Assembly: GCA_020060215.1 (NCBI GenBank)
Contig: JAGVAP010000031.1
Coordinates: 1-64,000 of the forward strand
Direction: 5' to 3'
From: Deltaproteobacteria bacterium
Lineage (GTDB): Bacteria; Desulfobacterota; DSM-4660; Desulfatiglandales; HGW-15
Length of the DNA: 64,000 bases
The position numbers and the translations under genes are program-made. The stretch's first letter is position 1; the number at the start of each line of letters is the position of its first letter. The notes under the pieces are model-generated. The model was given only the letters and a program-made list of their open reading frames with translations. It did no database searches and was not told where the DNA came from. Positions 1-64,000 of this stretch are shown here, piece by piece.

Positions 1-191
1 ATATGGACTGACCAGAGCACCCTTGTGCACCACATGCGTAACACAGGGTCTTCGTGTCCTGCAAAAGACCAGAGAGCCGCTCAATGTAATCGTCACGGTC
101 GCTGTCATCGACAAAGATCCGCTTCCGTTCGATTCCTTGGATGATGATGTAGCAGTGCGCCGGGGGCGTCGATGCGAGATTGGCGAGGCAT
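1..191 (-). pseudogene. REP-associated tyrosine transposase (RAYT) N-terminal remnant
   Basis: Reading leftward from an ATG at 191, the first codons give MPRQSRIDAPGAL, the usual N-terminus of IS200-like REP-associated tyrosine transposases (Y1_Tnp superfamily). About 14 codons in, two bases are missing. The same protein then continues in another frame as IIIQGIERKRIFVDDSDRD and on through LSGLLQDTKTLCYA, after which the frame appears to shift again. The catalytic HUH and Tyr motifs would lie beyond the window edge. With at least one frameshift this copy cannot make a normal transposase. Such enzymes mobilise REP palindromes, which is relevant because REP-like palindromes occur repeatedly in this window. 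The family call is fairly secure; whether more of the gene survives is unknown. Confidence 0.7.
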
Positions 192-329
192 GGGGCTTCA
201 GACAGCAGGAGAGCACAACTTGTCAACGATGAAACAACGTCCCCCTGGCCCCCCCTGGCCCTACACTCGATGGAATCGCAGAAGTAATAGAATGATGGGC
301 GGTTATAGGATTGTCCCCTATTCCCGTAC

Positions 330-1205
330 TCATGATAGGACGAGGAAGTCTTTGGATTCCAGCATTCCTTTGACGGTCTTGGCAAAATCGGTTGCACACT
401 CGGGACGGGGGAAGTACTTGAAGAAGGCCGAGACCCGGCTCAGTTTGTCCAGTTCCTTCAAATACCGGCCCAGGCCGTCCAGGGGCTTTCCTTCAGCGGA
501 AGCGGAGACGAACAACGGCCGCTTCGGGTCGATCCAGCCGCGCTTCACGTGGTTGGTCAGGATGCCCTCGCAACGGCAGCGATTGGCTCCATCAAAGAGC
601 CCGCAGTTTGCGGACAGGAAGTCCAGGACCCTCTTTCGGGCGCGCGAAAGCCTCTGGCGATAGGTGGCGGGCGGGATATCCAGAATGTAGGCCGCTTCGG
701 AGCTGGAGCACTCCATGATGACACCAAGGATCAAGGCCAGACGATGCGGCCGGTCCAGTGCGAGCAAGAGCGCCTGGGTGCACGCAAGATGCATCTCCAG
801 GGTCAGGAGAGGCTCCGGCGCCTCCAGGGGGCCGGAGAACCAGCCCATGGCCTCGGCCCTATCTATCACCTCAGAGGCCTTCTCCATGGTCAGTTCCCGC
901 TTCTCCACCCGCCCTTTCATGGCCGTTTTGAGATGATTGGCCGCGATCTTCAGGACCCACCCCTCGAACTTGCCTTCAAAGCGGAAGCTCTTGAGGTGCG
1001 TGACGACCTTGGTCAGGATCTCCTGGGTGGCATCTTCTGCGTCCGATGGTAGGAAGAGCATCCGCAGCGCGAGGCCGAATACAGGCTTCTGTATGCGGCG
1101 GACGACCTCCTCGAGGGCCTCTGTCGAGCCTTGCAGGGCGTCTGAAACCAGCTGCTCGGTAGTGGGCTTCCCACGATCACTCGGATTCGATGATCTATCA
1201 GCCAA
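330..1205 (-). CDS. ECF-like RNA polymerase sigma factor with C-terminal extension
   Basis: A 291-residue sigma-70 family protein. Region 2 lies around residues 25-95 (PVFGLALRMLFLPSDAEDATQEI, with FEGWVLKIAANHL following). Region 4 lies around 145-195, with the helix-turn-helix SSSEAAYILDIPPATYRQRL and the usual SRARKRVLDFL ending. A roughly 95-residue C-terminal extension follows, starting with a CRCEGIL motif, as in several ECF groups with accessory regulatory domains. It would direct RNA polymerase to a specific regulon. The start is a TTG at 1205, preceded by GGAGG at six bases. No anti-sigma factor lies beside it, so signal sensing may reside in the Cys-containing extension; that is inference. 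Confidence 0.85.
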   Translation of the reverse strand: MADRSSNPSDRGKPTTEQLVSDALQGSTEALEEVVRRIQKPVFGLALRMLFLPSDAEDATQEILTKVVTHLKSFRFEGKFEGWVLKIAANHLKTAMKGRVEKRELTMEKASEVIDRAEAMGWFSGPLEAPEPLLTLEMHLACTQALLLALDRPHRLALILGVIMECSSSEAAYILDIPPATYRQRLSRARKRVLDFLSANCGLFDGANRCRCEGILTNHVKRGWIDPKRPLFVSASAEGKPLDGLGRYLKELDKLSRVSAFFKYFPRPECATDFAKTVKGMLESKDFLVLS

Positions 1206-1278
1206 CTTCTGCCTCCGCGCGAGCCGAGAAGGATAGATCTCTCACTTCGTTGGAGATGACCTCTTCTCCAAAAAGAGA

Positions 1279-2067
1279 TTAGAGGCGCAAGCGTTCCCTG
1301 GCGAACATCGCGGCCCCGAGCGCACCAACCGTGTCCGGCTTGACCGGAATGAAGACCTCCGTCTCAAGGGCGGACTCAAGGGCGCGGACCATGCCCCGAT
1401 TATAGGCCACTCCTCCCGACATGGCCAGCTTGCGTCCGGCAAGATCCGGCGCGACCCGCTTGACCAGTGAAGCAATGCGCGAGGCAATGGCGCGGTTGAG
1501 ACCGCTGACGATCTCGTTGACTTCGACGCCCTCGGCGATCAGGGAAACCACCTCGCTCTCCGCAAATACCGTGCACATGCTACTCAGCGTAAAGCCTCCC
1601 GAAGCACCGCGATCGAGCTCACTCAGGTCCCCGATCTCAACCTGTAAGGCCCGGGCCATGGCCTCCAGGAATCGGCCGGTGCCGGCGGCGCATCTGTCGT
1701 TCATGGCAAATTCCAACACCCCTCCGTGGCCATCCAGCCGAATGGCCTTGCTGTCCTGTCCTCCGATGTCGATCAGCACCTGCGTTCCCGGCAGGAGGGC
1801 CTCCACGCCACGCGCATGACACGTGATCTCGGTAATCGAGGACACCCGTTTTTCAACGCGCTCCCTTCCGTACCCGGTGGAGACGGTCGCCTCGATTTCG
1901 GCTTCTGAGATCCCCACGGCCTCCACCACCTCCCGCAGGGCCCGGGCCACGGCCTCACGGTTGCGCGCACCGGTGGGGACCACGGACGTGGCCCGCACAG
2001 CTCCGTCCTGGTCCAGGAGCACCGCATCGCAAGAGAGGCTGCCCAGATCGATGCCGAGATAGAACAC
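1279..2067 (-). CDS. 2-hydroxyacyl-CoA dehydratase activator (BadF/BadG/BcrA/BcrD ATPase family)
   Basis: Activator ATPase (262 residues) of the HgdC/FldI type, which couples ATP hydrolysis to one-electron transfer into a 2-hydroxyacyl-CoA dehydratase or related reductase. It carries the ASKHA ATPase signatures YLGIDLGS at the N-terminus, DIGGQDSKAI near residue 100 and MSGGVAYNRG near the C-terminus. Two cysteines, in DRCAAGTGRF and SSMCTVFAES, lie 39 residues apart, the spacing of the two ligands of the [4Fe-4S] cluster bridging the homodimer in HgdC. A GTG start at 2067 with GGGAG eight bases upstream is preferred over a TTG at 2082. It is the last gene of a three-gene operon with two dehydratase-like subunits. 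Confidence 0.85.
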   Translation of the reverse strand: MFYLGIDLGSLSCDAVLLDQDGAVRATSVVPTGARNREAVARALREVVEAVGISEAEIEATVSTGYGRERVEKRVSSITEITCHARGVEALLPGTQVLIDIGGQDSKAIRLDGHGGVLEFAMNDRCAAGTGRFLEAMARALQVEIGDLSELDRGASGGFTLSSMCTVFAESEVVSLIAEGVEVNEIVSGLNRAIASRIASLVKRVAPDLAGRKLAMSGGVAYNRGMVRALESALETEVFIPVKPDTVGALGAAMFARERLRL

Positions 2068-2165
2068 CCCAGGATCTCCCAAAGGTGCGTTCCCCCCTAC
2101 CCTACAAACCTCCCACCTGGGGGAGGAAAGATTCTTAAGAGAAGCCGCGGATGAGCCATTGCAGT

Positions 2166-3407
2166 CTAATGGATGCCCTCATTCACCGTGCGACGAGCGC
2201 GGCGGCTTTCCAGGAGTTCCGCAAACGCCTGGAGCCTGGTCCTGAGCTGACCTTCGGCGAAGTTGCGGGAATCCGCACAGTCCACCTCGAGATTGATCAC
2301 CGGAATGTCCAGCTCCTTCAAGGCCGCCTCCACCAGCCCCCTGGAGCCTGTCCCCTGGCGACAGCCCCAGTGACAGGGATTGATCACCCCGTCCACCCTG
2401 TAGGCCCGGGCGAGCTTCGCAATGTGCTTCAGCCGCTTCCCTGCAGGCCCGTTGAAAGGAAAACCGATGGTCCGCCGGGCAAGCCCTGCATACGGATCTT
2501 CCGGATCGATGGGGTCCCAATAGATGTCGTTGAGCTCATCGACGACAATGGCCGCCTGGTACTCCTCCCGGAGCATCCGGATCAGAGGGTGCCTGAACTG
2601 GATCGACTCCTGAAGCCACATCAGCCGGAGACGCTCGCCGGGGAGACCGCTTTCCCCCCGTTCGGCGCGGGCGGCGAACTCCTCCCGAAAACCCACTGCA
2701 ATGTCCACCCCGGTTTGCGTGCCCAGGAACAAGGGGAGAAGCAATCCGAAGTTCTTGAGCTCCGTGCCGCTGGTCAGGGACGGTACGCGCATGGCAAGAC
2801 GGTACACCTCCACCGCTTCCGTCCTGGCCTCGTTGGCCTTCTCCATGGCGTGCCTCAACCGACCCTCGTCCAACACCCGGCCGGTATGCTCGGTCACAAA
2901 GCAGACCATGTCCTTGAACTGTTTCGCGAGATATTGAACGTTTCCCTCAGAGGGGCCACCAGGCACATGCACCACGAAAAGGGGAGATTCGAAGGCCCGG
3001 GCCAGGTGCTCCACCGTGGCCAGACCGGCCGTGCAAGGGCTGCTCGAGGCAATCGCCAGGTCGGCCCTCGGCATCATTCCCTTTTCAGCGGCCCCGATGA
3101 CCGCACGATGCCATCCGCACCCGTCTGCGAGGAATCCGGCATCTTCAGAGGCTTCCAGGAAGGGGGTGGCCGTCCCGGCGGAGGCAAGCATCCCGCCGAT
3201 GAACTCCACGAAGCACGAAGTGACTCCCATGGCGTTCAAGAGATCGAATGGGACGCAGACGCCGCACCACGCCCGGGGACCCTCGCCGGAGTAGAGCCTC
3301 TGTCCCAATCTGAGGGTCTCCAGCAGGAACTTCCGCTTGGCTGAAGGATTCTCTTGGAGATCGGCCTCGAACGCAGACACCATTTGGTCGAAATACCGGT
3401 TGATCAT
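2166..3407 (-). CDS. 2-hydroxyacyl-CoA dehydratase / benzoyl-CoA reductase-like subunit (larger, 413 aa)
   Basis: Member of the HgdB/FldC/BcrB-BcrC family (2-hydroxyglutaryl-CoA dehydratase D-component). Candidate iron-sulfur ligands are the cysteines in AWCGVCVPFD (about residue 50), SSSPCTAGL (about 125) and VINPCHWGCRQGTG (about 355). The start is the ATG at 3407, two bases after the stop of the preceding gene and behind GAGGAGGTGACC, so the two are translationally coupled. With the activator downstream, this is expected to be an ATP-dependent radical enzyme removing water from a 2-hydroxyacyl-CoA or reducing a related CoA ester or thioester-free substrate. No CoA-transferase or ligase is nearby, so the substrate cannot be named. 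Confidence 0.8.
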   Translation of the reverse strand: MINRYFDQMVSAFEADLQENPSAKRKFLLETLRLGQRLYSGEGPRAWCGVCVPFDLLNAMGVTSCFVEFIGGMLASAGTATPFLEASEDAGFLADGCGWHRAVIGAAEKGMMPRADLAIASSSPCTAGLATVEHLARAFESPLFVVHVPGGPSEGNVQYLAKQFKDMVCFVTEHTGRVLDEGRLRHAMEKANEARTEAVEVYRLAMRVPSLTSGTELKNFGLLLPLFLGTQTGVDIAVGFREEFAARAERGESGLPGERLRLMWLQESIQFRHPLIRMLREEYQAAIVVDELNDIYWDPIDPEDPYAGLARRTIGFPFNGPAGKRLKHIAKLARAYRVDGVINPCHWGCRQGTGSRGLVEAALKELDIPVINLEVDCADSRNFAEGQLRTRLQAFAELLESRRARRTVNEGIH

Positions 3408-3409
3408 GG

Positions 3410-4471
3410 TCACCTCCTCAACATCTCGCTGAAGGCCTCGATCCGTGTCCGGTGCTGCCCCAAGGCCCGCATGGTGCAATCTCCCTCGATCTGCAGCAGG
3501 GGCAGGCCAGAGGCCCGGAGCATCTTTCTCAGCCCCGGGATCCGGGCCATGTAAGGGTCGCAGAATTTGGCGGCGCAGGCGATCACACCCCGTGCATTGA
3601 AGGCAGCGGCACGCTCCAGCACTTCCTCGGCCATGGCACCGGGTTTTCCTTCGTGGAGCGTGCGCGCGCAGCGGGGTTTCGAAAGAAGTGCGCGGGCCAG
3701 TCGGGTCATGACATCGGACGATCCCCCTGTCTCCATGGGAACGAACTGCCGTGAGCCGCTGCAAAAGTCCGCCTCCACCACCCTGAGACCGCAGGACTCA
3801 AAGAGTCCAAAGGCCTCGGGGTCCGGAAATACATTGCCGAAGGCGAAGACCGGGGCTCCACCGTCCCCCGCGGAGGTCGGCTCAGGTTGCGCTGCCGCTC
3901 GCTTCAGCATTTCACAGGTTTCTTTTAAGGGGTGAGTGACCGCAAAGTTATACAGGGACTGGAGACGTGCCGCTCCGGAGTCTATCCCGGTATGACGAGC
4001 CCGCTCAGCGAGGGTCTTGAAAAGAACCGCCGCCACATTGTATCTTTCGACGCTTTCCCTTATGGCATCGGGAGAGAGCGGCCGGCCGCTCCATTCAGAA
4101 AGCACTTTGCCCAGCCGGGACAACTCGCGGGCGAAATATAGGACAGAGCCTTCCCCCGAGCATACGGGTAGATCGATAAGAACCGTGCCGTCGTCCGGTC
4201 TTACCCTCTGCCACGCATCGTACAGACGCCTCATGGCATCACAGCTATTCAGAAAAACCATGCCTGCCAACTGCGGCAAATCTTCGTCCAGGGCACGATC
4301 CAGAATCCGTTTGACGTGGGGGCAGAGGTTCTCGTGAAGGATCGGTCCTGCAGATTCGGGCGAACTCCCCACTGGAAGAACTCGGTAGGGCGCAAAACCG
4401 GCCGCATCAATCAGTGCGAGCGGCGTGTAGGTGCAGGTGAAGCCAACAGAAAGGATGACATCATCCATCAT
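3410..4471 (-). CDS. 2-hydroxyacyl-CoA dehydratase / benzoyl-CoA reductase-like subunit (smaller, 353 aa)
   Basis: The first gene of the operon encodes a second HgdA/HgdB-superfamily subunit. Cysteines in GFTCTYTPLAL (about residue 12), LCPHVKRILD (about 50) and LNSCDAMRRLYD (about 72) match the spacing of cluster ligands in this superfamily. IACAAKFCDP and IEGDCTMRALG lie toward the C-terminus. Start: ATG at 4471 behind AAGGAG with a six-base spacer; an ATG immediately after it is equally possible. The two-subunit plus activator arrangement resembles the dehydratases of amino acid fermenters, class I benzoyl-CoA reductases, and the YjiM/YjiL-type double-cubane proteins. Which of these applies cannot be decided from sequence alone. 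Confidence 0.78.
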   Translation of the reverse strand: MMDDVILSVGFTCTYTPLALIDAAGFAPYRVLPVGSSPESAGPILHENLCPHVKRILDRALDEDLPQLAGMVFLNSCDAMRRLYDAWQRVRPDDGTVLIDLPVCSGEGSVLYFARELSRLGKVLSEWSGRPLSPDAIRESVERYNVAAVLFKTLAERARHTGIDSGAARLQSLYNFAVTHPLKETCEMLKRAAAQPEPTSAGDGGAPVFAFGNVFPDPEAFGLFESCGLRVVEADFCSGSRQFVPMETGGSSDVMTRLARALLSKPRCARTLHEGKPGAMAEEVLERAAAFNARGVIACAAKFCDPYMARIPGLRKMLRASGLPLLQIEGDCTMRALGQHRTRIEAFSEMLRR

Positions 4472-4865
4472 GGTTCGCTCCTTGCGCGATGTTCGCTCTT
4501 TCCCCCCCCCCCGCTCGAGCATTCCGCGGAGGTTTCCGAAGTTTCGATATGCCTCTCTACTTAACTGACTGCTTCCGAAAGGGGGGTGTGACAGAGACGG
4601 TCATTTTTATTGCTTCGTTTTTCCATGTGGGTTGCCGTCTGCAGATATCACTCAGCGCTCTCCATGCCCTGCCAGGATGAGTCAGGGTTCTTCCAGGAAG
4701 AAGCGTATGGCCCTGTTAGCGGGACGTTCTTGTTGACATGTCTTGGCAGAATGGCCGCCGCTGCGGGTTCGGAAAGAGAGGCCAGGCAGAGAGCTGCATA
4801 AGGACATGACAGCAGTGAGAAGTCAATACTATACCAAGAATGTCCCTATTCCTGCGTTTTCTCTT

Positions 4866-4937
4866 CTGTAGGAGCAAGCTCCTGCTTGCGATCTTCTGGG
4901 GGTTGAATGAATCGCAAGCGGGAGCTTGCTCCTACAG
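4866..4937. repeat. REP-like inverted pair, family A, copy 1
   Basis: CTGTAGGAGCAAGCTCC, running on into TGCTTGCGAT, is followed after about 18 bases by its near-exact reverse complement. Each half is itself a short palindrome (GGAGCAAGCTCC), as in bacterial REP/BIME elements. Further copies are at 6376, 25325, 26308, 32829 and 39385. Confidence 0.8.
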
Positions 4938-5185
4938 GCGAGTTTAGTACAACAACATAGGACTCTGGATGGATGGTTCGATCCCTTGCTGGACCCCGGT
5001 TTCCAACGCGATGACGTAATCGGGAGGGCGGGAGAGAGCGTGAGAAGAAGATGAATACGGAAATAGCGAGAATCGCCCAATGCGGATGGGCTATCAAAGC
5101 TCTGTAAATGGGTGTAGCGACCCGCTGCGCACGCGTTTGCGCGACTTGGGCGAAATACATTGACTCGGGAAGGCGAACGCAAGAA

Positions 5186-5232
5186 GATGGGTTTCCCCCG
5201 GCTTAAGGCCTGCCGGGGTCCACCCATCCTAC
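5186..5232. repeat. Hairpin repeat, family B (GATGGGT...ACCCATCCTAC)
   Basis: GATGGGTTTCCCCCGGC and its partner CCGGGGTCCACCCATC form an imperfect hairpin. Related sequences occur at 6322-6351, 17751-17780, 17949-17985, 22570-22600 and 52256-52290, always between genes. Confidence 0.6.
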
Positions 5233-5272
5233 AAGAGTATCCGATCGGACCTCCAGGGTGTCCTCATTTTGG

Positions 5273-6307
5273 TCATTTGAAAATCTTCTGCAGCTCCCTC
5301 TTGTAAGGGGGCCTGATCACCCCGGCTTCCGTGATGATGGCGGTGATGTACTTGCTCGGGGTCACGTCGAAGACCGGGTTCAGGGCTTTCACGCCGGGCG
5401 GGCCGAATTCATTGCTTCGGATGCGGCAGATCTCGGCCCCGCTTCGCTCCTCGATCGGGATCTCGTCGCCCGACCGGATGGTCATATCGACCGTCGAAAG
5501 GGGGGCGGCCACATAGAACGGGATGCCGTTCTCCTTGGCCAGCACCGCCACCTGGTAGGTCCCGATCTTGTTCGCGGTATCCCCATTGGCCGCAATGCGG
5601 TCCGCGCCGGTCACCACCAGGTCGATCTTTCCCCGGCGCATGAGGCTGCCGGCGGCGTTGTCCGCGATCACGGTCACGGGGATGTTGTCTTCCATCAATT
5701 CAAAGCAGGTGAGCCTCAGTCCCTGCAGCCAGGGCCTGGTTTCATCGGCAATGACACTGACCTTCTTTCCGGCCTCTACAGCAGCCCTGATCACGCCAAG
5801 GGCCGTCCCGTACCCCCCGGTCGCGAGAGAGCCCGCGTTGCAGTGGGTCAGGATCGAGGCCTTTTTGGGAACGAGCTTCTGGCCGTTACGGCCCATTCTG
5901 CGGTTGATCTCGATATCCTCATCCAGGATCGTCTGGGACTCCTGCCTGAGCGCCTGCCGGATCTCAGTCACAGGGCTTGAGGCCATGTTCTCGACCAGTG
6001 ACGACATCCTTTCCACTGCCCACCTGAGGTTCACGGCGGTTGGACGGGCCTTGATCATTTCCGCTGCCAGTCCCCTGAACCGGACAAGGAAGGCTTCAAA
6101 GGACCGGGCCCGGATGGACAAACCGCCCAGGGCAAGCCCCATGGCAGCGGCGACGCCGATGGCCGGCGCGCCCCGGATCACCATGCTCTCTATGGCCCTG
6201 ATGACGTCCTTGTACCCCCTGCAGACAATCCACTCCACCTTGCAGGGCAGCTTTCGCTGGTCGATCATCCGAACACGGTTGTCTTTCCATTCAATGGTTG
6301 GGAGCAA
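5273..6307 (-). CDS. mtnA: S-methyl-5-thioribose-1-phosphate isomerase
   Basis: Converts 5-methylthioribose 1-phosphate to 5-methylthioribulose 1-phosphate in methionine salvage (cytoplasmic, eIF2B-alpha/beta/delta fold). At 344 residues it has the normal family length. It shows the N-terminal RGAPAIGVAAAMGLALG loop, the catalytic Cys in LTHCNAGSLATGGYGT and the catalytic Asp in VTGADRIAANGDTANKIGT. The start is TTG at 6307 behind GAGAGG. It is monocistronic as far as can be seen; no other salvage gene (mtnP, mtnB, mtnK) is in the window, and the enzyme may also serve other thiopentose pathways. Repeats occupy both flanks. Confidence 0.95.
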   Translation of the reverse strand: MLPTIEWKDNRVRMIDQRKLPCKVEWIVCRGYKDVIRAIESMVIRGAPAIGVAAAMGLALGGLSIRARSFEAFLVRFRGLAAEMIKARPTAVNLRWAVERMSSLVENMASSPVTEIRQALRQESQTILDEDIEINRRMGRNGQKLVPKKASILTHCNAGSLATGGYGTALGVIRAAVEAGKKVSVIADETRPWLQGLRLTCFELMEDNIPVTVIADNAAGSLMRRGKIDLVVTGADRIAANGDTANKIGTYQVAVLAKENGIPFYVAAPLSTVDMTIRSGDEIPIEERSGAEICRIRSNEFGPPGVKALNPVFDVTPSKYITAIITEAGVIRPPYKRELQKIFK

Positions 6308-6321
6308 AATCTACCTCTCAT

Positions 6322-6351
6322 GATGGGCTTCGCTTCGCTTCACCCATCCTA
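6322..6351. repeat. Hairpin repeat, family B
   Basis: GATGGGCTTCGCTTCGCTTC followed by ACCCATCCTA, just upstream of mtnA; same family as 5186-5232. Confidence 0.55.
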
Positions 6352-6375
6352 AGTCTTCAATAATGGGCCGGTTTT

Positions 6376-6476
6376 CTGTAGGAGCAAGCTTCTGCTTGCG
6401 ATCCTGCGACGGAATCGCAGCAGGAGCTTGCTCCTACAAACACCTCGGGAAGATCGCAAGCAGGAGCTTGCTACAG
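6376..6476. repeat. REP-like array, family A, copy 2 (three units)
   Basis: One forward unit (CTGTAGGAGCAAGCTTC and on to TTGCGAT, 6376-6402) is followed by two reverse units (6413-6438 and 6451-6476). This is a small BIME-like array between mtnA and ilvE. Confidence 0.75.
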
Positions 6477-6523
6477 AAAGAATAGGAGGCTTTGTCTGCC
6501 ATTCCTGACCGCTGACCTCTGGC

Positions 6524-7597
6524 CTACCCTATCTTTTCCCTCCACCCATACGGGTCGTCCTTTTCGCCGTACTGGATCGCCACGATCTCGTTGTAGAGCC
6601 GCTGGCTGAGGTCCCCCATCTTGCCGCCCGCCACGACATAGTCCTTTTCCTTGTACGTGATCTGCCCCACGGGGCTGATGACGGCGGCGGTGCCTGTCCC
6701 AAACGCTTCCTTGAGCTGCCCGCTCGCGGCGGCCCTGATGAGGTCGTCGATTTCCAGAGATCTTTCCGTCACCTTCAAACCCCAGTCCTTCACGAGCCGT
6801 ATGACCGAGTCCCTGGTAACACCCGGCAGGATGCTTCCGGTCAGGGGGGCGGTGATCACCTCGCCGTTGATGACGAAGAACATGTTCATGGTGCCCACTT
6901 CCTCGACATACCGTCGGTTTGCGGCATCCAGCCAGAGGACCTGGGTGAATCCCTTTTTCTTGGCCTCTTCGGCGGCCAGGAGACTCGCGGCATAGTTGCC
7001 GGCCGCCTTGGCGTTCCCGATCCCTCCCACCGCAGCGCGGATGTACTTGTCCTCGACATAGATCTTGACCGGGTTCAACCCCTCTTTGTAATAGGCGCCG
7101 ACCGGCCCGATGATGATGAAGAAGACGTAGGCATTCGCCGGGCGCACCCCGAGGTGAGGCTCTGTGGCGAGCATGGCCGGCCGGATGTAGAGGGAGGTCC
7201 CTTGGGTCCGGGGGACCCAGTCGCGGTCGAGGAGGATCAGCTTCCTCATGCCCTCCATCGTCAGGTCGATATCGACCTCGGGCATGCAGAGTCTCGCGGC
7301 CGAACGGTTGAGCCTGATGAAGTTCTCCCTTGCCCTGAACAGGTAGATGCTGTCGTCTTTTCCACGATACGCCTTCAGCCCCTCGAAGATCTCCTGGCCG
7401 TAATGGATGGCCATGGCGGCAGGGTCGATGGCAAGAGCATGGTAGGGCTCTACCCTGGGAGCGAACCACCCCTTTCCCTTCTCGTAGTTCATCAGAAACA
7501 TATGGTCGGTCTGGATGTCTCCGAAGCCCAGGTTGGATTCGTCCGCGGGTTTCTTTCTGAGCTGGTCGGGCCTGGCGGCGGTCACCTTGATTTCCAT
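6524..7597 (-). CDS. ilvE: Branched-chain amino acid aminotransferase
   Basis: A PLP-dependent class IV (fold type IV) transaminase of 357 residues that interconverts Leu/Ile/Val and their 2-oxoacids. Recognisable segments are IHYGQEIFEGLKAYRGKD, FRARENFIRLNRSAARLCMP, SLYIRPAMLATEPHLGVRP, YIRAAVGGIGNAKAAGNYA (with the PLP lysine region), EVGTMNMFFVINGEVITAPL and GTGTAAVISPVG. This is the longer IlvE form typical of Gram-positives and many Desulfobacterota. Start: ATG at 7597 behind GGGAG. A plausible promoter lies at 7642-7670. It appears to be monocistronic. Confidence 0.95.
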   Translation of the reverse strand: MEIKVTAARPDQLRKKPADESNLGFGDIQTDHMFLMNYEKGKGWFAPRVEPYHALAIDPAAMAIHYGQEIFEGLKAYRGKDDSIYLFRARENFIRLNRSAARLCMPEVDIDLTMEGMRKLILLDRDWVPRTQGTSLYIRPAMLATEPHLGVRPANAYVFFIIIGPVGAYYKEGLNPVKIYVEDKYIRAAVGGIGNAKAAGNYAASLLAAEEAKKKGFTQVLWLDAANRRYVEEVGTMNMFFVINGEVITAPLTGSILPGVTRDSVIRLVKDWGLKVTERSLEIDDLIRAAASGQLKEAFGTGTAAVISPVGQITYKEKDYVVAGGKMGDLSQRLYNEIVAIQYGEKDDPYGWREKIG

Positions 7598-7641
7598 GGT
7601 TCGTCTCCCTCGAAAAAGACTTTCTAAAAGACAGAAGGCAC

Positions 7642-7670
7642 CTATTATCACAGGCGCCCCCTAAAAACAA
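7642..7670 (-). promoter_or_regulatory. Candidate sigma-70 promoter for ilvE
   Basis: TTGTTT, 17 bases, then TAATAG on the minus strand, about 45 bases upstream of the ilvE start. The -10 is good and the -35 is moderate. Confidence 0.4.
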
Positions 7671-7781
7671 TACGGAATACATATATATGCTACTGCCCGG
7701 CCGAAATAAGATAACGACCGGCTTCTGCAAGGCCATATCTAAACGACCTGTCCCCGATCCCGTTCATCCTGTTATCCTGTC

Positions 7782-9071
7782 TCATCCTTTTCTTACCTCG
7801 GGGATGATGTTCCCGCCCGACGGCAGCACGGCCACATCCGCCCGGGGCAGGTCGCGCGCGGCCAGATCAACGGCTGTCTGAACGTCCGGGGCATACGTGT
7901 ACTTCATCATCTCCACCTGCTCCCTGGACAATCCTTCGGTCACGTGGATGACCCGGAACTTCTCGGCATAGCCCTTGAAAAAGACGACCTGCATGATGTA
8001 CGAGATTCCGAAAGGCCTCAGATGCTCAGGGATTTCCCCTGCGCTGAGCATCCGGTGAAACTCGCTCGCACTCGCAGGGCTTGCCATCTCCTTGATGAGG
8101 GGCATAATGGGCCCGGCCTGTTTCTGAGGCGCGACCCAGATGATCGTACCCCCCGCCCTTGTGCAGTAGCTCGCCATGGTGAGGGCCTTGGTGGACTGCA
8201 CCCCGTACTCCATGGGATAGGCTGCAGTGATGGTCACGTCCGGCTGCTTCGGGAGGGCGGTCAGATAGAGGGACTCCGAGAAGCGGGCGGCCTCCCTGTG
8301 CTCCGCTTCCGTTTCCCCTGCAAATGCCCGGATGATCTCCTTCTTGTGGTTGATCACCAGATCCATCTTGAATCGCATCCTGGAGAGGCGGCCGGCGTCG
8401 ACGATCTCCTCATAAAAGTGATTCCCGTCGAGCACATTGACCCGGCTCTCCCGGTGGCGTATCCATGCAAAATGATGGTCCGCCACGGTCTGATAGGAGG
8501 AGACGCCGGGCATGATGAGCTTGTAACCTCCCCCATAACCGGCGGTGGGATGGGGCATGCACTCGCCCACGCCGATGACCAGGTCTGCGAGGGCCACGTG
8601 CTTGTTGAGTTCGACGACGATCCCCCGGTGGGTGCGGCCGAGGATGACGTTGTCCCTCGCATGGGGATCATGGGAGAAGAGTCGACCCTCCAGCCGCGCA
8701 AAGGCCTCGTCCCCCACCTTGGTCCTGAGCTCCTCCAGGTTGTAGGCGTGATGGGTCCCGAGTGCGCAGACCGCCCTGACATGCTCGTCCCGGATTCCGG
8801 CGTGGTTCAATCGGTTGAGGATCTCCGGCAGGACCAGATGGGCGGGGGTCGGTCTCTGGAGATCGTCAAAGAGGAGCACCACGTCCATCCCCGGACGGAC
8901 AAGGTCCTCGATCCGGGGGGAGGCGATCGGGTGATCCAGGGCCCGCCTGACCTCCGCGAGCGGGTCTGTTACGCCCTGGACCGGAGGCCTGTCGTCCCCG
9001 GAGATCACGCGCCATCCAGCGGGTATGGTAAACCCGATCTTTCTGTCTTCATAGTGTACGTAAAGACCCAT
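7782..9071 (-). CDS. LarA-like nickel-pincer-dependent lactate racemase family protein
   Basis: Racemase/epimerase of the LarA (DUF2088) family, 429 residues. Aligned by eye to Lactobacillus plantarum LarA, the key residues are present at nearly the same numbers: Asp/Arg of FDDLQRPTP (69-73), His of CALGTHHAY (107/108), His of [11 protein letters not shown] (174), the cofactor-anchoring Lys of GGYKLIMPG (184) and His of VADHHFAW (199/200). It should therefore bind the pyridinium-thiocarboxylate nickel cofactor and epimerise a 2-hydroxyacid. ATG at 9071 sits behind GGAGGTG. It is the last gene of the TRAP transporter block, pointing to a hydroxyacid taken up by that transporter. The cofactor synthesis genes larBCE are not in the window. 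The exact substrate is unknown. Confidence 0.82.
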
Positions 9072-9119
9072 ATCGGCACCTCCAAAAGAGCCTTGACACA
9101 ACCTGACTTCGATTCTTCC

Positions 9120-10427
9120 TCATCCCAACAGCCCGGGGAGCCATAGCACAAGCTGCGGCCAGATGATGATCATGGCCATCGCCACCAGTTCGATCACGAT
9201 AAACGGCGCCGCCGCATAGCAGATCGATTGGATGGAGAGCTCCGAGGCGACTCCTTTCATGACAAAGAGCAGCATTCCGAATGGAGGAGTGATGAAGCCG
9301 GTTTCGAAGTTGATGAGCATGATCACGCCGAACCACACCGGATCGAAACCCAGCAGCTTCACGATCGGCATGAAGATCGGCATGCAGATCATCATGATGG
9401 ATATGGTCTCCATGAATGTCCCCATGATGAAGACGATGAGCTGCATGCAGATGAGGATGAGCAGGGGGGGCACATGGAGGTTCTCCACCAATCCCAAGAG
9501 ACCACGAGTCGCACCCGTGAAGGCCAGGAGGCTGCTGAAGGTGTTGGACGCGGCCACGATCATGAGAACCATCACCGAGATCTCCAGCGTCCCGATCAGG
9601 GAGGCCTTGATCATCCTCCAGGACAGCCGCTTGTACACAATGGTCACCAGGAGGGTCGCAATAGTGCCGGTAGATGCGGCTTCGGTGGGGGTTGCGATCC
9701 CCAGCAGCATCACGCCAAGGACCATGAAGATGATGAAGGCGAGCGGGAGCACATACTTTAGGGTGCCCGCGATCTTTTCCGCCAGGCTGGTAGCCTGTAC
9801 GTCGTAGCGGGGTGCGAGGGATGGATTCAGCCAGCATCGGACGATGATGTAAACCGCGATCAGGGCCCCCAGGAGCAGTCCGGGGATCACCCCGCCGATG
9901 AGGATCTTGGAGACGGATATGTGGCCGATGCTTGCCAGAACGACCGCAAGAGAAGAGGGGGGTATGAGCATGGCCAGGCCGCCCACACCGATGATCGGGC
10001 CCACGGCCATGGAGACCTGGTATCCGCGACGCCGCATCTCGGGGAGCAAAACGGTCCCCAGCATAGCGGTATTGGCCAGGGTCGATCCGCTCAAAGCCGC
10101 AAAAAGCACACCCGTTCCCGCGGCAAGGAGACTCAGCCTTCCCGGAAGACGGCCCAGCCACTTATCGATGACGTCGATCGTGTTGTTGGCTATGCCCGAA
10201 TGGAACATCAGTTCACCCATGAGGATGAACAGGGGTATCGGGGTCAGGGTAAAGGTGGACAGGGATGAAAACACCTGCAGGGTCATCTGTTGGAGCCCCA
10301 TGGGCCCGATGAAATAGAGCGCACCCAGCAGGTCGACCATCAGGAAGCCGAAGGCGATGGGAAAACCTGAAACGAGTACCAGGAGCAGCGCCAGGATGAA
10401 AGAACCCAAGACAACCCACCATTCCAT
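9120..10427 (-). CDS. dctM: TRAP transporter large permease subunit (DctM)
   Basis: A 435-residue, highly hydrophobic inner-membrane protein of the DctM/SiaM family with about 12 membrane segments. It drives solute uptake with an ion gradient. Recognisable motifs include FILMGELMFHSGIANNTID, AALSGSTLANTAMLGTVLLPEM, VGPIIGVGGLAMLIPPSSLAVVLA and LINFETGFITPPFGMLLFVMK. It follows dctQ and dctP in the same direction and precedes the LarA-like gene by 48 bases, so all are probably cotranscribed. ATG at 10427. The substrate is inferred from context only (2-hydroxy- or 2-oxocarboxylate). Confidence 0.93.
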   Translation of the reverse strand: MEWWVVLGSFILALLLVLVSGFPIAFGFLMVDLLGALYFIGPMGLQQMTLQVFSSLSTFTLTPIPLFILMGELMFHSGIANNTIDVIDKWLGRLPGRLSLLAAGTGVLFAALSGSTLANTAMLGTVLLPEMRRRGYQVSMAVGPIIGVGGLAMLIPPSSLAVVLASIGHISVSKILIGGVIPGLLLGALIAVYIIVRCWLNPSLAPRYDVQATSLAEKIAGTLKYVLPLAFIIFMVLGVMLLGIATPTEAASTGTIATLLVTIVYKRLSWRMIKASLIGTLEISVMVLMIVAASNTFSSLLAFTGATRGLLGLVENLHVPPLLILICMQLIVFIMGTFMETISIMMICMPIFMPIVKLLGFDPVWFGVIMLINFETGFITPPFGMLLFVMKGVASELSIQSICYAAAPFIVIELVAMAMIIIWPQLVLWLPGLLG

Positions 10428-10506
10428 GATCAGACCAACCTCTCCTGTATCATCTCCGGTTCCGAACCAGAAGCTCTTGGATCGCTTACCAATCCAAGAG
10501 AAAGGC

Positions 10507-10989
10507 TCATTTTACGTTTCCTTTGAAAGCGGCCGCCAGGTTTCGCAAAAACTGCAGGATCAAGACGAGGAATCCCAAGGGAATAATCATGATGATCAGG
10601 TGCTTGGGGACGTCTATGGCCTGAACATCCATCACTCCTCGCTGAAAGAGGTTCAGCGTCATCCCGGCGCTGTACCAGCAGAGCACACTGCAGACAAAAA
10701 TCCCCATCACCCCGTGCATCATCTCTGCGATTCTCCTGGCGCGGGGTTTGAGCTGCCCGGTTACGACATCCATGGCGACGTGTTTCCGTCGGCTGAGGAC
10801 CCATGCCGATCCCAGGAAGGTCATCCACAGCAGAGAGTACTCGTTGAACTGGACCGTCCAGACCGGGGTCTGGAATCCAAGGGATCGCAGGAGGATGCTG
10901 TAGCTTATCGAGAACGTGATGAAGCCTAGAATGATAGCCGCCAGCACCGCCATGCCCGAGAGCAAATGGTTCAGTATCTTGGTGAACAA
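10507..10989 (-). CDS. dctQ: TRAP transporter small permease subunit (DctQ)
   Basis: A small four-helix membrane subunit (160 residues from the preferred start). It shows the DctQ-type pattern: a first TM segment near FTKILNHLLSGMAVLAAIIL, then WTVQFNEYSLLWMTFLGSAWVLSRRKHVAMDV, and a last TM near LIIMIIPLGFLVLILQFLRN. A TTG at 10989 with GGAGG seven bases upstream is the likely start; a longer reading to 11076 lacks a ribosome site. It forms the membrane domain with DctM. Confidence 0.88.
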   Translation of the reverse strand: MFTKILNHLLSGMAVLAAIILGFITFSISYSILLRSLGFQTPVWTVQFNEYSLLWMTFLGSAWVLSRRKHVAMDVVTGQLKPRARRIAEMMHGVMGIFVCSVLCWYSAGMTLNLFQRGVMDVQAIDVPKHLIIMIIPLGFLVLILQFLRNLAAAFKGNVK

Positions 10990-11149
10990 ATCGCATCCTC
11001 CGCTATGACCGCGTGTAGGCCGATCCGGTGAGGCGGTATTCCGGGGAAGCCGCTCCGACCGTTTCGCGTGGCGCAAAGGCCATCAAGGATCATGGGGCGA
11101 GGGGGTGAACGCTCGCCCCATGATCGTCCCGATCGATTACGTTGATCCT

Positions 11150-12145
11150 CTATTTTTTCGTGACCATCTCCCTCAGCTTCGGGCCGTGGGTCGGCGATTT
11201 TTCTATGACCACGTCCCACAAGGAGGAATGGGCCGCATCGACCAGTTTCTTGGCCTCTTCCGGAGGAAGAGTAATGTACTGGATGCCCATCTTTTTGAAT
11301 GCCTCGACCTCTTCGTTCACCAGATTGGTGCTGCGCTGTCTCGCGAACCGCGCGGCCTCGTCGAGCGAATCGGTCAGTATCTTCTGAAGGGCCGGCGACA
11401 ACTGGTCCCATTTCTTCTTGTTCATCAGGACGACGTTCGCCCCGTTGTACACACCCGGATTGATCACATACTTCGTGACCTTCTCCCATCCCCAGTCCCT
11501 GATCAGACCGGCTGGAAAGGCATACCCGTCGACGACGCCGCGTTCGAGGGCGGTGAAGACCTCGGTCGGCGGAATCACCACGGGGTTGGCACCCAGCTTC
11601 TTGAGCCAGCCGATGGTCGTGGGCGAACACCGGATCTTCATCCCGGTGAGGTCGGCGGTCTTGACGGGCTTGGATGTAAGGTAAATCGTGAACTGCAGGT
11701 TGTGCCCAAGTCGGCCCAGGTATGCGCAGTTGACCTTCTCCTCATGGATCTTGCTCAGGTAATCGTTCACCCCTGCCTTGCGCTCCTCCCATCCATCCAT
11801 GATGGAGAGGCTCAACGCATTGACCTCCGGGACCGCGGAGACATAGTAACCGTCCGTCGTGAAGACCATATCCACCACGCCCATCCTCGCGGCTTCCACC
11901 TGTTCGTTGCTGGGAGTGACTTCGGGTCCCCCTACATACTGGATCTCCAGTTCGCCCGGGTGGCTCTTTGCCACCTTCTCTTTGACCAGCTCCATGAACT
12001 TGTTGAAGTTGCCCACTTCCCAAACGGTCTTGGGCCATGCGGTGACGGCCTTGACGGTGACCTTCTGGGGAGCGGCCTGGCAGACGGCCGCAAACGAGAC
12101 GACCGCAAAAAGCGCCATGCATACCTTGAACAAACTTCTCTTCAT
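11150..12145 (-). CDS. dctP: TRAP transporter substrate-binding protein (DctP family)
   Basis: A periplasmic solute receptor of 331 residues with a clear signal peptide (MKRSLFKVCMALFAVVSFAAVCQA). The body is a typical DctP fold: the EVTPSNEQVEAARMGVVDMVFTT region, SKPVKTADLTGMKIRCSPTT with the ligand-carboxylate-binding Arg, and GANPVVIPPTEVFTALERGVVDGYAF. ATG at 12145 with a strong AAGGAGG. It follows the oxidoreductase operon by 110 bases in the same direction and delivers its ligand to DctQM. Many DctP relatives bind lactate, pyruvate, mandelate or aromatic acids; the ligand here is not determinable by eye. Confidence 0.93.
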   Translation of the reverse strand: MKRSLFKVCMALFAVVSFAAVCQAAPQKVTVKAVTAWPKTVWEVGNFNKFMELVKEKVAKSHPGELEIQYVGGPEVTPSNEQVEAARMGVVDMVFTTDGYYVSAVPEVNALSLSIMDGWEERKAGVNDYLSKIHEEKVNCAYLGRLGHNLQFTIYLTSKPVKTADLTGMKIRCSPTTIGWLKKLGANPVVIPPTEVFTALERGVVDGYAFPAGLIRDWGWEKVTKYVINPGVYNGANVVLMNKKKWDQLSPALQKILTDSLDEAARFARQRSTNLVNEEVEAFKKMGIQYITLPPEEAKKLVDAAHSSLWDVVIEKSPTHGPKLREMVTKK

Positions 12146-12255
12146 CTGTGCCTCCTTTCGCTCTACAGCTAGTGGTTATCGGTTATCCGTTAACTGTGTC
12201 CACTGGTCGTGCAGGTCAATTGACCTTTCAACGACCCGAACCGGCTGTTCAACAG

Positions 12256-13134
12256 TTAACTTGCCCTCGCTCTTCTCTGCAGTTCCTCCCACGCCCGATC
12301 CGTCTCCGACTGGATGGTGCGGATCTCTTCCCTTCCGAGGTGCCTGTAGCGGCCCTGGAGGGACAGGTATTCCTCCACCGGGAGCCCCTTCGGGATGTGG
12401 CTCATCAGGTATTGCGTTCCGTTGAAGACCTCATAAAGGGGAAAGATGTGGGTCTCCACCGCAGCCACGGTGGCCTTGGGCGCCATGTGCTCCTCCATCT
12501 TCCATCCCGTAGGGCAGGGCGAGAGCAGGTGGAGGAAGCGGGTGCCGCGGGTCTCCTTCGCCTTCTTGATCTTGGCGATGAGATCGTCCGGAAAGCCGAT
12601 GCAGGCCGTGGCCGCGTAAGGAATGCGGTGCGCCGCCATGATCTCCATGATCTGCTTCTTGCGGCGGGTGTTGCCCTTCGGAGAGGTGCCGGTCCAGGCA
12701 AATCGGGGGGTGGAAGAGCTCACCTGGATCCCGGTGTTCATGTAGGCCTCGTTGTCCATACAGACATAGATGAAATCCTCGTTCCGATCCGCGGCGCCCG
12801 AGAGGGACTGCAGGCCGATGTCGAAGGTGCCGCCGTCCCCCGCAAACGCCAGCACCGGGATGTCGTCCTTGCCCTGGATCCTGAGCCCGGCGGAGATCCC
12901 GGCCGCGGTCGGCGCTGCGATTTCGAAGGCGGAGTGGAACATGGGAACCCCGAAGGCTGCATTCGGGAAAGGGCCGGATACGACCGCCACACACGACGGC
13001 ACCACCACCACGACGGCCCGATTTCCGAGGGCCTGGAGCACCATGCGCATGCCGATGGCATGGCCGCACCCGGGGCAACCCATATGGCCGGGCCGCAGGA
13101 TCTCCACGGGGCGGGTTCTTTCCTGATTCATCAT
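12256..13134 (-). CDS. 2-oxoacid:ferredoxin oxidoreductase, beta (TPP-binding) subunit
   Basis: Beta subunit, 292 residues, binding thiamine diphosphate and one [4Fe-4S] cluster. GHMGCPGCGHAIGMR carries the first cysteine pair, AFAGDGGTFDIGLQSLSGA with CMDNEAYMNTG is the TPP/Mg site, and CIGFPDD carries a later cysteine. Its start overlaps the alpha subunit stop (ATGA), with GGAGGAGAAGCC as ribosome site. Part of an operon in the order gamma, flavoprotein/delta, alpha, beta. It oxidatively decarboxylates a 2-oxoacid to the acyl-CoA. Substrate candidates are pyruvate, branched or aryl 2-oxoacids. Confidence 0.93.
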   Translation of the reverse strand: MMNQERTRPVEILRPGHMGCPGCGHAIGMRMVLQALGNRAVVVVVPSCVAVVSGPFPNAAFGVPMFHSAFEIAAPTAAGISAGLRIQGKDDIPVLAFAGDGGTFDIGLQSLSGAADRNEDFIYVCMDNEAYMNTGIQVSSSTPRFAWTGTSPKGNTRRKKQIMEIMAAHRIPYAATACIGFPDDLIAKIKKAKETRGTRFLHLLSPCPTGWKMEEHMAPKATVAAVETHIFPLYEVFNGTQYLMSHIPKGLPVEEYLSLQGRYRHLGREEIRTIQSETDRAWEELQRRARAS

Positions 13135-14288
13135 GGCTTCTCCTCCTTCATCCACACGGGTTCGTCCAGGAACTGCTCGCGGCGGAGACCATCCAGAACC
13201 ACCCGCTCGATCAGCCCGGGGTTCACGTCCGTGCCCCCGATGCCTGCCAGATACCCCTGGATCCGGTGGGGGGTCGGGCTGTTCACCAGGGCCGCCTTCA
13301 ACTCGGAACAGAAGATCCCCTCCCTTCCCAGGGAGATGTTCCTCTCCAGCACCGCGATCCTGGGTATCGGGTCCAGGATCTTCCGCAGGATGCGGGTGGG
13401 GAAAGGCCGGAAGAGCCGGATCTTCAGGAGACCGACTCGGTAACCCTTTTTGCGGAGTTCGGCAATGGCCATACGGGCGGTCGAGGTGATGGTACCGCTG
13501 GTGACGAGCGCCAGTTCCGCATCCTCCATGCCCACGGCCTCGACCAGGCCGTAGCCCCTGCCGAAATGGGCGCTGAACTCCCTGTCGACCTCCTCGGCTA
13601 TCTCCAGCCCGTAGTCCATCGCCTCATGGCTCAATTTCCTGAACCCTTCGTACTGGGTCTGGGAAACCACCGCGGCGACGAATCCCGGGTTTTCGACATC
13701 GAAGCGGTTGGGAATCGCCACAGGAGGGAGAAACCGGTCCACCTCCTGCTGATCGGGGACGTCTACCGGCTCCATGAAGTGGGAGATGAAATTGGCTTCC
13801 AACACCACCATGCAGGGAAGCAGCACCTTCTCGGAGATCCGGAAGGCCTGGATCACGGAGTCCAGGGACTCCTGGTTGTCCTCGCAGTAGATCTGCATCC
13901 ATCCCGTATCCCGCTGGGAGAGGCTGTCGGTCTGATCGGCCCAGAAGGCCCAGGGGGCCGCAAGGGTACGGTTCACGCAGGCCATCACCACCGGGGTCCG
14001 GCAGCCGGACGCGAAGTGGAGCATCTCGTGCATGAGGGCGATGCCCTGGCTGGATGTGGCGGTAAAGGTCCTCACTCCGGTCAGGGACGCCGAGAGACAC
14101 GCGGCCATGGCCGAGTGTTCGGACTCCACCCGCATCATCAGCCCCCCCAGCTCCCCTGCCGCCTCCCAGTCCGAGAGCTTCTCGTAGATGGGGGTCTGGG
14201 GCGTAATGGGGTATGCGGCCACGAGCTGGGTGCGACAGAGCCGTACCGCCTCTGCGACCGCATGGTTTCCGCTAACGAACTTTTTCAT
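13131..14288 (-). CDS. 2-oxoacid:ferredoxin oxidoreductase, alpha subunit
   Basis: Alpha subunit of 385 residues with the pyrimidine-binding TPP domain: KFVSGNHAVAEAVRLCRTQLVAAYPITPQTPI, VESEHSAMAACLSASLTGVRTFTATSSQGIALMHEML and WAFWADQTDSLSQRDTGWMQ. The C-terminal domain II includes LVTSGTITSTARMAI and LLKIRLFRPFPT. The start, ATG at 14288, overlaps the previous stop by four bases (ATGA) behind GGAGGGC. It pairs with the beta subunit encoded next. The overall composition resembles PorABCD and the phenylglyoxylate dehydrogenase PadEFGHI. Confidence 0.93.
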   Translation of the reverse strand: MKKFVSGNHAVAEAVRLCRTQLVAAYPITPQTPIYEKLSDWEAAGELGGLMMRVESEHSAMAACLSASLTGVRTFTATSSQGIALMHEMLHFASGCRTPVVMACVNRTLAAPWAFWADQTDSLSQRDTGWMQIYCEDNQESLDSVIQAFRISEKVLLPCMVVLEANFISHFMEPVDVPDQQEVDRFLPPVAIPNRFDVENPGFVAAVVSQTQYEGFRKLSHEAMDYGLEIAEEVDREFSAHFGRGYGLVEAVGMEDAELALVTSGTITSTARMAIAELRKKGYRVGLLKIRLFRPFPTRILRKILDPIPRIAVLERNISLGREGIFCSELKAALVNSPTPHRIQGYLAGIGGTDVNPGLIERVVLDGLRREQFLDEPVWMKEEKP

Positions 14289-16030
14289 TTGCCCTCCCTC
14301 ATGGTCATGACCCCCCTCGGGCAGACCGAGGCGCACACGGCGCAACCTTTGCAATATTCAGGGTTCGCTTCATACACCGATCGATCCCTCCCGGGGGGCA
14401 GGAGAGAACATTCAGGACAAAACAGATAGCATCGGTCGCACCCTGTGCAGGTGCCGCAGCCGAAACAGCGCTCGGCCTCCGCTCCGGCTGTGCGGGGATC
14501 CAGTCCCAGGGTGATCTCCCGGAACCCGCGCCTCCTCTCTTCCGGAGACAATCGTTGCACCGTCGACCTCTCCCGAAGGTGGAGGAACAGGGGCTCCAGC
14601 TCCTGCAACTGCACCACCCGGTTTGGCTCCCACCCCGGCCGGGGACGAAACAGGGCGTGAATCGAGAGGGACCGCCCGTCACCCATGAGGATCTGCGGCT
14701 CCATGTCGGCCAGCCGCTTTCCCGCAAGTGACAGATGGATGGACAGGGCGGCCCGCTTGCCTGCCCCGATCGCCTCGGCAACGGAGCCGGGGGAACCCGT
14801 GAGATCGCCCCCTGCATAGACATTCGGGACGACGGTCTGCGTGGTCTGCGGATCGATCGAGAGGGTGCCGCCCCGGACAAGCCCCTCCAGGTCGCACCCG
14901 TTCAGGAATGCGAAATCAGGGGCCTGGCCCACCGCAAGGATCACCAGATCAGCCTCCAGGCTCATCGTTTCGGTATCATCATAGGCGGGGCGGAAGTTCC
15001 CGGCTGGATCGGTGAGAGAGAGGCACCTGGCAAAGAGCACACCTGCCGCCTTTCCTCCTCTCTCCTGAATGGCCCTCGGTCCCCACCCGTTTTGAAAGAC
15101 GACGTTTTCCTCCAGCGCGTCCCGGCGCTCCCGCTCATGGGCGGGCATCTCCTCCATCCTCTCCAGGGAGACGAGGGTCACATGATCCGCGCCGAGTCTC
15201 CGGGCGCTCAGGGCCGCGTCAACGGCCACATTGCCGCCGCCCACGACCACGACCCTCCCGGCAACCTCCTCCTGGATTCCCTGCCGTATGCGCCGCAGAA
15301 AAGAGATCCCCGAGCGGACTCCCTCCAACGCGACCCCCGCAACCGGAATATCCCTGGACTTCTGTGCGCCCGTTGCAAGGAATACCGCCCGGTGTGCGTC
15401 GAGCAGACCGCTCAGGACGTCACCGGTCATGTTCGAGCCGGGGACCACATGGATCCCCAACGAGAGGACCCGGGCAAGATCCCGCTCCAGCACATCCCGG
15501 GGCAGCCGATACTCGGGGATGCCCCAGCGCAGGAGACCCCCCAGCTCTCTCTCGGCTTCCAGGAGCGTGACGGGATGACCCAAACGGGCCAGGTGATAGG
15601 CGGCGGAGATACCGGCCGGACCCGACCCTATCACGGCCACAGGCTGATCGGCCCCTTCATCCGTGAGCCGTTCAGGGAGGCTCGCACCGAAATCGGATGC
15701 GGCCCGCTCGACGGCCCGTATGTGAACCGCCCCGTCCGACTCCAGCCGATTACAGGTGGTCTCGCAAGGATGATAACAGACCCTGCCGCAGACCCCCGGA
15801 AGCGGGTTCTCCTCCAGAAAGGCCTGAAGCGCGCCGTCGAAATCTCCTCCCGCAGCGTGCATAAGCGCCATGGGGATGTTGTTTCCGGCAGGACAGGAGA
15901 CCCGGCAGGGTGATGTCTTTTCGTGATGCTCCGGATGCCGCGACCCCCAAGCCCCTGTCTTGAAGACCATGGTGGTCGAGCGGGCGATGGGGATGATCTT
16001 TTCGGGGTCGATACACGCGGGATTTTTCAT
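14285..16030 (-). CDS. Fused GltD-like NAD(P)-FAD oxidoreductase with C-terminal ferredoxin (delta) domain of a 2-oxoacid oxidoreductase
   Basis: A 581-residue fusion. Residues about 40-120 form the GltD-type N-terminal [4Fe-4S] helical domain (PCRVSCPAGNNIPMAL, NPLPGVCGRVCYHPCETTCN). Residues about 130-430 hold the FAD (VIGSGPAGISAAYHLARLG) and NAD(P) (VVVGGGNVAVDAALSARRLG) Rossmann folds. The last 70 residues form a two-cluster ferredoxin (CFGCGTCTGCDRCYLFCPEC and CKGCAVCASVCPRG), equivalent to the delta subunit of PorABCD. It likely passes electrons from 2-oxoacid oxidation to NAD(P)+, as PadH does in phenylglyoxylate dehydrogenase, but with the ferredoxin subunit fused on. ATG at 16030 behind GAGG. 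Its stop overlaps the alpha subunit start. Confidence 0.9.
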   Translation of the reverse strand: MKNPACIDPEKIIPIARSTTMVFKTGAWGSRHPEHHEKTSPCRVSCPAGNNIPMALMHAAGGDFDGALQAFLEENPLPGVCGRVCYHPCETTCNRLESDGAVHIRAVERAASDFGASLPERLTDEGADQPVAVIGSGPAGISAAYHLARLGHPVTLLEAERELGGLLRWGIPEYRLPRDVLERDLARVLSLGIHVVPGSNMTGDVLSGLLDAHRAVFLATGAQKSRDIPVAGVALEGVRSGISFLRRIRQGIQEEVAGRVVVVGGGNVAVDAALSARRLGADHVTLVSLERMEEMPAHERERRDALEENVVFQNGWGPRAIQERGGKAAGVLFARCLSLTDPAGNFRPAYDDTETMSLEADLVILAVGQAPDFAFLNGCDLEGLVRGGTLSIDPQTTQTVVPNVYAGGDLTGSPGSVAEAIGAGKRAALSIHLSLAGKRLADMEPQILMGDGRSLSIHALFRPRPGWEPNRVVQLQELEPLFLHLRERSTVQRLSPEERRRGFREITLGLDPRTAGAEAERCFGCGTCTGCDRCYLFCPECSLLPPGRDRSVYEANPEYCKGCAVCASVCPRGVMTMREGK

Positions 16031-16052
16031 ATATGCCTCAAGAACCAAGAGT

Positions 16053-16085
16053 TCGCCACGAAGGCACAAAGACACCAAGAAGAGG
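16053..16085. repeat. Dispersed repeat, family C (CCACGAAGGCACAAAGACACCAAGAA)
   Basis: GCCACGAAGGCACAAAGACA occurs in the gap between the gamma subunit gene and the flavoprotein gene. Related sequences recur at 16734-16801, 21276-21310, 35381-35450, 41183-41208, 41340-41362, 44626-44642, 55786-55818, 57377-57400, 59123-59193 and 60216-60283, often as inverted pairs. Confidence 0.7.
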
Positions 16086-16165
16086 CTGAATGTTCAGCCC
16101 CCAACATACGAGGACAAAAAGAAACAGTTTTTTCATTGGATATTGGAAATTGGACATTCTGCGGT

Positions 16166-16708
16166 TCACAGGATCTCCGCCTTTTCGTATCCCAACCGCA
16201 CCGCCTTGATGTTGAGATCCCTCTTTCCGGGCACCATCTCCCCCACGGCATCGATGACGCGGTCGAGCGGGAGGTCGCTGTTCAAGCGACAGTAGGCGCC
16301 GAGGATGGTGGTGTTGATCACATGCCCCAGCCCCAGGCCCTCTGAAATCGAACCCGCCCCGATGCGCGCCACCGTGTAGCCGCTGAGCGACTCAACCAAG
16401 GGATGGGGCAAGGTCGTCGCATTCACGAGGATGCGGGCCCCGGGCCGCATGGTCGCACGGATCTCGTCCGCGCTGAGCAGGCCCGCGTCGAAACAGAGGA
16501 GTTCGTGGGGGTTCCTGATCTCGCATTTCAGCAGGATCTTCTCCTGATCTACCCGGAGAAAGCTGAGCACCGGGGCACCGCGTCTTTCTCCCCCGAACAG
16601 GGAATAGCACTGGGGATACATGCCTGCCTTGAAATAGGCCAGGCCCAGCATCTGAGATGCCATGACCACCCCCTGGCCCCCTCGCCCATGGAATTTGATC
16701 TCGTTCAT
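16166..16708 (-). CDS. 2-oxoacid:ferredoxin oxidoreductase, gamma subunit
   Basis: A 180-residue gamma-domain protein (PorG/KorC type, CoA-binding domain). NEIKFHGRGGQGVVMASQML at the N-terminus and CYSLFGGERRGAPVLSFLR are family hallmarks; NATTLPHPL and GLGLGHVINTTILGAYCR follow. ATG at 16708 with GAGG six bases upstream. Upstream codons in the same frame are derived from a family C repeat and are not coding. It is the first gene of the oxidoreductase operon, 135 bases ahead of the fused flavoprotein. Confidence 0.9.
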   Translation of the reverse strand: MNEIKFHGRGGQGVVMASQMLGLAYFKAGMYPQCYSLFGGERRGAPVLSFLRVDQEKILLKCEIRNPHELLCFDAGLLSADEIRATMRPGARILVNATTLPHPLVESLSGYTVARIGAGSISEGLGLGHVINTTILGAYCRLNSDLPLDRVIDAVGEMVPGKRDLNIKAVRLGYEKAEIL

Positions 16709-16733
16709 TTTCAGCCTCAATACAGCTATTGCC

Positions 16734-16801
16734 GCCACTAAGACACCAAGGCACCAAGAAAGAGATCGTGATTTCTTGGCGTCCTCGTGTCTTTGTGGCA
16801 G
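16734..16801. repeat. Inverted pair of family C repeat
   Basis: GCCACTAAGACACCAAGGCA and, about 20 bases on, the complementary TTTCTTGGCGTCCTCGTGTC...TTTGTGGC. A potential long hairpin between the regulator and the gamma subunit gene. Confidence 0.75.
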
Positions 16802-16820
16802 CTCTTTTTCTTCCTTCGTC

Positions 16821-17597
16821 TCAATCGGACTTGGCCTCCTTGTCCCAAGGGACCCGGCTCTGGATGCTCTTCTTCGCGAATTCCAGGTGTTCCCTGACCG
16901 CCCGCTCGATGCCGTCCTCATTGCGGGTCCTTAGGCACTCCAGGATCCGGGCATGGCCGTCAATGGCCTCCAGCGCCGTCTCCCCCAGGTAGAGGCTCTC
17001 CATGCGGTAGCGCAGCATGTGCCTTCGAAGGAGCTGACAGAGTTCCAGGAGTCGGGTGCTCCCGCTTGCGCGGGCGAGGATCTCGTGGAACTCCGCGTCC
17101 CTGTGCACGAAAGATCGAGGATTTCCTTCCTGGGCCTCGCGCCTGGACACGGCGATGTTTTCATCCAGGGCCCGGAGCTGATCAGGGGTCATTCTTTTCA
17201 TGGCCCAACGCGCGGCGAGGATTTCGTTCGCGGCACGGATCTCGCAGATCTCCTCCACCTCGCTCCATATGATCTTCTTTACCCTGTATCCCACCCTGGG
17301 GATGGACTCCAGAAGCCCCTCCCGCTCCAGCATGTGAAGGGCCTCTCTGACAGGGGTGCGCGACGTGTGGATCTCGCCGGCAAGCCTGCTTTCGGCCAGC
17401 CGCTCGCCTTGTGGGAAACGGCCGTTGAGAATGCTTTCCCTGATCTTTCGATAAACCTTTTCCCTGATGGAGACAGGGGGCTTGATGGAAAGCCGGATCT
17501 TGGGTTTCAACTCCCCGGGCGGGTCCTTGCGTCTTTGAGCCCGCTTCTTTTCCCCTCCCGCAGACGGTCTCCGACTTTTCATGATTGCCTTTGCCAT
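16821..17597 (-). CDS. GntR family transcriptional regulator (FadR/FCD subfamily)
   Basis: A 258-residue regulator. The winged helix (about residues 45-110) contains EKVYRKIRESILNGRFPQGERLAESRLAGEIHTSRTPVREAL HMLEREGLLE. An all-helical FCD ligand-binding domain follows, with the metal/acid-binding residues in HRDAEFHEILARASG and the later DGHARILECL segment. FCD-type regulators commonly sense organic acids and control the catabolic operon beside them. It is the first co-oriented gene upstream of the 2-oxoacid oxidoreductase/TRAP/LarA block and is the likely regulator of that block. The N-terminal 25 residues are Lys/Arg-rich; the start could be 17597 or an in-frame ATG 15 bases later. Confidence 0.9.
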   Translation of the reverse strand: MAKAIMKSRRPSAGGEKKRAQRRKDPPGELKPKIRLSIKPPVSIREKVYRKIRESILNGRFPQGERLAESRLAGEIHTSRTPVREALHMLEREGLLESIPRVGYRVKKIIWSEVEEICEIRAANEILAARWAMKRMTPDQLRALDENIAVSRREAQEGNPRSFVHRDAEFHEILARASGSTRLLELCQLLRRHMLRYRMESLYLGETALEAIDGHARILECLRTRNEDGIERAVREHLEFAKKSIQSRVPWDKEAKSD

Positions 17598-17801
17598 GTA
17601 TATAGCGGTAAGAACGTGGAAAATCCTTCTAAACCTGGCTTACTGTACCCCAGATTACGTGATCTTCGCGGCGGGTGTCAACTGAAACCGGTGAAATTCT
17701 CGGGATGGGTATTCCATCACGAAGACAACGTTCCGGAGGCATTGGGTGTGCGGGATGGGTGGAGCGGAGCGAAGCCCGTCAACCCTGGACGCGCGAACCT
17801 C
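17598..17801. other. Intergenic region between divergently transcribed genes, no gene seen
   Basis: Lies between the GntR gene and the efflux operon. It holds a family B hairpin (17751-17780). No confident promoter or operator was recognised. Confidence 0.4.
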
Positions 17802-17935
17802 GACGGTGTCGTAAAAAGCCCCGAGCAGCCAGTGCGTTCATGCCTCGACAAGCTCAGCACGAACGGAGCATCAGGAGGGACTCCGTTCACCCTGGGCCCG
17901 TCGAAGGGGTGAACGCGGCTTTTTACGAGACCGTC
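17802..17935. mobile_element. Putative 134-bp MITE-like element with 19-bp terminal inverted repeats
   Basis: Left end GACGGTGTCGTAAAAAGCC (17802-17820) and right end GGCTTTTTACGAGACCGTC (17917-17935) are reverse complements with one mismatch. The interior contains two further inverted segments resembling the CGACAAGCTCAGCACGAACG and CACCCTGGGCCCGTCGAAGG repeats. It has no coding capacity. The structure fits a non-autonomous miniature element or a composite palindromic repeat. Confidence 0.6.
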
Positions 17936-18117
17936 AATCTCAAGAGTGATGGGTTTCGCTTCGCTCCAACCATCCTACGAAATGCGCCCCGAACCCGCAC
18001 GGCGGTGCGAGGGCAGGGGGGACTTGATGTTTCGTATTCGCACCGATAAGCTAGGACTTGTGCGAAGATCCAGAAACAGGAGTGCGTACAGCATGACCAG
18101 ATCAAACGGGGAAGCCG

Positions 18118-19335
18118 ATGACCGAGCCTGATATCTCCAGACTGCGGATCGACAAGAGCAAGATCGCATCCCGAAGATCCCGAAGGGGCCGTTATCTCCT
18201 GCTTCTGATCCCACTGGTCCTGATCGTCGCGGCGTCTTACCTTTACGGGACGGGCACACTGAGGCCGGCCATGGAGGTGCAGGTTGTGCCCGTTCAGAGC
18301 ATCTTCCCCTCCCAGACCCTCACCCTCCTGAACGCGAGCGGGTATGTGGTGGCCCAGCGCAAGGCCGCCGTGGCCTCAAAGACCACCGGACGGCTCGTTG
18401 CGCTCCATGTGGAGGAGGGTGACAAGGTCCGGAAGGATCAGGTCATCGCCAGTCTCGACAATGAGGATGCCCGGGCGAGCCGGGCCAGGGCCGAGGCGAA
18501 CGTCCATCTTGCGCGGTCGAGGGTGGAGCGTGCGAAGGCCGATCTCGTGGAGGCCACGCTGGCCTACAACCGGAATAAGGAGCTTGCCTCAAAGGGGTTT
18601 GTCGCGAGGGCGGTTCACGATGCCAGTGAGGCCAGGTACAAGATGGCGTCGGCTGAACTCGCTGCGCAGGAGGCGGCGCTCAGGGCGAGTCAGGCCGCCC
18701 TTGCAGAGGCGGAGGTCCTGCTGGACTACGCCAACATCCGCGCGCCGTTTGACGCCGTGGTCCTCACCAAGAACGCGGATGTCGGGGACATCGTCACCCC
18801 CATCGGCGCAGCGGCCAATGCCAAGGCTGCGGTCGTGACCATTGCGGATATGGACTCCCTCATGGTCGAGGTGGATGTTGCGGAAGCAAACCTGGGACAC
18901 GTCAAGGCCGGTCAGCCATGCGAGATCAGGCTCGATGCCCTGCCCCAGACCCGGTTCCCCGGACTTGTCCACATGATTGTTCCGACCGCGGACAGGACCA
19001 AGGCCTCCGTGATGGTCAAGGTGGCCTTCAGGCAAAAGAGTCCTCAGGTCCTTCCGGAGATGAGCGCGAAGGTCGCCTTCCTCGCGCGCGAGCTCGAAGA
19101 CGGGGAACGGACTCCCTTCAAGGCGATCCCCGCTTCCGCCGTTCTCGAACAGAGCGCGGATCGGACCGTCTTCGTGATCGAGGGAGACCGCGCGGTGCTG
19201 AAATCCCTTCGCACCGGCAGGCGCTTCGACGACATGACGGAGGTCCTGGAAGGTCCCGAGACGGGCGAGAGGGTGATCGTGGCGCCTCTCGGAAAGCTCA
19301 GGGAAGGGACCAAGGTGAAGGTGCCGGAAAAGTGA
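18118..19335 (+). CDS. Efflux membrane fusion (adaptor) protein, MacA/HlyD family
   Basis: A 405-residue periplasmic adaptor anchored by one N-terminal TM segment (YLLLLIPLVLIVAASYLYG, residues about 28-46). A biotinyl-lipoyl half motif (AVASKTTGRLVALHVEEGDKVRKDQVIA) is followed by an alpha-helical hairpin coiled coil rich in Ala/Glu (about residues 105-200). The second lipoyl half (IRAPFDAVVLTKNADVGDIV) and beta-barrel domains then follow. It starts an operon with an ABC ATPase and two permeases and would couple them to an outer-membrane channel or act in envelope lipid/peptide export. ATG at 18118 behind GGGGAAG. Confidence 0.9.
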   Translation: MTEPDISRLRIDKSKIASRRSRRGRYLLLLIPLVLIVAASYLYGTGTLRPAMEVQVVPVQSIFPSQTLTLLNASGYVVAQRKAAVASKTTGRLVALHVEEGDKVRKDQVIASLDNEDARASRARAEANVHLARSRVERAKADLVEATLAYNRNKELASKGFVARAVHDASEARYKMASAELAAQEAALRASQAALAEAEVLLDYANIRAPFDAVVLTKNADVGDIVTPIGAAANAKAAVVTIADMDSLMVEVDVAEANLGHVKAGQPCEIRLDALPQTRFPGLVHMIVPTADRTKASVMVKVAFRQKSPQVLPEMSAKVAFLARELEDGERTPFKAIPASAVLEQSADRTVFVIEGDRAVLKSLRTGRRFDDMTEVLEGPETGERVIVAPLGKLREGTKVKVPEK

Positions 19336-20033
19336 TGTCCCCAAGGCCCATCGTCGAAGTGCGAGATCTCAGCAAGTCCTACCGAAGGGGGGATCAGACC
19401 CTCCCCGTTCTCGAATCCATCTCCCTGGTCATCTATGAAGGCGACTTCCTCGCCCTGATGGGCCCTTCCGGCTCGGGCAAGAGCACCCTCCTGAACCTGA
19501 TCGCCGGGCTGGACCGCGCAGACCATGGGTCCGTCACCGTAGGCGGGCTGGAGATCACCTCCCTCTCCCAGTCCGAGCTTGCAAGATGGAGAGCGGGAAA
19601 CGTGGGGTTCATCTTTCAATTCTACAACCTCATCCCTGTGCTCACGGCCTTTGAAAATGTGGAGCTGCCGCTGCTCCTGACCGGGCTCTCGAAGAGGGAG
19701 CGCCGCGAGCATGTCGCTGCGGTGCTGGAGCTTGTCCGCCTTGAAGAACGGATGGACCACTATCCCTCCCAGCTTTCGGGAGGACAGCAGCAGCGCGTGG
19801 CCATTGCCAGGGCGTTGATCTCCGACCCCGCCATCCTGGTGGCCGACGAGCCGACCGGTGACCTGGACCGCGGTTCGGCCGAGGAGGTCCTCACGTTGAT
19901 GGAGCGCCTCAACCGCGATCTCGGGAAGACCATCATCATGGTGACCCATGACCCCCGCGCAGCCAGGAAGGCCCACACCCTCAAGGTGCTGGAAAAAGGA
20001 GTTCTCGCCCATGCTGTGGAGGCTGCTCTTTAG
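19335..20033 (+). CDS. ABC transporter ATP-binding protein (MacB/LolD type)
   Basis: A 232-residue ATPase: Walker A GPSGSGKST, Q-loop in FIFQFYNLIPVLTAFENVELPL, signature LSGGQQQRVAIARAL, Walker B ILVADEPTGDLD, H-loop MVTHD. The FYNLIPVLT segment is typical of LolD/MacB/FtsE-class ATPases. Its ATG shares the A of the adaptor gene's TGA (TGATG). It overlaps the following permease by 23 bases, so the genes are translationally coupled. Confidence 0.93.
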   Translation: MSPRPIVEVRDLSKSYRRGDQTLPVLESISLVIYEGDFLALMGPSGSGKSTLLNLIAGLDRADHGSVTVGGLEITSLSQSELARWRAGNVGFIFQFYNLIPVLTAFENVELPLLLTGLSKRERREHVAAVLELVRLEERMDHYPSQLSGGQQQRVAIARALISDPAILVADEPTGDLDRGSAEEVLTLMERLNRDLGKTIIMVTHDPRAARKAHTLKVLEKGVLAHAVEAAL

Positions 20034-21165
20034 AAACGCCTTCAGACGGAAACTGCGGACCGGGCTGACCCTGTGCGGTCTCTGCGTGGCGATTCTCGCC
20101 TTCGGCCTTCTCCGGACCGTCATCGACGCATGGTATGCGGGCGTGTCAGGGGCTTCGTCGACACGACTGGTCACCAGGAACGCCATCTCCCTCACGTTTC
20201 CCCTTCCCTTGTCTTATGAGGACAGGATCAGGACTGTTGCCGGCGTAAAGGACGTTGCGCATGGGACCTGGTTCGGCGGGATCTATATCGAGATGAAGAA
20301 CTTCTTCGCCAACTTTGCCGTGGAGCCCGAGAGCTTCCTCGACATGTACCCCGAATATGTCCTTCCGGAAAACCAGAGGCAGGACTTCCTCAAGGATCGA
20401 AAGGGCTGCGTGGTGGGGGAAAAGCTGGCTAAACGCTTCGGGTGGCGAATCGGCGACGTCGTTCCTATGACCGGGACGATCTTTCCCGGGAACTGGGATC
20501 TGGTGATCCGGGGCATCTACCGGGGCAAGTACAAGACGGCCGATGAGACGCAATTGTTCTTCCATTGGGAGTACCTGAACGAGTATTTGAAGAAGCACCA
20601 GGCGCGATGGGCCGATCATGTCGGGTTCTTCTTCATTTCCGTGGCCCACGCGGATCTTGCTGCGGCGACGGCCGAGGCCGTGGACCGGCTCTTCAGGAAC
20701 TCCTTTGCCGAGACGCTGACCGAGACGGAGAAGGCGTTTCAGCTGGGCTTCGTGTCCATGACCGAGGCCATTCTGATGGTGATCCGGCTGGTCTCCTTCA
20801 TCGTCATCGTGATCATCATGGCTGTCGTGGCCAACACCATGGCCATGTCGGTCCGCGAGCGCATGGGGGAGTACGCTGTGTTCAAGACCCTCGGGTTCGG
20901 CGGTGGGTACCTGGGCCTGATGATCTTCGGGGAGTCCCTTCTGATCTCGACCCTGGGCGCCGTGCTGGGGATCGTATGCACCTTCCCCGCGGTGGACGCC
21001 TTTGCCCGCACCGTGGGCGAATATTTCCCCATCTTCCGCATCAAACCCGAGACGCTCTGGCTCGAGCTTGCGGCCGGTGTCGCGGTCGGCCTGGTGGCCG
21101 CAGCGCTCCCGGCCTGGCGGGCGGCGACCGTACCCATTGCCGAGGGCCTGGGTAGAATGGGTTGA
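20011..21165 (+). CDS. ABC transporter permease, FtsX/MacB-like, first copy
   Basis: A 384-residue permease with a first TM near LTLCGLCVAILAFGLLRTVI, a large periplasmic MacB_PCD domain (about residues 45-260), and three C-terminal TM segments: MVIRLVSFIVIVIIMAVVANTMAM, LISTLGAVLGIVCTFPAV and LELAAGVAVGLVAAALPAWRAA. The RERMGEYAVFKTLGF motif after the second TM is the usual coupling-helix region. ATG at 20011 behind AAGGAG, inside the end of the ATPase gene. It probably forms a heterodimer with the second permease. Confidence 0.9.
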   Translation: MLWRLLFRNAFRRKLRTGLTLCGLCVAILAFGLLRTVIDAWYAGVSGASSTRLVTRNAISLTFPLPLSYEDRIRTVAGVKDVAHGTWFGGIYIEMKNFFANFAVEPESFLDMYPEYVLPENQRQDFLKDRKGCVVGEKLAKRFGWRIGDVVPMTGTIFPGNWDLVIRGIYRGKYKTADETQLFFHWEYLNEYLKKHQARWADHVGFFFISVAHADLAAATAEAVDRLFRNSFAETLTETEKAFQLGFVSMTEAILMVIRLVSFIVIVIIMAVVANTMAMSVRERMGEYAVFKTLGFGGGYLGLMIFGESLLISTLGAVLGIVCTFPAVDAFARTVGEYFPIFRIKPETLWLELAAGVAVGLVAAALPAWRAATVPIAEGLGRMG

Positions 21166-21275
21166 AGAGTCTGGACACGATTGACAGGATGAGCAGGATT
21201 GGAGAAGGACTGCCGCAGGTTGCGGTTTGTGCAAACGGTGACGGGTTTCTTGGCTGCAGAGAGCAGGAGAGGTCT

Positions 21276-21310
21276 CGCCACAAAGGCACGAGGGGAAGGA
21301 GATCTTTCTT
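21276..21310. repeat. Family C repeat copy
   Basis: GCCACAAAGGCACGAGGGGAAG in the 220-bp gap between the two permease genes, followed by CCTGTTATCCT-type repeat sequence (about 21335). Confidence 0.5.
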
Positions 21311-21385
21311 GTGAATCTTCATAATCCTGTGCCTCCTGTTATCCTAATCAAAGTTCTTTTTGTGATGTTCATGTGAGTGGTTTCG

Positions 21386-22552
21386 ATGCGACTGCTTTTT
21401 TTCTATAGCCTGCGAAATCTCCTCACACGCCGCCTGACGACCTTCCTGACCGCCGGGGGCATGGCCCTGGTGATCTTCGTCTTCGCCTCCATCCAGATGC
21501 TTGCCGAGGGACTGGAGAAGACCCTCGTTGAAACCGGGTCCGATGACAACGTGGTCGTGATCCGCCGCTCCTCTCAAAACGAAGTGCAGAGCGTCGTCGA
21601 TCGGGATCAGGCCGCTCTTGTGGAGATCGTGCCCGAGGCGGCCGCCGGCCCGGACGGCACACCGCTTCTGGCCAAAGAGGTGGTGGTCCTGATGGTGTTC
21701 GAGAAGCGGGGCTCGGGCGCAAAGGCCAATGTCACCATCCGGGGCATAGCACCCAACAGCCTCCGGCTGAGGCCTCAGGTGGAGCTGATTGCAGGCCGGC
21801 TGCCGAGACCGGGATCGTCGGAGGTCGCGGTGGGAAAGGGAATCGCCCAGGGGTTCAGGAACGCGGGGTTCGGAGAGCGCATCTCCTTTGCCATGAGGGA
21901 GTGGAGCGTGGTGGGGGTCTTCGATGCCGGAAAGACGGGGTATGGGTACGAGATCTGGGGCGATGCGGAGCAGCTCATGCAGGCCTTCCGCAGGCCCGCC
22001 TACTCTTCCATCCTTTTCAGGCTGAAAGACTCCGATTCCTTCGAAAAGGTGAAGGAGAGGATCCAGGGGGACCCGCGACTCACCCTGGAGGCCAAGCGGG
22101 AGACCACCTACTACAAGGACCAGTCCGAGATGATGGCCAAATTCCTGCGCATCCTGGGCCTGAGCTTGACCATCATCTTCTCCACCGGTGCGGTAGTCGG
22201 GGGCATGATCACCATGTATGCGGCGGTGGCCCATCGCACGCGGGAGATCGGCACCTTGAGGGCCCTGGGGTTCCAGCGTTCTGCAATCCTTTACGCCTTT
22301 CTCTCTGAGTCCATTCTGATCGGGCTGATCGGCGGATTGGCAGGGCTCTTCTTTTCCACTTTCCTGCAGTTCTTTACGGTCTCGACCGTGAACTTCCAGA
22401 CCTTCTCCGAACTGGCCTTTTCCTTTTCCCTCACCGTGGAGATCGCCGCGCAATCCCTGCTCTTCGCCCTGGTCATGGGGCTGGTCGGGGGGATTCTCCC
22501 TGCGATCCGGGCCTCGGGCATGAGGGTGGTTGACGCCTTGCGAGCAACATGA
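21386..22552 (+). CDS. ABC transporter permease, FtsX/MacB-like, second copy
   Basis: A 388-residue FtsX-family permease. TM1 is FLTAGGMALVIFVFASIQML; the extracytoplasmic domain spans about residues 45-260. C-terminal TMs are LGLSLTIIFSTGAVVGGMITMY, ILIGLIGGLAGLFFSTFLQFF and SLLFALVMGLVGGILPAIRAS. HRTREIGTLRALGF is the coupling motif. Start: ATG at 21386 or GTG nine bases earlier; neither has a strong ribosome site. It lies 220 bases after the first permease, separated by repeats, but in the same direction and evidently part of the same transporter. Confidence 0.88.
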   Translation: MRLLFFYSLRNLLTRRLTTFLTAGGMALVIFVFASIQMLAEGLEKTLVETGSDDNVVVIRRSSQNEVQSVVDRDQAALVEIVPEAAAGPDGTPLLAKEVVVLMVFEKRGSGAKANVTIRGIAPNSLRLRPQVELIAGRLPRPGSSEVAVGKGIAQGFRNAGFGERISFAMREWSVVGVFDAGKTGYGYEIWGDAEQLMQAFRRPAYSSILFRLKDSDSFEKVKERIQGDPRLTLEAKRETTYYKDQSEMMAKFLRILGLSLTIIFSTGAVVGGMITMYAAVAHRTREIGTLRALGFQRSAILYAFLSESILIGLIGGLAGLFFSTFLQFFTVSTVNFQTFSELAFSFSLTVEIAAQSLLFALVMGLVGGILPAIRASGMRVVDALRAT

Positions 22553-22687
22553 TTCCTTCCAGGGGACGTCTTAGGATGGATGAAGCTCCACCCATCCTGC
22601 CCTCGCCCGACCAGGGGGTAAACCCCGGACCGGCGGAGCCGAACGGTGGCTATTCAGGCGCATTCAGCTCACAGCTCCAGAATACTG

Positions 22688-22716
22688 TTGACAAGAGGGG
22701 CCCGCAGATATATCCT
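22688..22716 (+). promoter_or_regulatory. Candidate sigma-70 promoter for the homocysteine biosynthesis operon
   Basis: TTGACA, 17 bases, TATCCT. It lies about 430 bases before the first gene, implying a long leader. Confidence 0.5.
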
Positions 22717-23065
22717 ACCCGACAACTATGCAATCACGAAGGGAGGTGGTGGTGTGCAGATGATAATGTGTGAAGATGAGATGCGCCGCTCCGGCCTCAT
22801 GCGCATGGGGGAGGAATAAGGGCTGCTCTTGCCTGTACACAGGATCATCGCTGCACCGTCCCATCGTTTCCAGTCAGGCATCCCGCAATTCTTTACGCCT
22901 TGAGTAACCCCGTTTTCTCCCCCCTTTGGATCCAGTTCACTGACGAAGGTGAAATGCGTTAGCAGCCGTGTTGGCACATTCGTGTCCTTGATGCGCTCTT
23001 TTCAATATGCACACAACTTGGGAGAGGTCCAACTCGCTGAGGAGGCGTTCGAAGGAGGTGATGAC

Positions 23066-23119
23066 ATGGTATGGATAATGGCCGGGTTTTGCAGGTGTCC
23101 CAAAAGGAGCGACGATTGA
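23066..23119 (+). CDS. Possible 17-codon leader peptide upstream of the homocysteine gene
   Basis: ATG at 23066 follows AAGGAGGTGATGAC, an almost perfect anti-16S match at seven bases. The peptide begins MVWIMAGF and contains the motif CRCPKRSDD before a TGA. It ends 35 bases before the homocysteine biosynthesis gene. Such a strong ribosome site on so short an ORF suggests translation for regulation, perhaps reporting cysteine supply. This is inference, and no paired terminator was seen. Confidence 0.35.
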   Translation: MVWIMAGFCRCPKRSDD

Positions 23120-23154
23120 GTTAAACCCCCTGCAACCCGAGGAGGCGATAAGCG

Positions 23155-24402
23155 ATGGCAAAGACGGTACAGGAGATCAACGAGAGGATCAGAAGCGGCA
23201 AGGCGGTCGTGGTTACCGCCGAGGAGATCATCGATGTGGTGAAGCAAAAAGGCCGGAAAAAGGCGGCAGCCGAGGTCGACGTGGTCACCACCGGCACCTT
23301 TGCGCCCATGTGCTCATCAGGCGCATACTTCAACATAGGACACGCCAAGCCTCGCATCAAGATCGGCGGTGGAAAGGCGTCGCTCAACGATGTCCCGGTC
23401 TACACCGGGCTCGCTGCAGTCGATGTGTTCCTGGGCGCCACGGCCATCCCGGACGACGATCCCAGGAACAGGATTCATCCGGGGAGATTCCCCTACGGCG
23501 GGGGTCACGTCATCGAAGACCTCGTAGCCGGGAAGGATGTCAAGCTCACGGCCCATACCTATGGAACCGACTGTTACCCACGGCGTAAGCTGGAGACATG
23601 GATCAAGTTGGAAGACATGAACCAGGCCGTGCTGTTCAACATCCGCAACTGTTACCAGAACTACAACGTGGCGGTGAACCTGTCCGACCGCGTTATCTAT
23701 ACCTACATGGGGGTCCTGCAGCCCCGGCTCCGAAACGCCACGTACTGCAGCGCAGGGCAGCTCAGCCCCCTTTTCAACGATCCCTACTACCGGACCGTAG
23801 GCATGGGCACCCGCATCTTTCTCGGGGGAGGGATCGGGTATGTGGTGGACAGCGGGACCCAGCACAACCCGTCGGTTCCTCGAACGGACAAGGGCGTGCC
23901 CCGCGGCGGCGCAGGAACCCTCGCCATCAAGGGGGACCTCAAGCAGATGAGCCCTCGGTGGCTGCGCGGCGCCTCTTTTACGGGTTACGGCGCGACCATG
24001 GCCGTGGGTGTGGGGATCCCTATCCCCATCCTCGATGAAGAGATCCTGGACTTCACGTCGGTGGGCGATTCGGACCTGGTAGCCCAGGTGGTCGACTACA
24101 GCGACGCTTATCCCAATTTCGGAGCCGGAAGTGTGGGAGAGGTAACCTACGCACAGCTGAAGTCCGGCTCGATAGAGGTCAACGGCAAGGAGGTCCCCAC
24201 CGCAGGCCTCTCCTCTTACGCGAGGGCCAGGGAGATCGCCGCGATCCTGAAGGGCTGGATCGAAAGCGGCTCGTTCCTGCTGACCGAGCCCGTGTTCCTT
24301 CTTCCTTCCGCGGATTCGGGAATGACGTTCAAACCGCTCCGGGAAAGACCGATCAACAACCACGAACCATCCGAAAAACCGGCGACGCAGAAGGTTGCAT
24401 GA
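23155..24402 (+). CDS. Homocysteine biosynthesis protein (L-aspartate semialdehyde sulfurtransferase, DUF39/HcyBio)
   Basis: A 415-residue DUF39 protein. In methanogens and sulfate reducers this family, with a NIL/ferredoxin partner, makes homocysteine from aspartate semialdehyde and sulfide-derived sulfur, replacing the O-acylhomoserine route. Recognisable segments are VVTTGTFAPMCSSGAYFNIGHAKPR with the conserved Cys, AHTYGTDCYPRRKLETWI, NCYQNYNVAVN and GGGIGYVVDSGTQHNPS. ATG at 23155 behind GAGGAGG. The NIL-ferredoxin gene follows after 13 bases, the established gene pair. Confidence 0.92.
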   Translation: MAKTVQEINERIRSGKAVVVTAEEIIDVVKQKGRKKAAAEVDVVTTGTFAPMCSSGAYFNIGHAKPRIKIGGGKASLNDVPVYTGLAAVDVFLGATAIPDDDPRNRIHPGRFPYGGGHVIEDLVAGKDVKLTAHTYGTDCYPRRKLETWIKLEDMNQAVLFNIRNCYQNYNVAVNLSDRVIYTYMGVLQPRLRNATYCSAGQLSPLFNDPYYRTVGMGTRIFLGGGIGYVVDSGTQHNPSVPRTDKGVPRGGAGTLAIKGDLKQMSPRWLRGASFTGYGATMAVGVGIPIPILDEEILDFTSVGDSDLVAQVVDYSDAYPNFGAGSVGEVTYAQLKSGSIEVNGKEVPTAGLSSYARAREIAAILKGWIESGSFLLTEPVFLLPSADSGMTFKPLRERPINNHEPSEKPATQKVA

Positions 24403-24415
24403 AGGGAGGCCCGAT

Positions 24416-24823
24416 ATGATTACGAAACGACTTGTGCTGAGCTTTCCCCCCCCGCTGATCGACCAACCCGTGACCTTCGAGCTGGTGAGAAAGTACAACC
24501 TCAAGGTCAACATCCTGCGCGCCCGAATAACCCCCAGGGAGCAGGGCAGGCTGGTCTTGGAGGTCACGGGCAGCAGAAAGGACGTGGAGTCCGGCTTGAA
24601 TTTTCTTGAAGAGATGAAAGTGGAAGTGAAGGCGCTTGCCCTCGATGTGCAGTTCCACAAGGAGAAGTGCATCGAATGCTCGGCCTGCACTTCCGTATGC
24701 CCCAGCGGGGCTCTGTCCGTTCAAAGGCCCGACATGCACGTCTCCTTCGATCATGAAAAATGCATCGCTTGTGAGCTCTGTATTCCGGTGTGCCCGTTCA
24801 GTGTGATGGAGATTGTGTTTTAA
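24416..24823 (+). CDS. NIL-domain ferredoxin, homocysteine biosynthesis partner
   Basis: A 135-residue protein. The N-terminal NIL domain (about 1-75) is followed by a two-cluster ferredoxin (CIECSACTSVCPSGAL and CIACELCIPVCPFSVM). In the characterised methanogen pair this protein supports reductive sulfur transfer by the DUF39 partner. ATG at 24416 behind GGGAGG. An inverted repeat directly follows (24835-24860) and may end the operon. Confidence 0.92.
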   Translation: MITKRLVLSFPPPLIDQPVTFELVRKYNLKVNILRARITPREQGRLVLEVTGSRKDVESGLNFLEEMKVEVKALALDVQFHKEKCIECSACTSVCPSGALSVQRPDMHVSFDHEKCIACELCIPVCPFSVMEIVF

Positions 24824-24834
24824 GGTCTTGTGGC

Positions 24835-24860
24835 GGTTCCCACGCTCCCGCGTGGGAACC
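24835..24860. repeat. Perfect 11-bp palindrome GGTTCCCACGC/GCGTGGGAACC, possible terminator
   Basis: The stem has 11 perfect pairs with a TCCC loop, 11 bases after the ferredoxin stop and followed by TGTTTCT. The same GTTCCCACG core appears near 44800, so it is a dispersed repeat that may double as a terminator. Confidence 0.55.
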
Positions 24861-25017
24861 TGTTTCTGCGGGACGGACAAATCGGCCGGGGCACAGCAAT
24901 GAGAGCAGCGCGGCAACGAGGAAAACAGGAGACGACTGCACCCTGCAACCCACCACCTGCAACCATGGGGAAGGGGCGAGCGTGGGAATGAAGGGACCCT
25001 TAAAGGAGTAGAGCATG

Positions 25018-25320
25018 GATCTAAGGCGGGGGGCCTCATAGACGCCCGGCTGGGGGATGCCCACAAGCTCGTGAAGGAGTTCGAAGGTCCCTTCGACTTC
25101 GTCTTCTCCGATGCCGACCAGGAGTGATACACCCGGTATTTCAAGGCGCTCGATCCCAAGCTCGTGAGAGGCGGTGGTTTCACCGCGCACAACGTCAGTC
25201 ACGCCTATGGGGAGATCAAGCGTTTCCTGGATCATGTAGGGAGCCTCTCCAGCTACCGCACCACCATCGACCGATCGAGCAGTGCAGGGATATCGATAAG
25301 CGGCGAGCAGGAGCTTTCTT
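25018..25320 (+). pseudogene. Class I O-methyltransferase (Methyltransf_3 type) 3' remnant
   Basis: In one frame this stretch reads AGGLIDARLGDAHKLVKEF, then FDFVFSDADQE, a TGA at 25125-25127, then YTRYFKALDPKLVRGGGFTA and HNVSHAYGEIKRFLDH, ending in STI/ISIS-type sequence. That is the C-terminal half of a SAM-dependent O-methyltransferase (acidic FVFSDAD metal-binding motif, HNV after the GGG turn). The N-terminal SAM-binding half is absent, a stop replaces what is normally Trp, and the 3' end runs into a REP-like repeat. It is clearly decayed. Confidence 0.65.
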
Positions 25321-25324
25321 GCAG

Positions 25325-25394
25325 GGTAGGAGCTAACGCTGCTCGCGATTCTTCTCGGGCCGAAGCAATCGCAACCGGGAGGTTGCTCCTACAG
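25325..25394. repeat. REP-like pair, family A, divergent copy 3
   Basis: GGTAGGAGCTAACGCTGCTC followed by AATCGCAACCGGGAGGTTGC and CTCCTAC. It is attached to the 3' end of the methyltransferase remnant. Confidence 0.6.
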
Positions 25395-25500
25395 ATCGTA
25401 GAGGGGCTCAAGGATGGGAAGAATACGATCCACAGAGATCGTATCTCGTGCGAGGAGGCGCTTCGACGACTTGCCCTCCGGCAACTACGAACCTGCGGTC

Positions 25501-26040
25501 CTATGGCACATACAGGATGACCAGCAGCTCGGATTCTTTGTCCCCGGGGTTGGAGAGCAGGTGATCGAGGCTCGAGTTGAATCGAAGGGATTCCTTCTCT
25601 GAAAGCCTGGTCACCTTTCCATCCACCGTGATCTCCGCCTTTCCCGAGAGCACGTACACGAACTCCTCCCCCTCATGGCGGTACCCTACCCCCGTGTGGG
25701 CGGAGCGGGGAGGGATCTTGATCGAGAACGCCATCAGGTGGCTCGCTTCCTCCGGCGGGGTCAGGGTGCTGTACGAATAGTGCTCCGTCCGCTTCTCCGC
25801 TTCTTCCCTGGGGCTCGGTGCGGTCTGATCGATATGGAGGAACGCGCCCGAATTGAGTTTCAGCGCCTTGGCCAGCCGGATGAGCAGGGCGACCGGGGCC
25901 TGGACCTGCCCCTCCTCGACCCATTCCAGATATTCCTCCGAGCAACCCGCCTTTTCGGCCAGTTCGCTCATGCCGAGCCCTCGCTGTTCGCGGGCAGACC
26001 TGATCTTTGCTCCCACCGATTCCGATTCCTGACCGACCAT
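25501..26040 (-). CDS. XRE-family transcriptional regulator with C-terminal cupin domain
   Basis: A 179-residue protein. The HTH_XRE domain (about 10-65; KIRSAREQRGLGMSELAEKAGCSEEYLEWVEEG) is followed by a cupin_2 domain (about 105-178) with GVGYRHEGEEFVYVLSGKAEITVDG. This architecture is a one-component regulator that senses a small molecule through the cupin. ATG at 26040 behind GGAG. A textbook promoter lies just upstream (26117-26145). No obvious target operon is adjacent; the Liv operon begins about 5.7 kb away. Confidence 0.9.
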   Translation of the reverse strand: MVGQESESVGAKIRSAREQRGLGMSELAEKAGCSEEYLEWVEEGQVQAPVALLIRLAKALKLNSGAFLHIDQTAPSPREEAEKRTEHYSYSTLTPPEEASHLMAFSIKIPPRSAHTGVGYRHEGEEFVYVLSGKAEITVDGKVTRLSEKESLRFNSSLDHLLSNPGDKESELLVILYVP

Positions 26041-26116
26041 CTGCTGATCTCCTTTTCGAAGTGCGCCGGGGGGTCGATGAACTCCCCTGCTTTTCTGACC
26101 CGATCTGAGTCTCAAG

Positions 26117-26145
26117 ACTATATGTACATCGCTGGAGCGTGTCAA
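26117..26145 (-). promoter_or_regulatory. Strong sigma-70 promoter for the XRE-cupin regulator
   Basis: TTGACA, 17 bases, TATAGT on the minus strand, about 75 bases before the start codon. Near-consensus. Confidence 0.65.
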
Positions 26146-26307
26146 CCAAAGGGGAAAAAGGGGGACTTTCCCGGTTTTCACAAACCTTGGTGACCCGGAG
26201 TTTCGACCCTCCCGGCGTAAGGGGGCGTAGGTCAGTTTTCGCTTAGCCGCGTGCCGCCGGGGGGTGGCAGGATGGACCTCCACGGGACTTCCGCTTTCCT
26301 CGTTTTC

Positions 26308-26378
26308 CTGTAGGAGCAAGCTCCTGCTTGCGATCTTCCGGAGCCGAATGAATCGCAAGCGGGAGCTTGCTCCTACAG
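26308..26378. repeat. REP-like inverted pair, family A, copy 4
   Basis: CTGTAGGAGCAAGCTCC... and its reverse complement, nearly identical to the copy at 4866-4937. It lies between the regulator and livF; the rest of 26146-26513 shows no gene. Confidence 0.8.
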
Positions 26379-26513
26379 GTGATGAACCTTTCTACAGGGT
26401 ATGATCCATCGGGAGTACCCCCCTGAACACCTGCACGCTGATCACCCGTCTTCGATTACCAACGCTGATGCAGCGCCCTCTCACCCAAGGCCGGTCGCAT
26501 CTATTCGGGTGAT

Positions 26514-27215
26514 TCAGATCCCCAGGTACGCCTCCTTCACCTTCGGGTTTCCCAGGAGATCTTTCCCCGCACCCTCCATGACGATTCGCCCGTTCTCGAT
26601 CACATAGGCGCGCCGGGCGATCCTCAGCGCCTGCAGCACATCCTGGGAAACCAGGAGGATGGTGAGCCCCTTGCTGTTCAACTGCTCCAGGACGGCGTAG
26701 ATCTCCGCTGCGGCCTTGGGTGCAAGCCCCAGGCTCGGCTCGTCCAGCATCAGCAGCCTGGGCCTGGCCATCAGGGCGCGGCCGACGGCCAGCATCTGCT
26801 GCTCCCCTCCGCTCAGGGTGCCGGCGAGTTGCCTTTCCCTGGTCTTGAGGATCGGAAACATCCCGAGCACCTCTTGAAGAGGGGCCTGCATCTCCCGAGT
26901 CGTCGAGAGGTATGCTCCCATCTCCAGGTTTTCGATGACCGTCATCTGGGGAAAGAGCTTCCTCCCCTCCGGGACGTGAATAACCCCCCTCCGGCAGATC
27001 TGGTCCGTCGCCGCTTCCTCGATCCGCTTTCCTTCAAACACGATGGTTCCGCTGCGGGGGCGATTCAGCCCCGAGATGGTCCGGAGGAGCGTGGTCTTGC
27101 CGGCTCCGTTCGAACCGATGACGGCGAGGAGGTCCCCTTCCCCGACCCTCACCGAGACCGCGATCAGGGCCTGGATCTCGTCGTAGAAGACGTTCAATTC
27201 TTCAGTGTGAAGCAT
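26514..27215 (-). CDS. livF: Branched-chain amino acid-type ABC transporter ATPase
   Basis: A 233-residue LivF-family ATPase: Walker A GSNGAGKTT, HVPEGRKLFPQMTVIENLEMGAY (family hallmark), signature LSGGEQQMLAVGRAL, Walker B LLMLDEPSLGLAP. Start ATG at 27215 overlaps the 3' end of livG by 14 bases. Last gene of the cyclase-livKHMGF operon. Confidence 0.95.
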   Translation of the reverse strand: MLHTEELNVFYDEIQALIAVSVRVGEGDLLAVIGSNGAGKTTLLRTISGLNRPRSGTIVFEGKRIEEAATDQICRRGVIHVPEGRKLFPQMTVIENLEMGAYLSTTREMQAPLQEVLGMFPILKTRERQLAGTLSGGEQQMLAVGRALMARPRLLMLDEPSLGLAPKAAAEIYAVLEQLNSKGLTILLVSQDVLQALRIARRAYVIENGRIVMEGAGKDLLGNPKVKEAYLGI

Positions 27216-27930
27216 ACTGGCTTCCAAGGTACGCCTCGATGACCCTGGGGTCGTTCGCCACATCGACGGGCGCGCCGTCCGCCACCTTGACCCCGAAGTG
27301 GATGGCCATGATCCGGTCGCAGGCCTTCATGATCGCCTTCATGACATGCTCGATCATGAATATGGTGATTCCCTTCTCTTCTCTGATCCTGAAGATCAAC
27401 TGGATGGCCTCCTCGATCTCCTTCGGGTTGAGGCCGGCGAAGACCTCGTCCAGGAGCAGGATCTTCGGGCCGATGCCGAGGGCCCTGCTCACCTCCAGCC
27501 GTTTCCGGTCAGCCAGCTTCAGGCGGCCGGCAGGAAAATCCCGCTTGGCATCCAGACCGGTAAACCGGAGAAGGTCGAGGGCCTCCCTCCGGGCACGATC
27601 CAGTTCCTTTTCCCGCCCCCCGTAAAGGATTCCGGTGGCCACGTTGTCCAGGACCGTGAGCTCTTTCAGGGGTCTCACGATCTGGAATGTCCGTGCAACC
27701 CCGAGTCTTGCGATCTGATGGGGTTTCAAACGGGTGATCTCGACCCCCTCGAAGAGGATCTTTCCCTGGTCGGGTCTGTGAAATCCTGAAATGAGATTGA
27801 AGAGGGTGGTCTTCCCGGACCCGTTCGGCCCGATCAACCCCACGATCGACCCCTCCCGCACCTCGAAGTCGACGCTCGAGAGGGCCACGAGACCCCCAAA
27901 GCGCTTCGTGATTCTGGTTCCCTGGAGCAA
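27202..27930 (-). CDS. livG: Branched-chain amino acid-type ABC transporter ATPase
   Basis: A 242-residue LivG-family ATPase: Walker A GPNGSGKTT, VARTFQIVRPLKELTVLDNV, a degenerate signature LKLADRKRLEVSRALG and Walker B ILLLDEVFAGLNP. The usual signature LSGGQQ is replaced by LKLADRKR, so this site departs from consensus. Start is TTG at 27930, three bases after the livM stop, with GGGAAATAG as a weak ribosome site. Confidence 0.93.
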   Translation of the reverse strand: MLQGTRITKRFGGLVALSSVDFEVREGSIVGLIGPNGSGKTTLFNLISGFHRPDQGKILFEGVEITRLKPHQIARLGVARTFQIVRPLKELTVLDNVATGILYGGREKELDRARREALDLLRFTGLDAKRDFPAGRLKLADRKRLEVSRALGIGPKILLLDEVFAGLNPKEIEEAIQLIFRIREEKGITIFMIEHVMKAIMKACDRIMAIHFGVKVADGAPVDVANDPRVIEAYLGSQYASH

Positions 27931-27933
27931 AGG

Positions 27934-28902
27934 CTATTTCCCTTCCACCGGAATTGCGACCTTCTTCCGCCCGGCCGCCTTTTGAAGGAACGGCACCACC
28001 CCGTCGGGCATGAAGATGATGACGGCCACGAACATGGACCCATAGATGATCCTCGCAAATTCGGGCCGGACAAAGATCGAAAGGATCTCATTCACCAGGG
28101 CCAGGGAGACTGCGCCGATGATCGGGCCCTGCCACGATTTTCCCCCGCCGAAGAGGGCCATCAGCACGATCAGGATGGAAATATTGATGTCGAAGACAAT
28201 GTCCGGATGGATGTAGGACAAGTAGTAGGCGTAGATTCCACCCGCCACGCCGGGAAAGAAGGCGCTCAGGACGAATGCGGCCACCTTCAGGTTCACCGTA
28301 GGGATGCAGAGCGTCTGGGCCACGTCCTCGTCCTCTCGGATGGAGGCCAGTCCGAAGCCGAACTTGGAGTACTGGATCCTGCGTAGAAGGTACCCGCTGA
28401 TCAGGGCAAGACCGAAAAAGACCTCATAGAAAATGGACCTGGAAACCTGGATGTCCATCTGCAGCAGCTTCAGGTGAAGCCCCTCGGATCCGCCCAGGAA
28501 GGCCCAGTTCTTCACGACCAGATCCACGATGAAGGCGAAGCTCAGGGTGATCACCGCGAAATACGGGCCCCGGAGTCTCAGGCAGGGATATCCGATCACA
28601 CAGGCCGCCAGGGCGGCGAACAACCCTGCGGGAACGGCGCCGATGAAAGGGGATATGGAGAGATGCTGAAACAGCAGGGCGGAGACATAGACACCCATCC
28701 CGAAGAAGGCGACGTGGCCGAAACTCAGGTAACCGGTGAAACCGCCGATGAGGTTCCAGCTGACCGCGAGGATGACGTAGAGGAAGACCTTGAAGATGAA
28801 CGAGAGGAAATAGGTCGGGGGCTGAAACAGGGGGAGGAGGGCCAGGAGACAGAGGGCCGCCCCCAGGACCAACCTTCCTGCAATGGGTTTGGACATGCTC
28901 AT
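27934..28902 (-). CDS. livM: Branched-chain amino acid-type ABC transporter permease
   Basis: A 322-residue LivM-family permease with 8-9 TM segments. The family motif NLIGGFTGYLSFGHVAFFGMGVY is near the N-terminus and RLRGPYFAVITLSFAFIV follows; ALFGGGKSWQGPIIGAVSLALVNEIL lies near the C-terminus. ATG at 28902 overlaps the livH stop (ATGA). Confidence 0.95.
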   Translation of the reverse strand: MSMSKPIAGRLVLGAALCLLALLPLFQPPTYFLSFIFKVFLYVILAVSWNLIGGFTGYLSFGHVAFFGMGVYVSALLFQHLSISPFIGAVPAGLFAALAACVIGYPCLRLRGPYFAVITLSFAFIVDLVVKNWAFLGGSEGLHLKLLQMDIQVSRSIFYEVFFGLALISGYLLRRIQYSKFGFGLASIREDEDVAQTLCIPTVNLKVAAFVLSAFFPGVAGGIYAYYLSYIHPDIVFDINISILIVLMALFGGGKSWQGPIIGAVSLALVNEILSIFVRPEFARIIYGSMFVAVIIFMPDGVVPFLQKAAGRKKVAIPVEGK

Positions 28903-29771
28903 TTCCTGAAGAGCCCCTCCGGTTTGATCAGCAGGATCACCATCAAGAGCCCGAAGAGGAGCACATTGATCCACTGCATGGGGAAGAACGCCCCGCTCAC
29001 TCCCGTCACCACCCCGATAATGAGCCCCGCGACCGCCGACCCGACGATGCTGCCCACCCCTCCCACGATCACCACCAGGAACAGAAAGATCAGCCAGAGG
29101 TTGTGGGCGGGCGGGTTGAAGGAGTACATATAGGCCATGGCCACCCCGCCCGCAGCGGATGAGGCGATGGCCAGCCCAAAGGCGATCATGGAGACCTTCC
29201 GCAGGTTGATGCCCTGGAGCGCCGCCCCTTCCGGCTCCTGCCAGGTGGCGCGGACCGCCTTTCCCGTCCTCGTCCTGTAGAGGAAGAGATACATGGCGCC
29301 GATGCCGAATATGGAAAGGATGAAGGCAATGAGATTCGATACCCTGATGATGATGTCGCCGACGAAAATGGAGCTGCTGGAATAACTGGTCGTGATCAGC
29401 CTCTCATCCGGAGACCACGCCAGGAGCATGATGTTCTCCAGCACGATGGCAAGGCCGAAGGTGAGGATCATCGATGCGACGACGACGTCTCTCGATCGCG
29501 TAACCGGCAGGACGAGGAAGCGGTGGATGAGGAGTCCCGCGAAAAACATGACGGGGATGCTCACCACCAGGGAGAGGATCGGATCGATGCCGAAAAGGGC
29601 CAGCCCCCAATAGGCCCCATAGGCCGCAAGGATGCCGAATGCCGCGTGGGCGATGTTGATGACCTTCATCACCCCCCAGGTGAGGCTGAAACCCACCCCG
29701 AACAGGGCGAAGATCCCCCCCATGAGGAGACCGCTCACCAGGGACTGCAGAACGACGACGGCATTCGGCAT
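28899..29771 (-). CDS. livH: Branched-chain amino acid-type ABC transporter permease
   Basis: A 290-residue LivH-family permease. GLLMGGIFALFGVGFSLTWGVMKVINIAHAAFGILAAY at the N-terminus is diagnostic; RTRTGKAVRATWQEPEGAALQGINLRKV is the cytoplasmic coupling loop. It follows livK by six bases. Confidence 0.95.
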   Translation of the reverse strand: MPNAVVVLQSLVSGLLMGGIFALFGVGFSLTWGVMKVINIAHAAFGILAAYGAYWGLALFGIDPILSLVVSIPVMFFAGLLIHRFLVLPVTRSRDVVVASMILTFGLAIVLENIMLLAWSPDERLITTSYSSSSIFVGDIIIRVSNLIAFILSIFGIGAMYLFLYRTRTGKAVRATWQEPEGAALQGINLRKVSMIAFGLAIASSAAGGVAMAYMYSFNPPAHNLWLIFLFLVVIVGGVGSIVGSAVAGLIIGVVTGVSGAFFPMQWINVLLFGLLMVILLIKPEGLFRK

Positions 29772-29777
29772 CGGCGG

Positions 29778-30977
29778 TTATTTCCAGCCCGGTTTCGGGT
29801 AGACCGGCTCGTGCGTCCGCATGTCGAGGGGCCAGATCAACTCGACGCTGCCGTTGATCACCTGGGTCAGGTATACGAACGGCTGCGGGAGGCCCTTTTC
29901 ATCGAACTTGAAATTGCCGGCAATGGTCTTTACCTCGTTCGACTTCAGCCAGTCCCTGATCTTGGTCTGGTCCAGGGACTTGGAGCCCTCTACCGCCTGC
30001 TGGAGGGTCTGCATCCATGCGTAGCCGAAACCGAAGTACAGAGGCGGCTCGTTCTCGTTGAACTTCTCCTTGGCCACCTTGATGATCTTGTCGTTTCCGG
30101 GGAACTTCAGACGGTGGTGCCAGCTCGTCCCGGAAAAGATATGGTCGCCGTCTTTCCCCAGCTCCTTGGACCATTCCGGGATGACGCTCCCGATGCCCTG
30201 GACGATCGCCTTCGGAGAATAGCCGAGGGCCTTGCATGCCCGCAGGGTCAGGACCCCGTCCGGAAACATCCCGTTCGCGAAAAGGACATCGGCCTTCATC
30301 TGCTTGGCCTTGGTGATCATGGTATCGGCCGTGGTCAGGGGAAGGTTGTATTTTTCATCGATGGCGATCTCGATCCCCAGATCCTTGCACCCGCGATAAA
30401 GGCTGTCCATCAGGGAAATGCCGATCGGGTTGTTCATCGTGTAGACGGCGGCCTTCTTGGGCCGGTCCGCGGCGGGTACGGTCTTCATCCATTGAAAAAA
30501 GCCCAGATACCACCACTCTCCCATGAGCGGAGGACTGCCGAAGGAGTAGGAGTACCCCTGGGAGAAGGACTTCATGTGCCCGCCCATGGAGACATAGACC
30601 ATCTTGTACTTCTCCGCTACGGGCATGACCGCGGTGCAGGCGGTTCCCGGATATCCCCCGAGCAGGAGGTCCACTTTGTCCACGGTGATCGCCTTCTCCG
30701 CCAGACTCACCGCCTCCTTGGCGTCGCTCTTGTCATCATAGATGAGGAGCTTCACCGGCCTCCCCAGGAGTCCTCCCTTGGCGTTGATTTCTTCGGCCCA
30801 GAACTGGTAGCCCCTTTCCACCCACTTCCCTGTGGCGGAAAAGGTGCCGGTGAGGGGCAGCGAACCGCCGATCACCAGGGGTTTCTGATCGGCCAGGGAC
30901 GGTCCGGCCTGGACCCATGCAAGGACCGCGAAGATGCCGGTTACCACGACCATCTTTTTGAAGAACATTCTGCTCAT
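29778..30977 (-). CDS. livK: ABC transporter substrate-binding protein, LivK/amide-binding family
   Basis: A 399-residue periplasmic receptor with signal peptide (MSRMFFKKMVVVTGIFAVL..., cleavage near SLA-DQ). Type I periplasmic fold: PLVIGGSLPLTGTFSATGKW, KGGLLGRPVKLLIYDDKSDAKEAV, LLGGYPGTACTAVMPVAEKY. Relatives bind branched-chain amino acids, amides or aromatic acids. ATG at 30977 behind AAAGGAGGAG, 36 bases after the cyclase-family gene, so the hydrolase is likely part of the same uptake/catabolic unit. Confidence 0.94.
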   Translation of the reverse strand: MSRMFFKKMVVVTGIFAVLAWVQAGPSLADQKPLVIGGSLPLTGTFSATGKWVERGYQFWAEEINAKGGLLGRPVKLLIYDDKSDAKEAVSLAEKAITVDKVDLLLGGYPGTACTAVMPVAEKYKMVYVSMGGHMKSFSQGYSYSFGSPPLMGEWWYLGFFQWMKTVPAADRPKKAAVYTMNNPIGISLMDSLYRGCKDLGIEIAIDEKYNLPLTTADTMITKAKQMKADVLFANGMFPDGVLTLRACKALGYSPKAIVQGIGSVIPEWSKELGKDGDHIFSGTSWHHRLKFPGNDKIIKVAKEKFNENEPPLYFGFGYAWMQTLQQAVEGSKSLDQTKIRDWLKSNEVKTIAGNFKFDEKGLPQPFVYLTQVINGSVELIWPLDMRTHEPVYPKPGWK

Positions 30978-31013
30978 CCTCTCCTCCTTTGATCCTTTCT
31001 CATGACCTGAATA

Positions 31014-31796
31014 TCACTCTTCCACGACCGCGACGGGCCGCACCCACCCTGCGCTCGCGCGCTTGATCTTGATGGGAAAGCAGCAGACGGTAAAGCCGAA
31101 AGGCCTGCCGATGGATGAGAGGTTGGCCATCTTCTCCATGTGGCAGTACCCGATCTCGATCCCGGCGAAATGGGCCTCCCAGATGACCTTGGGATCGGAC
31201 TTCTCCTTGAACTCCTTGGCGAGGAACGGGAGGGGCCGGTCCCAGCTCCATGCGTCGATCCCCACGACCTTCACTCCCTTTTCCGTCAGGTACAGGGTGC
31301 TCTCGCGGGTCATGCCGGCGCCTTTGACGAGGTACTGAGGCGTCCCCCATGCGGCGTCCGCCCCGGTCTGGATCAGGACGATATCGAGCGGCCTGATCTG
31401 ATAATCGATGCGGGCAAGCTCCTTCTCGAGATCGCCGACCGTGATCCTCTCCCCGTCCCCCTTCTTCCGGAAATCGAGGACCACGCCGTCACCCATGCAC
31501 CATTCAAGGGGGATCTCGTCGATGGTCAGAGAAGGCTCACCGCGGTCCATGGTCGGGTGGTAATGGTAGGGCGCATCGAGGTGTGTCCCGGAGTGGGTGG
31601 TCAGGGTGAGGAGTTCAAGTGCCCACCCCAGCCCCGAGGGCAACTGGCCGGTGGTCACCCCCGGGAAGAACTCCTTCATCTGCTCACCCCCCTGGGCGTG
31701 ATTCACATAATCGATCTTGGGGATCATCATCGGAGGATCGCTGGGAAGCTCCGGCTCGATGCTGATGCTCAGATCAACGAAACGTCTCTTTCTCAT
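31014..31796 (-). CDS. Cyclase family protein (kynurenine formamidase-like metal hydrolase)
   Basis: A 260-residue member of the cyclase family (PF04199). It carries the signature LTTHSGTHLDAPYHYHP, with the His and Asp residues that bind metal in this family, and FAGIEIGYCHMEKMANL toward the C-terminus. Members hydrolyse N-formylkynurenine, isatin or other cyclic amides. ATG at 31796 behind GGAG. It is first in the operon with the Liv-type transporter, suggesting that the imported compound or a product of it is the substrate. Precise activity unknown. Confidence 0.85.
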   Translation of the reverse strand: MRKRRFVDLSISIEPELPSDPPMMIPKIDYVNHAQGGEQMKEFFPGVTTGQLPSGLGWALELLTLTTHSGTHLDAPYHYHPTMDRGEPSLTIDEIPLEWCMGDGVVLDFRKKGDGERITVGDLEKELARIDYQIRPLDIVLIQTGADAAWGTPQYLVKGAGMTRESTLYLTEKGVKVVGIDAWSWDRPLPFLAKEFKEKSDPKVIWEAHFAGIEIGYCHMEKMANLSSIGRPFGFTVCCFPIKIKRASAGWVRPVAVVEE

Positions 31797-31920
31797 GAAT
31801 CATCTCCTGTTCCGGAGGCCGGTGCCCGGGCCTGAGGTGCAGGCGGGATTGGTTCTTCGATTTCATTCGGTACCCCAGGGCGGGCCTCCGCACGAACGGA
31901 ATTGACCGATATCCACACGA

Positions 31921-31950
31921 GTTATCCCTGAAAGGAGCTTTGGTTGTCAA
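31921..31950 (-). promoter_or_regulatory. Candidate sigma-70 promoter for the cyclase-Liv operon
   Basis: TTGACA, 18 bases, GATAAC on the minus strand, about 120 bases before the cyclase start. It diverges from the PilZ gene promoter at 32045. Confidence 0.45.
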
Positions 31951-32044
31951 GCTTTTCGGGACGGAGAAGGCGATGCGGCGGAGAGTCCCGCGGGCGTTCC
32001 TCTGCCCAGTCCTGTCCCGAACACCCCTGGGGGGCCCTGCATGA

Positions 32045-32074
32045 TTGACAGGGAGACGACCGCTCTTGTAGACT
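32045..32074 (+). promoter_or_regulatory. Candidate sigma-70 promoter for the PilZ gene
   Basis: TTGACA, 18 bases, TAGACT, about 48 bases before the ATG at 32122. This favours the 32122 start over an in-frame ATG at 32041 that would lie upstream of the promoter. Confidence 0.45.
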
Positions 32075-32121
32075 CTGCCTCCACCGGAGCGTCCGACGGG
32101 GTCAAGCTGAGAGGGGGCAGA

Positions 32122-32796
32122 ATGAAGACGCGGGTCATCCTGACGTGTGGTGATGAAGATACGAGACAGACCTATATCGAAAAGATGCGAAGCCCGGAGA
32201 TTCAGGTGGATGCGGTTTCGTCCTTATCCGAGCTCTACCAGCGGTTGCTCGAAAACCGCTACAGCGGCATCCTGATCGACATCAAGACCAAGATGCGGGC
32301 GACCGGGAGAGAAAAAGAGCTCATTCACAACCTCCTGGAGGTATTTCCGGTCGTCCAGCTCAACCTGGACAGGGCAAGTGGAGAGATCCGCTCCCTGTTC
32401 TTCGGTCAATCCGAAGGCGGGGGGACCATCGAGGATTTTCTCCAGAAGGAATGCTCCTCGTTCAGGCCAAGGAGCATCCGGGCCGATTCGAGGAAAGATG
32501 TGAACCTGAACGTCCTCTTGGCCGAGACGGAAGAGTACCTCGAGCCCGGCGCAGTCCGCACGGTCACACTGAATATCTCCAAAGGAGGCTGTTTCATCTA
32601 TTCCACGAGGGAATGGGCGCTGCAGACCCTTGTATCGTTCACGATCAAGGAGATTTCAGACCCCAAGCCCATCACCGGCGAAGTGCGCTGGCAGATTCCT
32701 TGGGGAACCTCCACGCGCATCCCCGGGATCGGCGTCAGGTTCGTCCATATCGGACAAGACCAGCAGAAGACCCTTTGCGACACGTTCAGGCTTTAG
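32122..32796 (+). CDS. PilZ domain protein
   Basis: A 224-residue protein. The N-terminal half (about 1-110) has a receiver-like alternation (RVILTCGDEDTRQTYIEKM, GILIDIKTKMRATG) but no clear phospho-Asp set. The C-terminal half matches PilZ: FRPRSIRADSRKDVNLNV, where an R-x3-R-type arginine pair would contact c-di-GMP, and NISKGGCFIYS for the D/N-x-S-x-x-G motif. It probably alters motility or surface behaviour in response to c-di-GMP. ATG at 32122 behind GAGAGGGGG. Monocistronic. Confidence 0.85.
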   Translation: MKTRVILTCGDEDTRQTYIEKMRSPEIQVDAVSSLSELYQRLLENRYSGILIDIKTKMRATGREKELIHNLLEVFPVVQLNLDRASGEIRSLFFGQSEGGGTIEDFLQKECSSFRPRSIRADSRKDVNLNVLLAETEEYLEPGAVRTVTLNISKGGCFIYSTREWALQTLVSFTIKEISDPKPITGEVRWQIPWGTSTRIPGIGVRFVHIGQDQQKTLCDTFRL

Positions 32797-32828
32797 AGAG
32801 ATCCACACCGCCGCTTCGACTCATGTAT

Positions 32829-32955
32829 CTGCAGAAGGAGCTTGCTCCTACATCTCCCCCACTTTGGTCTTCTCCTGCAGGAGCAACCTCCCGGTTTCGA
32901 GCCCGCGCCCGTCCGTCCCTCCGCCGCCCCCATCGCAAGGAACGCTCGCTCCTAC
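32829..32955. repeat. REP-like units, family A, divergent copy 5
   Basis: GAAGGAGCTTGCTCCTACAT, CTCCTGCAGGAGCAACCTCC and CATCGCAAGGAACGCTCGCT/CCTAC are three degenerate units between the PilZ and rhodanese genes. The rest of 32797-33097 shows no gene. Confidence 0.65.
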
Positions 32956-33097
32956 GTCTCCTCGTCGTTCCATACCCCATAAAATGCCGCAATCACATGC
33001 ACTTGATCATCATCTGCAGGGCAGATTCAAGAGCCGGTTCAGAGGTGCCGAATGTATCCATGTAAGTCGGATGGTGCAAACCTCTGGGAGGAGAAGG

Positions 33098-33874
33098 ATG
33101 ATGAGACTTAAGCCTTTGGGAGCAGGGATGTTTTTACTATTCATGCTGATCGCGTCCTACCCTTTTCACGCATCAGGGGAAGAACCCCGGATCATGTCGG
33201 TGCAGGAGCTGAAGACAAGACTCGACGCGGGCGAAAAGGTCACACTGATCAATCCTCTCTCGGATATCCTTTTCAATGAAGGAAATATTCCGGGATCCGT
33301 CAATATCCCCCTCGGCGAGCTCAGGGGTTCCGATAAACTACCGCGGGACAGGGATATGCTCCTGGTAAGTTACTGCCTCGGCCCCAAGTCGTCGGTCTCC
33401 AGAGAGGCGGCACTCCTCCTGGCCGAACAGGGCTATCGCAACGTCAGATGGCTCAAGGACGGGACTGCGGGGTGGGTCCTGTTCGGGTATCCTCTGGAGT
33501 ACGGGAACGCCCTTCCCCGGATCCCGGTGCCCGGCCTGAGCGCTGTGCTGCTCCAAGAACGGCTCCAGGAGGTGCTGGTCCTCGACATCCGACCTCCCGG
33601 GCTTTACCAGGACGGGTGGATCAAGGGAAGCCGAAGAGTGCCCCTCGACGACCTTTCAAGGAAATACATGGAGCTTCCCAGAGGTAACCCAATCGTCGTG
33701 GTCGATCATGCAGGGAATCACGTGATCGTGGCAGCCCGGTTCCTTCAGGATAAAGGCTACGATGTCCTTGCGCTCCAGGGTGGAATTCTGTCCTGGACGA
33801 AAAGCGGCTATCCTCTGGAGAAGAGCACCCTCCGGCAGGCGACAAGCCGTGTAGAGACTCCTTTGGAAAACTGA
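33098..33874 (+). CDS. Exported protein with two tandem rhodanese domains
   Basis: A 258-residue protein with a signal peptide (about 1-28, ending SYPFHASG). The first rhodanese domain (about 30-135) has the catalytic loop Cys in LLVSYCLGPKSS. The second (about 150-240) has VVVDHAGNHVIVAARFL, where Asp replaces the loop Cys, so it is probably non-catalytic. Tandem rhodaneses with one dead domain are common; the periplasmic role is likely sulfur carriage or thiosulfate handling. ATG at 33098 (a second ATG follows at once) behind GGAGGAG. Confidence 0.85.
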   Translation: MMRLKPLGAGMFLLFMLIASYPFHASGEEPRIMSVQELKTRLDAGEKVTLINPLSDILFNEGNIPGSVNIPLGELRGSDKLPRDRDMLLVSYCLGPKSSVSREAALLLAEQGYRNVRWLKDGTAGWVLFGYPLEYGNALPRIPVPGLSAVLLQERLQEVLVLDIRPPGLYQDGWIKGSRRVPLDDLSRKYMELPRGNPIVVVDHAGNHVIVAARFLQDKGYDVLALQGGILSWTKSGYPLEKSTLRQATSRVETPLEN

Positions 33875-33966
33875 GGGGCGCGAGTCCGGAGTCTCGGACA
33901 TACGTCGGCCGATTCGCGCCGTCAGCCGTCCGCACCCAGCGGTGCCGCCGCTGAGGCGGCAACCGG

Positions 33967-34281
33967 CTACACTCCCCCTGCCGTCATTCGATCGGACCCT
34001 GCCACCTTGACGATCTTGTTGTAGAGCCCGAGGAGCAGAAAAGGCGCCACCCACTGGCCGACCCAGTGGGCCTTTTCTGTATTGCCGGTCACTTCGAGCA
34101 CCATGGATGCCCCGATGGAACCGAGGGCGGCCCACAGGAAGAGGTCTGAAGGCAGCTTTGCGGTCCGACGCTCGATGGCGCGCGCCACCATCCCCTCCGA
34201 ATGTTCCACCATCTCGTACTCGGAATGCTTCTTGTGATGTTCTTTGTGCTTATCCTTTTCTTTGTGCTTCTTATCGTTCAT
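33967..34281 (-). CDS. Small membrane protein with charged His/Lys-rich N-terminus
   Basis: A 104-residue hypothetical protein. The first 25 residues are almost all Lys, His, Asp and Glu (DKKHKEKDKHKEHHKKH), followed by two hydrophobic segments (LFLWAALGSIGASMVLEVTG and WVGQWVAPFLLLGLYNKIVKV). ATG at 34281 behind AGGGGA. The His-rich stretch could bind metal. Family not recognised by name. It is divergent from the IclR gene. Confidence 0.75.
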   Translation of the reverse strand: MNDKKHKEKDKHKEHHKKHSEYEMVEHSEGMVARAIERRTAKLPSDLFLWAALGSIGASMVLEVTGNTEKAHWVGQWVAPFLLLGLYNKIVKVAGSDRMTAGGV

Positions 34282-34430
34282 GAATTCTGTCCCCTTTCTT
34301 TGCAGGATGAGGAGCAAGGTTCTTGGCGAGCTGGGGGATAACATACCTGCAGAGGAAGGGACCCGCCATCCGTTTGAACCATGCATTTCTCGATGGGATG
34401 GATGTAAAGATTTCAATTTCAGCACCCATT

Positions 34431-34456
34431 GATCAAGATCACAGATCAAGATCACA
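34431..34456. repeat. Tandem 13-bp direct repeat GATCAAGATCACA x2
   Basis: Two exact head-to-tail copies end six bases before the -35 box of the IclR gene promoter. A candidate operator region. Confidence 0.6.
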
Positions 34457-34461
34457 AATGC

Positions 34462-34490
34462 TTGACACGGCCCGTCGCCTGTCCTATGGT
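34462..34490 (+). promoter_or_regulatory. Sigma-70 promoter for the IclR regulator
   Basis: TTGACA, 17 bases, TATGGT. Just downstream, AGAAC-ACAA-GTTCT (34503-34516) is a perfect 5+5 palindrome over the expected transcription start and is a candidate autoregulatory operator. Confidence 0.6.
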
Positions 34491-34520
34491 GGTTTTGTGA
34501 GCAGAACACAAGTTCTATAT

Positions 34521-35348
34521 ATGAAACCGATGACGAAGAAGAACAATCCACCGGAAGATCGCGATCGCTACCTGGTTCCGGCCGTGGAACAGGCCTCGCG
34601 CATCCTTTTCTGTCTCGCAGGGGCCGCGGCCCCTCACCTGAGCCTGACCGAGATCTGTGAACAGGTGTCCATTCACAAGAGCAAGGCATTTTCCATCCTT
34701 CGGACCCTGCAGAGATTCGGACTGGTGCAAAGGAACAGCGGGCGAGGCGGTTACTCTCTCGGTCCCGGGCTGATCACGCTCTCACGCAAATTCCTGGACG
34801 ATCTGAGCGCACCGAAGCTGGCCGGGCCCATCCTGGAATCGCTCGCGGCGAGGACCGGCAGCACCGCAGCCCTCGGGCTGATATCGGAAAAGGATGTATT
34901 CGTTGCTGCAAAGCATGAGGGGGAGCGCGACATCGGGTTCACACTGCGGATCGGGCATCGTTTCCCCCTCACCTACGGCTCCCACGGCAAGGCCATCGCT
35001 GCATTCATGCCGGAGGATGAACGGGAGGGGCTGCTCAAGGAAAAGAAGCTTTACTTTCACGGGAACCCGGCAGACCTCGACAGGGACCGCCTCAGACAGG
35101 AGCTCGACCAATGCCGTCAGAATGGATTCGCCGTGGACCTGGGAGAGATGAGACCAGGGCTGAACACCATCGCATCGCCGGTGATGGGCCCAAATAGGGC
35201 TCCCATCGGCTATATCGTCGTCCTTGGTCTTTTCGCTCCGGAGGCGTCGCAGGGGTTCGGCCGGCTGGTCGCTGAAGGGGCAAGGGTGCTATCGGAGCAG
35301 CTCGGAGCGCGGACCGACGCGGGGGACTCCAGGCGCATGGTTTCATAA
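34521..35348 (+). CDS. IclR family transcriptional regulator
   Basis: A 275-residue protein. The N-terminal winged helix (about 15-85; VPAVEQASRILFCLAG, SLTEICEQVSIHKSKAFSILRTLQRFGLV) is followed by the IclR effector domain (about 90-265) with AAKHEGERDIGFTLRIGHRFPLTYGSHGKAIAAFM and MRPGLNTIASPVMGPNRAPIGYIVVLGLF. IclR proteins typically control aromatic or small-acid catabolism. It lies 180 bases ahead of, and in the same direction as, the three-subunit reductase operon, its likely target. ATG at 34521; the transcript leader would be short. Confidence 0.93.
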   Translation: MKPMTKKNNPPEDRDRYLVPAVEQASRILFCLAGAAAPHLSLTEICEQVSIHKSKAFSILRTLQRFGLVQRNSGRGGYSLGPGLITLSRKFLDDLSAPKLAGPILESLAARTGSTAALGLISEKDVFVAAKHEGERDIGFTLRIGHRFPLTYGSHGKAIAAFMPEDEREGLLKEKKLYFHGNPADLDRDRLRQELDQCRQNGFAVDLGEMRPGLNTIASPVMGPNRAPIGYIVVLGLFAPEASQGFGRLVAEGARVLSEQLGARTDAGDSRRMVS

Positions 35349-35380
35349 ACACGATGATCGTGTCTTTTCCATCCCCCCTT

Positions 35381-35450
35381 CGTCCTCTTCGTCGCCTTCG
35401 TGGCAGAAAACAGCGGTGATCATCCACGAAGAGCACGAAAACACGAAGGT
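35381..35450. repeat. Inverted pair of family C repeat
   Basis: CTTCGTCCTCTTCGTCGCCT...TCGTGGCAG and CCACGAAGAGCACGAAAACA, ahead of the reductase operon. Confidence 0.6.
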
Positions 35451-35528
35451 GAAATGGACCAGGGTTTCGCCGGCTTATTTGTGAGAACGTGTACTAAGCT
35501 GTTACCGAAGAAAGGTGGAGGGATAATC

Positions 35529-36047
35529 ATGAAAACCAGGAAAAAAGCGACTGAAAGCCGCACCATACGGTTCATGGTCAACGGGAATCCTGTCGAGCTG
35601 GACGTCGGAGACGGGGCGGGTCGTGTAAGCCCTTCAGACACATTGGCCCACACCCTCAGGGAGACGCTGGGTCTTACCGGGACCAAGGTCTCATGCGACC
35701 ACGGCGCCTGCGGATGCTGCACCGTGCTCTTGGATGACCGGGCAGTGAACTCCTGCATGACGTTGACCGTTGAGTGCAACGGCAAGGACATCAAGACGAT
35801 CGAGGGTCTGCGCGACCCGGAGACGGGCACCCTGGATCCTCTCCAGCAGGCATTCATAGACCATACGGCATTCCAGTGCGGGTTCTGCACCCCTGGGATG
35901 ATCATGAGCGCAAAGGCGCTCCTCCAAGAAAACCCCGCCCCCACGGAAGACCACGTGAAAGAGGCGCTTTCCGGGAATTTCTGCAGATGCATCAGCCACT
36001 ATCAGGTGGTGAACGCCGTCATGTCGGTCTCCGGAAAGGCCAGGTGA
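35529..36047 (+). CDS. Xanthine oxidase-family [2Fe-2S] subunit (4-hydroxybenzoyl-CoA reductase gamma-like)
   Basis: A 172-residue two-cluster ferredoxin-type subunit (CoxS/HcrC family). The plant-type [2Fe-2S] site is CDHGACGCCTVLLDDRAVNSC; the second, helical [2Fe-2S] site is CGFCTPGM with CRC near the C-terminus. It passes electrons between the molybdenum and FAD subunits. ATG at 35529 behind GGAGG. First gene of an operon in the order small, large, FAD subunit, with gaps of 5 bases and a 4-base overlap. Confidence 0.92.
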   Translation: MKTRKKATESRTIRFMVNGNPVELDVGDGAGRVSPSDTLAHTLRETLGLTGTKVSCDHGACGCCTVLLDDRAVNSCMTLTVECNGKDIKTIEGLRDPETGTLDPLQQAFIDHTAFQCGFCTPGMIMSAKALLQENPAPTEDHVKEALSGNFCRCISHYQVVNAVMSVSGKAR

Positions 36048-36052
36048 CGCAT

Positions 36053-38350
36053 ATGGCCGACAAGTATAGATTCATCGGAAAGCCCATGGTGCGGAAGGAC
36101 GCGGTCGAGATCGTGACCGGCGGTTCGCGGTTCCTGAACGATATCCGGATGCCGGGTCTGATCTACGGGAAGGTGCTCCGAAGCCCGCATCCTCACGCCC
36201 TGATCAAAGGAATCGACAAGAGCAGGGCCCAGGGTCTGAAGGGGGTGAAGGCCGTCCTCACCTGGGAAGACGTGCCGGATTGGCGGGGAGGAACCCCCCG
36301 CGCCACAAGGATCCTCGATCGGAAGGTGCGCTATGTGGGTGATGCCGTTGCGCTCGTGGCCGCCGAAACCGAGGAGACCGCCAAAGAGGCCCTTCGGTTG
36401 ATCGAAGTGGAATACGATGTCCTGCCCGCAGTCCTGGAGATGGAGGAAGCCCTGAAGCCGGGCGCCCCGCAGCTCTACGAGGAGTTCCCCGGGAACGTGG
36501 TGACACCGGGTGTCCCCTTTTTCGGACCCAAGAGCCTGAAGGATGTCGTGATGGGTGATGTGGAGAATGGGTTCCGGGAGGCGGACGTCATCACCGAAGG
36601 GACGTTCGGGTACGAAAACATCCCGAACCCGATCCCCCCGGAGCAACCCGGCGTGATCGCGCTGTGGGAGGAGCCGAACCGGGTGACCCTCTGGGTCTCG
36701 AACCAGGCATCGTACATGGACAAGATCACCCTCTTCCACACCTCCGGAAGATCGATCGAGGCGAGGACCATCGGCGGCCCCTGCGGGGGCAGCTACGGCT
36801 CCAAGTTCATGTCCTGGCAGATCCAGAGCTATGCGACGCTGTTGAGCCGGGCAACGGGAAAGCCGGTAAAGATGGTGATGACCAAGGAGGAACACCTCGC
36901 CACCTTCACCCTGAGACCTTCCTCGCGCATCAGGGCAAAGGTAGGCATGAAACGGGACGGGACCGTCACGGCCGTGGCCGGAACATGGATGATCGACACG
37001 GGTTACTACTCCATGACCACGCAGTCCCAGGTCGCCGTGGGGGCCGGGGAGGTCCAGATCATGGTCCGATGCCCCAACTGGGACCTGAGGAACGTGATCG
37101 TCTGCACGAATCGGAACGCATCGGGGATCGTCAGGGGGTTCGGCGGCCAGGAGCTGAAGTGCTGCCTCATCCCCCTCCTGAGCCTGGCCATGGAAAAGGC
37201 GGGGGTGGACCCCCTGGAGTTCCTGAAGAAGAACTACGTGAAACCGGGGGACGGCTATTTCTGGCGGGACGGCATCTGGTACGAGTACAGGGGCGTGGAC
37301 TACACCAGGGCCATGGAAGAGGGAGCGGAACGGTTCGGATGGAAGGAGAAGTGGAAGGGGTGGCTCCAGCCCTCCTCCGTGGATGGGGTGAAACGGAGAG
37401 GGGTCGGGGTAGGCGTACATGGCAACGCCGACATCGGTGAAGATGCGTCCGAAGCATACGTGCGGCTGAACCCGGACGGATCGGCCATGGTCTTCTCCTG
37501 CGTGACGGAGCACGGCACAGGGCAGAGGACGAATTTCCTCAAGATGGTGGCGGAGGTTCTTCAAATCCCCCTGGAGCGGGTCTCGATCACCCCCTCGGAC
37601 TCTCTCGTCAATCCGTACGAGTTCGGGCCTGCGGGGTCGAGGGGCACCTATGCCATCGGCAGCGCTGTGATTGCAGCGGCGGAAGACGCAAAGAAGGGCT
37701 TGTTCGAGATCCTCGCCCCTCGCCTGCACGCCGGTCCGGAGGACCTGGACACGGCGGACGGATTCGTGTTCCTGAAGTCCGATCCGGAGAAACGAATTCC
37801 CTGGAAGGCGATGGGGGTAGACCGGACCTGTACGGGGTTTGGGAGGTTTTCACCGGACTATACGCTGAGCAATTGCATGATGACCTTTGTGGAGGTCGAG
37901 GTGGACACCGAGACCGGGAAGGTGGATCTGGTCCGCGTCGTGAATACAACGGACGCCGGAAAGATCATCGACCCTCCCGGACTGGAAGGGCAACTCAACG
38001 GCTGCCTCGGGTCCGCGGGCATCGATACGGCCATCTTCGAAGAGACGATCATTGACCGCCGTTCCGGGCACATCATGAACGCGAACCTGATCGAATACAA
38101 GTGGAGGACTTCTCTCGAACTGCCGCCGATCGAGAACGTGGTGCTGGAAACGCCTATCGACAGCCACCGCTTCCGTGCCGTGGGTGTCGGGGAGGTCGCT
38201 ACCTCCCCCGGGCCCTCGGCGGTGCTCATGGGCGTTTCAAATGCCATCGGCACATGGGTCCATGAGTACCCGATGACCCCCGAAAGGGTCCTCAAGGTGC
38301 TCGGCAAGGTGAAGCCCAGGATGCGAAGAGCGAAAGGAGGAGAGGCATGA
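36053..38350 (+). CDS. Xanthine oxidase-family molybdopterin-binding subunit (4-hydroxybenzoyl-CoA reductase alpha-like)
   Basis: A 765-residue molybdenum-cofactor subunit, normal length for CoxL/HcrA-type enzymes. The N-terminal a/b hammerhead domain (to about 130) is followed by MoCo motifs GGPCGGSYGSKF, VRGFGGQELK, TEHGTGQRTNFLKM and the C-terminal GVGEVATSPG, whose Glu is the expected active-site base. The subclass is set by the FAD subunit next door, which has the 4-hydroxybenzoyl-CoA reductase loop. Could hydroxylate or dehydroxylate an aromatic or heterocyclic substrate. ATG at 36053. Confidence 0.92.
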   Translation: MADKYRFIGKPMVRKDAVEIVTGGSRFLNDIRMPGLIYGKVLRSPHPHALIKGIDKSRAQGLKGVKAVLTWEDVPDWRGGTPRATRILDRKVRYVGDAVALVAAETEETAKEALRLIEVEYDVLPAVLEMEEALKPGAPQLYEEFPGNVVTPGVPFFGPKSLKDVVMGDVENGFREADVITEGTFGYENIPNPIPPEQPGVIALWEEPNRVTLWVSNQASYMDKITLFHTSGRSIEARTIGGPCGGSYGSKFMSWQIQSYATLLSRATGKPVKMVMTKEEHLATFTLRPSSRIRAKVGMKRDGTVTAVAGTWMIDTGYYSMTTQSQVAVGAGEVQIMVRCPNWDLRNVIVCTNRNASGIVRGFGGQELKCCLIPLLSLAMEKAGVDPLEFLKKNYVKPGDGYFWRDGIWYEYRGVDYTRAMEEGAERFGWKEKWKGWLQPSSVDGVKRRGVGVGVHGNADIGEDASEAYVRLNPDGSAMVFSCVTEHGTGQRTNFLKMVAEVLQIPLERVSITPSDSLVNPYEFGPAGSRGTYAIGSAVIAAAEDAKKGLFEILAPRLHAGPEDLDTADGFVFLKSDPEKRIPWKAMGVDRTCTGFGRFSPDYTLSNCMMTFVEVEVDTETGKVDLVRVVNTTDAGKIIDPPGLEGQLNGCLGSAGIDTAIFEETIIDRRSGHIMNANLIEYKWRTSLELPPIENVVLETPIDSHRFRAVGVGEVATSPGPSAVLMGVSNAIGTWVHEYPMTPERVLKVLGKVKPRMRRAKGGEA

Positions 38351-39327
38351 GATCTTTTACCCACATCAGCGCAGCCGATATCCAGGAGGCATCTTCCCTG
38401 CTTCGCAGGTACAAGGGAAGGGCGGTCCTCAATGCCGGAGGGACCGATCTCCTCTCCACCCTGAAGGGAGAGCACCTGTTCGAGTATCCGGAAGCCGTGA
38501 TCGACATCAAACCCATCCGCGGACTCGATTCGATCGCCGAAAAGGATCATGTCCTGGAGATAGGGGCCCTGGCGAGGCTTGCGGACATCGCGAAGTCCCC
38601 GCTGATCCAAAGCCGCTACGGCTGTATGGCAGAGGCCGCCCTGACCGTGGCGACCCCCCAGATCCGAAACGCCGCCACCCTCGGCGGCAACCTCTGCCAG
38701 GACGTGCGCTGCTGGTACTACCGATACCCGCGGCACATCGGCGGACCGATCGCCTGTCTTCGCAAGGGGGAGGGGCGGTGTCTGGCCGTGACGGGGGACA
38801 ATCGGTACCATGCCCTCATGGGGGCGAGGAAGTGCTTTGCCGTATGCCCCTCCGATACTGCGGTCGCCTTGGCGGCCCTGGACGGCAGGGTCAGGATAGG
38901 AACCGGAAAGAAGGAGAGAGTCGTTCCCGTGACCGAGTTTTTCGGCCCCCTTGGAAACAGCCTCAAGGCCGGTGAAATGGTCACATCCGTCGAAGTCCCC
39001 CGTCTCCAGGGCGCGGAGCGGCAGACGTTCCTGAAGTTCACCCTGAGGAAGCCGGTGGATTTCGCCATTGTGAGCGTCGCATGCATGATCCGGACGGATC
39101 AGGGCGCGTGCGCCGATGTTCGGATCGCCCTGGGCGCGGTCGCTCCAGGGCCCGTGAGGGCGGGAAAGGGAGAGGATCTCCTCAAGGGGAAGGCGATCAC
39201 GCCGGAGCTGGCCGAAGAGGCGGCGCAGATTGCCCTGGCAGATGCCAAGCCCCTCAGCCAGAACGGGTACAAGATTCAGATCGCGAAGACGCTGGTGAAG
39301 AGGGCGATCCTCGCGACCGCAGGATAA
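38347..39327 (+). CDS. FAD-binding subunit with extra [4Fe-4S] loop (4-hydroxybenzoyl-CoA reductase beta-like)
   Basis: A 326-residue CoxM/HcrB-family subunit. FAD loops are VLNAGGTDLLSTLKG (about 28-42) and ATPQIRNAATLGGNL (about 102-116). An insert then carries cysteines at 117, 122, 137, 145, 163 and 167 (NLCQDVRCWYY, IACLRKGEGRCLAV, RKCFAVCPSD). Ordinary CO dehydrogenase or xanthine oxidase FAD subunits lack this; 4-hydroxybenzoyl-CoA reductase beta uses such a loop to hold a [4Fe-4S] cluster that lets it run in the reductive direction. This is the best clue to the complex's role. The start overlaps the large-subunit stop by four bases. Confidence 0.9.
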   Translation: MRSFTHISAADIQEASSLLRRYKGRAVLNAGGTDLLSTLKGEHLFEYPEAVIDIKPIRGLDSIAEKDHVLEIGALARLADIAKSPLIQSRYGCMAEAALTVATPQIRNAATLGGNLCQDVRCWYYRYPRHIGGPIACLRKGEGRCLAVTGDNRYHALMGARKCFAVCPSDTAVALAALDGRVRIGTGKKERVVPVTEFFGPLGNSLKAGEMVTSVEVPRLQGAERQTFLKFTLRKPVDFAIVSVACMIRTDQGACADVRIALGAVAPGPVRAGKGEDLLKGKAITPELAEEAAQIALADAKPLSQNGYKIQIAKTLVKRAILATAG

Positions 39328-39384
39328 AGTCGCGGCCGGCAGCCTCCGGATGTGAGATGCCGCGTTATTTCGTGGCTCCGGCCC

Positions 39385-39463
39385 GCCATCGCAAGCGGAG
39401 CTTGCTCCTCCGATTCAATTCATTCTTCATTCTTCAAGGAGCAAGCTCCCGGTTGCGATGGCC
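39385..39463. repeat. REP-like inverted pair, family A, copy 6
   Basis: CCATCGCAAGCGGAGCTTGC and CAAGGAGCAAGCTCCCGGTT...GCGATGG form the pair, downstream of the reductase operon. Confidence 0.7.
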
Positions 39464-39480
39464 TGCTTCTTCGAATTGAA

Positions 39481-39513
39481 CCCGGGCGAATGCATCGACT
39501 GCATTCGCCCGGG
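39481..39513 (-). terminator. Perfect 14-bp inverted repeat, probable terminator of the PEP-CTERM gene
   Basis: CCCGGGCGAATGCA, a five-base loop, then TGCATTCGCCCGGG, eight bases after the PEP-CTERM stop on the minus strand. The following TTCAATTC is only weakly U-rich, so it may be Rho-assisted or serve the convergent reductase operon as well. Confidence 0.55.
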
Positions 39514-39521
39514 GGGAAAAA

Positions 39522-40178
39522 TCATTTCATCCTGCGAAAACCAAGCATCCCCAGAAGGCCGAAACCCAGGAGCAGAAGCGTGCCCGGCTCGGGCACGGCC
39601 TGGGTCTGAATATCCACCGAGGCGAACCCGAACAACTCACCATCAAAATTCCTGGTACCAAAAACCTGTGTGAATGCGGCGGAAGATGTGGGATTCACAT
39701 TCAGCAGGAAAAACCCTCTGCTCTCCGAGAGGGAGAAAAGGGCTGCATCCTCAAGGACAATCGGGTTCGCACCCGGCCGCGGGATGGTTACATCCCCTGA
39801 AACGATGTTTGTCCCGGTATCGATCACAAAATCGTCTATGAGAAGGACAGATGTATCTCTGCTGAAACCAACACCGCTTCCCTCGTGTTGAATCGATGCC
39901 CCTCCACTTGCGCTCTGGGTTTCTCCTCCGGTAATGGGAAAGACGACTACCGGCCGGCCCAGCGAGTCGGTGCCGGTCAACTCTGCACTCCCCGTGGTAG
40001 CGATATTCAAGTTGTTGTTTCTGACGATCAGATCAATAGACCACACTGTCAACTCAGTCTCATTCCCAACAATTGGAACTGCCATTGCGTTGTTTGTGCC
40101 CCCGGCGAACAGGGCGGCCGCCATGATGAACAGAAAAACGAGGACAGAGCTTCGGGTGATTTTATCTCTGCATGACAT
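39522..40178 (-). CDS. PEP-CTERM sorting domain protein
   Basis: A 218-residue secreted protein. The signal peptide (SSVLVFLFIMAAALFAGG..., cleavage near NAMA) is followed by a beta-rich body and the C-terminal sorting signal VPEPGTLLLLGFGLLGMLGFRRMK (PEP motif, TM helix, basic tail). Such proteins are processed by exosortase and usually accompany exopolysaccharide production. No exosortase gene is in the window. ATG at 40178 behind GGAG. The body is not recognisable. Confidence 0.9.
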   Translation of the reverse strand: MSCRDKITRSSVLVFLFIMAAALFAGGTNNAMAVPIVGNETELTVWSIDLIVRNNNLNIATTGSAELTGTDSLGRPVVVFPITGGETQSASGGASIQHEGSGVGFSRDTSVLLIDDFVIDTGTNIVSGDVTIPRPGANPIVLEDAALFSLSESRGFFLLNVNPTSSAAFTQVFGTRNFDGELFGFASVDIQTQAVPEPGTLLLLGFGLLGMLGFRRMK

Positions 40179-40509
40179 AAGCGCGTCATCTCCTTTTTAG
40201 CCTAATACTGAAAAGCATCGGATGTTTTGGTAAGGGTTACATGGCAACATGGAGACTGGTTTCATCTGAGCGGTTCATCTGCAACACCCCTTTTCTCCCG
40301 CCGCCATCGCACGCATCCCCCCCGTGCGATGGGTCCATTACAGCATTCCTCCGCACGTTCTTAAGAGAGGTGCAGGCATGCTTAGGGGACCTGATGAAGA
40401 ATGATTCTGCGGCAGCTCCAAGGCCATTGGGGAGGTTGCTTAAAACGTATTCGGAGCGGGTCTTATTTGTGCGGGGTGCTCGCGTTAATCTGCAGTAGAA
40501 CGCCACGCC
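40179..40509. other. Intergenic region, no gene recognised
   Basis: Short readings on both strands (about 85-89 codons) have no family resemblance and weak start contexts. A conventional promoter for the PEP-CTERM gene was not identified. Confidence 0.4.
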
Positions 40510-41157
40510 CTAGGGGCCTTTCTTGGCCCCCAGCTTCTCTCTCACCTTTCGGAGGTCCTCGACGAAGAGACGGTATTCTTCGTGACGACGTTCCTCTTCG
40601 GGCATGCGGAGGAGGGCGGAGGGGTGGATGGTTGCGGTGATGTACCGGGCGGTCTCGTGCTCCAGGAACGCGCCCCTGATCCTTGTGACACGCGCCTCTT
40701 TTCCCATCAATGCCTGGGTAGCGGTGGCGCCGAGGCAGACGATGATGCTGGGTCGGATGAGGTCCAGCTCCGCATCCAGCCATGGACGGCATGCGGCGAT
40801 CTCCGGTCCCGACGGTTTCTTGTGCAGCCTTCGGCCGCCCCTTCTCTCGAACTTGAAGTGTTTGACCGCGTTGGTGATGTAGACGTCCTGGGGGTCGATT
40901 CCCGCCTCGATCATGGCCTTGTGGAGCATCTTGCCTGCAGGGCCTACAAAGGGTCTGCCCTCGATGTCTTCCCTGTCCCCCGGTTTTTCCCCGACCATGA
41001 CGATCCGCGCCTTTTCCGATCCCTGGCCGAACACCGCCTGGGTGGCGTCCCGGTACAGATCGCATCCGCGGCACCCCTGGGCCGACTTACCCAGGGTGGC
41101 GAGGTCCGCCCCCTCCGGGACAAAAGGCCTGGCCGAACGTGGCTCCTTTTTGGCCAT
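40510..41157 (-). CDS. UdgX-type uracil-DNA glycosylase
   Basis: A 215-residue family 4/UdgX uracil-DNA glycosylase. Cysteines 29, 32, 123 and 141 fit the [4Fe-4S] cluster. GEKPGDREDIEGRPFVGPAG is the water-activating motif region and HPSALLRM the C-terminal loop. The segment RRGGRRLHKKPSGPEI (about 105-120) matches the UdgX-specific loop whose His (here about 112) forms a covalent bond to the abasic sugar after uracil removal. ATG at 41157 behind GGAG. It follows the DnaE2-like gene in the same direction after a repeat-filled gap. Confidence 0.88.
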   Translation of the reverse strand: MAKKEPRSARPFVPEGADLATLGKSAQGCRGCDLYRDATQAVFGQGSEKARIVMVGEKPGDREDIEGRPFVGPAGKMLHKAMIEAGIDPQDVYITNAVKHFKFERRGGRRLHKKPSGPEIAACRPWLDAELDLIRPSIIVCLGATATQALMGKEARVTRIRGAFLEHETARYITATIHPSALLRMPEEERRHEEYRLFVEDLRKVREKLGAKKGP

Positions 41158-41182
41158 TTCCGTTCTCCCCCCGGGAAGCGTC

Positions 41183-41208
41183 TCACGCAAAGGCGCAAAG
41201 TCGCGAAG
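41183..41208. repeat. Family C repeat copy
   Basis: CTCACGCAAAGGCGCAAAGT and CGCGAAG. A related unit (41340-41362) lies within the last codons of the polymerase gene. Confidence 0.5.
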
Positions 41209-41333
41209 AGAGGGCTGAACAGGTCATCTCAGAGTCAAAGGGAGAGTTGTCAATGGCTGGAGATGCCGCCATTGAAAAACCTCGCCGCTCATGCGGGACG
41301 ATTCGGTTCTTTCTTTGCGGTCTGTGTTCTTCT

Positions 41334-44300
41334 TTAAACTTTAGCGTCTTTGCGCCTTCGCGTGAGACCCTCTTTTTTGGTTTTTCCGTACTTGTCCAGG
41401 AACCCGATCCACTTGATCGTCAGGCTCAGGGCCCCGAAGGTCTCTTCCACCTTTCCCTTGAGAATATAGCCACGATCGGGGTGCAGCAAATGGCAGTAGC
41501 GGTGGTAAACCGCGGGGAAGATCACCCCCTCGTAGATCCCTGTCCGGTCTTCAAAAGAGACGAACTGCATGGGGTCCCCGTCCTTGGTGTGCACGGTCTT
41601 TCTGGTGACCTGCCATCCGATGGCGGTGATCTCTTTTCCCACCCACTTCCGAAGGTCACGGGCAGGGACGTAAGAGATCCCTTCCAGCACGCGCCGGTAT
41701 CGATCCAGCGGGTGAAAAGAGAGGGGGAACCCCAGGGTCTCTATCTCGTGCCGGGCCATCAGCTCTTTGGAGTAGCCTTTGCCGTAAAATCCCCCCCGAC
41801 CCCCCTTTAAAAAAGGGGGGAGAGAAGAGGGGGCCCTTTCGTCGCCTCTCTCCCCGGGGGAGAGAGGCGCGGGCTTTCTGGACCGATCCGTCCGATCCGA
41901 CTGATCCGGCCCATCGGTCGGATGCCCGCTCCCCGGTGCTCCAGAAGGTCTCTTGGCTTTCCCCCCTTTTCCAAAGGATGTCTCTGTTTCCCCAAAGAGG
42001 CTCAGCGAGCGGTTCCGGTCGGGGGTGTCGAAAAACCGGAGCGCCTTCCACATGAGCTCCGGCCGCGCATCTCTCCCGGAGACAGGATCGAAGCATCCCG
42101 CCTTGATCAGCACCCGCACGTCCTGAAGGTGCATGCGGGAGCCGACCCGCTGCAGGAACTCCTCGAAAGAGACGAAAGGGCCGCTCCTGGCGCGCTCGCG
42201 GATGATCGCCTCTTTGGCCTCCCGGCCCATCTCGCGAAGCTGCATGAGCCCCATCCGGATCTCCCGGTCCTTTCCGGTGTACTTCATCCCGCTCAGGTTG
42301 ATGTGGGGAGGCAGCACCCGAAGCCCCATCCGCCTCGCCTCGGAGAGGTACCCGAAGGTGGAATAGTATCCCCCCCCGTTGGAGATGACCGAGGCCATGA
42401 ACTCGGCAGGATAGTGGGCACGCAGGAAGGCGGACTTGTATGCGACCATGGTGTAGCTCGCGGAATGGGGCTTGCAGAAGCTGTACCCCTCGAACCCCAT
42501 GATCATCTCCCAGACCTCGTCAATGATCTCCATGTCCACCCCCCGCTCCTGTGCGCCTTTGGCGAACTGGAGGCAGAAGTCCTGAAGCTTCTTGCGCTTG
42601 TGTTTCTTGCTCACGATCTTTCGAAGGGTGTCCGCCTCGCCGGCGGAGAACCCGGCCATCTGCATGGCGGCGAGGCTCAGCTGCTCCTGGAAGACCATGA
42701 GCCCGAGGGTCTCCTGGAGCACGGGGAGGAGCAGAGGGTGGGGGGGGGACCAGGGCTCGCCATGGAGCCTGGACACCCAGGTGTGGATCACCTTGTTGGA
42801 GGCCGGACGGATGATGGAGGTGACCACCACATTGAGGTGGAAGTGGTCCATCCGGACGTATTCTTCAAAGGAGAACCTGGAGGCCACCTTGGTGAGGAGC
42901 TGGCGGGTGGCGGGGCTCTCGAAATAGAAGACCCCGAAGGAGTTCCCGTCGTAGAAGGTGCGGACGGCGCCGGGGTCATGGATGGGGTTCAGGTTCGGGT
43001 ACTCGATCCGCCGGCCGTAATTCTTCTCCACCAGGTCCAGGGTGTCGCGGATGACCGCCAGGCTCCGGTTCCCGAGGATATCGATCTTGACCAGCCCCCC
43101 CTCCTCCACGGAGTCCTTTTCCCACTGGAGCACCTGGAGCCCGCTCGCCGAGATCTCCACCGGGCAGTACCGGCGGATCTCGTCCGGGACAATGACCAGC
43201 CCGCCGCAATGGGTGGAGAGGTGGTCGAAGCGGGAGTCCAGTTGCACGGCCGAGTCCAGGATCTCGTCCCAGGGGCCGTCGAAATCGTTGCCCCGCATGC
43301 GGGGGTGATCGGGCAGGCTCCTGTAGACCTTCCCGAGGTTCCACATGAACCCGATGTTCCTGGTGACCCGCCCGATCTCCGCATCGGTGAGGCCCATGAC
43401 CTTGGAGACCTCCCGGATGGCCGAGCGGGCGGCATAGGTGTTGTGGTTGGCCACCATGGCGGCGCGGCGGGTCCCGTATCTGGAGAAGACATAATCGATG
43501 ATCCGGTCCCGCTCGTCCCATGCAAAGTCCACGTCGATGTCCGGAGGGTCCTGGCGATCCGGGTTCAGGAAGCGCTCGAAGAAGAGGTTGTGGGCAATGG
43601 GGTCTACGTGGGTGATGCCGAGGGCATAGGAGACGATGGATGCCGCGGCGCTCCCCCTGCCGCAGGACTGGCGGGCCTTCCGGGTGATGTCCGCCACCAC
43701 CAGGAAGTAGTGGGCGTAATTCTTCTCCCGGATGATGGCCATCTCGTGGTCCAGGCGTGCCTTCACCTCCGGGGTGATCTCGCCGTAGCGGCGCCTGCAC
43801 CCCTCCAGCGCCTCCCGGTAGAGGGTCTCACAGGCCGTCTGGTCCTGCATCTCATCGAAGCAGGGGAACACGACCCGGTCCAGGTCCCAGTCCGTACAGC
43901 ATGCCTCTGCGATCCGGACCGTATTGTGGACGGCGGCCGGGGCATGGGGAAACCTCTGGATCATGTCCGAAGGGGAGGTGAAGAAGCTGGTCTCCCGGCA
44001 GAGCTGCTCAGGGGCCAGTCGGGAGAGTTTGGTATTGAGGGACACGGCCCTGAGCATCCGGTGAAGCGGGTAGTCCTCCTTCCGGAGGAGGTACACCCGG
44101 TTGGTGGCCACGGGCGGGATGCCGCTCCTTCGCGAGAAGGCATAGGCGCGGGCCATCCCATAGCCCGGAGAGACCTCGACAAAGAGGTCCTGTATCTCCT
44201 TTTTTCGCAGGGTTCGAAGGAGCCGCTCGTCGTCGGAAAGGACGATCAGCCCCTCCCGGCGCTCCTGGAGCCCGCGAACGAGGTCGAACTCGCCGTCACA

Positions 44301-44585
44301 GTGGAGGTCCGAGACGAGGCTGCAGAGGTTGGCGTATCCCTGGGGGTCCTTGACCAGGAGGACGGCCCGGTTCGCCGCGTGGACCAGCTCGGATCCGAGG
44401 ATGGGCTTGAGCCCCGCCTCCCTCGCCGCGTGGATGAAGAAGATCGCACCGTAGAGCCCGTTCGTGTCGGTCAGGGCCAGGTACTCCATGTGGTGCGTCC
44501 TGGCGGCGAGGCAGAGCCCCTCCAGGGTGGGAAGACCCCATCCGCTGGAGTAGTGGGAATGGACGTTCAGATGAATATAGTGCAT
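41334..44585 (-). CDS. dnaE2: DnaE2-type (error-prone) DNA polymerase III alpha subunit
   Basis: A 1083-residue C-family polymerase of DnaE2/ImuC size. The PHP domain comes first (HLNVHSHYSSGWGLPTLEGL), then the palm with GRGSAAASIVSYALGITHVDPI and the catalytic PDIDVDFAWDERD, then helix-hairpin-helix and OB domains. A linker at about residues 905-970 is low-complexity (DGPDQSDRTDRSRKPAPL, SLPPFLKGGRGGFYG) and looks repeat-derived. The C-terminal EGLTRRRKDAKV is encoded by a family C repeat. DnaE2 carries out mutagenic translesion synthesis; its usual partners ImuA and ImuB are not seen. ATG at 44585; promoter at 44676-44704. Confidence 0.9.
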   Translation of the reverse strand: MHYIHLNVHSHYSSGWGLPTLEGLCLAARTHHMEYLALTDTNGLYGAIFFIHAAREAGLKPILGSELVHAANRAVLLVKDPQGYANLCSLVSDLHCDGEFDLVRGLQERREGLIVLSDDERLLRTLRKKEIQDLFVEVSPGYGMARAYAFSRRSGIPPVATNRVYLLRKEDYPLHRMLRAVSLNTKLSRLAPEQLCRETSFFTSPSDMIQRFPHAPAAVHNTVRIAEACCTDWDLDRVVFPCFDEMQDQTACETLYREALEGCRRRYGEITPEVKARLDHEMAIIREKNYAHYFLVVADITRKARQSCGRGSAAASIVSYALGITHVDPIAHNLFFERFLNPDRQDPPDIDVDFAWDERDRIIDYVFSRYGTRRAAMVANHNTYAARSAIREVSKVMGLTDAEIGRVTRNIGFMWNLGKVYRSLPDHPRMRGNDFDGPWDEILDSAVQLDSRFDHLSTHCGGLVIVPDEIRRYCPVEISASGLQVLQWEKDSVEEGGLVKIDILGNRSLAVIRDTLDLVEKNYGRRIEYPNLNPIHDPGAVRTFYDGNSFGVFYFESPATRQLLTKVASRFSFEEYVRMDHFHLNVVVTSIIRPASNKVIHTWVSRLHGEPWSPPHPLLLPVLQETLGLMVFQEQLSLAAMQMAGFSAGEADTLRKIVSKKHKRKKLQDFCLQFAKGAQERGVDMEIIDEVWEMIMGFEGYSFCKPHSASYTMVAYKSAFLRAHYPAEFMASVISNGGGYYSTFGYLSEARRMGLRVLPPHINLSGMKYTGKDREIRMGLMQLREMGREAKEAIIRERARSGPFVSFEEFLQRVGSRMHLQDVRVLIKAGCFDPVSGRDARPELMWKALRFFDTPDRNRSLSLFGETETSFGKGGKAKRPSGAPGSGHPTDGPDQSDRTDRSRKPAPLSPGERGDERAPSSLPPFLKGGRGGFYGKGYSKELMARHEIETLGFPLSFHPLDRYRRVLEGISYVPARDLRKWVGKEITAIGWQVTRKTVHTKDGDPMQFVSFEDRTGIYEGVIFPAVYHRYCHLLHPDRGYILKGKVEETFGALSLTIKWIGFLDKYGKTKKEGLTRRRKDAKV
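41781..41930. repeat. Repeat-derived, in-frame low-complexity insertion inside dnaE2
   Basis: CCCCCCTTTAAAAAAGGGGGG (a palindromic motif common as an intergenic repeat), a CTCTCTCCCCGGGGGAGAGAG palindrome and a GATCCG-rich tract follow one another within the coding sequence, keeping the frame open. A GATCCG/GATCGG tract of the same type sits at 62146-62217. Confidence 0.6.
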
Positions 44586-44675
44586 GGCAGACCCCGCTCG
44601 TCACCTGCGGCCGCAACCAAATCCCGCCACGAAGACACGACCGCCGTCGCGCCGGAGTGGCTTCTTCTCTGCAAA

Positions 44676-44704
44676 TGCATACTGTAAAATAAACTGTAAG
44701 TCAA
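44676..44704 (-). promoter_or_regulatory. Promoter of dnaE2 with tandem ACTGTAA sites
   Basis: TTGACT, 17 bases, TATGCA on the minus strand. On the plus strand the spacer holds two ACTGTAA copies (44681-44687, 44693-44699), 12 bases apart, about one helical turn. Candidate binding site for a damage-responsive repressor; it does not match the E. coli LexA palindrome. Confidence 0.5.
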
Positions 44705-44792
44705 ACTCTTGCGCACGATCGTCATCGCGATCAACGCGCAGCTGCGGGCCGGGAAATGACGGGATCTCTCAGGAGAGCCCGCGGAGGAGCTG

Positions 44793-44830
44793 TTTCTTGT
44801 CGTTCCCACGCCCGAGGGAACGACAAGAAA
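44793..44830. repeat. 15-bp perfect palindrome downstream of cobT
   Basis: TTTCTTGTCGTTCCC, an eight-base loop, then GGGAACGACAAGAAA. It may act as cobT terminator. The core resembles the 24835-24860 palindrome. Confidence 0.5.
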
Positions 44831-44873
44831 AGGGCGCGGGAACGACAAAACCGAGGCAGGGGGGATTTTCCTT

Positions 44874-45938
44874 CTACCGCTTTTCGGACACGCTCGCCTG
44901 CGCGAAGGTCGCCATTTCCGCCAGGATCCTGGCCGATCCCTCGATCAGGCTCATGGCCAATGCGGCGCCGGTTCCTTCTCCCAGCCGCATATCCAGGCAA
45001 AGGAGCGGTTCGATACCCATGTGGTCCAGCATGATCTTGTGCCCGGGCTCTGTGGAAAGATGCCCGGCGAAGAGGTAATCTTTCACCTGCGGGCACATCC
45101 CCGTGGCGATCAGGGCCGCGGCCCCGGAGATGAAGCCGTCGATCACTACCGCGACCCTGCGGGCCGCTGCGCCGAGGATCACCCCGGCAAGGCCGGCGAT
45201 CTCGAATCCCCCCACCTTTGCAAGGACGTCCAGGGGATCGCGGGGATCGGGCTGATTCAGGGCAATCGCCTTCCGGATCGTATCGACCTTCCGGTTCAGT
45301 TGGTCATCGTCGATCCCCGTGCCGCGGCCGGTCACCTCCGGAACGGACCTGCCGGTGATGACCGAGCAGATGGCGGCACTCGGGCTCGTGTTGCCGATGC
45401 CCATATCCCCGGTCCCCACCAGGTCGAGACCCTTTCCGGTCTCATCGGTCACGAGATCAATCCCCGCCTCCAGCGCCGCAACGGCCTGCTCCCGGGCCAT
45501 GGCGGGGCCGACGGCCATGTTCGCGGTGCCCGGCGCGATCTTTTTCGAGACCAGTTGCGGGTGAGGTCCCAGCGAGGATGCCACCCCCATGTCCACCACC
45601 ACCACCCGGGCCCCGACTTGTCTGGACAGCACATTGATGGCCGCCCCACCCCGGAGGAAGTTGAGGACCATCTGTCCGGTCACCTCCTGGGGCCAATTAT
45701 GGAACTTCTCCTGGAGGATGCCGTGATCGCCCGCCATGACGACCACCGCCTTGTCCCGGATCCTGGGGATCGGGTTCCCCTGGATTCCGGCCATCAGGAT
45801 GGACAGGTCCTCCAGCCTGCCCAGGCTTCCCTGCGGTTTGGTCAGCATGCCCTGCCGCTCTCTTGCCCTGGACATCGCCGCCTCGTCGAGGGGGCCGATG
45901 GAGTCCAGGGTCCTCGTCAGGATTTCCGATGTCTTCAT
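44874..45938 (-). CDS. cobT: Nicotinate-nucleotide--dimethylbenzimidazole phosphoribosyltransferase
   Basis: Makes alpha-ribazole phosphate from nicotinate mononucleotide and the lower-ligand base for cobalamin assembly. The 354-residue length is normal. Motifs include TKPQGSLGRLEDL, VMAGDHGI, NFLRGGAAINVLSRQVGARV, LVGTGDMGIGNTSPSAA, KVGGFEIAGLAGVILGAAARRV, and the C-terminal DMRLGEGTGAALAM with the catalytic Glu. ATG at 45938 behind GGGAGG. It is preceded by a cobalamin riboswitch and terminator, so it is repressed by cobalamin. Cobalamin is needed by the corrinoid methyltransferase system at 50-52 kb. Confidence 0.96.
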   Translation of the reverse strand: MKTSEILTRTLDSIGPLDEAAMSRARERQGMLTKPQGSLGRLEDLSILMAGIQGNPIPRIRDKAVVVMAGDHGILQEKFHNWPQEVTGQMVLNFLRGGAAINVLSRQVGARVVVVDMGVASSLGPHPQLVSKKIAPGTANMAVGPAMAREQAVAALEAGIDLVTDETGKGLDLVGTGDMGIGNTSPSAAICSVITGRSVPEVTGRGTGIDDDQLNRKVDTIRKAIALNQPDPRDPLDVLAKVGGFEIAGLAGVILGAAARRVAVVIDGFISGAAALIATGMCPQVKDYLFAGHLSTEPGHKIMLDHMGIEPLLCLDMRLGEGTGAALAMSLIEGSARILAEMATFAQASVSEKR

Positions 45939-45963
45939 GTTGAACCTCCCTTGAGCCCGGCCC

Positions 45964-46010
45964 AAAGAAAAAGGGCCCGGGCGCATCGTTAAGATGAGCC
46001 GGAGCCCTTT
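45964..46010 (-). terminator. Riboswitch-controlled intrinsic terminator of cobT
   Basis: AAAGGGCTCCGG..., a loop around CTTAACG, then GCCCGGGCCCTTT followed by TTCTTT, between the aptamer and the cobT ribosome site. Confidence 0.7.
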
Positions 46011-46030
46011 GCCATCGGTTTCCGACGGGG

Positions 46031-46289
46031 GTCTCAACAGGTCTTCTGGCTTCCCCGACCTATCCGGGCGGCCTTCCCGCCCAGGTTGCCGGAAAAGCAC
46101 AACCTGCTTGCAGTGGCCCTCTATTGCCCGAAAGGTTTCCTCCTCCTGTCACCTCGACCATGGGAGAGAGCCTGGCAAAGAGAATGCAGGACCTCTCTCT
46201 CCGTTCGAAACGACATTGCAGATCGAAGGACCGGGGTTACAGCGGTGGGTCCGCCACGGTCTCGAACCGTGTTCCGGGATGTTGAACCC
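46031..46289 (-). promoter_or_regulatory. Cobalamin riboswitch aptamer
   Basis: Read on the minus strand, it contains in order: GAACACGGT near the 5' end, CCACCGCTGTAA, GCCACTG, GGGAAGGCCGCCC and, at the 3' end, AGCCAGAAGACCTG. These are the conserved B12-box elements of the adenosylcobalamin-type riboswitch (Rfam Cobalamin). It ends about 95 bases before cobT, with the terminator in between, indicating transcriptional attenuation on cobalamin binding. Confidence 0.92.
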
Positions 46290-46299
46290 CTTTTGGATT

Positions 46300-46328
46300 C
46301 CTTAACAGAGCGGGCGGGCAGCTGTCAA
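46300..46328 (-). promoter_or_regulatory. Promoter of the cobT riboswitch transcript
   Basis: TTGACA, 17 bases, TTAAGG. The expected start (about 46293) falls just before the first aptamer base, which supports the call. Confidence 0.55.
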
Positions 46329-46440
46329 GCGCAGCGGATGCAAGATCCAGGATGCAGGATGCAGGAAGGTCTCAAGCAGAGACGCGAAGGACGCAGAGAG
46401 GGGCCGGAATACGGTAGCCCTTGACCCCCTGAATGCGGTC

Positions 46441-46469
46441 TTGACAATGCTGGACGTGAAGAGTACCTT
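46441..46469 (+). promoter_or_regulatory. Candidate promoter of the YchF-like gene leader
   Basis: TTGACA, 17 bases, TACCTT, about 180 bases before the gene, followed by two intrinsic terminators. Confidence 0.45.
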
Positions 46470-46495
46470 TCGTAAGGATTGATTCAAGGCCTCGG

Positions 46496-46518
46496 CAAAG
46501 CGGGGCTTTGTTTTTTTT
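46496..46518 (+). terminator. Intrinsic terminator 1 in the YchF-like gene leader
   Basis: CAAAGC-GGG-GCTTTG followed by eight T. There is no plus-strand gene upstream that it could serve. Confidence 0.6.
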
Positions 46519-46580
46519 GCCGAATCTTTTGCCGGAGGAGACTCTGTAAGGGTTCATACGGGAAACGGCGTGCAGGAAAG

Positions 46581-46611
46581 AAGCCCTCCGTCAGGCCGGA
46601 AGGCTTTTTTC
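46581..46611 (+). terminator. Intrinsic terminator 2 in the YchF-like gene leader
   Basis: AAGCC-c-TCCG, loop TCAGGC, CGGA-a-GGCTT with a run of six T overlapping the stem end. It ends about 35 bases before the start codon, so the gene must be transcribed through it. Confidence 0.6.
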
Positions 46612-46645
46612 GTTCATAGAGAAAGTACAAGGAGCAGTGCGGGGA

Positions 46646-47710
46646 ATGAAAATCGGACTCATCGGTCTGCAGGGGTCGGGGAAGACAACCATCTTCAATG
46701 CGCTGACCAAATCGGAAGCGCCCATGGTCCAGTCGGGGGGCAGGGCCGAGCCGAATGTAGCGATTGTAAAGGTGCCGGACGAGAGGGTGGACCGTCTCTC
46801 CGAGGTCTACGTCCCAAAGAAGACCGTGTATGCCACGGTGGAATTCGTCGACTTTGCCGGCATCGGCAAGAACGGATCGCAGGAAAGATCCTCCGGGATC
46901 GCTTCCCTCGTCACGATGAGGAACATGGATGCGCTGGCGCTCGTCGTGCGCAATTTTCAGGACGGCATGGTGGAAGCTCCGGCGCCCTCGGAGGAGATCG
47001 CCCTGGTCAACGACGAGCTTCTCATCTCGGACCTGATCGTGGCCGAGAGCCGGCTGGAAAGAATCGAGAAGGGATACAGCAGGGGACAGCGGACCGAGAA
47101 CCTGGTCAAGGAGGAAAAGGTCCTCCGGAGCATCGTCGCCCATCTGAACGAGAATCGTCCGATCCGGGAGATGGATCTGGCCCCGCAGGAAGAGAAAACG
47201 ATCCGGGGTTTTCAATTCCTTACAAACAAGCCGATGATGGTCATCGTGAACTCCGATGAAAGCAGCTTCGGGAAGAACTCCGACCTCATGCGCCGGATGG
47301 AAAACGGATCGAGGACCATCGAGTTTGCCGGGAAATTCGAAATGGAGCTGGCCCGTCTGGACGAGGAGGAGGCGGCCCTGTTCATGGAGGACATGAACAT
47401 TCCCGAGTCCGCCTACAGCCGCCTGACCAAGCTTGCCTACGAGACCCTGGGATACATCAGTTTCTTCACGGTGGGATCGGACGAGGTTCGCGCCTGGAAC
47501 CTGCGAAGGGGTGATACCGCCCTGGATGCGGCCGCAACCATCCATTCCGACCTTGCCCGGGGGTTTATCCGCGCCGAGTGCTTTACCTACGACCACTGCA
47601 TCGAGTTCGGATCTGAAAAGAGGATCCGTGAGCAGGGGCTCTTTCGCCTCGAAGGAAAGGAGTACCCGGTCAAGGACGGCGATATCCTGAGTATCCGATT
47701 CAATGTGTAG
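46646..47710 (+). CDS. YchF/OLA1-like GTPase-superfamily ATPase with TGS domain
   Basis: A 354-residue YchF-family protein. The P-loop is GLQGSGKTT rather than the usual GLPNVGKST of true YchF. G2/G3 region: RAEPNVAIVKVPDERVDRLSEVY and VEFVDFAGI. The G4-like segment is VIVNSDES. A coiled-coil insert (about 130-175) is followed by the C-terminal TGS-like domain (ISFFTVGSDEVRAWNLRRGDTALDAAATIHSDLARGFIRAEC). YchF proteins bind ribosomes and hydrolyse ATP in stress responses; this divergent P-loop suggests a paralogue. ATG at 46646; a GTG nine bases earlier is too close to AAGGAG. Confidence 0.88.
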   Translation: MKIGLIGLQGSGKTTIFNALTKSEAPMVQSGGRAEPNVAIVKVPDERVDRLSEVYVPKKTVYATVEFVDFAGIGKNGSQERSSGIASLVTMRNMDALALVVRNFQDGMVEAPAPSEEIALVNDELLISDLIVAESRLERIEKGYSRGQRTENLVKEEKVLRSIVAHLNENRPIREMDLAPQEEKTIRGFQFLTNKPMMVIVNSDESSFGKNSDLMRRMENGSRTIEFAGKFEMELARLDEEEAALFMEDMNIPESAYSRLTKLAYETLGYISFFTVGSDEVRAWNLRRGDTALDAAATIHSDLARGFIRAECFTYDHCIEFGSEKRIREQGLFRLEGKEYPVKDGDILSIRFNV

Positions 47711-47822
47711 AACCCGTCATTGCATTGACACTCCCGCCGGCTTCCGGCTCCACAGCCCCTCCCTGCAATGCACTCTTCCTCTCAAGCTACGGATCTAATT
47801 GGCATCGAACTTGAAGAGCTCA

Positions 47823-47838
47823 TGGCATGGAAGGTGCA
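47823..47838 (+). promoter_or_regulatory. Possible sigma-54 promoter for the chemoreceptor
   Basis: TGGCATGGAAGGTGCA keeps the GG-N10-GC spacing of a -24/-12 promoter, with two mismatches to consensus, 70 bases before the start. Confidence 0.3.
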
Positions 47839-47907
47839 TGCCCTGCACCAGAAGGAGGCCGCTCTCTTCATCGGCCGGTCTGACTATCATCAAGGGGGGT
47901 CTTGAAC

Positions 47908-49509
47908 ATGCTCGACCTGCTCAAGCGAATGAGGCTCGGGGGGAAGATCGGAATGGGTTTCGGCCTGATCATCCTGATGGCTGCACTCCTTGGATACGTG
48001 GCCTGGAGCGGAGTCGGCAGGATACATTCCTTCATGTCGCAGTACGTCCTGTGGGTGGATATCAGTGCGGTCATGACCGAAGAGGTGAATCAGAACGCCT
48101 TGAAGATCTCGAGCGCCATCGAGGCCTACACCACCAGCCCGCATGACGCGAACAAGGTTGCCGTACAGCAGGCCGTGGAAGGCACCCGCAAGGGTTTCGA
48201 AAAGTGGGCCACCCTCGTCAAGGGCATCCCCAGCCTGGAGCAGGTCTTGAACAAGATGAAAGAGGACCTCACACGCGTGGATTCCGCCTTTGCTGCACAT
48301 CAGAACGTGATGAAAAGCAACAAGATAGAGAACTACGCGGAGATGGAGGGGAATCTCAAGAACTCCATAAAGCCCCTGACAACCACCCTGGAGCGGGTGG
48401 TCAAAGAGGTGATCAGACCGGAGAAAGAGGAGAAGGTCGTGGCGGCGGCCGCCGTGCAGAGACAGGTGGAGATCATATCGATCCTCCTGGGCACGGCCGT
48501 AATCGTCATCGGGGTCCTGCTTTCGTACGTGGTGATCCGGGCCATCACCAGGCCGCTTAACCACGCGATCGCACAGATCTTTGATGGCTCTGATCATGTC
48601 TCTTCGGCCGCAACGCAGGTAGCCGCCGCCAGTCAGCAGATGGCGGATGCGTCTTCCAGGCAGGCGGCGTCGATTGAGGAAACCTCCTCTTCCCTGGAGG
48701 AGATGTCTGCGATGACGAAGCAGAACGCTGATCATGCAGCCCAGGCGGACGGACTCATGAAAGAGGCGAACCATGCGGCCGAACAGGCGAGTCAGTCCAT
48801 GGAGGACCTGACCAGATCCATGACCGAGATCTCCAAGGCCAGCCAGGAGACGTCCAAGATCGTCAAGACCATCGATGAAATCGCGTTTCAGACCAACCTG
48901 CTGGCGCTGAACGCAGCCGTGGAGGCAGCAAGGGCCGGCGAGGCAGGGGCAGGTTTTGCAGTGGTGGCGGGAGAGGTCCGGAACCTTGCCCTTCGAGCCG
49001 CAGACGCGGCACAAAACACCACGCAGATGATCGAGGGGACCGTCAAGAACGTGAACGAGGGCGCCCGGCTCGTGAGCAAGACGAACGAGGCGTTCACCTC
49101 GGTGGCCGGGGGGGTTTTGAAGGCGGGTCAGCTGGTCGCCGAGATCGCAGCCGCATCCCATGAACAGGCACAGGGGATCGAGCAGCTCAACAACTCCGTG
49201 AGCGAGATGGACGCCGTCGTTCAGCAGATCGCTTCAAGTGCCGAAGAGTCGGCTTCGGCCTCACTGGAGATGAACGGACAGGCGGAACGGATGAAAGGAA
49301 TGGTCTCCGGTCTCGTGGCCCTGGTCGGCGGGGCGGGAGCCGTGCGGTCACGAAGGGCCACGACCGTCGAAACCGCCACAACGCAACGGACGAGCGGTGT
49401 CGCTCCGAGAACGAGCAGCGCGAGCAAGGACCTTGTTCCGGCAAAGGCCAGGGTCATCACCCCCAAAGAGGTGATCCCGCTCGAAGAGGGGGAGTTCAAG
49501 AATTTCTAG
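47908..49509 (+). CDS. Methyl-accepting chemotaxis protein
   Basis: A 533-residue transmembrane chemoreceptor. TM1 is at about 16-36 ([17 protein letters not shown]), followed by a periplasmic four-helix bundle ligand domain (about 37-190) and TM2 near [23 protein letters not shown] short HAMP-like segment leads to the signalling coiled coil with the conserved tip [40 protein letters not shown]. The C-terminal 60 residues are a flexible Ala/Thr/Pro-rich tail. ATG at 47908 behind GGGGGG. No other che gene is nearby. Ligand unknown. Confidence 0.95.
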
Positions 49510-49636
49510 TCCTCTGAAAAACGAAAAGATCTGCACCCAGTCGGTTGGCGAGAAACACGAACGCACCAAAGTACGTGACGCGTTCAACCGACAAGTGAAA
49601 TGATGGCTTCTTGTGTCTTCGTCTCTTCTCGGCCGA

Positions 49637-49876
49637 TCAGGATTTGTTCCCGGCCGTCAGCTTGAGGGAGATCCTTGCGCCTTTCCTGGTGTCATTCACC
49701 CGGTGGTCGGCCCGGACATGTTCGCAGACATCCTGGTCGGCAAGGCTTTCGCCGATGGTGACCGGGGTTGCGGCGACACCCGGCACCGGCGAGTTTCGGA
49801 TCCTGGAAACGGTCTCCTTCATGTAGTATCCATGGCAGGCCGGCAGTTCCCCTGCCATATCCTTCCCCCGGATCAT
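49637..49876 (-). CDS. Small hypothetical protein (79 aa), divergent from the corrinoid operon
   Basis: ATG at 49876 behind AGGGGGG with a six-base spacer; a second in-frame ATG is at residue 7. The codon use (CTG, GTC, ATC, GCC-rich) matches neighbouring genes, which argues for real coding. Contains ELPACHGYYMKETVSRIRNS and an acidic/His-rich middle. No domain recognised. It may be linked to the divergently oriented corrinoid methyltransferase genes, but this is only positional. Confidence 0.45.
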   Translation of the reverse strand: MIRGKDMAGELPACHGYYMKETVSRIRNSPVPGVAATPVTIGESLADQDVCEHVRADHRVNDTRKGARISLKLTAGNKS

Positions 49877-50109
49877 GGATGTCCCCCCTGGACCGTTCCA
49901 ATCAGAAACCGGCCGTTTCCCCTCCCCGTCATGCTCTTTCTGACCAGGGAATGAATCAGGTCAAGGGGAAAAAGTGGCCCTGGGAGATCGAAGTGGTTTA
50001 TAGTGGGAGGCATCCGGAAATACGCCCGACGGCAGAGATGATCTTGTCCTCTGCCCAAAGCGTCATAGCCCAGAGGGAATAACCGCATCTTAAAGGGAGG
50101 GAAACAGAA

Positions 50110-50745
50110 ATGAGCGGAAGCATTGCCAAACTCCTGTCGGATTTGAATGAGAAGGAAACCCTGGAACAGGTGAAGCGGGAGCTGGATGGAGGAGCCGACC
50201 CCATGGCGGTCCTTGCGGAGGCCAGGGAAGGGATGAAGATGGTAGGGGAGAGGTTCTCCCAGGGAACCTACTTCATCCCGGAGCTGATCTTCTCCGGGGA
50301 GATCCTCAAGCAGGTCGCAAACATGGTTACCCCTCACTTGAAGTCAGGCCCTGTCGGGGAGTCCAAGAAGCTGGGGAAGGTCGTGGTCGGCACCGTCGAA
50401 GGGGACATCCACGATATCGGCAAGGACATGGTCGTATTCATGCTGGACATCAGCGGGTACGAAGTCATGGACCTGGGCATCAATGTGCCCAAGCAGAAGT
50501 TCGTGGACGCCATCAAGGAGACGGGGAGCAAGGTCGTCGGCCTGAGCGGATTCCTGACCCTCGCCTTCGACGCCATGAAGGAGACCGTCAGTGCGATCGA
50601 GAGCGCCGGTCTGAGATCCAAGGTCAAGATCATGATCGGGGGCGGCCAGATCGACGAGCAGGTCATGAAGTACACCGGTGCCGACGCCTACGGCAGGGAT
50701 GCCATGGAGGCGGTGAAGCTGGCCAACCAATGGTATGGAGGCTAA
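50110..50745 (+). CDS. Corrinoid-binding protein of a methyltransferase system
   Basis: A 211-residue cobalamin carrier of the MtaC/MtbC/MttC/MetH type. The helical cap domain (about 1-90) precedes the Rossmann-like B12 domain with EGDIHDIGKDM (His is the lower axial ligand), GLSGFLTLAFDAM and IGGGQIDEQ, the usual DxHxxG...SxL...GG signature set. It receives a methyl group from a substrate methyltransferase and passes it on. ATG at 50110 behind GGGAGG. Two bases separate it from the MtaA-like gene. Confidence 0.93.
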   Translation: MSGSIAKLLSDLNEKETLEQVKRELDGGADPMAVLAEAREGMKMVGERFSQGTYFIPELIFSGEILKQVANMVTPHLKSGPVGESKKLGKVVVGTVEGDIHDIGKDMVVFMLDISGYEVMDLGINVPKQKFVDAIKETGSKVVGLSGFLTLAFDAMKETVSAIESAGLRSKVKIMIGGGQIDEQVMKYTGADAYGRDAMEAVKLANQWYGG

Positions 50746-50747
50746 CC

Positions 50748-52088
50748 ATGGAAAAGAAATGGCAGGACATGAATCGAGAGGAGAGGCTCGAGGCGCGGTT
50801 CGCGCGATGGATGGCCGGCCCCGGCCTGGAGTTCAAGGACGAGGAGAGCAAGGCCAAGTACCGGAAGAGCATCACCCGCATGAAGGATGCGGTCCAGCTG
50901 AAGAAGACCCCGGACAGGGTCCCCATCCTTCCGTGGGCGACCTTCATGCCCCTTGTCCTTGCAGGCATAAGCCCGAAAGAAGCCATGTATGACGCGGACA
51001 AGCTGACCTCCGCCTTCATGAAGTACCTGACCGAGTACGACCCCGATTTCTACGGCTCGCCGGTCATCATCGCACATGGACCGGCACTGGAGACCCTGGA
51101 CTTCAAGCTCTACAAATGGCCGGGCCACAATCTCCCCGACCAATACGTCTACCAGTGTATGGAAGACGAGTACATGACCTCGGCCGATTACCAGCACTTT
51201 ATCGACGATCCCACCGATTTTTTTCTGAGGGTTTATCTCTCCCGCATTGCCGGCGGGCTCGCGCCCATGAAGATGATCGCCCCCCTTTACAACGTCATCG
51301 AGCTGCCCCCCATTGCCCTCTGGCTGCTGACCATCGGCATCCCCGACGTCCAGGACGCCATGAAGAAACTCCTGGAGGCGGGCCGCCAGACCTTCGAGTT
51401 CGCAGGCAAGATCGGGGCCTTTGACAAGGAGGCCCAGGAAAAGGGGTACGTGCAGTTCACAGGGGGTTTCAGCAAGGCCCCTTATGATTTCCTGGCAGAC
51501 ACCATGAGGGGTACCCGCCCCATGATGGCCGATCTCTACCGATGTCCCGATCTGGTGCTGAAGGCGATTGACCGGATGACCCCCCTCGCCATCAAGACAG
51601 GGCTCGGCGGACCTGAAGTGTCGGGCAATCCCATGGTGTTCATCCCCCTTCACAAGGGCGCAGACGGGTGGATGTCGGACGAGCAGTATCGGCGATTCTA
51701 CTGGCCCTCCCTGAAGGAGCTCATCATGGCCCTGATCGATGAAGGGTGCGTCCCGTTCCTCTTTGCCGAGGGCGGCTTCAATACGCGTCTCGAGTATATC
51801 AACGAGCTGCCCAAGGGCCACTGCATCTGGCTTTTCGACCAGACGGACATGGCCAAGGCAAAGGAGGTCATTGGAAACACCACCTGCATAGCCGGGAACG
51901 TTCCCATCTCCAAGATCATGACCGGGACCCCGGAAGAGGTCAGGCAGGTCTGCAAGACGCTCATCGACACGGCCGGAAAGGGCGGCGGCTATGTCATGTC
52001 CATGGGCTGTGCGGCCGATGAAGGAAAACCGGACACCGTGCACGCCATGATCGATTTCACCAAGGAATACGGGGTGTACAAGAAGTAG
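50748..52088 (+). CDS. Uroporphyrinogen decarboxylase-family corrinoid methyltransferase (MtaA/CmuA-like)
   Basis: A 446-residue URO-D superfamily protein, longer than MtaA (about 340). It has the TIM-barrel features DRVPILPWATFMPLVLAGISPKEAMYD, a central substrate-binding region, GCVPFLFAEGGFNTRLEYI, TCIAGNVPISKIMTGTPEEVRQVCKTLIDTAGKGGGYVMSMGCAADEGKPDTVHAMIDF. The C-terminal zinc ligand region is present in the form GCAADEGKP. In the sister families it transfers methyl groups between a corrinoid protein and CoM, folate or a methoxylated substrate; here the acceptor is probably folate-linked, given a non-methanogen. ATG at 50748 behind GGAGG. Confidence 0.88.
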   Translation: MEKKWQDMNREERLEARFARWMAGPGLEFKDEESKAKYRKSITRMKDAVQLKKTPDRVPILPWATFMPLVLAGISPKEAMYDADKLTSAFMKYLTEYDPDFYGSPVIIAHGPALETLDFKLYKWPGHNLPDQYVYQCMEDEYMTSADYQHFIDDPTDFFLRVYLSRIAGGLAPMKMIAPLYNVIELPPIALWLLTIGIPDVQDAMKKLLEAGRQTFEFAGKIGAFDKEAQEKGYVQFTGGFSKAPYDFLADTMRGTRPMMADLYRCPDLVLKAIDRMTPLAIKTGLGGPEVSGNPMVFIPLHKGADGWMSDEQYRRFYWPSLKELIMALIDEGCVPFLFAEGGFNTRLEYINELPKGHCIWLFDQTDMAKAKEVIGNTTCIAGNVPISKIMTGTPEEVRQVCKTLIDTAGKGGGYVMSMGCAADEGKPDTVHAMIDFTKEYGVYKK

Positions 52089-52165
52089 CCCGTGACCATT
52101 TCCGTGCATTCCCACCCCGGGCCCGTATCCATCCCCCGGCTTGGGATCCATCGTCGCCCCAACTC

Positions 52166-52192
52166 GCTCCGGCGTCGTTTCCACGCCGGAGC
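52166..52192 (+). terminator. Stem-loop downstream of the corrinoid methyltransferase operon
   Basis: GCTCCGGCGT, seven-base loop, ACGCCGGAGC: a perfect 10-bp stem about 80 bases after the stop. There is no U tract, so it may act as an mRNA end-stabiliser or Rho-linked terminator. Confidence 0.4.
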
Positions 52193-52255
52193 GCCTCATC
52201 GGCAGACCTGCTCTCCAAAGATCCTTTTGATCCTGTTATCCTGTCCAGGATTGCA

Positions 52256-52290
52256 GGATGGGTTCCGCTCCGCTCCACCCATCCTACCAA
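52256..52290. repeat. Hairpin repeat, family B
   Basis: GGATGGGTTCCGCTCCGCTC/CACCCATCCTACC between the convergent methyltransferase operon and trpD. Confidence 0.6.
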
Positions 52291-52307
52291 GACCGTGTCC
52301 CAAGAGG

Positions 52308-53387
52308 CTATGCAGCCTCCCTGGTAAAGACGCCGCAGTTGCGGGTAAAGGAGATCAGATCCGCCAGCTTCTGCCTGGCGTGACCCTGATCGATCGCGGT
52401 CCTTGCCCGTTCAATGCCTGCCGAAAAATCATCGTCCATCCCTGCGGCGACGAGTGCGGCCGCGGCATTGAGGAGGACCATGTCTCGCTTGGCCCCTTTC
52501 CGGCCTTCCAGGACATCTTTGACGATCTCGGCGTTTTCTTCGGCACTTCCCCCCTTGATCTCTTCGGGTGTCGATCTCTGAAGGCCGTACTGCTCCGGGG
52601 TGATCGTGAACTCCCTGATCTCCCCTCCCTTGAGACGGCAGACCCTGGTGGGACCGCAGATGCTGATTTCGTCAAAGGTCCCCTCCCCATACACCACGAA
52701 GGCCTGTCTGCATCCGAGCCTCTTCAGGACGCGCGCCATCTTCGAGGTCAGCTCCGGCGCATAGACCCCCATGATCTGCGTCTTGGCTCCGGCCGGGTTG
52801 GTCAGCGGACCCAGGAGATTGAACAGGGTGCGGATGCCGATCTCCCTCCTGGCGCCGACAGGGTAATGAATGCCGCTGTAGAAGTGCGGACCGTAAAGGA
52901 AGCCGATGCCGACCTCCCGGATACACCGCTCCAGGCTGGCGGCATTGAGGTCGAGGCTGATCCCCAGGGCCTCGAGCACGTCTGCGCTGCCGCAGTGGCT
53001 GGAGACCGCCCGGTGCCCGTGCTTGGCCACCCTGACCCCGGCCCCTGCAACGACAAAGGCTGTCGCCGTGGATACATTGAAGGTGCAGGTCCCGTCTCCC
53101 CCTGTGCCGCAGGTATCCACGATCGTCTCGTCATCCAGGTTGATCTCGTCACGGTCCATGTTGATCAGGTGATTTCCGATGTCGATCCTCCTCATCCTCG
53201 CCCTGAGGGCGAGTGCTGCGCCGGAGATCTCCTCCACGGTCTCCCCTTTCATCCTCAGCGCGGTGAGAAACGCTCCGATCTGGGACGGCGCGGCCGCCCC
53301 GGTCAGGATCTCGTCCATGGCCATCCCCATCTCCCCTTCCGGGAGATCGGTCCCCCTTACCACCTTTGCAATCGCCTCTTTGATCAT
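52308..53387 (-). CDS. trpD: Anthranilate phosphoribosyltransferase
   Basis: Second step of tryptophan synthesis: anthranilate plus PRPP to phosphoribosylanthranilate. At 359 residues it is full length. The PRPP loop DTCGTGGDGTCTFNVSTATAFVVAGAGV, KHGHRAVSSHCGSADVLEALG (KHGNR in most homologues, His for Asn here) and LLGPLTNPAGAKTQIMGVYAPEL are present. ATG at 53387 behind AAGGAGGG. It is the only trp structural gene in the window and sits directly behind a transcription attenuator. Confidence 0.97.
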   Translation of the reverse strand: MIKEAIAKVVRGTDLPEGEMGMAMDEILTGAAAPSQIGAFLTALRMKGETVEEISGAALALRARMRRIDIGNHLINMDRDEINLDDETIVDTCGTGGDGTCTFNVSTATAFVVAGAGVRVAKHGHRAVSSHCGSADVLEALGISLDLNAASLERCIREVGIGFLYGPHFYSGIHYPVGARREIGIRTLFNLLGPLTNPAGAKTQIMGVYAPELTSKMARVLKRLGCRQAFVVYGEGTFDEISICGPTRVCRLKGGEIREFTITPEQYGLQRSTPEEIKGGSAEENAEIVKDVLEGRKGAKRDMVLLNAAAALVAAGMDDDFSAGIERARTAIDQGHARQKLADLISFTRNCGVFTREAA

Positions 53388-53454
53388 TGTCGCCCTCCTT
53401 TTTCGCGTTCTTACTTCGGTGAACCTTCTTCCGGTGCCGAGTGCGCCTCCCGGG

Positions 53455-53491
53455 AAAGAGAAAGGCCGCGGGTCTGATTCGACCCGCGGCC
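53455..53491 (-). terminator. trp attenuator terminator (3:4 hairpin)
   Basis: GGCCGCGGGTC, loop GAATCA, GACCCGCGGCC followed by TTTCTCTTTC on the minus strand: a perfect 11-bp stem about 70 bases before trpD. Confidence 0.8.
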
Positions 53492-53510
53492 TCCGGATGA
53501 AAACGAGAAA

Positions 53511-53540
53511 ACCGTGGGTCGCCAGGAGCGAGCCCACGGT
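53511..53540 (-). promoter_or_regulatory. trp leader hairpin alternative to the antiterminator (1:2 hairpin)
   Basis: ACCGTGGGCTCGC pairs with GCGACCCACGGT. The second arm, GACCCACGG, can instead pair with CCGCGGGTC of the terminator's first arm, giving a 2:3 antiterminator with one mismatch. Confidence 0.65.
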
Positions 53541-53587
53541 TTCTTCTATTTTACGGCGCTAAGCCGGTCTTAGTGGACCCATCTCCT

Positions 53588-53653
53588 TCAGGGGACGGGC
53601 CACCACCAGCAACAAGGCAAAAAACAGCAATGCACCTCTTCTCGCGTTTCCAT
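53588..53653 (-). CDS. trpL: trp leader peptide with three consecutive Trp codons
   Basis: A 21-codon ORF starting ATG at 53653 (METREEVH...) and ending CCWWWPVP before TGA. Three tandem TGG codons and four Cys codons in 21 positions are far beyond chance. It lies between a strong promoter and a terminator, upstream of trpD. Ribosome stalling at the Trp codons when charged tRNA-Trp is scarce would alter pairing of the downstream leader. The ATG is at, or within a base or two of, the predicted transcription start, so translation may be leaderless or use a downstream GTG at 53635. Confidence 0.8.
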   Translation of the reverse strand: METREEVHCCFLPCCWWWPVP

Positions 53654-53660
53654 AAACAAC

Positions 53661-53690
53661 CTTATAGATCCTTCGATCGGATGCTGTCAA
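53661..53690 (-). promoter_or_regulatory. trpLD promoter
   Basis: TTGACA, 18 bases, TATAAG on the minus strand, immediately ahead of the leader peptide. Confidence 0.7.
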
Positions 53691-53751
53691 GGCAGATGTT
53701 GCGGGGTTCTTTCATTCGCGACTAGCGACCCACAACGAACAAGGAACCATC

Positions 53752-54975
53752 TCACATCACATCCTTGTCGCTCGATTCGATCGCCTTGTCGATCTCGGCC
53801 CTGAGCTGGGGCGGGAGACCCGGGATGTCCACGCTCAGAAACCCGCGGACGATGGTGGACGTGGCCTCCTCTTCGCTGAGCCCCCTGGACATGAGGTAGT
53901 TGATCTCCTCCTGGGCGATCTTCCCTACCGCCGCCTCGTGCGACATCTCCACACCGTCCACACGCCCCTCCAGCTCGGGGATGGCATGGATGAGGCCGCC
54001 CCTGAGCAGCAACCCCTTGCACTCCAGGTGGGCCTTCACGCCCGGCACCTCTCCCACGAGGTGCCCCCGGGCGATGATTTTCCCGCCGTTGCTGATGGTG
54101 CGGGCCACGATCTCCGCCTTGGCCCCCTCGCTCTTGAGGAAGATCCTTCCGCCGAGGTCATACTCGGCCCCCGGGCTCCCGCTGATGATGCTGTAGAATC
54201 TCGCCACCGCATCCTTGCCCACGAGGTGAGAGGTCGGGTACATCTGGATCGATCGCACGGGCTTCATGCAGATGTAATTGTTCAGGAACAGCCCCCCTTC
54301 CTCCACCCGGGCCACCGAGCGGGGGCGCACCACCATGTCCTCGGCCCAGTTATGGATCATCGTGAAGCTGAGCTTTGCGTTCTTCTTCACGAAAAATTCC
54401 GAGATGCCCACATGGATGCCCTTTCTCATGTGGGGAGAGGTGGAGCAGCCGGTGATGATATGGAGCTCCGACTCTTCTTCGGCGATGATGAGATTGTGCA
54501 CATTCTGCTGCAGCCCTTCCTTGTCCAGATAGAGACAGGCCTGCACCGGATAGATGGACTTGCTGCCGGGGAGGGCTCGGATGACGTAGCCGTCATGCAG
54601 GTTCAATTCAACGGCCGCCGTGAACTTGTCCATGTCCACGTCCACCAGCTTCCAGTAATACTCCTCGATCCAGTCCCTCTGGAGCGCCTCGCGGATGGAG
54701 AGCACCTCGATTCCGGCCTGGTCGCTGTGGCAGTGCACGACGGCGGTATCCTTCTGAAAAAACGTGCCGGCCCGATCCTTCTGGGCCACGTCGAGCCCCG
54801 CCATCACCAGCCGCTTCTGCTCCGACTGCGGCAGATCGCAAAGATCCTCGTCGGCCATATAAGAGTGGGGTACCGGGGCCATGTCGAAATGAGACAGATC
54901 CACATCCGGCCCGATGGCCGGCTTCTTGTCCGCAGCCTTTTTCGCCCTTTCCCGAAGTTCCGCTAAGCCAGGCAT
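53752..54975 (-). CDS. sufB: SufB/SufD family Fe-S cluster scaffold protein (minimal SUF/SMS type)
   Basis: A 407-residue SufB/SufD-family protein. The C-terminal beta-helix has VEEGGLFLNNYICMKP, ARFYSIISGSPGAEYDLGGRIFLKSEGAKAE, ARTISNGGKIIARGHLVGEVPGVKAHLECKGLLL and the conserved EMSHEAAVGKIAQEEINYLMSRGLSEEEAT. It assembles Fe-S clusters together with SufC. In this two-gene arrangement (no SufD, S, E or U) it corresponds to the ancestral SmsCB-like system of archaea and anaerobes. ATG at 54975 overlaps the sufC end by 13 bases. Confidence 0.93.
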   Translation of the reverse strand: MPGLAELRERAKKAADKKPAIGPDVDLSHFDMAPVPHSYMADEDLCDLPQSEQKRLVMAGLDVAQKDRAGTFFQKDTAVVHCHSDQAGIEVLSIREALQRDWIEEYYWKLVDVDMDKFTAAVELNLHDGYVIRALPGSKSIYPVQACLYLDKEGLQQNVHNLIIAEEESELHIITGCSTSPHMRKGIHVGISEFFVKKNAKLSFTMIHNWAEDMVVRPRSVARVEEGGLFLNNYICMKPVRSIQMYPTSHLVGKDAVARFYSIISGSPGAEYDLGGRIFLKSEGAKAEIVARTISNGGKIIARGHLVGEVPGVKAHLECKGLLLRGGLIHAIPELEGRVDGVEMSHEAAVGKIAQEEINYLMSRGLSEEEATSTIVRGFLSVDIPGLPPQLRAEIDKAIESSDKDVM

Positions 54976-55721
54976 CGCACGCACTCCTCGTATCCGGATT
55001 GGCTGATGCAGGTCAGGATCTCGGCCGGATTGCTGACACAGCTCAGCATGCCGTTGTAGAGGACCTGCCCCTTGTCCGCTGCCACGTAGTCGAGTATGTA
55101 GCCCGTGTGGGTGATGATCAGCCCCATCTTGGTCCTCTCCATCTTCTTCTGCATCTTGGACTTGTCGTTCCTGGCAAAGCTCATGTCCTTCTGGAGCAGG
55201 GAAGCGATGGTCCTGCCGACCAGGTGGATGTTCTCCATATCCACGCCCGACTCGGGTTCATCGAAGAGCATCAGGTCCGGCTGCTGCGCCATGAGCTGGA
55301 GCAGCTCGGACCGCTTGATCTCCCCCCCTGAGAACCCGGCATTCACGTCGCGGTCGAGGAAATCCTTGAAGTTGACCTTCTCCGCGAGCCCCTCCGGATC
55401 CGCCTTTCCACCGGAACAGATCCCCACCATCTGTCTCGTCTTCAGGCCGTTGATGGTGGGGGGCCGCTGATAGGACATGCCGATGCCCAGTCTGGCCCGC
55501 TCGTCGATGGGCGCGAAGGTGATATCCTCGCCCTTGAAGCCGATCTTCCCCCCGGTCACCCTGTATTGGGGATATCCCATGATGGTCATGAGCAGAGACG
55601 TCTTGCCGGATCCGTTGGGTCCGAACAGGACATGGGTCTCACCGGGTTTGATCTCCAGATCGATGTGCTGGAGGATCACCTTGTCCGCAAGTTCCACCCT
55701 GAGATCTTCGATCTGCAGCAT
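54963..55721 (-). CDS. sufC: SufC-family Fe-S assembly ATPase
   Basis: A 252-residue ABC-type ATPase: Walker A GPNGSGKTS, signature FSGGEIKRSELLQL, Walker B LMLFDEPESGVD, H-loop THTGY. ATP-driven dimerisation reshapes the SufB scaffold for cluster assembly. It contains a small insert (SFARNDKSKMQKKMERTKM, about 180-200) relative to E. coli SufC. First gene of the two-gene operon. Confidence 0.94.
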   Translation of the reverse strand: MLQIEDLRVELADKVILQHIDLEIKPGETHVLFGPNGSGKTSLLMTIMGYPQYRVTGGKIGFKGEDITFAPIDERARLGIGMSYQRPPTINGLKTRQMVGICSGGKADPEGLAEKVNFKDFLDRDVNAGFSGGEIKRSELLQLMAQQPDLMLFDEPESGVDMENIHLVGRTIASLLQKDMSFARNDKSKMQKKMERTKMGLIITHTGYILDYVAADKGQVLYNGMLSCVSNPAEILTCISQSGYEECVRCLA

Positions 55722-55785
55722 ATTCTCTCTTCCCTATCTTCCTGGATTCGTAGCTTCCAGGCTTCTCTGCAATCAGCAAAGAAGA

Positions 55786-55818
55786 TCGGCCACGAAGGCG
55801 CCAAGATGCAAAGAAAAC
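55786..55818. repeat. Family C repeat copy
   Basis: GCCACGAAGGCGCCAAGATG and CAAAGAAAACC between sufC and the metallo-hydrolase gene. Confidence 0.5.
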
Positions 55819-55865
55819 CAGCGGCACGCTTTTCTCTGCCTACTGCTTACTGCCTTCTGCTTACT

Positions 55866-56585
55866 CTATCTGAGGTACGGCCCCCACTGCGCCGCGGTCC
55901 TGGCGATATAACCCTCGGGGAGGTCTTTCACGATCCTGTTGTGACCCGGGAGGAGGACGTCCACGTCCAGCTCCGAAAGGAGCAGCAGGGAACCCTTCAG
56001 CGCCCCCGCATCGGCGGCGTGAAGGTCGAATCTTCCGATCGCGAAATCGGCGTATACCGTGTCGCCGGGGATGAGGATCCTTTTCGGCCGATGGTAGAGC
56101 GCGATGCTTCCCGCCGAATGGCCTGGAATGTGAAAGACCTCCCAGGCCATGCCGCCCAGCTCCAGGGTCTCGTTTCCCTGGAGTTTTCTGTCCACCTGGA
56201 ACTTGAAATCGCCGGTCTTCAGGCCGTACTGCATCTGACACATGGACCGGAACATCTCCATCCCGTAGACGCCCCGTTCATCCCCTTGCTCCAGCGGCAG
56301 GGCCTCTTTCTCATGCACCCACAACTCGAGCCAGTCCATCTGACGCCTGATCTCACCCAGACAACCGATGTGGTCCAGGTGGGTATGGGTCATGATCACC
56401 CTCTTGATCTCCTGCGGCCCGATGCCGAGTCTCTCCAGGGAGCGGAGCTTGTAATCTCCCTTGCCCATGAGCCCGGCATCCACAATGGAGTAATCGCCGG
56501 GTCCTCCGATCACGTAAACATGGGAGTCCGGAATGAACTCGTCCTCCCCAGGGATAAAGAAAACGCCTTGCGCTACCTCGGGCAT
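55866..56585 (-). CDS. MBL-fold metallo-hydrolase
   Basis: A 239-residue metallo-beta-lactamase fold protein with the dinuclear metal motif THTHLDHIG (about 66-74), HIPGHSAGSIALY (second His), PGDTVYADF (bridging Asp) and LLPGHNRIV (last His). Glyoxalase II-like size. The substrate is unknown. ATG at 56585; it is divergent from the genes at 56.7 kb onward. Confidence 0.88.
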   Translation of the reverse strand: MPEVAQGVFFIPGEDEFIPDSHVYVIGGPGDYSIVDAGLMGKGDYKLRSLERLGIGPQEIKRVIMTHTHLDHIGCLGEIRRQMDWLELWVHEKEALPLEQGDERGVYGMEMFRSMCQMQYGLKTGDFKFQVDRKLQGNETLELGGMAWEVFHIPGHSAGSIALYHRPKRILIPGDTVYADFAIGRFDLHAADAGALKGSLLLLSELDVDVLLPGHNRIVKDLPEGYIARTAAQWGPYLR

Positions 56586-56672
56586 GAAATCCTCCGCGGA
56601 CTTGTTGATCAGTCAGATAAATCACATTTCGTCCTGTTGCGCAAGGGGCATGGGTGATATGATAGGCCCACC

Positions 56673-56901
56673 ATGAAAAGCCAGCCCCCCCGTCCAAGAA
56701 CGATGCGGAAAAAGCCCTCCCCGGTCCTCGTGGAGAGGGCCCGGGGAGCGCTGCGGACGATCAGGGAAATCATGATCGGCCTGACGGTCCACGAAATGGG
56801 CCTGGAGCTCAGGAAGGAGCGCGGCCACCTCAACCAAAACTTTTCGCTCCTAGAGATGGCGGCGTTCATACCAGGGTTCGAGGGCACTCAGGAGGCACAC
56901 G
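56673..56901 (+). pseudogene. Possible truncated small gene
   Basis: The frame from ATG at 56673 gives a plausible protein start (RARGALRTIREIMIGLTVHE and MGLELRKERGHLNQNFSLLE), with coding-like base use. It has no stop before running out of phase through the whole of the next gene, which has its own strong ribosome site. I read it as the 5' part of a small gene whose end was lost, or one containing a frameshift near 56880. Family not named with confidence. Confidence 0.3.
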
Positions 56902-57330
56902 ATGGAGCAGGAGCAGATGGAAAAGATCATTCAGGGAAGGCTCAGGCTGAACGATGCCGAGTTCCAGGCGATCAAGGATACGCCGAAGTTTCAGCGGTTG
57001 TTTCAGAATGCGGTGAGGGGCGCGCGCTACCGTCTCGTGGCCGAGGTCGTCGAGGCCAAAGGCTGCCACAGCGGGCATGTCCAGGGACAGAGACTCGTCT
57101 TCGACTCTGCGGGGAACCTCCTCACGAAGGATTCTCCAGAGAGGATCTGCGCCTTCCTGATGCCGAACCTCACCGTCCTCATCAATGCCTTTTTCGAGAA
57201 CCTGATGAACGGCAGGGACCCGAACGAGGTGATGTTCAACCGGACCGGTTGCTTCGACGTGGGCCCCGCGTGCGGCGGATGGGGCCACGTGATCGTGGAG
57301 ATGCGCGCCGAGACGAAACAGGGTTCCTGA
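56902..57330 (+). CDS. Conserved hypothetical protein with CxDxGxxxGGWG-type C-terminus
   Basis: A 142-residue soluble protein. The N-terminal helical part (about 1-45) is followed by CHSGHVQGQRLVFDSAGNLL and CAFLMPNLTVLINAFFENLM, with GRDPNEVMFNRTGCFDVGPACGGWGHVIVEM near the end. Four well-spaced Cys and His residues suggest a metal or cluster site. It resembles the small TIGR04076-like proteins of anaerobes, function unknown. ATG at 56902 behind GGAGG. Upstream of the radical SAM gene in the same direction. Confidence 0.7.
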   Translation: MEQEQMEKIIQGRLRLNDAEFQAIKDTPKFQRLFQNAVRGARYRLVAEVVEAKGCHSGHVQGQRLVFDSAGNLLTKDSPERICAFLMPNLTVLINAFFENLMNGRDPNEVMFNRTGCFDVGPACGGWGHVIVEMRAETKQGS

Positions 57331-57428
57331 TCCGGGGGGTTGGCGTGCAGCCCCCGATCCTTTATAATCTTTTGGTGTCTCCAGTGTCTTCGTGGCGGAG
57401 TCGGTTTTCATACGGGGCTCGCGTTTGA

Positions 57429-58325
57429 ATGGAATCGATCGAAGAAAGCGACGGCATGCATTACGAGGGGATGTGTATCCGTCCCCCGAGCGAGGCGTTC
57501 AGCATCCTCCTTCAGGTCACGCTCGGATGCTCACACAACAAGTGCACCTTCTGCGGCACTTACAGGGAAAAGCGGTTTGCCATCAAGGACGACAAGGTGA
57601 TCCTGGGGGACATCCTCTTCGCCTCGAAGTACATGAAGCGGCAGGACAAGCTCTTCCTCATGGATGGGGATGCGCTCATCATCCCCCAGAAAAGGCTCAT
57701 GTGGATCCTGGACCGAGTCCGGGAACACCTCCCCTGGGTCAGGCGGGTCGGGGCCTACGCCAACGCCAAGAGCATCGGGAGGAAGACCCCCGAGGAGCTG
57801 AAGGTCCTGAAGGAGAACGGCCTCGGCATACTCTACTACGGGGTGGAGACAGGGGACGACGAGTTGCGGAAGAGGATCAACAAGGGCTCGGATTCCGAGA
57901 CGTGCATCGCCATGGGGAGGAAGGTCAAGGCCGCAGGGATCAAGCTCTCGGTGACGGTCCTGCTGGGGATCGGAGGAAGGGAAGGGTCGCTGCGCCACGC
58001 CAGGGAGACCGGCCGCCTCCTCAGCGGGATGGACCCGGATTTCGTCGGCGCCCTCACCGTCATGGTGATCCCCGGCACCGCGCTCTATGAGGAGCTGCAA
58101 AGAGGGGAATTCGTCCTCCCCGACGAGAAGGAGCTCATGGTGGAGCTGAAGGAAATGATCGAATCGACGAACCTCACCCGGGGTCTTTTCTACTCCAATC
58201 ATGCCTCCAACTACCTGCCCGTGAAGGCAAGGCTTCCGAGGGGCAAACAGGAGGCCCTGGATTTCATTGACCGCGCCTTGAGGGGAGAGGTCGGCCTGAG
58301 ACCCGAATGGACGAGGGGGCTATGA
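57429..58325 (+). CDS. Radical SAM protein
   Basis: A 298-residue radical SAM enzyme with the cluster motif in TLGCSHNKCTFCGTYREK (spacing CX4CX2C rather than CX3CX2C). YYGVETGDDELRKRINKG and VTVLLGIGGREG are typical SAM-barrel segments, with VIPGTALYEEL near the end. No accessory domain is seen. Its stop overlaps the start of the FdhD-like gene (ATGA), so the two are coupled. The reaction is unknown; the coupling hints at a role in cofactor or sulfur transfer. Confidence 0.88.
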   Translation: MESIEESDGMHYEGMCIRPPSEAFSILLQVTLGCSHNKCTFCGTYREKRFAIKDDKVILGDILFASKYMKRQDKLFLMDGDALIIPQKRLMWILDRVREHLPWVRRVGAYANAKSIGRKTPEELKVLKENGLGILYYGVETGDDELRKRINKGSDSETCIAMGRKVKAAGIKLSVTVLLGIGGREGSLRHARETGRLLSGMDPDFVGALTVMVIPGTALYEELQRGEFVLPDEKELMVELKEMIESTNLTRGLFYSNHASNYLPVKARLPRGKQEALDFIDRALRGEVGLRPEWTRGL

Positions 58326-59092
58326 TGCCCGAGCTCGTCGGACACAGGGGCATCCGCCGCTTCTTCAAGTCACGGCAAGTCAAGGACCTCGACGATGAAG
58401 TCATTGCCGAGTTCCGACTGCACATGCACCTGGACGGCGAGCCCTTTTTGCAGGCGACGCTTTCACCGGATCTCATCGAGGAGTTCGCTGTCGGTTTCCT
58501 GAGGACACGGGGGCTCATCGGGAAGTTGGACGATATCGCGTCCATCGAGGTCAGAGAGGACGCGGTCTTCATCACCAGGAGTGCGGGACTCAGGGGAAAG
58601 ATCCCCGGCTTGAGCCTCCTGGAATCCACCGGGAGCAGGAATGTGAGACCCGAGGAGGTCCTGCACTCCAGGATACCGGAATCGGACCTGCGCGTAACGG
58701 CCGGGGCCGTCATCGAGGGTGTCCGGAGGCTCTCGGAGATGCCGCTCTATGTGAGGACCGGAGGCACCCACTGCTCGATCCTCTTCAACGAAGCGGGTGC
58801 TCCCCTCGCCTCGGCGGAAGACATCGGAAGGCACAATGCCGTGGACAAGGTCATCGGCAGCGGCCTGATCAAGGAGATGACCTTCAGCCGGACCTGGCTT
58901 GCCGTGAGCGGCCGCCTCCCTGCGGATATGGTCCTGAAACCCGCCCTTGTGGGCATCCCGCTGGTGGCTTCCGTCTCGGCCCCTACCACGGAGGGGATTG
59001 AGATGGGCGAGAGATCCGGGGTCGCCGTGGTCGGTTTTACCAGGGGCGGCAGGTTGAACTGTTACACCTATCCGGAACGGATCATTCCCTAG
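58322..59092 (+). CDS. fdhD: FdhD-family formate dehydrogenase accessory protein, variant without CxxC
   Basis: A 256-residue FdhD-family protein. Conserved parts are LIEEFAVGFLRTRGLI, TGGTHCSILFNEAGAPLASAEDIGRHNAVDKVIG and GVAVVGFTRGGRLNCYTYPERI. E. coli FdhD uses a CxxC pair in a flexible loop to carry sulfur to the molybdenum cofactor. At the equivalent place here the sequence is LLESTGSRNVRPEEVL, without cysteine. It may therefore do only the cofactor-binding part of the job. ATG at 58322 behind GAGGGGG. No formate dehydrogenase is in the window, although a Mo-enzyme operon is at 35.5-39.3 kb. Confidence 0.85.
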   Translation: MMPELVGHRGIRRFFKSRQVKDLDDEVIAEFRLHMHLDGEPFLQATLSPDLIEEFAVGFLRTRGLIGKLDDIASIEVREDAVFITRSAGLRGKIPGLSLLESTGSRNVRPEEVLHSRIPESDLRVTAGAVIEGVRRLSEMPLYVRTGGTHCSILFNEAGAPLASAEDIGRHNAVDKVIGSGLIKEMTFSRTWLAVSGRLPADMVLKPALVGIPLVASVSAPTTEGIEMGERSGVAVVGFTRGGRLNCYTYPERIIP

Positions 59093-59514
59093 CGCGAAAA
59101 TCCCCAATCTGCAAAGAAGATCTGCCACCAAGGCACGAAGCCACAAAGAAAATCACAGAATCTTTCTTGGTCTCTCTGGTGTCTTCGTGGCGGGATTTGG
59201 GTCAAGGAAACTCCTTGCGCTGGGGAGGGATGAACCCTATTATTTTCATGTCGGCCCGGCCGCTGGCCGGTAACTTTGCGGGGTGTCAGGTGTCAGTTTT
59301 CGGGTGTCGGCCCGGTAGTCCATCGATTTCCTGACACCTGAACACCGAAACCTGAAAGCTCTGACTTGACTAAGTTTCATAAGCATCGCTTCCGGCCGGG
59401 GGCCAGTCTAATCGATGGAGAAACTTTGGCCTTGAAGAAGCTTTACCTACGATCCTGTCATCCTGTGAAAGTCCTGAAGTTTCATACGAGCGTCTTCGAG
59501 GAGGAAGAACGGAA
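59093..59514. other. 420-bp intergenic region made mostly of repeats
   Basis: Holds an inverted pair of family C (59123-59193) and a second inverted motif (GGTGTCAGGTGTCAGTTTTC near 59283 with CCTGACACCTGAACACCGAA near 59331). A CCTGTCATCCTGTG-type repeat lies near 59455. No gene or clear promoter was seen. Confidence 0.5.
59123..59193. repeat. Inverted pair of family C repeat
   Basis: GCCACCAAGGCACGAAGCCA and the complementary TCTTTCTTGG...GTCTTCGTGGC about 25 bases later. Confidence 0.75.
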
Positions 59515-60198
59515 ATGAAGAGCGAGAACGCATTCAGCCTGAAGGTGCTGGTCTTCTGTTTGATCGTCATCGGGGCCCTCTCCACGGCCTATTACCTGGC
59601 GGTGCTCCGGGGCTTCGAGTCTATTTCCATCTATCTTGGCCCCTTGTACAGGGGGCCCTGGTCTGTCATATTCGGCCTGGGCGCACTGGCGGTCCTGCTC
59701 CTCTGGCTCCTGATCCATGTGGCCGGCCGCAGCGCAATCCGCAGGTCGGCCCCCGTGGCGGCCGCACGGAGGGAGGAGAAGAGGCCTGCCAAAGAATCGG
59801 TGCAGGAAACCCTGCCATCCCCCTCCCCGGCCATACAGATGCTGACGATCCTTCAGCGCCAGGGCCGCCTCGTCGATTTCCTCCAGGAAGACCTCGCAGG
59901 CTACAGCGACGAGCAGGTGGGGGCCGCCGTCAGGAATGTCCACCAGGGGTGCAAGGAGGCCCTTGCCCAGCACCTGGAGCTGAAGCCGATCATGAGCGAG
60001 GAAGAGGGGGCCCAGGTGACCATTCCCCCCGGGTTTGACCTGCACGCCGTCCGCCTGTCCGGAAACGTTTCGGGGGAGCCGCCCTTCAGGGGCATCCTGC
60101 GCCACCACGGGTGGCGTGTGGTGCGCCTGGAACTTCCAAAGCAGGTCCGCGAACAGGATAAGGACTGGGTGGTTGCCCCCGCGGAGGTCGAGGTCTGA
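59515..60198 (+). CDS. DUF2760 family membrane protein
   Basis: A 227-residue protein with two N-terminal TM helices (LVFCLIVIGALSTAYYLAVL and VIFGLGALAVLLLWLLIHVAG). A linker precedes the DUF2760 domain (about 105-225; LQRQGRLVDFLQEDLAGYSDEQVGAAVRNVHQGCKEAL). DUF2760 genes regularly precede paired Hsp70-like genes in Desulfobacterota, and do so here. It is probably the membrane anchor or partner of those chaperones. Biochemical role unknown. ATG at 59515. Confidence 0.85.
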   Translation: MKSENAFSLKVLVFCLIVIGALSTAYYLAVLRGFESISIYLGPLYRGPWSVIFGLGALAVLLLWLLIHVAGRSAIRRSAPVAAARREEKRPAKESVQETLPSPSPAIQMLTILQRQGRLVDFLQEDLAGYSDEQVGAAVRNVHQGCKEALAQHLELKPIMSEEEGAQVTIPPGFDLHAVRLSGNVSGEPPFRGILRHHGWRVVRLELPKQVREQDKDWVVAPAEVEV

Positions 60199-60215
60199 GC
60201 TGCTGCAGCGAAATC

Positions 60216-60283
60216 CCGCCACTAAGACGCCAAGACACCGGGAAGAAATGGTGTTTCTTCGTGACTTCGTGCCTTTGTGGCAG
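60216..60283. repeat. Inverted pair of family C repeat
   Basis: CCCGCCACTAAGACGCCAAG and TTTCTTCGTGACTTCGTGCC...TTTGTGGC between the DUF2760 and first Hsp70 genes. Confidence 0.7.
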
Positions 60284-60320
60284 ATCTTCTCTGCAGATTG
60301 CAGAAGGAGAGTGAATCGAT

Positions 60321-62144
60321 TTGAAAGGACCAAAATACATTGTCGGGATCGATCTGGGGACCACCCATTCGGTCCTTGCCTATACGGAAGCGAATGCAGC
60401 CGAGACGAAAGAACCCCGGATCACCGTCTTTTCCGTGCCCCAGGTGATCGATCCGGGGGAGGTCAAGGGGCAACCCCTTCTTCCTTCCTTTCTCTTCCTC
60501 CCTTCCTCCCATGACGTGCCGGAGGGGAGCCTCGCTTTGCCGTGGGACCCGGACAGGACGCATTTCACGGTGGGTGAGTTCGCGAGAAAAAGGGGGGCCG
60601 AGGTCCCGGATCGGCTCGTCTCTTCGGCCAAATCGTGGCTTTGCCACAGCGGGGTGGATCGAAGCCAGTCGATCCTGCCCTGGGGCAGCCCGCCCGAGGT
60701 CTCCAGGCTCTCTCCGGTCCAGGCCTCGGCCCGCTTCCTGGAACACCTTCGAGATGCCTGGAATTACGAGATGGCGGCCGATGACGCCGGGGCACGCCTG
60801 GAGGATCAGGAGATCTACCTGACCGTGCCCGCGTCCTTTGACGCGGTCGCCAGGGAGTTGACCGCCGATGCCGCGCGATCGGCCGGGTTTCAGAACCTGA
60901 CCCTCCTGGAAGAGCCGCAGTCCGCGTTCTATGCCTGGATCGAGTCCCAGAGAGACGAATGGAGAAAGAGCGTCAGGGTCGGACAGTCCATCCTCGTCTG
61001 TGACGTGGGAGGGGGGACCACGGACTTCAGCCTGATCCAGGCCTCGGAAGAGGATGGAGAGCTGACGCTTCAGCGGGTCGCGGTGGGAGACCACATCCTC
61101 CTCGGCGGGGACAACATGGATATCGCCCTGGCGTATGCCTTGCGGGCGAAGCTGGCAGCCCGGAAGGTCAAGTTGGACAACTGGCAGTTCAGGGCACTGT
61201 GGCAGAGCTGCCGCCAGGCCAAGGAACGCCTTCTCGGCAACCCGAATCTGGAAAGCGAGCCGGTGGTGATCCTGGGAAGGGGGTCGTCCCTGATCGCGAA
61301 GACGATCAGGACCGAGCTGACCCGACAGGAGATCGAGAGCACGGTCCTGGAGGGATTTTTCCCGCCTGCCGAGATCACCGATCACCCGAGAGAGCAGACC
61401 CGCGTGGGGGTGCGCGAGATGGGGCTCCCCTACGAGGCCGACCCGGCCGTCACGCGCCACCTGGCGCGGTTTCTCGATCGCCAGGTCCTGGAAAACGGGA
61501 GAGACAAGGCGGTGGCCTTTCCGACCAAGATCCTGTTCAACGGAGGGGTCATGAAGGCGCCCCTCCTCAGGGAGCGGCTGCTCACCGTTCTTCGGAAATG
61601 GGAGGGTGAGGGTAACGTGACCGAGCTTCCGTCCGCGGATCTCGATCTCGGGGTTGCCAGAGGCGCTGCGTACTATGGGCTTGCGCGCCGGGGCCGGGGC
61701 ATCCGGGTAAGGGGAGGAGCAGCCCGCTCCTATTACATCGGGATCGAGACGGCCATGCCCGCGGTCCCCGGGGTCCCCACACCCATGAAGGCCTTATGTG
61801 TAGTCCCGTTCGGGATGGAGGAGGGCACCGAGGCCGAGGTCCGGGAGAAGGAGTTCGGGCTCGTCACCGGCGAGCAGGCCCAGTTTCATCTCCTGGCCTC
61901 CACCATACGAAAGGAAGACCATGCAGGAGAAGTGGTGGAGGACTGGAGCGCAGAGATCGAGCCCGTAACCGTCATGGAAACGCTTCTACCCGCAACCGAG
62001 ACGGAGCAGGAGGGGGCCCTGGTTCCCGTCTGGATGAAAAGCGTCATCACGGAGATCGGGACCCTGGAGATCTGGTGCGTTTCACGGGACGAGAACAGGC
62101 GATGGAAGCTGGAGTTCAATCTCCGGGAGCAGGAGAAGCAGTAG
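60321..62144 (+). CDS. Hsp70 family (DnaK-like) protein, first copy
   Basis: A 607-residue Hsp70-superfamily ATPase. Phosphate 1 motif is VGIDLGTTHSVLAY, phosphate 2 VCDVGGGTTDFSLIQ, adenosine motif FNGGVMKAPLLRERLL. Insertions such as SFLFLPSSHDVPEGSLALPWDPDR distinguish it from canonical DnaK, and the C-terminal substrate domain is not DnaK-like. A specialised chaperone of the DUF2760-associated type. The start is TTG at 60321, with GGAG about 11 bases upstream, so the start is somewhat uncertain. Confidence 0.9.
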   Translation: MKGPKYIVGIDLGTTHSVLAYTEANAAETKEPRITVFSVPQVIDPGEVKGQPLLPSFLFLPSSHDVPEGSLALPWDPDRTHFTVGEFARKRGAEVPDRLVSSAKSWLCHSGVDRSQSILPWGSPPEVSRLSPVQASARFLEHLRDAWNYEMAADDAGARLEDQEIYLTVPASFDAVARELTADAARSAGFQNLTLLEEPQSAFYAWIESQRDEWRKSVRVGQSILVCDVGGGTTDFSLIQASEEDGELTLQRVAVGDHILLGGDNMDIALAYALRAKLAARKVKLDNWQFRALWQSCRQAKERLLGNPNLESEPVVILGRGSSLIAKTIRTELTRQEIESTVLEGFFPPAEITDHPREQTRVGVREMGLPYEADPAVTRHLARFLDRQVLENGRDKAVAFPTKILFNGGVMKAPLLRERLLTVLRKWEGEGNVTELPSADLDLGVARGAAYYGLARRGRGIRVRGGAARSYYIGIETAMPAVPGVPTPMKALCVVPFGMEEGTEAEVREKEFGLVTGEQAQFHLLASTIRKEDHAGEVVEDWSAEIEPVTVMETLLPATETEQEGALVPVWMKSVITEIGTLEIWCVSRDENRRWKLEFNLREQEKQ

Positions 62145-62145
62145 C

Positions 62146-62217
62146 GTGATCCGGCCGATCGGACTGATCCGACCGATCCGGCGGATCGGACCGATCGGCC
62201 GGATCAGACGGCAGGAA
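62146..62217. repeat. GATCCG/GATCGG low-complexity tandem tract
   Basis: About eight degenerate copies of GATCCGRCC/GATCGGACC fill the 80-base gap between the two Hsp70 genes. A related tract is embedded in dnaE2 (about 41881-41925). Confidence 0.7.
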
Positions 62218-62224
62218 AAGAAGC

Positions 62225-64000
62225 ATGAACTTCGAAACCGCAGGAACGCAGTTCCACTATATCATCGGCATCGACCTGGGCACGACCAACTCCGCCGTGG
62301 CCTACGTCCGCGTGGACCGGGAAGGGGCGGCATCGGACGATCGCAAGGTGCGGTTCCTCAAGATCCCCCAGTTGGTCGCGGGGGGAGAAATCGGACGTCT
62401 CCCGGTCCTTCCTTCCTTTCTCTATCTGCCCGGCCCCTATGACCTTCCCCCTGAGAGCACGGCCCTTCCCTGGGACCCCGACCGAAAAGAGGTCGTGGGA
62501 GAGTTTGCCAGGGAACAGGGGGCCCTTGTACCGGGGCGTCTGGTCTCTTCGGCCAAGTCCTGGCTTGCCCACGGCGGCGTGGATCGGACTTCCCCCATCC
62601 TTCCGTGGGGGGAGGCCGCTGTCGATCACAAGGTCTCTCCGGTGGAGGCCAGCGCCCGTTATCTGCGCCATATCCGGGAGTCCTGGAACGACGGGATGGC
62701 CCGGGGGCGCGAAGAGGATTGTCTGGAGAACCAGCTGGTCGTGGTCACGGTCCCTGCATCCTTCGACGAGGTTGCAAGGGAGCTGACCGTGGCTGCCGCG
62801 CGGCAGGCCGGGTTCGGCCGCTTCGTGCTCCTGGAGGAGCCCCTCGCCGCCTTCTATGCCTGGATATCGAGGCATGAGGCCGACTGGCAGCAGATCATGA
62901 GAGAGGGGCAGATCATCGTGGTGTGCGACGTCGGGGGGGGGACCACCGATTTCACCGCGGTCGCAGTGCGCAGGGGGGAGAAGGGGCTTCGGTTCGATCG
63001 CCTCGCCGTCGGCGATCATCTCATCCTGGGGGGTGACAACATGGACCACGCCCTGGGGAGGCTCGTGGAGACCAGGCTGACAGGGCAACCGGGCAAGCTG
63101 GACACGAGACGATGGCACCAGTTGACCTACCAGTGCCGCAAGGCCAAGGAGACCCTTCTGAGCGACGACCGGGGGCAGCAGCAGTCCGTGGATATTACCA
63201 TCATGGGCCACGGAGGGAAACTGATCGGCGGCACGCTCAAGGCCACGCTGACCGGGGACGAGGTTCGAAAGGTCGTCGTGGACGGTTTTTTCCCGGTGGT
63301 GGACCTGAAGGAAGAGCCCAGGGAAGAGCGGCGCAGGGGACTCACCGAGCTGGGGCTCCCTTATGCGCAGGAGCCGGCGGTGACGCGGCACCTGGCGGCC
63401 TTCTGGCACAGGTTTTGTCCCATCCTCCAGAAGGAGACCGGAAGGGAGGACATGTACCCGGATTTTCTGCTCTTCAACGGGGGCGCACTCGGCCCGGCCC
63501 GGATAAGAAGCCGCCTAAAGGAGGTTGTAAGGGGATGGTTCAGGGACGTGGCCGGCCCGGAGTGGCACCCCCAGGAGCTGGAGAATCCCCGCCCCGAGCT
63601 CGCTGTCGCGGTCGGCGCCGCGTATTACGGTCTTGTCCGGGCAGGTGAGGGGATCCGCGTTGGGGCCGGGAGCCCGAGGGCCTACTATGTGGAGGTCGGT
63701 GAGCCGGATCGGGCGGGGGCGGAGACGATCCGCAAGGCCGTGTGCCTGGTTCCCCGGGGCTCGGAAGAGGGGTTCGAGACACGGCTCCAGGATCCGCACT
63801 TTCAGGTCCTTGCGAATCAGCCCGTCTCCTTCCAGCTCCTCAGTTCGAGCACCCGCCTGGGAGATCGACTGGGGGATGTCGTCGAGCTCGGTCCGGAAGA
63901 GATCAGCATCGTCCCCCCCATCCGCACGGTCCTGCGCTTCGGCAGGAAGGCAGGGGCGATCAGCATTCCCGCGCAGCTCGCCGTTCGTCTGACGGAGGTG
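62225..64000 (+). CDS. Hsp70 family (DnaK-like) protein, second copy (3' end beyond window)
   Basis: ATG at 62225; open for 592 codons to the window edge. IIGIDLGTTNSAVAYV, VVCDVGGGTTDFTAV and LFNGGALGPARIRSRL are the nucleotide-binding motifs. LPVLPSFLYLPGPYDLPPES and VSSAKSWLAHGGVDRTSPIL show close parallel to the first Hsp70, so the pair arose by duplication and diverged. It probably acts in a complex with its neighbour and the DUF2760 protein. The missing C-terminus prevents comment on its substrate domain. Confidence 0.9.
   Translation, partial: MNFETAGTQFHYIIGIDLGTTNSAVAYVRVDREGAASDDRKVRFLKIPQLVAGGEIGRLPVLPSFLYLPGPYDLPPESTALPWDPDRKEVVGEFAREQGALVPGRLVSSAKSWLAHGGVDRTSPILPWGEAAVDHKVSPVEASARYLRHIRESWNDGMARGREEDCLENQLVVVTVPASFDEVARELTVAAARQAGFGRFVLLEEPLAAFYAWISRHEADWQQIMREGQIIVVCDVGGGTTDFTAVAVRRGEKGLRFDRLAVGDHLILGGDNMDHALGRLVETRLTGQPGKLDTRRWHQLTYQCRKAKETLLSDDRGQQQSVDITIMGHGGKLIGGTLKATLTGDEVRKVVVDGFFPVVDLKEEPREERRRGLTELGLPYAQEPAVTRHLAAFWHRFCPILQKETGREDMYPDFLLFNGGALGPARIRSRLKEVVRGWFRDVAGPEWHPQELENPRPELAVAVGAAYYGLVRAGEGIRVGAGSPRAYYVEVGEPDRAGAETIRKAVCLVPRGSEEGFETRLQDPHFQVLANQPVSFQLLSSSTRLGDRLGDVVELGPEEISIVPPIRTVLRFGRKAGAISIPAQLAVRLTEV

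Follow-up and report, generated by a model that had tools for sequence, protein, structure and literature searches.

The usual transcriptional attenuator has a single terminator, placed at its end, and one of the attenuators considered here belongs to a drug-resistance methylase gene, erm(K). The following descriptions are taken from the available parts of the cited reports. The his attenuator alternates between AB/CD/EF and BC/DE pairings, with uridines after EF (PMC10989985), and its extra hairpin has been argued to reduce basal read-through (PMC1183508). Two adjacent Rho-independent terminators are described for erm(K) (PMC4335068), and the rimP-leader has a second tandem terminator with a potential antiterminator (PMC2965389). 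The tandem attenuators of mgtCBR answer different signals and contain stem-loops unlike intrinsic terminators (PMC3641672). A three-hairpin form is described for ilvBNC of C. glutamicum (PMC11857589), and the trpL transcript of Sinorhizobium meliloti starts directly with the leader-peptide ATG and is leaderless (PMC7298713). A search of titles and the beginnings of abstracts, with subscription journals mostly outside its range, gave no two-terminator trp attenuator and no trp attenuation in the phylum studied here. Comparative work on proteobacterial attenuators may touch on a two-terminator trp design.

The locus lies in a window of 64,000 nucleotides, the whole stretch of deltaproteobacterial DNA that was analysed. 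The promoter, a 21-codon leader ORF containing three consecutive Trp codons (WWW), two hairpins and a lone trpD were all found, on the minus strand, where the sequence-only reading had placed them (Table 1). The ribosome-type trp attenuator layout that it proposed was also recovered: the short leader ORF has successive codons for tryptophan, the amino acid made by the pathway, and the helices 1:2, 2:3 and 3:4 exclude one another, the control codons lying in strand 1. The first hairpin (T1, AACCGTGGG...CCCACGGTT, 53541-53510) lies about 60 nt past the Trp codons and has a tail to 53500, and the second (T2, GGCCGCGGGTC...GACCCGCGGCC, 53491-53464) is followed by a U-rich tail to 53455. By our own count the eight bases after the two stems contain 5 and 6 T. 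Hairpin and U tail thus sit before the structural gene and termination is predicted; the mechanical consensus scan listed no terminator in the window and neither promoter nor terminator at the leader, the promoter being absent because the scan rule demands a final T in the -10 element. The leader of the window folded at -99.7 kcal/mol compared with -71.7 ± 4.7 kcal/mol for shuffled sequences (z -6.0), and the corresponding z for the leader of its sister locus, L001, was -7.2. Rfam covariance models gave no matches to the window at the gathering score, including the trp leader (Trp_leader) and T-box, and on 53400-53720 matches up to E 10 were to low-scoring unrelated families only, with no trp leader or T-box among them. 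The Rfam trp leader was likewise absent at the gathering score from nine other loci.

Table 1. Positions of the leader elements and trpD in the window
Feature	Position	Strand	Evidence
Promoter, TTGACA (53690-53685), 18 nt, TATAAG (53666-53661)	53661..53690	minus	letters read
Leader peptide ORF, 21 codons, METREEVHCCFLPCCWWWPVP then stop	53588..53653	minus	ORF and translation
Three Trp control codons, overlapping strand 1	53600..53608	minus	letters read
Strand 1, GGUGGCCCGUC, holds the last Trp codons	53594..53604	minus	1:2 pairs kept and covarying in the alignment A4
Strand 2, GAUGGGUCCACU; partner strand 1 or 3	53572..53583	minus	covariation, folding
Strand 3, ACCGUGGGCUCGCU, T1 5' arm; partner strand 2 or 4	53527..53540	minus	covariation, folding
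Strand 4, GGCGACCCACGGU, T1 3' arm; partner strand 3 or 5	53511..53523	minus	covariation
T1 U-rich tail, UUUUCUCGUUUU	53500..53511	minus	folding of truncated transcripts
Strand 5, GGCCGCGGGUC, T2 5' arm; partner strand 4 or 6	53481..53491	minus	covariation, folding
Strand 6, GACCCGCGGCC, T2 3' arm	53464..53474	minus	covariation, folding
T2 U-rich tail, UUUCUCUUU	53455..53463	minus	folding of truncated transcripts
AAGGAGG upstream of trpD	53394..53400	minus	letters read
trpD, anthranilate phosphoribosyltransferase (ATG 53387)	52308..53387	minus	TIGR01245, E 1.6e-118; PF00591, E 2e-90

Strand 1, which carries the Trp codons, pairs with strand 2 (GGGTCCAC). The sequence-only reading had noticed that the Trp codons could pair with a nearer sequence, GGGTCCACTA, and took this for an extra switch element; the pairing does matter, as the true 1:2 step of the attenuator and not as an addition to it. 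The hairpin that it called 1:2 is T1 (3:4), U-tailed and terminator-like, and the helices that it numbered 2:3 and 3:4 are real but belong to a chain of six strands, where they are 4:5 and 5:6. The true 2:3, in which GGGTCCAC pairs with GTGGGCTC, was overlooked at first and covaries strongly. In the window 2:3 joins GGGUCCAC to GUGGGCUC through 8 pairs, two of them G-U, and 4:5 joins CGACCCACGG to CCGCGGGUCG with 9 of 10 positions paired and one A.C mismatch in the middle of the helix. An alternative four-strand version would make T1 the 1:2 pause hairpin and anti-antiterminator, 4:5 the antiterminator and T2 the sole terminator, with the Trp codons 60 nt away. All three helices of this version exist, but it is very improbable given that GGGTCCAC is the partner both of the strand carrying the Trp codons and of the 5' arm of T1, both pairings covarying strongly, and that at least four T occur in the eight bases behind T1 in 95 of 100 aligned leaders. 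The window element is instead regarded as probably a ribosome-mediated trp attenuator with two intrinsic terminators and a six-strand alternating chain.

When truncated transcripts were folded with strand 1 masked, 2:3 was the minimum free energy structure until strand 4 appeared; with strand 4 present, equilibrium folding preferred T1 even under masking. As T1 is the more stable at equilibrium once strand 4 has been made, antitermination must be kinetic, and kinetic competition of this sort is described for E. coli trp in the available part of one report (PMC1183508). The 5' end, the course of folding, the stopping of transcription at both hairpins and the tryptophan response are predictions from this layout, in which the relay would run 1:2, 2:3, 3:4 (T1), 4:5 and 5:6 (T2) and translation of the leader peptide would probably begin at a leaderless 5' end. 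With charged tRNA-Trp in good supply, the ribosome would clear the WWW codons and finish translation of the leader, 1:2 would pair (or the ribosome would sit on strand 2) and T1 would form, and any polymerase that escaped T1 would encounter T2. When tryptophan is scarce the ribosome would stall at the Trp codons and hide strand 1, so that strand 2 would pair with strand 3 and block T1; strand 4, freed by 2:3, would then pair with strand 5 and block T2, allowing the polymerase to proceed into trpD.

The distribution of the element was determined using a covariance model (R1) constructed from the seven lone-trpD leaders (those of the window and six relatives, see below) and the terminated structure only (1:2, 3:4 and 5:6). 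At a threshold of E <= 0.01, R1 matched 240 of the 395 relatives, and 110 among the matches listed (L038-L147, E 8e-10 or better) were studied. By best blastp match to five reference proteins, the downstream gene was trpE in 64, trpD in 18, DAHP synthase in 12, TrpB-like in 9, ADH synthase in 1 and unresolved in 6; two of these six then resolved as trpE and trpD, which places 106 of the 110 in aromatic-gene classes. The remaining four were L044, L058, L062 (at a contig end) and L147, which is probably a false match and was the only one of the 110 in which a W-containing leader ORF was not found. A further alternative holds that a WWW ORF stands by chance ahead of two unremarkable terminators that serve the gene upstream, and is favoured by the purely sequence-based nature of the case for an attenuator; the recurrence of WWW leader peptides with alternative pairings before aromatic pathway genes in many genomes renders it barely conceivable.

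R1 itself selects for two hairpins, so its matches were not taken to show that two terminators are universal among the leaders, and trpE loci were sampled without it. Both trpE samples were composed of best-scoring matches and are not random. Within the 30 best-scoring trpE loci of the relatives, 27 had a sense R1 match just upstream at E <= 1e-11, two had no upstream DNA and one had no element; a mechanical scan, in which some gene starts were mis-set, gave at least two U-tailed hairpins in 20 of the 30. The phylum-wide draw gave 30 loci, two of them already in hand, and among the 28 tested R1 matched 16 in the sense direction at E <= 1e-4, with 6 of the 16 reaching E <= 1e-11; these leaders overlap in part with the 110 studied matches. 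The same scan gave at least two U-tailed hairpins in 13 of the 28, one in 9 and none in 6, counts that include some unrelated hairpins. The two-terminator design is therefore widespread and not universal, and the phylum draw includes trpE leaders with a single terminator (such as L178) or with none. Fourteen of 114 R1 matches at E <= 1e-7 in the loci were second, antisense or flanking matches. Some of these read the same palindromes in antisense and others mark a genuine divergent leader, and weak R1 matches can therefore be spurious.

Several loci have features of their own. A divergent one-terminator attenuator with a Phe/Tyr/Trp-rich leader peptide lies upstream of the trpE leader on the opposite strand in L164 (900-1270), L152 (960-1270), L160, L167, L168, L165, L177, L155 and L171; the peptide of L165, translated by hand, reads MKNNQSWQNFFFYYWGRGLPGD followed by a stop. 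The ORF behind the divergent attenuator of L164 and L177 has shikimate kinase as its best-matching family, with scores that do not reach the NCBIfam cut-offs. A leader very near the lone-trpD type in L044 (1135-1613, minus strand) precedes no trp gene; it is followed by a 93-aa ORF with two CxxC pairs, which had no Pfam or NCBIfam matches at E 0.001 and is possibly a new small protein under Trp control. The leader of L058 (1-1336, minus strand) is an orphan followed by small ORFs, and a search of the available downstream DNA with the five reference aromatic enzymes found none of them. The DAHP synthase leaders of L143, L145 and L146 combine the two-hairpin plan with mixed Phe/Tyr/Trp codons (FYFYYGWYY, YYFWYFF and WWFYFYY) and may perhaps serve general aromatic sensing.

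The trpD of the window stands alone, with no other trp gene adjoining it. The next gene downstream (50730-52088) is weakly MtaA/CmuA-like and runs in the opposite direction, and the upstream gene on the same strand, which ends at 53752, is SufB-family by a match below curated cut-offs. This gene and a SufC-like gene form a pair (53752-55721 together) just upstream of the lone trpD, in an order identical in L001. The nearest trpD, 83% identical, is that of L001 (Deltaproteobacteria bacterium HGW-Deltaproteobacteria-15), in which leader and gene order are those of the window. Every part of the leader is retained in L011, L012, L033, L034 and L036, whose trpD is 62-69% identical, and L001 and these five relatives share with the window the promoter, WWW, 1:2, T1 and T2. 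In 15 other loci with upstream DNA, inspected by eye (L007, L008, L013, L015, L016, L018, L022, L023, L025, L026, L029, L030, L032, L035 and L037), trpD is preceded by a trpG-like 3' end; L009 has no upstream DNA. An apparent remnant of the trpG C-terminus, also seen by eye, lies between attenuator and trpD in L034 (1381-1500), and the lone-trpD form may thus have arisen through deletion of the trpE and trpG that followed the leader. In genome G001 a second trpD (51% identity) adjoins trpE as well as trpG- and trpC-like ORFs (these by eye) and has its own leader match (G001:C91). In a TrpD tree of 40 hand-chosen proteins (19 lone and 21 operon copies), the window TrpD belongs to a starred clade whose five rows are all lone TrpDs (window, L006, L011, L012 and L047). 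The lone label requires 7 changes on this tree, of which starred branches force at least 3; parts of the tree are unsure owing to long branches.

The alternative pairings were compared in an alignment (A4) of 100 leaders, one from the window and 99 from the 110 loci studied, with L137-L147 left out. The parts of the element, their conservation and their covariation are read directly from these sequences. The alternation described for his as AB/CD/EF against BC/DE is present as two states: state A (1:2, 3:4 and 5:6), which was built into the model, and state B (2:3 and 4:5), which is absent from the model structure. State A had 92.3% of cells paired with strong covariation in an alignment that had been fitted to it. 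State B had 85.0% of cells paired, compared with 79.4 when shuffled and 35-53 with the partners slid; its covariation was 0.242 compared with 0.166 ± 0.006 (none of 500 shuffles as high), and 139 cells were double-changed compared with 64.5 when shuffled. Taken alone, 2:3 gave strong covariation (0.314 compared with 0.197 when shuffled), its 6 double-changed pairs being not unusual (264 of 500 shuffles). Covariation of 4:5 alone was weaker, 0.183 compared with 0.142, and exceeded all 500 shuffles, its outer pairs being formed in 52-58% of the cells.

Duplex energies were calculated for 77 representatives below 75% identity, using 2000 permutations, and like the shuffles these leave the kinship among leaders in place. 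A leader's own 2:3 duplex gave -18.8 kcal/mol compared with -14.4 between leaders, and its own 4:5 duplex -16.9 compared with -15.0 kcal/mol, neither difference being reached in any permutation. The control duplexes 2:5 and 1:3 showed no within-leader excess among the 77. A small excess was obtained for 3:6 (-15.1 compared with -14.3, 0 of 2000 permutations) and a smaller one for 4:6 (9 of 2000), that of 3:6 being expected because the T1 and T2 hairpins resemble each other. Against the five nearest leaders only, the own 2:3 was better in 68 of 77 and the own 4:5 in 48 of 77 (p 0.008). Support for 4:5 is clear but weaker than that for 2:3.

The two hairpins have a common core. GGUGG is the reading of strand 1 in 89 of the 100 leaders and GUGGG that of strand 3 in 64 and of strand 5 in 56, and CCCAC is the commonest reading of strands 2, 4 and 6 (17, 32 and 29 of 100). 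With odd strands GUGG-like and even strands complementary, the CCGUGGG core looks like an echo of the Trp codons handed down the chain. The core was also considered as a generic terminator and rejected: the exact pattern GCCGTGGN{3,25}CCACGGC was rare in seven of the eight genomes searched, with 4, 4, 1, 2, 3, 1, 0 and 51 (G107) forward sites compared with 1, 7, 0, 0, 2, 0, 2 and 20 for the reversed pattern. This result speaks only against a common terminator, because many true leaders are missed by the pattern (for example the ACCGTGGG form of T1).

The role of the second terminator bears on how much of the chain is switched. At least four T occur in the eight bases after T2 in all 100 aligned leaders, and T tails follow both hairpins in the 95 noted above, whereas in a his-type arrangement the last hairpin is the sole terminator. 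The distance from the end of the model match to the first trpE start codon had a median of 13 nt and was at most 60 nt in 57 of 64 loci, a few of these starts being mis-set. Such a short gap leaves little room for a promoter, and T2 should therefore be switchable, since the operon would stay silent behind a T2 that could not open. The 4:5 pairing would be the simplest means of opening T2 and would arise unaided once 2:3 frees strand 4. The alternative is a classical four-strand trp attenuator (1:2, 2:3 and T1) in which T2 is a back-up terminator or a stabiliser of the transcript end and the 4:5 match is a by-product of the CCGTGGG core present in both hairpins. The better support for 2:3, the within-leader excess of 3:6 that alike hairpins would yield, the occurrence of one-terminator trp leaders in the phylum and the presence of the core in one-terminator divergent leaders all agree with a back-up T2. 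However, a constitutive T2 would shut the operon under starvation too, with little promoter space in the median 13 nt to relieve this, and the T1 and T2 cores sometimes change together, as in G025 (L174), where both contain GCAGG. Seven of the eight genomes contain 0-4 exact GCCGTGG hairpins each (51 in G107), which does not indicate a general terminator habit, and 4:5 covaries above every shuffle. A back-up T2 is accordingly considered unlikely, and a T2 switched through 4:5 is preferred.

The leader ATG at 53653 is 7 nt downstream of TATAAG, the place where, as the sequence-only reading had observed, transcription should begin. Promoter-like sites were picked blind to the ATG in 110 leaders (window and L038-L146), of which 106 with a Trp codon and an in-frame ATG were evaluated and 4 were dropped. 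An in-frame ATG was located 6-8 nt past the -10 in 50 of the 106, including all seven closest leaders, compared with a maximum of 9 leaders per three-base interval elsewhere, clear of this peak; where a leader offered several in-frame ATGs, counting the one closest to 7 gave the peak some advantage. From this spacing the leader mRNA is likely to be leaderless. A second group of 13 leaders, with the ATG at 27-30 nt past the -10, is presumably leadered. The cysteine codons of the window leader had raised the question of dual sensing, which was dropped because most leaders carry no Cys ahead of the Trp run: in the 15 codons before it, 72 of 106 leaders have none, 26 have one, 7 have two, and only the window has four.

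On balance we lean towards reading these leaders as an undescribed attenuator class across this deltaproteobacterial phylum, controlling an aromatic regulon (trpE, lone trpD, TrpB-like and DAHP synthase), in which one ribosome stalled on a leaderless leader mRNA would switch two serial terminators by a strand relay whose odd strands repeat GUGG and whose even strands are complementary. If this is true the leader would act as a double lock, leaking very little and released in a single all-or-none step, and conservation of the two-terminator form predicts less leak and a sharper response. The role of a strand relay, so far argued from his, becomes testable by natural covariation in about a hundred sequences, and R1 provides a ready covariance model for annotating aromatic amino acid control in the phylum. 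Leaderless leader peptides would extend past the Corynebacterium and Sinorhizobium cases given in the available parts of their reports (PMC11857589, PMC7298713).

The element resembles E. coli trpL in the adjacent Trp codons in strand 1, the alternative helices 1:2, 2:3 and 3:4 and a terminator, predicted here, before trp genes. It differs from trpL in its two U-tailed hairpins linked by a fourth alternative helix, 4:5, its probable leaderless start, the absence of an Rfam match and the lone trpD downstream. As far as the available accounts go, the his attenuator likewise has six strands that alternate between the same two sets of pairings, with an additional hairpin ahead of the terminator, but it has His codons and uridines described after EF only, while here the middle hairpin is U-tailed as well. 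The twin adjacent terminators, predicted here, are shared with erm(K), as described in the part available, with amino acid control through Trp codons here instead. The rimP-leader is similar in its tandem terminators and different in that the available text does not present it as a leader-peptide system (PMC2965389). A single terminator hairpin before trpE(G) is depicted for S. meliloti trpL in the available part of its report, and because that transcript starts at the ATG a leaderless trp leader is not new in itself. The six-strand relay (his), twin terminators (erm(K)) and a leaderless trp leader (Sinorhizobium) are thus already known singly; what is new is their predicted union, in which amino acid sensing, two U-tailed hairpins, a conserved relay and a probable leaderless start would be combined ahead of several aromatic genes.
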